A DNA stretch of 6,539 bases from Pseudomonadota bacterium (GTDB lineage: Bacteria; Myxococcota; Polyangia; Polyangiales; Polyangiaceae): positions 1 through 6,539 of the forward strand of contig JAEZYO010000826.1 in NCBI GenBank assembly GCA_023419055.1, read 5' to 3'. Below the pieces are notes generated by a model. That model saw only the letters and a list, made by a program, of their open reading frames with translations. It did not search any database and was not told the DNA's origin. Every line of letters begins with the position of its first letter. Positions within the stretch are counted from its first letter, which is position 1. Positions 1 to 6,539 of this stretch are shown here, in pieces. A program made the translations under genes and the position numbers.

Positions 1-17
1 ATCCGAGCCTGTTTCTC

Positions 18-87
18 GTCCTCGCCGGCGGATCCGGCGGCAGCTCTCCTAAGGCCGCTCGCGTGCGTTCGACTCGCACCGGGGACA
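18..87 (+). tRNA. trnR: tRNA-Arg (anticodon CCU), compact D arm
   Basis: The acceptor stem 18-24/80-86 pairs at all seven positions, with G-U allowed. The T stem 63-67/75-79 is perfect around a TTCGACT loop. The anticodon loop 46-52 reads CTCCTAA with CCT at 48-50; its stem 41-45/53-57 has one A-C mismatch (42/56). The D arm is a 3-bp stem, 25-27/35-37, with a 7-nt GCGGATC loop, and no bases 8-9 separate it from the acceptor stem. The discriminator is A87 and CCA is not encoded. The same D arm recurs in the ACG and CCG arginine units, so this is a related family. Confidence 0.75.
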
Positions 88-89
88 CG

Positions 90-134
90 GGGCTTCGCTC
101 TCGCCGAGCGGCAGTTTCCGGCGAGGGTGAGCCC
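90..134 (+). other. Long imperfect hairpin inside the tRNA array
   Basis: A 6-bp outer stem (90-95/129-134) and an 8-bp inner stem (98-105/120-127) flank a small internal loop, giving about 14 bp closed by a 14-nt terminal loop. It occupies the slot where a tRNA would be expected between Arg(CCU) and Asp, but no T loop or anticodon arm can be assigned. It may be a processing signal, a collapsed tRNA or a small structured RNA; its function is unknown. Confidence 0.5.
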
Positions 135-142
135 ATGCTCAT

Positions 143-214
143 GCTGCGTGATGCGACTGGCGTCGCAGCTCGATTGTCGATCGAGTGAGACGAGTTCGAT
201 CCTCGTACGCAGCG
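143..214 (+). tRNA. trnD: tRNA-Asp (GUC)
   Basis: This is a fully canonical cloverleaf. The acceptor stem 143-149/207-213 is perfect. The D stem 152-155/164-167 closes an 8-nt loop containing GG. The anticodon stem 169-173/181-185 is perfect around TTGTCGA, with GTC at 176-178. The variable region is 4 nt, and the T stem 190-194/202-206 holds TTCGATC. The discriminator G214 is the expected Asp identity base. CCA is not encoded (CTA follows). Confidence 0.95.
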
Positions 215-218
215 CTAC

Positions 219-287
219 ACGGAGTAGGTCATGGTGACCGGTCGGATTCCAAATCCGTAGGACAGCGTTCGATTCGCTGGCACCGTG
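219..287 (+). tRNA. trnW: tRNA-Trp (CCA anticodon), compact D arm
   Basis: The acceptor stem 219-225/280-286 pairs at six of seven positions (A223 faces A282). The anticodon loop TTCCAAA (247-253) carries CCA at 249-251, on a stem with four of five pairs. The T stem 263-267/275-279 is perfect with TTCGATT. The D stem 227-230/236-239 (GGTC/GACC) closes a 5-nt ATGGT loop and only one linker base precedes it. Discriminator G287 fits Trp. CCA is not encoded, and the next unit starts two bases later. Confidence 0.8.
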
Positions 288-288
288 C

Positions 289-358
289 GGGGATGTGCGT
301 TGGCGCGCGGTCTTTCCTTGCAAGAAGGAACAGGCGAGTTCGATTCTCGACATCTCCA
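289..358 (+). tRNA. trnA: tRNA-Ala (UGC), compact D arm
   Basis: The acceptor stem 289-295/351-357 has seven pairs including a G-U at the third position (G291/T355). That is the G3:U70 pair that specifies alanine, and A358 is the expected discriminator. The anticodon loop CTTGCAA (317-323) has TGC at 319-321 on a five-pair stem. The T loop is TTCGATT with four of five stem pairs. The D arm is reduced: a 4-bp TGCG/CGCG stem at 296-299/306-309 follows the acceptor stem directly and closes about 6 nt. Confidence 0.85.
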
Positions 359-367
359 CTTTCGTGA

Positions 368-441
368 CGCCGGCATGGGCCTCGAGGTGAGGCTTCGTCC
401 CTGGTACGGACGCGAGACCAGTTCGACTCTGGTGCCGGCTC
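368..441 (+). tRNA. trnT: tRNA-Thr (GGU), small D loop
   Basis: The acceptor stem 368-374/434-440 has six of seven pairs; the terminal C368/T440 is mismatched. The anticodon stem 396-400/408-412 is perfect around CTGGTAC, with GGT at 403-405. The T stem 417-421/429-433 is perfect with TTCGACT. The D region forms a 5-bp stem 379-383/389-393 with a 5-nt GAGGT loop. The discriminator would be C441, which is unusual, and CCA is not encoded. Confidence 0.8.
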
Positions 442-456
442 TGCGGGCTCACCTTC

Positions 457-472
457 TTTCGGTTCGCCGAAA
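457..472 (+). other. UUCG hairpin in a 39-nt array spacer
   Basis: TTTCGG/CCGAAA form a perfect 6-bp stem with a TTCG tetraloop in the spacer between Thr and Gly(UCC). No T tract follows, so it is not a typical intrinsic terminator. It could be an RNA-processing or stability element. Confidence 0.5.
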
Positions 473-480
473 CATTCTTC

Positions 481-552
481 GCGCGTTTGGTGTATGCGGC
501 AGCATGGCTGGCTTCCAACCAGCAGGTGACGGCTCGATTCCGTCAACGCGCA
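481..552 (+). tRNA. trnG: tRNA-Gly (UCC)
   Basis: The acceptor stem 481-487/545-551 is perfect. The D stem 490-493/502-505 closes an 8-nt loop with GG. The anticodon stem 507-511/519-523 is perfect around CTTCCAA, with TCC at 514-516. The T stem 528-532/540-544 is perfect, but the loop is CTCGATT, so base 54 is C instead of T. The discriminator A552 differs from the U73 of most bacterial tRNA-Gly. CC but not CCA follows. Confidence 0.92.
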
Positions 553-564
553 CCCCTACAACTT

Positions 565-638
565 GCAGTCGAGGTGTTACAGCAGCACGTCTCGTTGCCA
601 GCGAGAGAGCGCGGGTGCGACTCCCGCCGACTGCACCA
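565..638 (+). tRNA. trnG: tRNA-Gly (GCC) with encoded CCA
   Basis: The acceptor stem 565-571/628-634 is perfect. The D stem 574-577/585-588 closes a 7-nt loop. The anticodon stem 590-594/602-606 is perfect around TTGCCAG, with GCC at 597-599. The T stem 611-615/623-627 is perfect, but the loop is TGCGACT, so position 55 is G, where almost all tRNAs have T (pseudouridine). The discriminator is A635 and CCA is encoded at 636-638. Confidence 0.9.
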
Positions 639-642
639 AACT

Positions 643-714
643 GACGCGCAGCACCGGGTGCGGCGATCGCTGCAAACGATCGCTGGGTCGGATCATCCCC
701 GACGCGCGTCTCCA
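643..714 (+). tRNA. trnC: tRNA-Cys (GCA) with 3-nt D loop and aberrant T loop
   Basis: The acceptor stem 643-649/704-710 is perfect. The anticodon stem 665-669/677-681 is perfect around CTGCAAA, with GCA at 672-674. T711 is the U73 discriminator that defines tRNA-Cys, and CCA is encoded at 712-714. The D arm is a 4-bp stem 651-654/658-661 closing only CGG. The T stem 687-691/699-703 is perfect, but its loop is ATCATCC and lacks the TTC-A core. Both halves of the tertiary elbow are therefore altered while identity elements are kept. Confidence 0.85.
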
Positions 715-725
715 AGAACCTGGGA

Positions 726-793
726 TCCCCCACCGACGGACGGCGCGCCGCCTTCTAAGCGGTAAACGGCAGGTTCGAATCCTGCTGGGGGAG
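726..793 (+). tRNA. trnR: tRNA-Arg (UCU), compact D arm
   Basis: The acceptor stem 726-732/786-792 and the T stem 769-773/781-785 are perfect, with loop TTCGAAT. The anticodon loop CTTCTAA has TCT at 754-756 on a five-pair stem (747-751/759-763). Only 14 nt lie between acceptor and anticodon stems, holding a 3-bp D stem 733-735/741-743 with a 5-nt ACGGA loop. The discriminator is G793 and CCA is not encoded. Confidence 0.85.
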
Positions 794-797
794 CTTC

Positions 798-871
798 GTC
801 CGATTCTTCTAGCTGGCTCAGGAAGCTCGACTCTCGATCGAGAAAGGCGGGTTCGAATCCCGCATCGGACG
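798..871 (+). tRNA. trnE: tRNA-Glu (CUC)
   Basis: This unit is canonical and resembles bacterial tRNA-Glu in acceptor, D and T arms. The acceptor stem 798-804/864-870 is perfect. The D stem 807-810/820-823 closes a 9-nt loop with GG. The anticodon stem 826-830/838-842 is perfect around CTCTCGA, with CTC at 833-835. The T stem 847-851/859-863 holds TTCGAAT. The discriminator is G871, followed by CCC rather than CCA. Confidence 0.93.
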
Positions 872-877
872 CCCACT

Positions 878-950
878 AGCCCTGCCGGCGGACCCGGCGC
901 TCGGTTTACGAAACCAGGTGGCGAAGGTTCGACTCCTTCCAGGGCTGCCA
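878..950 (+). tRNA. trnR: tRNA-Arg (ACG) with encoded CCA, compact D arm
   Basis: The acceptor stem 878-884/940-946 and the T stem 923-927/935-939 are perfect, with loop TTCGACT. The anticodon loop TTACGAA has ACG at 908-910; the A34 would be a TadA inosine site. The anticodon stem 901-905/913-917 has one C-A mismatch (902/916). The D arm is 3 bp (885-887/895-897) with a 7-nt GCGGACC loop and no 8-9 linker, as in the CCU and CCG arginine units. G947 is followed by encoded CCA (948-950). Confidence 0.85.
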
Positions 951-952
951 CT

Positions 953-1021
953 GCTCTTGCCTGCGGATCAGGCTCTGCGCCTCCGAAGCGTGGATCTCGA
1001 GTTCGACTCTCGACGGGAGCG
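953..1021 (+). tRNA. trnR: tRNA-Arg (CCG), compact D arm
   Basis: The acceptor stem 953-959/1014-1020 has seven pairs including two G-U. The D stem 960-962/970-972 closes a 7-nt GCGGATC loop identical to that of Arg(CCU). The anticodon loop CTCCGAA has CCG at 983-985 on a five-pair stem with wobbles. The T stem 997-1001/1009-1013 is perfect with TTCGACT. The discriminator is G1021. Only CC separates it from the next unit, so an encoded CCA is absent or was overlapped. Confidence 0.85.
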
Positions 1022-1023
1022 CC

Positions 1024-1095
1024 GCGGGCGGGTGAAACGGCTCCACATCAGGTTCATGGCCTGAAGACAGCGAGGTTCGATTCCTCGTGCCCGCA
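1024..1095 (+). tRNA. trnM: tRNA with anticodon CAU (elongator Met type)
   Basis: The acceptor stem 1024-1030/1088-1094 has seven pairs. The D stem is 3 bp (1032-1034/1044-1046) with a 9-nt loop containing GG. The anticodon stem 1048-1052/1060-1064 is perfect around TTCATGG, with CAT at 1055-1057. The T stem 1071-1075/1083-1087 is perfect with TTCGATT, and the discriminator is A1095. The first base pair is G-C and the anticodon stem lacks three consecutive G-C pairs, so this is not an initiator. A lysidine-modified Ile tRNA remains possible. Confidence 0.85.
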
Positions 1096-1098
1096 TCC

Positions 1099-1167
1099 CG
1101 CCACGACGTTCGGAACGACGGCGCTCTCATACGGCGCGCGGACAGCGTTCGACTCGCTGCGTGGCGA
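1099..1167 (+). tRNA. Second CAU tRNA (Met or Ile2) with 3-nt D loop
   Basis: The acceptor stem 1099-1105/1160-1166 and the T stem 1143-1147/1155-1159 are perfect, with loop TTCGACT. The anticodon loop CTCATAC has CAT at 1128-1130 on five pairs (1121-1125/1133-1137). The D arm is a 4-bp stem 1107-1110/1114-1117 closing only CGG, the same triloop as the Cys unit. The first pair is C-G, not the initiator C-A mismatch. Whether it is charged with Met, or with Ile after TilS modification, cannot be told by eye. Confidence 0.8.
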
Positions 1168-1184
1168 CGACTCTCTCACGATGC

Positions 1185-1258
1185 TCCCCGGTGGTGTAAC
1201 GGCAGCATGCCGGTCTTTGGCTCCGGCGACCGAGGTTCGAATCCTCGACGGGGAACCA
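1185..1258 (+). tRNA. trnQ: tRNA-Gln (UUG) with encoded CCA
   Basis: The acceptor stem 1185-1191/1248-1254 has six of seven pairs (G1191/A1248 mismatched). The D stem 1194-1197/1205-1208 closes AACGGCA. The anticodon loop CTTTGGC has TTG at 1217-1219; the stem 1210-1214/1222-1226 has a T-T mismatch next to the loop. The T stem 1231-1235/1243-1247 is perfect with TTCGAAT. A1255 and CCA (1256-1258) are encoded. The 5' half and D arm closely match bacterial tRNA-Gln. Confidence 0.92.
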
Positions 1259-1274
1259 CGAGTTTCGGTTTTCT

Positions 1275-1349
1275 CAGAGACATGGTCCAAGGTGGGCCGC
1301 GTGCCTCGGGCGCACGACTGGCCGGGTTCGATTCCCGGGTCTCTGACCA
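1275..1349 (+). tRNA. trnP: tRNA-Pro (CGG) with encoded CCA
   Basis: The acceptor stem 1275-1281/1339-1345 is perfect. The D stem 1284-1287/1295-1298 closes a 7-nt loop with GG. The anticodon stem 1300-1304/1312-1316 is perfect around CTCGGGC, with CGG at 1307-1309. The variable region is 5 nt, and the T stem 1322-1326/1334-1338 is perfect with TTCGATT. The discriminator is A1346 and CCA is encoded at 1347-1349. Confidence 0.93.
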
Positions 1350-1350
1350 T

Positions 1351-1423
1351 GCTGGGTTAGCCTTCTGGTGAAGGCATCGCTCTTACAAAGCGAGAAAGCA
1401 CGGTTCGATCCCGTGACCCAGTA
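1351..1423 (+). tRNA. trnV: tRNA-Val (UAC)
   Basis: This is a canonical cloverleaf. The acceptor stem 1351-1357/1416-1422 is paired, with a terminal G-U. The D stem 1360-1363/1372-1375 closes an 8-nt loop with GG. The anticodon stem 1377-1381/1389-1393 is perfect around CTTACAA, with TAC at 1384-1386. The T stem 1399-1403/1411-1415 holds TTCGATC. The discriminator is A1423, followed by CCG, one base from CCA. Confidence 0.95.
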
Positions 1424-1428
1424 CCGAA

Positions 1429-1500
1429 GGAGCGCAACGGACTTACGTCCTGGGATCTCTGATACGGATCCCGCGCTGGGCTCGATTCCCAGGCGCTCCA
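1429..1500 (+). tRNA. trnI: tRNA-Ile (GAU), 4-nt D loop without GG
   Basis: The acceptor stem 1429-1435/1493-1499 is perfect. The anticodon loop CTGATAC has GAT at 1461-1463 on five pairs (1454-1458/1466-1470) that could extend by two more. The D stem 1439-1442/1447-1450 (GGAC/GTCC) closes only TTAC, so the usual G18-G19 are missing. The T stem 1476-1480/1488-1492 is perfect, but the loop is CTCGATT (C54). The discriminator is A1500, followed by CCC. Confidence 0.85.
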
Positions 1501-1540
1501 CCCTCCCTTCGCTTCATTCATCGATCGATTGTCGAAACCC

Positions 1541-1625
1541 GTCGCTGTGGTGGAATTGGGCATACACGGCAGGCTGAGAACCTGCGCCCTTTCGGGGCAT
1601 CCCGGTTCGATCCCGGGCAGCGACA
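1541..1625 (+). tRNA. trnL: tRNA-Leu (GAG), class II
   Basis: The acceptor stem 1541-1547/1618-1624 and the T stem 1601-1605/1613-1617 are perfect, with TTCGATC. The anticodon stem 1569-1573/1581-1585 is perfect around CTGAGAA, with GAG at 1576-1578. The variable arm 1586-1600 is long and forms its own small stem (GCCC/GGGG-type). The D region (1548-1568) has the typical Leu form with GGG in the loop. A73 (1625) is the Leu discriminator; CCG follows. Confidence 0.95.
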
Positions 1626-1643
1626 CCGGCTCCTCACCACCCC

Positions 1644-1727
1644 GCTCGCCTGGTGGAACGGCAGACACAGTCGGCTCAAACCCGGCCGCCCTTTTCGGGC
1701 ATGCGCGTTCGAATCGCGCGGCGAGCA
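1644..1727 (+). tRNA. trnL: tRNA-Leu (CAA), class II
   Basis: The acceptor stem 1644-1650/1720-1726 and the T stem 1703-1707/1715-1719 are perfect, with TTCGAAT. The anticodon stem 1670-1674/1682-1686 has five pairs around CTCAAAC, with CAA at 1677-1679. The long variable arm 1687-1702 forms GCCC/GGGC around TTTTC. The discriminator is A1727, followed by CCC. It ends 16 nt before the HNH start codon, so the HNH ribosome-binding site sits directly behind it. Confidence 0.93.
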
Positions 1728-1743
1728 CCCCACGGAGTGAACC

Positions 1744-2253
1744 ATGTCACACAAGACGCTGCTTTTGACCCCCTACTACTTGCCGATCAAGGTGCTCCGC
1801 TGGGAGGACGCCGTGAAGATGCGCTACGAAGGCACCGCAGACGTGGTCGCCGAGTACGAGGCGGAGATCTGCTCGCCCTCGGTCACCTGGAAGGTGCCCG
1901 CGGTCTTGCGCCTTCGCAAGCTTTCGCGCAGCGACAAGCGCGGCGTCAAGTTCTCGCGCGTGAACGTCTACCAGCGCGACGGCTACCGCTGCCAGTACTG
2001 CCGGCAGAAGTTCACGGCGCGCGAGCTCTCGTACGATCACGTCGTCCCGCGCTCGGCAGGCGGCAGGACCACGTGGGACAACATCGTGACCGCGTGCAAG
2101 CCGTGCAACACGCGCAAGGCGAACCGCACCTGCGACGAGAGCGGCATGTGGCCGCTGTCGCCGCCGCGACAACCCAAGAACCTTCCGATGGGGGGTCCGA
2201 TCATCGATCGCGACTCGGCACCGGAGGAGTGGCAAGCGTTCCTGCCCGCCTGA
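1744..2253 (+). CDS. HNH endonuclease (HNH_5-like, zinc-ribbon type) within the tRNA array
   Basis: This 169-residue protein belongs to the widespread small bacterial HNH family. A short N-terminal region (about residues 1-65) carries a PYYLPIKVLRW motif. It leads into the nuclease core: Cys83-x2-Cys86, Asp98-His99 (general base), a PRSAGGRTTWDN segment with Asn113, Cys118-x2-Cys121 and Asn122. The four cysteines should bind structural zinc and His99, Asn113 and Asn122 fit the beta-beta-alpha-metal active site, so the enzyme looks intact. The ATG is preceded by GGAG (1734-1737) at a 6-nt spacing. Its flanks are tRNA-Leu upstream and four tRNA-Ser downstream, all on the same strand, so it is probably transcribed in the array. 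The DNA target is unknown; a homing or array-maintenance role is inference, since many homologues are ordinary chromosomal genes. Confidence 0.92.
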   Translation: MSHKTLLLTPYYLPIKVLRWEDAVKMRYEGTADVVAEYEAEICSPSVTWKVPAVLRLRKLSRSDKRGVKFSRVNVYQRDGYRCQYCRQKFTARELSYDHVVPRSAGGRTTWDNIVTACKPCNTRKANRTCDESGMWPLSPPRQPKNLPMGGPIIDRDSAPEEWQAFLPA

Positions 2254-2278
2254 GCGTGCTCCGGCACGCTCGGGCAGG
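2241..2278 (+). terminator. Large hairpin overlapping the HNH stop codon
   Basis: An 8-bp outer stem (2241-2248/2271-2278) encloses a 7-bp inner stem (2253-2259/2264-2270) with a TCCG tetraloop. The TGA codon (2251-2253) lies inside the structure. There is no following T tract, so it could be a terminator-like or transcript-processing hairpin that separates the HNH message from the downstream tRNA-Ser units. Confidence 0.5.
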
Positions 2279-2303
2279 CGGGTCCGCCGCTCGATCTCGA
2301 ATG

Positions 2304-2388
2304 GGAAGACGAACTCGGGAGGTCCCGAGCACCGCTTGGAAAGCGGATGGCACGCGCCGCGTGTGCGTTTCGACTACGTCGTCTTCCG
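2304..2388 (+). tRNA. trnS: tRNA-Ser (GGA), class II with minimal D loop
   Basis: The acceptor stem 2304-2310/2381-2387 is perfect. A GAA linker precedes a 6-bp D stem, 2314-2319/2324-2329, closing only AGGT. The anticodon loop TTGGAAA has GGA at 2338-2340 on four of five pairs. The variable arm 2351-2356/2358-2363 is a strong stem. The T loop TTCGACT (2369-2375) sits on four of five pairs. The discriminator G2388 is the Ser base, followed by CCC. Confidence 0.85.
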
Positions 2389-2393
2389 CCCTC

Positions 2394-2482
2394 CGAGGGC
2401 GCCGCTCACGGAAGAGCAGCCGGCTTTGAACACCGGCACGGAGCGCTTCGGCGCGGCGGTTCGATTCCGTCGCCCTCGGCCA
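2394..2482 (+). tRNA. trnS: tRNA-Ser (UGA), class II with encoded CCA
   Basis: The acceptor stem 2394-2400/2472-2478 is perfect. The D stem 2404-2407/2414-2417 closes ACGGAA. The anticodon loop TTTGAAC has TGA at 2427-2429; the stem 2420-2424/2432-2436 has a C-A mismatch next to the loop. The variable arm 2443-2446/2451-2454 closes a stable TTCG tetraloop. The T stem 2455-2459/2467-2471 is paired around TTCGATT. G2479 and CCA (2480-2482) are encoded. Confidence 0.88.
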
Positions 2483-2483
2483 A

Positions 2484-2620
2484 GGTAGGTGAAGCGAGCA
2501 GGGCTCGCCGCGGCTTCGAACACGGATGGACCTCCGGGTCTGAAAGTTCCCCCCGTCGGGGATCGACGCGCTTCGCGGTCCTCGAAGGAGGGCGCGGCGC
2601 GTCGATTCTTCCGCCTACCG
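2484..2620 (+). tRNA. Oversized tRNA-Ser (CGA)-like unit, possibly broken
   Basis: The 5' half matches its Ser neighbours: a GGTAGGT acceptor strand, a GAA linker (2491-2493) and a 6-bp D stem 2494-2499/2503-2508 closing AGG. It has a CGA anticodon at 2517-2519, although its anticodon stem is weak, with a C-A mismatch. The matching acceptor strand is at 2613-2619 with Ser discriminator G2620, so the unit is 137 nt, about 50 more than normal. The excess lies between anticodon and T arms and holds several hairpins. The T-like loop GTCGATT (2601-2607) has poor stem pairing. An alternative 86-nt fold uses 2490-2496/2569-2575 as acceptor. It could be a tRNA with an insertion or a pseudogene. Confidence 0.4.
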
Positions 2621-2626
2621 CCTTTT

Positions 2627-2712
2627 GGAAGCTGAATCGCTCGTGGGAGCGGGCCCCGTTGCTAGCGGGTGCGATGTCGCAAGGCATTGGGGATCGAGAC
2701 CTCCGGCTTCCG
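2627..2712 (+). tRNA. trnS: tRNA-Ser (GCU), class II with unusual T loop
   Basis: The acceptor stem 2627-2633/2705-2711 is paired (one G-U), followed by the GAA linker of this Ser group. The D stem 2638-2641/2648-2651 closes CGTGGG. The anticodon loop TTGCTAG has GCT at 2661-2663 on four of five pairs. The variable arm TGCGA/TCGCA (2670-2674/2677-2681) is perfect. The T arm 2688-2704 has four of five pairs and the loop ATCGAGA, with A instead of T54. The discriminator is G2712 and CCA is absent. Confidence 0.75.
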
Positions 2713-2740
2713 CTACGTCACCGCCACTCCGCCCGACCTC

Positions 2741-3580
2741 TCACTCCGCCGCTGACGCGCGCCACGTTCCCGTGGCTGCCGCAGCCCGCGCGAAGTCGCT
2801 GAAATCGCGCGCCTTCCGCCCGAGCGCGAGCTCGATGCCGTTCGCGACGTGGGAGTTGTGCCCGTCGAGCGTAGCCTCGAACAGATCGGTGAGGAAGTAG
2901 ACCTCCTCTGCGGGTAGGTGCGGCAGGAGCGCCTCCTGGTACTCCGCCTTGGAGATCGGGACGTACGTGATGGTGCGGCCGGCGGCCGCCGAGATCTCCG
3001 CCAGCGCTTCGTGGAACGTCAAGAGACGCGGCCCGGTCAGCTCGTAGATCTGCCCCGAGTGACGCGAGTCAGTCAGCGCTTCCACCGCGACGTCGGCGAT
3101 GTCCTCGATGTCGAGGAAGGGCTCGGCGCAGTCGCCGCCAGGGAAGGCGAACACTCCGCTCCGAACCTGATCGGCGAAGTGCCCTTCGCTGAAGTTCTGG
3201 GCGAACCAGGCGGCACGAACGACGGTGAAGCGCGCGCCGCTGTCTCGCACCGCCTGCTCGCTCGGCAACACTTGAGGCTCGCCGCGGCCGGAGAGCAGCA
3301 CGATGTTCTCGACGCCGCTCGACACCGCTTGCTTGCTGAAGGCGCGGATCAGCTCGGCGGCGCCCGGGACAGCGAGATCGGGCGCGAAGGTCAGGTACAC
3401 CGACGCGACACCGCGCAGCGCCTCGTCCCAAGTCGCCAGGTCGGCCCAATCGAACCGCGCTGGACCACGCCGGGAGGCGAGCCGCGTCGGACGACCGAGC
3501 CGCGTGAGCCGTTCAGCCACGCGCCGGCCCGTTTTCCCGCTCGCACCCACGATCAACGTCGCTTTCTCGTTCTTTTGCAT
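2741..3580 (-). CDS. NmrA-family NAD(P)-binding protein (putative NAD(P)H-dependent oxidoreductase)
   Basis: This 279-residue protein opens with a Rossmann fold: a beta strand TLIVGAS and the glycine motif G12-A-S-G15-K-T-G18. Arginines near residues 33-38 (RLASRR) fit NADP(H) preference. The SDR catalytic Tyr-x3-Lys is not visible, as in NmrA/atypical-SDR proteins. The C-terminal part includes AEYQEALLPHLPAEEVYFLTDLF, typical of the NAD(P)H-binding family related to QorB and azoreductase-like proteins. It may reduce a quinone or other small electrophile, or act as a redox sensor; the substrate is not deducible. The start at 3580 is supported by AGGAGA (complement of 3588-3593) 7 nt upstream. 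It is divergent from the LysR gene, a layout usual for a LysR target, and converges on the end of the tRNA array with 28 bp between. Confidence 0.88.
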   Translation of the reverse strand: MQKNEKATLIVGASGKTGRRVAERLTRLGRPTRLASRRGPARFDWADLATWDEALRGVASVYLTFAPDLAVPGAAELIRAFSKQAVSSGVENIVLLSGRGEPQVLPSEQAVRDSGARFTVVRAAWFAQNFSEGHFADQVRSGVFAFPGGDCAEPFLDIEDIADVAVEALTDSRHSGQIYELTGPRLLTFHEALAEISAAAGRTITYVPISKAEYQEALLPHLPAEEVYFLTDLFEATLDGHNSHVANGIELALGRKARDFSDFARAAAATGTWRASAAE

Positions 3581-3617
3581 GACTTTCTCTCCTGCTTGCT
3601 GCTGGCCTTACGAGAAT

Positions 3618-3630
3618 CTGCATCCTGCAG
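3618..3630. promoter_or_regulatory. Inverted repeat in the nmrA-like/lysR intergenic region
   Basis: CTGCA-TCC-TGCAG is a perfect 5-bp inverted repeat with a 3-bp centre, about 38 bp upstream of the NmrA-like start. It is a possible regulator or cofactor-dependent binding site, though short enough to arise by chance. Confidence 0.3.
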
Positions 3631-3638
3631 GCACGCAT

Positions 3639-3657
3639 TGCGAGCAGCTAAATCGCA
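3639..3657. promoter_or_regulatory. Candidate LysR-type box (interrupted dyad)
   Basis: TGCGA-N9-TCGCA is an interrupted dyad within the shared intergenic region, with the T...A ends characteristic of LysR-family recognition boxes. It lies 17 bp before the LysR start codon and about 60 bp from the NmrA-like start, a suitable location for control of both genes. Confidence 0.45.
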
Positions 3658-3664
3658 GCCTATC

Positions 3665-3680
3665 GTTGCATTCATGCAAC
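3665..3680. promoter_or_regulatory. Palindrome overlapping the LysR start codon
   Basis: GTTGCAT-TC-ATGCAAC is a perfect 7-bp inverted repeat whose right arm contains the LysR ATG (3674-3676). A protein bound here would block lysR transcription, and the RNA hairpin could also hide the start codon. Autorepression is the simplest reading. Confidence 0.45.
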
Positions 3681-4609
3681 AGAAGCCGCGCCCCCCGAAG
3701 GCTCGCGGGCTCGCCTCCGATCTCGACTGGGACGACGTGCGACTCTTCCTGGGTCTGTGCCGCTCGCGCTCCGTGCGTGACGCCGCGGAGCAGCTCGGCG
3801 TCGATCCTTCCACCGTGTCACGGCGCCTGGCCGGGCTCGAGGAGACGCTCGCGACCACTTTGTTCGATCGCGGTCGCGAAGGGATCGCCCTGACCGAAGC
3901 GGCGGAAGATTTGATGCCGGTGGCCGAGGAGCTCGAAGCCGTGATGACTCGCTTCACGAGCGCGGCGGAGGGCCTCGAACGCGCGGCGGCCGGGCTCGTG
4001 CGCATCACTTGCCCCTCCGACGTCGCCGAGGTCGTCGTGGCGCCGCTGCTCGGCGAGCTCATCGATCGCTACCCGGCGCTTCGCATCGAGCTCGCTCCGA
4101 GCGAGACCCTCCTGGATCTCACGCGCCGAGAAGCCGACATCGCGCTCCGCACGGTGCGCCCCGAGCGCGGCGATCTGGTCGTGACCAAGGTCGCCGAGGT
4201 GCGCTGGGTGCTCGCTGCGGCGCCTGAGCTCGCCAAGCGGCTCGGCACTCTGCGCTCGTGGAGCGACGCGCCCTGGATCGGCTGGGGGGAACGCCTTTCG
4301 AGCAGCTGGCCCGCTCGCTGGGTGACGGCGCGTCTGCCCGGCGGCGATCCCGTCGTTCGCTCGGACAGCTTCATGCTGCAGGTGTCCCTGGTCGCTTCGG
4401 GGCTCGGCGTGGCGCTGGTGCCGCAGCCGAGCGCCCGGCACTATGGGCTCGTGCCCCTCAAGCTCGCCCCGGCGCTCCGAGAAGCGGCGAGCGAGTGGCC
4501 CGTGGCCGAGCTTTTCCTCGTGACGCATCGAGCGCTCCGCCAGGTCCCTCGCGTGAGCGTGGTGTGGGACCTCATCGTCGCCCGCCTTTCGTCCCGAAAG
4601 TTCGCGTGA
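3674..4609 (+). CDS. LysR-family transcriptional regulator
   Basis: This is a 311-residue regulator. The N-terminal winged helix-turn-helix lies at about residues 18-80: LDWDDVRLFLGLCRSRSVRDAAEQLGVDPSTVSRRLAGLE, then TTLFDRGREGIALTEA. It is followed by a linker helix and a substrate-binding domain to about residue 305, containing DIALRTVRPERGDLVV and the LVASGLGVALVPQ signature near the C-terminus. Length is normal for the family. The reading frame stays open far upstream, to about 2918, but that stretch is antisense to the NmrA-like gene. The ATG at 3674 fits the domain start; no clear Shine-Dalgarno precedes it, and it lies in a palindrome. Sequence style is closest to LysR regulators that control a divergent NAD(P)H-binding oxidoreductase. 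The inducer is unknown. Confidence 0.92.
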   Translation: MQQKPRPPKARGLASDLDWDDVRLFLGLCRSRSVRDAAEQLGVDPSTVSRRLAGLEETLATTLFDRGREGIALTEAAEDLMPVAEELEAVMTRFTSAAEGLERAAAGLVRITCPSDVAEVVVAPLLGELIDRYPALRIELAPSETLLDLTRREADIALRTVRPERGDLVVTKVAEVRWVLAAAPELAKRLGTLRSWSDAPWIGWGERLSSSWPARWVTARLPGGDPVVRSDSFMLQVSLVASGLGVALVPQPSARHYGLVPLKLAPALREAASEWPVAELFLVTHRALRQVPRVSVVWDLIVARLSSRKFA

Positions 4610-4612
4610 GCG

Positions 4613-5386
4613 TCAACAGTGCGAGCGGGCCTTGAGAAAGCGTTCCGGGGGCTCGCCGGTCACGCTTCGAAACTCGCGGACCAGGTGAGACTGGTCGCAG
4701 TAGCCCGCGTCGTGAGCGAGCGACGTCAGCGTCTCCCCTCGCGCGTACCCCGACACCACTCGCCGGAAACGCAGGATGGACGCGAACTGCTTGGGTGAAG
4801 CGCCGACCGCGCGGCGGAAGCGCTTCTCGAGCGGGTCCTGGCTGATCCCGAGCTCCTTCGCGAGCGCGCCGATTCGCAGCGCCCCACCCGCGCGCTGAAT
4901 GGCGCGGACCGCCGCAGCGACGGTGCTGTCCGGCTCGCGTGCCCGAAGGCGCCGGCTCAAGTGAGCATCGACCAGCGATACCCGCGCCTCGGCCGTTCGC
5001 GCCTCGGCCAGGCGCTCCTCGAGCTCGCGAAACTCTGCTCGCGACCAGACGTCGTCGAGCGCGATCACGTCGCCGAACCACTCGTGCAAGGGTTGTTCGA
5101 AGAACTGAGCCGCCCCGAGCTCGGTGAACGCGGTCACCACGATGCCGCCGCGAGCAGACGTCTGCATCCGCCGCAGCGTGTTCCGCACGCCGACGAGCCC
5201 CGAGCTCGCGACCGGGCGCGCGCCCTCCGGCCCTAGCAGGCCGGCCGAGCCCGCGTAGCGAAAGCCGAGCATCAACCCGGCGGTGGGCAGGACTGCGCTC
5301 TCCTCCATCGCCTCCGTCTCCATCACGGAGATCGAGCGCACGAACGGCCGAAGCCGAGGACTCGGAGCGAATGCCGAGACGCGCAT
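4613..5386 (-). CDS. AraC-family transcriptional regulator
   Basis: This is a 257-residue protein. The N-terminal 140 residues (PSPRLRPFVRSISVMETE, then GVRNTLRRMQTSARGGIVVTAFTELGAAQFFEQPLHEWFGDVIAL) match the sensor region often called DUF6597. The C-terminal 100 residues carry the two AraC helix-turn-helix motifs: IGALAKELGISQDPLEKRFRRAVGASPKQF and LTSLAHDAGYCDQSHLVREFRSVTGEPPERFL. The family activates or represses nearby genes in response to small molecules; the ligand is unknown. It is divergent from the SnoaL-like lipoprotein gene with 98 bp between start codons, so that gene is the first candidate target. Its stop codon is 3 bp from the LysR stop, leaving no room for a separate terminator. 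No clear Shine-Dalgarno is visible at the start. Confidence 0.92.
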   Translation of the reverse strand: MRVSAFAPSPRLRPFVRSISVMETEAMEESAVLPTAGLMLGFRYAGSAGLLGPEGARPVASSGLVGVRNTLRRMQTSARGGIVVTAFTELGAAQFFEQPLHEWFGDVIALDDVWSRAEFRELEERLAEARTAEARVSLVDAHLSRRLRAREPDSTVAAAVRAIQRAGGALRIGALAKELGISQDPLEKRFRRAVGASPKQFASILRFRRVVSGYARGETLTSLAHDAGYCDQSHLVREFRSVTGEPPERFLKARSHC

Positions 5387-5455
5387 GCGCTCAGCTTACA
5401 CCGCCGCCTTCGAGTCACCAGCCGCCGCTCGCGATCGATGAATTTGTCCAAGTCC

Positions 5456-5467
5456 CGCCTCGAGGCG
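5456..5467. promoter_or_regulatory. Perfect 12-bp palindrome upstream of the SnoaL-like gene
   Basis: CGCCTCGAGGCG is a perfect palindrome in the araC/snoaL divergent region, 17 bp before the preferred start at 5485. It could be an operator. AraC proteins usually bind direct repeats, so another regulator or chance is possible. Confidence 0.25.
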
Positions 5468-5484
5468 CGCCGCAGGCTGCCTGT

Positions 5485-6075
5485 ATGTCGTTCGCTTTTC
5501 GCCACCTGGCCACGCTCCTTGCGCTCGGCGCCTGCTCGGCAGCGCCGCCGCCCAGCGCGCAAAGCCCCGAAGTCCCCGCCTCGGTATCTCCCACCCCCAA
5601 GGATTCCATGACGACCGACACGCCCGCCCGCAATAAGCAGACCATCCAGAGGATCTACGAAGACTGCATCAACACCGGTGACCTCGCGCGAATGGCCGAG
5701 TTCGTCGACGCCTCGTACGTGGGCCCGAACGGCGAGCGAGGCCCCGAAGGCTTCGCCGCCACGGTCGCAGGGCTGCGAGCCGGCTTTCCTGACATCCACT
5801 TCACGCTCGAAGATCTGGTCGCGGACGGCGATCGCGTCGCGCTGCGCTGGAAGTGGGAGGGCACGCACCAGAACCCCTTCCGTGGGTTCGAGCCGACCGG
5901 CAAGCGCGTCTCGAACACGGCGATCGCCATCTATGAGCTCCGCGGGGGCAAGGTCGTGCGCGCCTGGCTGCAAACCGACCGGCTCGGTTTCCTCGACGCC
6001 ATGGGCGCCCTGCCAGAAAGCGTGACCGCGCGACTGCGGGGCGGCCCGCAGAACTCGCCGGGGCCTCAGCGCTAG
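5485..6075 (+). CDS. SnoaL-like ester-cyclase-fold protein, putative lipoprotein
   Basis: It is 196 residues if started at 5485. The first 17 residues form a lipoprotein signal, MSFAFRH-LATLLALGA-C, with Cys17 in a LGAC lipobox; a low-complexity Pro/Ser/Ala linker reaches to about residue 40. Residues 45-175 match the SnoaL-like fold (NTF2 superfamily): NKQTIQRIYEDCINTGDLARMAEFVD, then GFPDIHFTLEDLVADGDRVALRWKWEGTH and GKRVSNTAIAIYELRGGKVVRAW. Such proteins include polyketide cyclases and many of unknown role, so activity is not assigned. An internal ATG at 5608 is preceded by AAGGA (5599-5603) and would give a cytoplasmic 155-residue form. The start at 5485 has only a weak ribosome-binding site. 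The open frame continues upstream to 5371, into the AraC gene, and that part is not believed. Divergent AraC control is plausible. Confidence 0.85.
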   Translation: MSFAFRHLATLLALGACSAAPPPSAQSPEVPASVSPTPKDSMTTDTPARNKQTIQRIYEDCINTGDLARMAEFVDASYVGPNGERGPEGFAATVAGLRAGFPDIHFTLEDLVADGDRVALRWKWEGTHQNPFRGFEPTGKRVSNTAIAIYELRGGKVVRAWLQTDRLGFLDAMGALPESVTARLRGGPQNSPGPQR

Positions 6076-6076
6076 G

Positions 6077-6093
6077 CGAGCACGCACGGCTCG
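6077..6093 (+). terminator. Weak hairpin after the SnoaL-like gene
   Basis: CGAGC/GCTCG form a 5-bp stem with a 7-nt loop two bases after the stop codon. No T tract follows, so it is a poor terminator candidate. Confidence 0.25.
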
Positions 6094-6097
6094 TGGC

Positions 6098-6103
6098 TAA
6101 GAT
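6098..6103 (+). promoter_or_regulatory. Possible -10 element (TAAGAT) for the downstream gene
   Basis: TAAGAT fits a TAnnnT -10 box and stands only 6 nt before the ATG at 6110. Transcription from it would start at or next to the ATG, giving a leaderless or nearly leaderless mRNA. No Shine-Dalgarno lies in front of that ATG, which supports this reading. Confidence 0.45.
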
Positions 6104-6109
6104 AGCGGC

Positions 6110-6539
6110 ATGGCCACGAGCTACGAACAGGCGGTCGCTGCGCTCTACCAGGGACCTCTGGAGACCTTCGTGGCGGAGCGCAAGCGGCTATCCGGGGAGC
6201 TCAGGGGCTCAGGCGACAAGGAGGGCTCGGCCAAGCTCGCCAAACTCGCCCGGCCCCCGATTTCGGCCTGGGTCGTGAACCAGCTCTACTGGCGCGAGCG
6301 CGACTCTTTCGACGAGTTGCTCGAGAGCGCCGCCGAGCTCAAAAAGGGCGACCTGGGCGCGACCTCGGCTCACCGTGAAGCACTCGCGACGTTGCGGGGT
6401 CGAGCCGCCACGATCCTCACCGAATCCGGTCACGGTGCGACCGACGCCACGCTCCGCAAAGTGACGACCACGCTCTCGGCGCTGGCCGCGAACGGAGGCT
6501 TCGATCCGGATCTGCCCGGCGCGCTCAGCGCCGATCGCG
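6110..6539 (+). CDS. Conserved hypothetical protein, 5' part only
   Basis: The frame opens with ATG at 6110 (MATSYEQAVAALYQGPLETF) and stays open for 143 codons to the end of the window. The visible part is Ala/Leu/Arg-rich and predicted helical: VAERKRLSGELRGSGDKEGSAKLAKLARPPISAWVVNQLYW, then HREALATLRGRAATILTE and TLRKVTTTLSALAANGGF. The KLARPPISAWVVNQLYWRER block looks like the conserved core. There is no signal peptide or membrane segment. I do not recognise an assigned function. The style resembles hypothetical proteins of Myxococcota that are soluble and helical. It lies 34 bp after the SnoaL-like gene but probably has its own promoter. Confidence 0.75.
   Translation, partial: MATSYEQAVAALYQGPLETFVAERKRLSGELRGSGDKEGSAKLAKLARPPISAWVVNQLYWRERDSFDELLESAAELKKGDLGATSAHREALATLRGRAATILTESGHGATDATLRKVTTTLSALAANGGFDPDLPGALSADR

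Follow-up and report, generated by a model that had tools for sequence, protein, structure and literature searches.

The question raised by this locus is whether a dense run of tRNA genes with D-loops of a shape thought rare in bacteria represents decaying copies or a working set under selection. The window (the whole analysed stretch of 6,539 nucleotides, a Polyangiaceae contig) was searched with a relaxed cloverleaf finder, which placed 23 tRNA units at 18-2711 with scores of at least 39; a single match at 38 or above was obtained from 40 dinucleotide-shuffled versions of the window taken together, i.e. 0.025 per window by chance. Another unit, Ser(CGA) at 2484-2620, is beyond the finder's limits and was identified by eye and folded (2486-2617), so that the count of 24 in the initial annotation was correct. 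The array, described there as 24 consecutive units, contains an intact HNH gene at 1744-2253. The tRNA genes lie on one strand with short spacers, and the window begins within the array, as the relative L001 has more units upstream of its Asp unit. A tRNA array unit comprises at least 20 tRNA genes at a density of at least two per kb; here 24 units occupy 2.7 kb, and an embedded HNH endonuclease gene is a frequent, not universal, component of such units. The features are the following, R1 denoting a model trained on compact units taken from other arrays, with no window sequence among them:

18..87 (+), tRNA-Arg(CCT), short D-arm, loop CGGAT; 56.2 bits with R1
143..214 (+), tRNA-Asp(GTC), zipped D-arm of 6 bp, loop TGGC
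219..287 (+), tRNA-Trp(CCA), short D-arm, loop TGG (5 bp) or ATGGT (4 bp); one acceptor mismatch
289..358 (+), tRNA-Ala(TGC), short D-arm; G3:U70 retained
368..441 (+), tRNA-Thr(GGT), possible zipped D-arm of 6 bp, loop GAGGT; weak
481..552 (+), tRNA-Gly(TCC), ordinary D-arm
565..635 (+), tRNA-Gly(GCC), near-ordinary D-arm
643..711 (+), tRNA-Cys(GCA), short D-arm of 4 bp, loop CGG; U73
726..793 (+), tRNA-Arg(TCT), short D-arm (14 nt)
798..871 (+), tRNA-Glu(CTC), ordinary D-arm
878..947 (+), tRNA-Arg(ACG), short D-arm, loop CGGAC; 58.0 bits with R1
953..1021 (+), tRNA-Arg(CCG), short D-arm, loop CGGAT
1024..1095 (+), first tRNA with anticodon CAU, D region 17 nt, large loop
1099..1167 (+), second tRNA with anticodon CAU, not of initiator type, short D-arm of 4 bp, loop CGG
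1185..1255 (+), tRNA-Gln(TTG), ordinary D-arm
1275..1346 (+), tRNA-Pro(CGG), D-arm pairing of 6 bp possible, loop AGG
1351..1423 (+), tRNA-Val(TAC), zipped D-arm of 6 bp, loop TGGT
1429..1500 (+), tRNA-Ile(GAT), D-stem of 4 bp, loop TTAC without GG
1541..1625 (+), tRNA-Leu(GAG), ordinary D-arm
1644..1727 (+), tRNA-Leu(CAA), ordinary D-arm
1744..2253 (+), HNH endonuclease gene, 169 aa, PF14279/PF01844, within the array, directly 3' of the Leu genes
2304..2388 (+), tRNA-Ser(GGA), zipped D-arm of 6 bp, loop AGGT; one T-stem mismatch
2394..2479 (+), tRNA-Ser(TGA), D-stem of 4 bp, loop ACGGAA
2484..2620 (+), probable tRNA-Ser(CGA), D-arm of 6 bp, loop AGG
2627..2712 (+), tRNA-Ser(GCT), zipped D-arm of 6 bp, loop GTGG; one T-stem mismatch

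The acceptor stems, first described as intact, and the T stems, first described as mostly so, are intact in the 23 finder units except for single mismatches in some. At most one mismatch in each of the acceptor, anticodon and T stems and a TTCRA-type T-loop characterize 23 of the 24 units, these being also the finder's own limits. Ser(CGA) is the exception; its anticodon stem is interrupted and its variable region is about 60 nt, and it is possibly defective. ARAGORN called 17 tRNAs, among them the short-armed Cys, second CAU, Trp and Ala units; the anticodon was at position 30 in Cys and the second CAU unit, at 31 in Trp and Ala and at 32-37 in the other 13. Rejection of most compact units by covariance models had been named beforehand as evidence against the array reading, and RF00005, whose gathering score marks the canonical bacterial elongator tRNA, did reject them: its cut-off was reached by 6 of the 24 units with default and by 8 with permissive filters, and among the nine short-arm units by the first CAU alone. 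R1 ranked five of the nine short-arm units first in the window (39.7-58.0 bits); Arg(CCG) and Ala held ranks 7 and 8, Trp rank 16 (20.9 bits) and the first CAU rank 20. Since R1 also gave ordinary units of other arrays up to 48.7 bits, this result shows the units to be tRNA-like RNAs rather than R1 to be specific for compact arms. In the permissive RF00005 run Ser(TGA) was listed as tRNA-Sec, below the tRNA-Sec cut-off, and an RF00005 match may thereby be hidden.

A perfect D-stem closed by a GG-bearing loop of 3-5 nt is possible in 13 of the 23 window units, against 1.1 expected from shuffling, which bears out the claim that about half of the units have reduced D-loops, and, with the exception of the GG-less 4-nt loop of Ile, that small loops usually retain GG. 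The reduction is real, but speaking of shrunken D-arms lumped two geometries. Short arms with 4 bp are found in Cys, the second CAU, Arg, Trp and Ala, and zipped arms of normal length with 6 bp, resembling tRNA-Sec, in Ser, Val and Asp. The D region (tRNA positions 8-26, between acceptor and anticodon stem) spans 14-17 nt in nine of 23 units (four Arg, Cys, Trp, Ala and both CAU) and 18-22 nt in 108 housekeeping tRNAs from related genomes. For Ser, Val and Asp this region is of normal length and the stem is extendable to 6 bp, so the loop shrinks. Among the units first listed as reduced, the four Arg, Cys, Trp, Ala and the second CAU were confirmed, while Thr is weak and the minimal loops of Asp, Val and Pro had been missed. 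Those of Thr and Pro are weak because these classes do not zip as a rule; the zipped Thr arm is absent from the minimum-energy fold, and the Pro arm is probably ordinary, the 6-bp form being an alternative way for it to pair. Thermodynamic z-scores were unremarkable for several short-arm units. With D-stems of 4-6 bp present and covarying, the units are not D-armless in the mitochondrial sense; they are still cloverleaves, with arm size pushed to an extreme.

This D-loop minimisation is common to homologous HNH-bearing arrays of other myxobacterial genomes. Minimal GG loops occur in 114 of 429 units in 21 arrays (10.1 expected), counts in which L080, L081, L097 and L098 are close relatives, hence not independent, and a few finder matches at score 37-42 are probably due to chance; in L001 they occur in 13 of 21 units. 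The frequency is near background in the 108 housekeeping tRNAs of three relatives (G001, G374 and G340), which carry these genes separate from the array (3/108), and in eight arrays of other bacteria and phages (5/129). A D region of 16 nt or less is seen in 62 of 468 array units, chiefly CAU, Arg, Cys and Trp, versus none of the 108 housekeeping tRNAs. Compact arms in the host's ordinary tRNAs, the other counter-sign originally proposed, were thus nearly absent from the three relatives.

Covariation was assessed with stem layouts fixed beforehand and compared with dealt shuffles (n=5000). The short-arm stem covaried beyond shuffles in Cys (2/5000), CAU (0/5000) and Arg (0/5000); one of the two Arg layouts tried failed (1383/5000), as did both Trp layouts (345 and 517 of 5000, with 5 and 8 rows). 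The inner two pairs, which belong to the loop in an ordinary arm, covaried in Ser, Val and Asp (0/5000 each) and failed in Thr (470/5000). Both pairs form in 10/14 Ser, 12/17 Val and 16/21 Asp units, and in 0/30 Leu, 0/18 Gln, 1/19 Gly and 2/102 housekeeping tRNAs. Nine compact units of other arrays display compensatory changes in all four helices, with 95.8% of cells paired (0/500 shuffles).

Charging determinants, taken for comparison from PMC9976931, are largely kept for Ala (G3:U70 in 23/25 array units), Cys (U73 in 12/12) and Trp (G73 in 9/9). Some units deviate: the window Gly units carry A73 and housekeeping Gly T in 7/7, and among 17 array His units only 4 combine G-1 with C73. Loss of U8 is frequent, T being present in 21/54 units whose D region is at most 16 nt long, 266/375 longer units and 107/108 housekeeping tRNAs; the tertiary core may therefore be weak. 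Identity between a window unit and the closest housekeeping tRNA for that amino acid is 54-72%, compared with a mean of 85% (21 pairs) for the housekeeping tRNAs from two of these genomes. Judged from sequence, the tRNAs in the myxobacterial lineage of these arrays have diverged strongly from the housekeeping set and appear still able to fold and be charged. The initial view of an ordered, selected reduction as opposed to decay is upheld by recurrence in the same isoacceptors, D-stem covariation, retained GG and charging determinants, and near-absence from housekeeping tRNAs of the three relatives.

The HNH reading frame is conserved in 18 sequences with an intact HNH/zinc motif whose Cys, His and Asn positions are invariant, and its PDB sequence matches are HNH nucleases over the HNH part. 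Of the 21 arrays, 12 gave a Ro60 (TROVE) match, which Pfam confirmed for four, and one contains a YrlA Y RNA. The window, past whose left edge the array runs, lacks a Ro60 match. The matches in related arrays make a role in RNA damage more likely, and the linkage of Ro60 and YrlA points to RNA damage control.

Tandem tRNA sets of this kind have been described elsewhere. Those of Mycobacterium genomes, plasmids and phages likewise hold tRNA genes by the dozen, covering most amino acids, are redundant with the housekeeping set and often embed an HNH gene, according to PMC5966550 and PMC12803027, the latter mentioning D-arm differences from chromosomal copies. Unlike the present array, the two mycobacterial plasmid arrays tested have ordinary D-loops (minimal in 2/30 and 0/22). 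Neither of these two stretches gave a Ro60 match. The Anabaena/Nostoc trn operon resembles the array in its 26 tRNA genes, repressed until translation-targeting antibiotics act, and differs in being plasmid-borne (PMC10272220). The Nostoc array tested here, unlike that of the window, has ordinary D-arms (minimal loops in 2/23), and in another Nostoc strain the array is preceded by a relative of the HNH gene.

The anticodon of tRNA-Sec is UCA. Its D-arm, a 6-bp stem with a 4-nt loop, is also that of window Ser(GGA), Ser(GCT), Val and Asp, which instead carry GGA, GCT, TAC and GTC. As described in PMC7609411, tRNA-Sec thus resembles the zipped arms, and tRNA-Pyl, with a short connector and a 4-5-nt D-loop, the short ones. 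Unlike both, the array units have ordinary sense anticodons for several amino acids, and most of their small loops keep the GG that is absent from the tRNA-Pyl described there. Reduced tRNAs of animal mitochondria share small D-loops and lost connector bases (PMC7609411); the array units, however, keep a covarying D-stem, and the relatives' arrays coexist with an ordinary tRNA set in the same genome. Ro60 is shared with the rsr-yrlBA-rtcBA RNA repair operon, and YrlA by one array (PMC7790460), but here Ro60 is located in or beside tRNA arrays.

The most plausible reading, to which we assign a probability of about 0.6, is that the locus encodes an auxiliary and nearly complete set of elongator tRNAs, of the tRNA-array-unit kind, with selected D-loop minimisation. 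The kind is already known and the selected minimisation is the new part; at the sequence level it is backed by architecture, recurrence, covariation, isoacceptor bias, retained charging determinants and the association with HNH and, frequently, with Ro60. Transcription would yield a single long precursor or a few of them, and host synthetases would charge the tRNAs. Many units have reached a GG-bearing D-loop of 3-5 nt by one of two routes, in that either the arm is cut back to a 4-bp stem or the stem is zipped up to 6 bp, with G18/G19 presumably retained for T-loop contact despite the minimised loop. The HNH protein is most likely a homing-type nuclease maintaining and spreading the array. 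By analogy with the trn operon of Anabaena, which responds to translation-targeting antibiotics by induction (PMC10272220), the array tRNAs could supply elongation when housekeeping tRNAs are damaged or limiting. Similarly, as AriB reads the D-loop base U16 (PMC12409363), a minimal loop may remove bases read by tRNA-cutting or tRNA-modifying enzymes, and a D-armless tRNA is usable in E. coli (PMC11551756). One may speculate, as a doubtful extension, that a co-adapted myxobacterial shadow elongator set with GG-minimal D-loops sustains translation during tRNA attack, its fold being policed or protected by array-encoded Ro60 and Y RNA acting on PNPase, mutation of which let E. coli use the D-armless tRNA (PMC11551756).

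A tentative alternative is relaxed constraint, by which functional spare tRNAs lost D-arm length as in animal mitochondria, the shape itself bringing no advantage and stem covariation reflecting only the need of the remaining helix to fold. The erosion of U8 together with the D-arm and the divergence from housekeeping tRNAs would fit, as would determinants that for several affected isoacceptors (Met, Cys and Trp) lie mostly outside the D-arm, as described in PMC9976931. Relaxation does not predict, however, that loops converge on a short GG-bearing form by two routes, and it should also act in the eight like arrays of other bacteria and phages, where the pattern is absent.

Rather unlikely is a transferred phage-type anti-defence cassette resisting the host's tRNA-cleaving immunity, akin to the phage or transfer origin proposed initially. 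HNH relatives are found between two Leu tRNAs in Myxococcus phage Mx1, near a gene annotated TROVE and near a peptidyl-tRNA hydrolase, and after a Leu tRNA series in Virus Rctr197k; similar arrays reside on Nostoc and mycobacterial plasmids, and two phage rows of the HNH tree share an unresolved fork with myxobacterial rows. The phage and plasmid rows are, however, on long branches (1.0-2.7 changes per column), arguing against recent transfer though an old one is conceivable, the tested phage and plasmid arrays lack minimal D-loops, and a Pfam scan of five window proteins yielded no phage or integration protein.

That the units act outside translation, as decoys or regulatory RNAs such as Ro60 ligands or tRNA-nuclease baits, would agree with the frequent Ro60 matches and the Y RNA, yet is improbable given the retained Ala, Cys and Trp determinants and a coverage reaching all 20 amino acids in array L068, both needless for decoys. 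That the units are pseudogenes left over from a decaying prophage or plasmid array, as the irregular Ser(CGA), the few RF00005 passes and the ordinary types of the scanned downstream genes might suggest, is largely refuted and highly implausible in view of the compensatory changes in four helices, the conserved HNH frame and the architecture shared by many arrays.

The D-loop minimisation is natural, recurrent and covarying, and it affects several isoacceptors in genomes where ordinary tRNAs are present as well. The array offers a natural experiment on D-loop function, its compact tRNAs are ready-made material for orthogonal translation, and through the Ro60 linkage a connection of tRNA arrays with RNA damage becomes testable. 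The array is also a warning for annotation, as units of this type are overlooked or mislabelled by standard models; ARAGORN named one unit of L001 tRNA-Pyl.

The tRNA genes at the left end of the window all lie on the + strand and were recovered to very different degrees by the tools employed. ARAGORN called 17 of them, and the RF00005 cut-off was reached by six units with default filters and by eight with permissive ones. Our own relaxed finder, whose score is based on the acceptor, anticodon and T arms and which also records how far the acceptor stem lies from the anticodon stem (tRNA positions 8-26, here the D region), placed 23 units at scores of at least 39, and a further unit, Ser(CGA), was read by eye and folded. 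The 24-unit array proposed in the initial annotation is thereby borne out, with most of it found by ARAGORN and only 6-8 units by RF00005. Chance cloverleaves are ruled out by 40 dinucleotide shuffles of the window, which gave one match in total at a score of at least 38, and an artefact of one finder is ruled out by the agreement of the ARAGORN anticodon positions.

Features of the window
18-2711, +: 23 tRNA units found by the relaxed finder
1744-2253, +: intact HNH endonuclease gene within the array
2484-2619, +: Ser(CGA), the 24th tRNA unit
2741-6075: NmrA-like, LysR, AraC and SnoaL-like genes, of ordinary chromosomal types, downstream of the array

The HNH protein of the window (AlphaFold model with a mean pLDDT of 85.8) led to the closest relative array, L001, on a 3.2-kb contig of a Sorangium MAG and largely syntenic with the window's. 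The window's Ser(CGA) unit has an interrupted anticodon stem and a variable region of about 60 nt, and a more regular counterpart is found near the right end of L001. HNH matches at E ≤1e-20 occur in 183 of 377 genomes of the phylum, the weaker of which need not be array-linked. The window, L001 and 40 loci retrieved with flanks were run through the finder, and 21 of these 42 loci, here termed the myxobacterial arrays, held at least eight tRNA units at a score of at least 37; three of them (L071, L076 and L096) retain only 5-6 units at a score of at least 42. The counted units were all on one strand in each of the 12 arrays whose layout was inspected, and one array (L068) covers all 20 amino acids. 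Pfam identified no mobile-element family in ten flanking reading frames of each of two arrays (L081 and L074), and words drawn from one HNH protein had no match in the IMG/VR virus collection. Two phages (Mx1, L162, 5905-6880; L208, 3240-4555) have an HNH relative immediately next to Leu tRNAs, as in the window.

D regions of at most 16 nt were found in 62 of 468 units of the 21 arrays (score at least 37) versus none of 108 housekeeping tRNAs from three related genomes, a set reached via RF00005 matches and finder scores of at least 44, so that any tRNA missed by both would go uncounted. This shortening is concentrated in certain isoacceptors. It affects units with a CAU anticodon (13/17), Cys (8/12), Arg(ACG) (11/18), Arg(CCG) (7/16), Arg(TCT) (5/7), Trp (5/9) and Ala(TGC) (4/11), one 7-nt Arg(TCT) case and one 9-nt Ala(TGC) case probably being due to chance, and was absent among the Asp, Asn, Lys, Gln, Gly, Leu and Phe units of the 21 arrays. 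The typical short arm consists of 0-1 nt, 4 bp, a short GG loop, 4 bp and 2-3 nt. When the best layout was taken for each unit, a 4-bp stem closed by a GG loop of 3-6 nt was present in 8/10 Cys, 10/14 CAU, 22/26 Arg, 6/8 Trp and 3/3 Ala units, with shuffle expectations of 1.1, 0.5, 1.9, 0.8 and 0.5, respectively. With one layout set in advance, 32/32 cells were paired in Cys (equalled by 2 of 5000 dealt shuffles), 38/40 in CAU (0/5000, three rows set aside) and 67/80 in Arg (0/5000); another Arg layout failed (1383/5000), and Trp pairing did not exceed the dealt shuffles in either of two layouts (345 and 517 of 5000). As for base A20 of Arg tRNAs explaining the kept loop, 29/44 Arg units versus 142/385 other array units have GGA in their D region, a modest enrichment on which we do not rely.

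In a second form of compaction the D region keeps its normal length, and the stem can be extended, or zipped, to 6 bp, leaving a loop of 3-5 nt in Ser, Val and Asp units. Among distinct D regions in their best register, full 6-bp stems were formed by 18/31 Ser, 10/18 Val, 7/21 Asp and 6/21 Thr, with GG in the loop of 17, 9, 7 and 6 of these; shuffled D regions yield 0.06-0.11 such stems, and the housekeeping counterparts had none (0/9, 0/8, 0/2 and 0/7). An earlier dealt-shuffle test was discarded as evidence, since pairing had been the criterion for selecting its rows and since Lys and Gln combined, with zipping in 1/36, also beat every shuffle. The repeat test used layouts fixed beforehand and asked for both inner pairs, which in an ordinary arm belong to the loop. 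These were present in 10/14 Ser, 12/17 Val, 16/21 Asp, 9/14 His and 4/12 Phe rows, and their pairing was greater than in dealt shuffles for Ser, Val and Asp (0/5000 each), Phe (4/5000) and His (18/5000). Thr fails here, with both pairs in only 2/16 rows (470/5000), as Trp did with its short-arm layouts. The counts were similarly low in Lys (1/18), Gln (0/18), Gly (1/19), Glu (1/17), Asn (0/15), Ile (0/8), Ala (0/16), Pro (1/20), Leu (0/30) and the housekeeping tRNAs (2/102). Set against these low counts, zipping characterises Ser, Val and Asp as classes, is partly shared by His and Phe and is not a feature of Thr. The same geometry is known from tRNA-Sec, whose D-arm has 6 bp and a 4-nt loop according to PMC7609411; the zipped arms described here, however, accompany ordinary sense anticodons, which rules out that identity.

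Both forms can be captured in a joint measure, a minimal GG loop being a 3-5-nt loop containing GG that closes a perfect stem of at least four pairs with at most one G-U. Such loops were present in 13/23 units of the window (1.1 expected) and 13/21 of L001 (0.6 expected), shares that no other array of more than ten units reaches. The measure admits alternative pairings of ordinary arms, and excluding the weakest window cases, Pro and Thr, leaves 11/23. Over the 21 arrays the count was 114/429 at a score of at least 42 (10.1 expected), or 104/377 distinct units. A trait shared by myxobacterial tRNAs in general is ruled out for the three related genomes, where minimal GG loops were found in 3/108 housekeeping tRNAs (2.2 expected), all three of them Glu. 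The initial annotation had named compact D-arms in the host's ordinary single-copy tRNAs as one observation that would speak against its reading, and in the three relatives this count, with the absence of D regions of at most 16 nt from the same set, goes the other way. That minimal loops are a general property of tRNA arrays is likewise ruled out for eight non-myxobacterial groups of 6-30 tRNAs each (Nostoc, Pseudarthrobacter, M. intracellulare, M. avium, Tsukamurella, Acidiphilium and two phages), in which 5/129 units had one (1.8 expected). These groups were left from 16 hand-picked stretches, the other eight having 0-4 tRNAs; HNH matches had been obtained in 164 phage and 93 plasmid records, of which five and 11, respectively, supplied the stretches.

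The fold of the compact units was further assessed by covariation. The model leaves aside an initial MAFFT alignment of 35 sequences, in which gaps were misplaced, and draws instead on nine compact units, all equal in length, from other arrays. They fit one cloverleaf, with 95.8% of cells paired and compensatory changes in each of the four helices (0/500 shuffles). The covariance model based on these nine, without window sequence, detected 22 window units at E <0.1, and the five highest scores all belonged to short-arm units: Arg(ACG) 58.0, Arg(CCT) 56.2, CAU 48.3, Arg(TCT) 42.6 and Cys 39.7 bits, with Arg(CCG) ranked 7th, Ala 8th and Trp 16th. Since ordinary units elsewhere in the arrays scored up to 48.7 bits and the closest relative, L001, contributed two of the nine units, the model lacks specificity for compact arms. 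The predicted D-arm was part of the minimum-energy fold in 11 of 14 units tried and absent in Arg(TCT), Arg(ACG) and Thr; the fold of Ser(GGA) lacks the T-arm, and z-scores ranged from +0.04 to -3.59.

Determinants of charging, as listed in PMC9976931, are largely kept in the arrays: G3:U70 in 23/25 Ala units, U73 in 12/12 Cys, and the discriminators G73 in 9/9 Trp and 24/24 Asp and A73 in 46/46 Leu and 28/28 Pro. Overall, 376/429 array units have a discriminator base that also occurs in housekeeping tRNAs for the same amino acid. Exceptions are the Gly units of the window, with A73 versus T in 7/7 housekeeping Gly, and His, where both G-1 and C73 are found in only 4/17 units. U8 is frequently lost, T8 being present in 107/108 housekeeping tRNAs versus 266/375 array units with D regions above 16 nt. 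Encoded CCA does not separate the sets (6/23 window, 94/429 array and 33/108 housekeeping). The covariation and the kept charging determinants together rule out pseudogene decay and support the earlier suggestion of ordered reduction under selection. The initiator combination of C1.A72 and three G-C pairs at the anticodon loop was, judged by eye, present in 0/17 CAU units, one of which (in L074) has C1.A72 alone, and the set therefore looks elongator-only.

Several arrays are linked to Ro60. Frames of 569 aa (L081, 4525-6231) and 583 aa (L074, 11403-13154) within two arrays encode Ro60 proteins with TROVE and vWA_Ro60 domains. A local tblastn with the former matched 13 of 51 loci, 12 among the 21 arrays and the remaining one, L070, with seven units; the matches are located within the myxobacterial HNH-tRNA arrays or next to them. 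The matches in L068, L069, L070, L083 and L096 are only 23-26% identical, those in L068 and L069 being confirmed by Pfam. In the array of L069, which also holds its divergent Ro60 gene, there is an ARPP-1 domain gene (11181-12122). TROVE matches occur in 33 of 356 genomes of the phylum, in 12 of which one is no more than about 7 kb away from an HNH match. A YrlA Y RNA match just over the Rfam cut-off (70.6 versus 69 bits) is located inside one array (L083:6914-7029, - strand), about 0.4 kb upstream, in the array sense, of its weak Ro60 match; seven other loci of the same scan and seven of another had none. As far as the window's array is visible, it contains no Ro60. Four tRNAs of Myxococcus phage Mx1 are accompanied by the HNH relative, a peptidyl-tRNA hydrolase and a gene annotated as TROVE, which lie among them; this TROVE gene, cut at the edge of the stretch, was not recovered by tblastn with the L081 Ro60.

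From published precedents we infer that the array functions as a stress-proof elongator tRNA set. The trn operon of Anabaena stays repressed as long as translation is not under attack (PMC10272220), AriB cleaves tRNA-Lys less well once D-loop base U16 is changed (PMC12409363), a D-armless tRNA became usable in E. coli after a pnp mutation (PMC11551756) and Y RNA tethers Ro60 to PNPase in Deinococcus (PMC7790460). One may speculate that the compact tRNAs evade nucleases and that PNPase could handle the tRNAs of the array. The HNH protein of the array may act in homing, a reading based on HNH and SegB in phage tRNA clusters (PMC6409571). Among the papers that searches of the open-licence literature listed, no title or abstract opening described minimal D-loops in bacterial tRNA arrays or Ro60 in myxobacterial arrays; D-arm differences from the chromosomal copies are mentioned for mycobacterial array tRNAs (PMC12803027). 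The kind of locus is already known, and the structural feature of its tRNAs is new and selected. ARAGORN calls a compact Arg(TCT) unit of L001 (1303-1371) tRNA-Pyl(CTA), and L074:13380-13452 exceeds the tRNA-Sec cut-off; small D-loops may be a cause of false Pyl or Sec calls.
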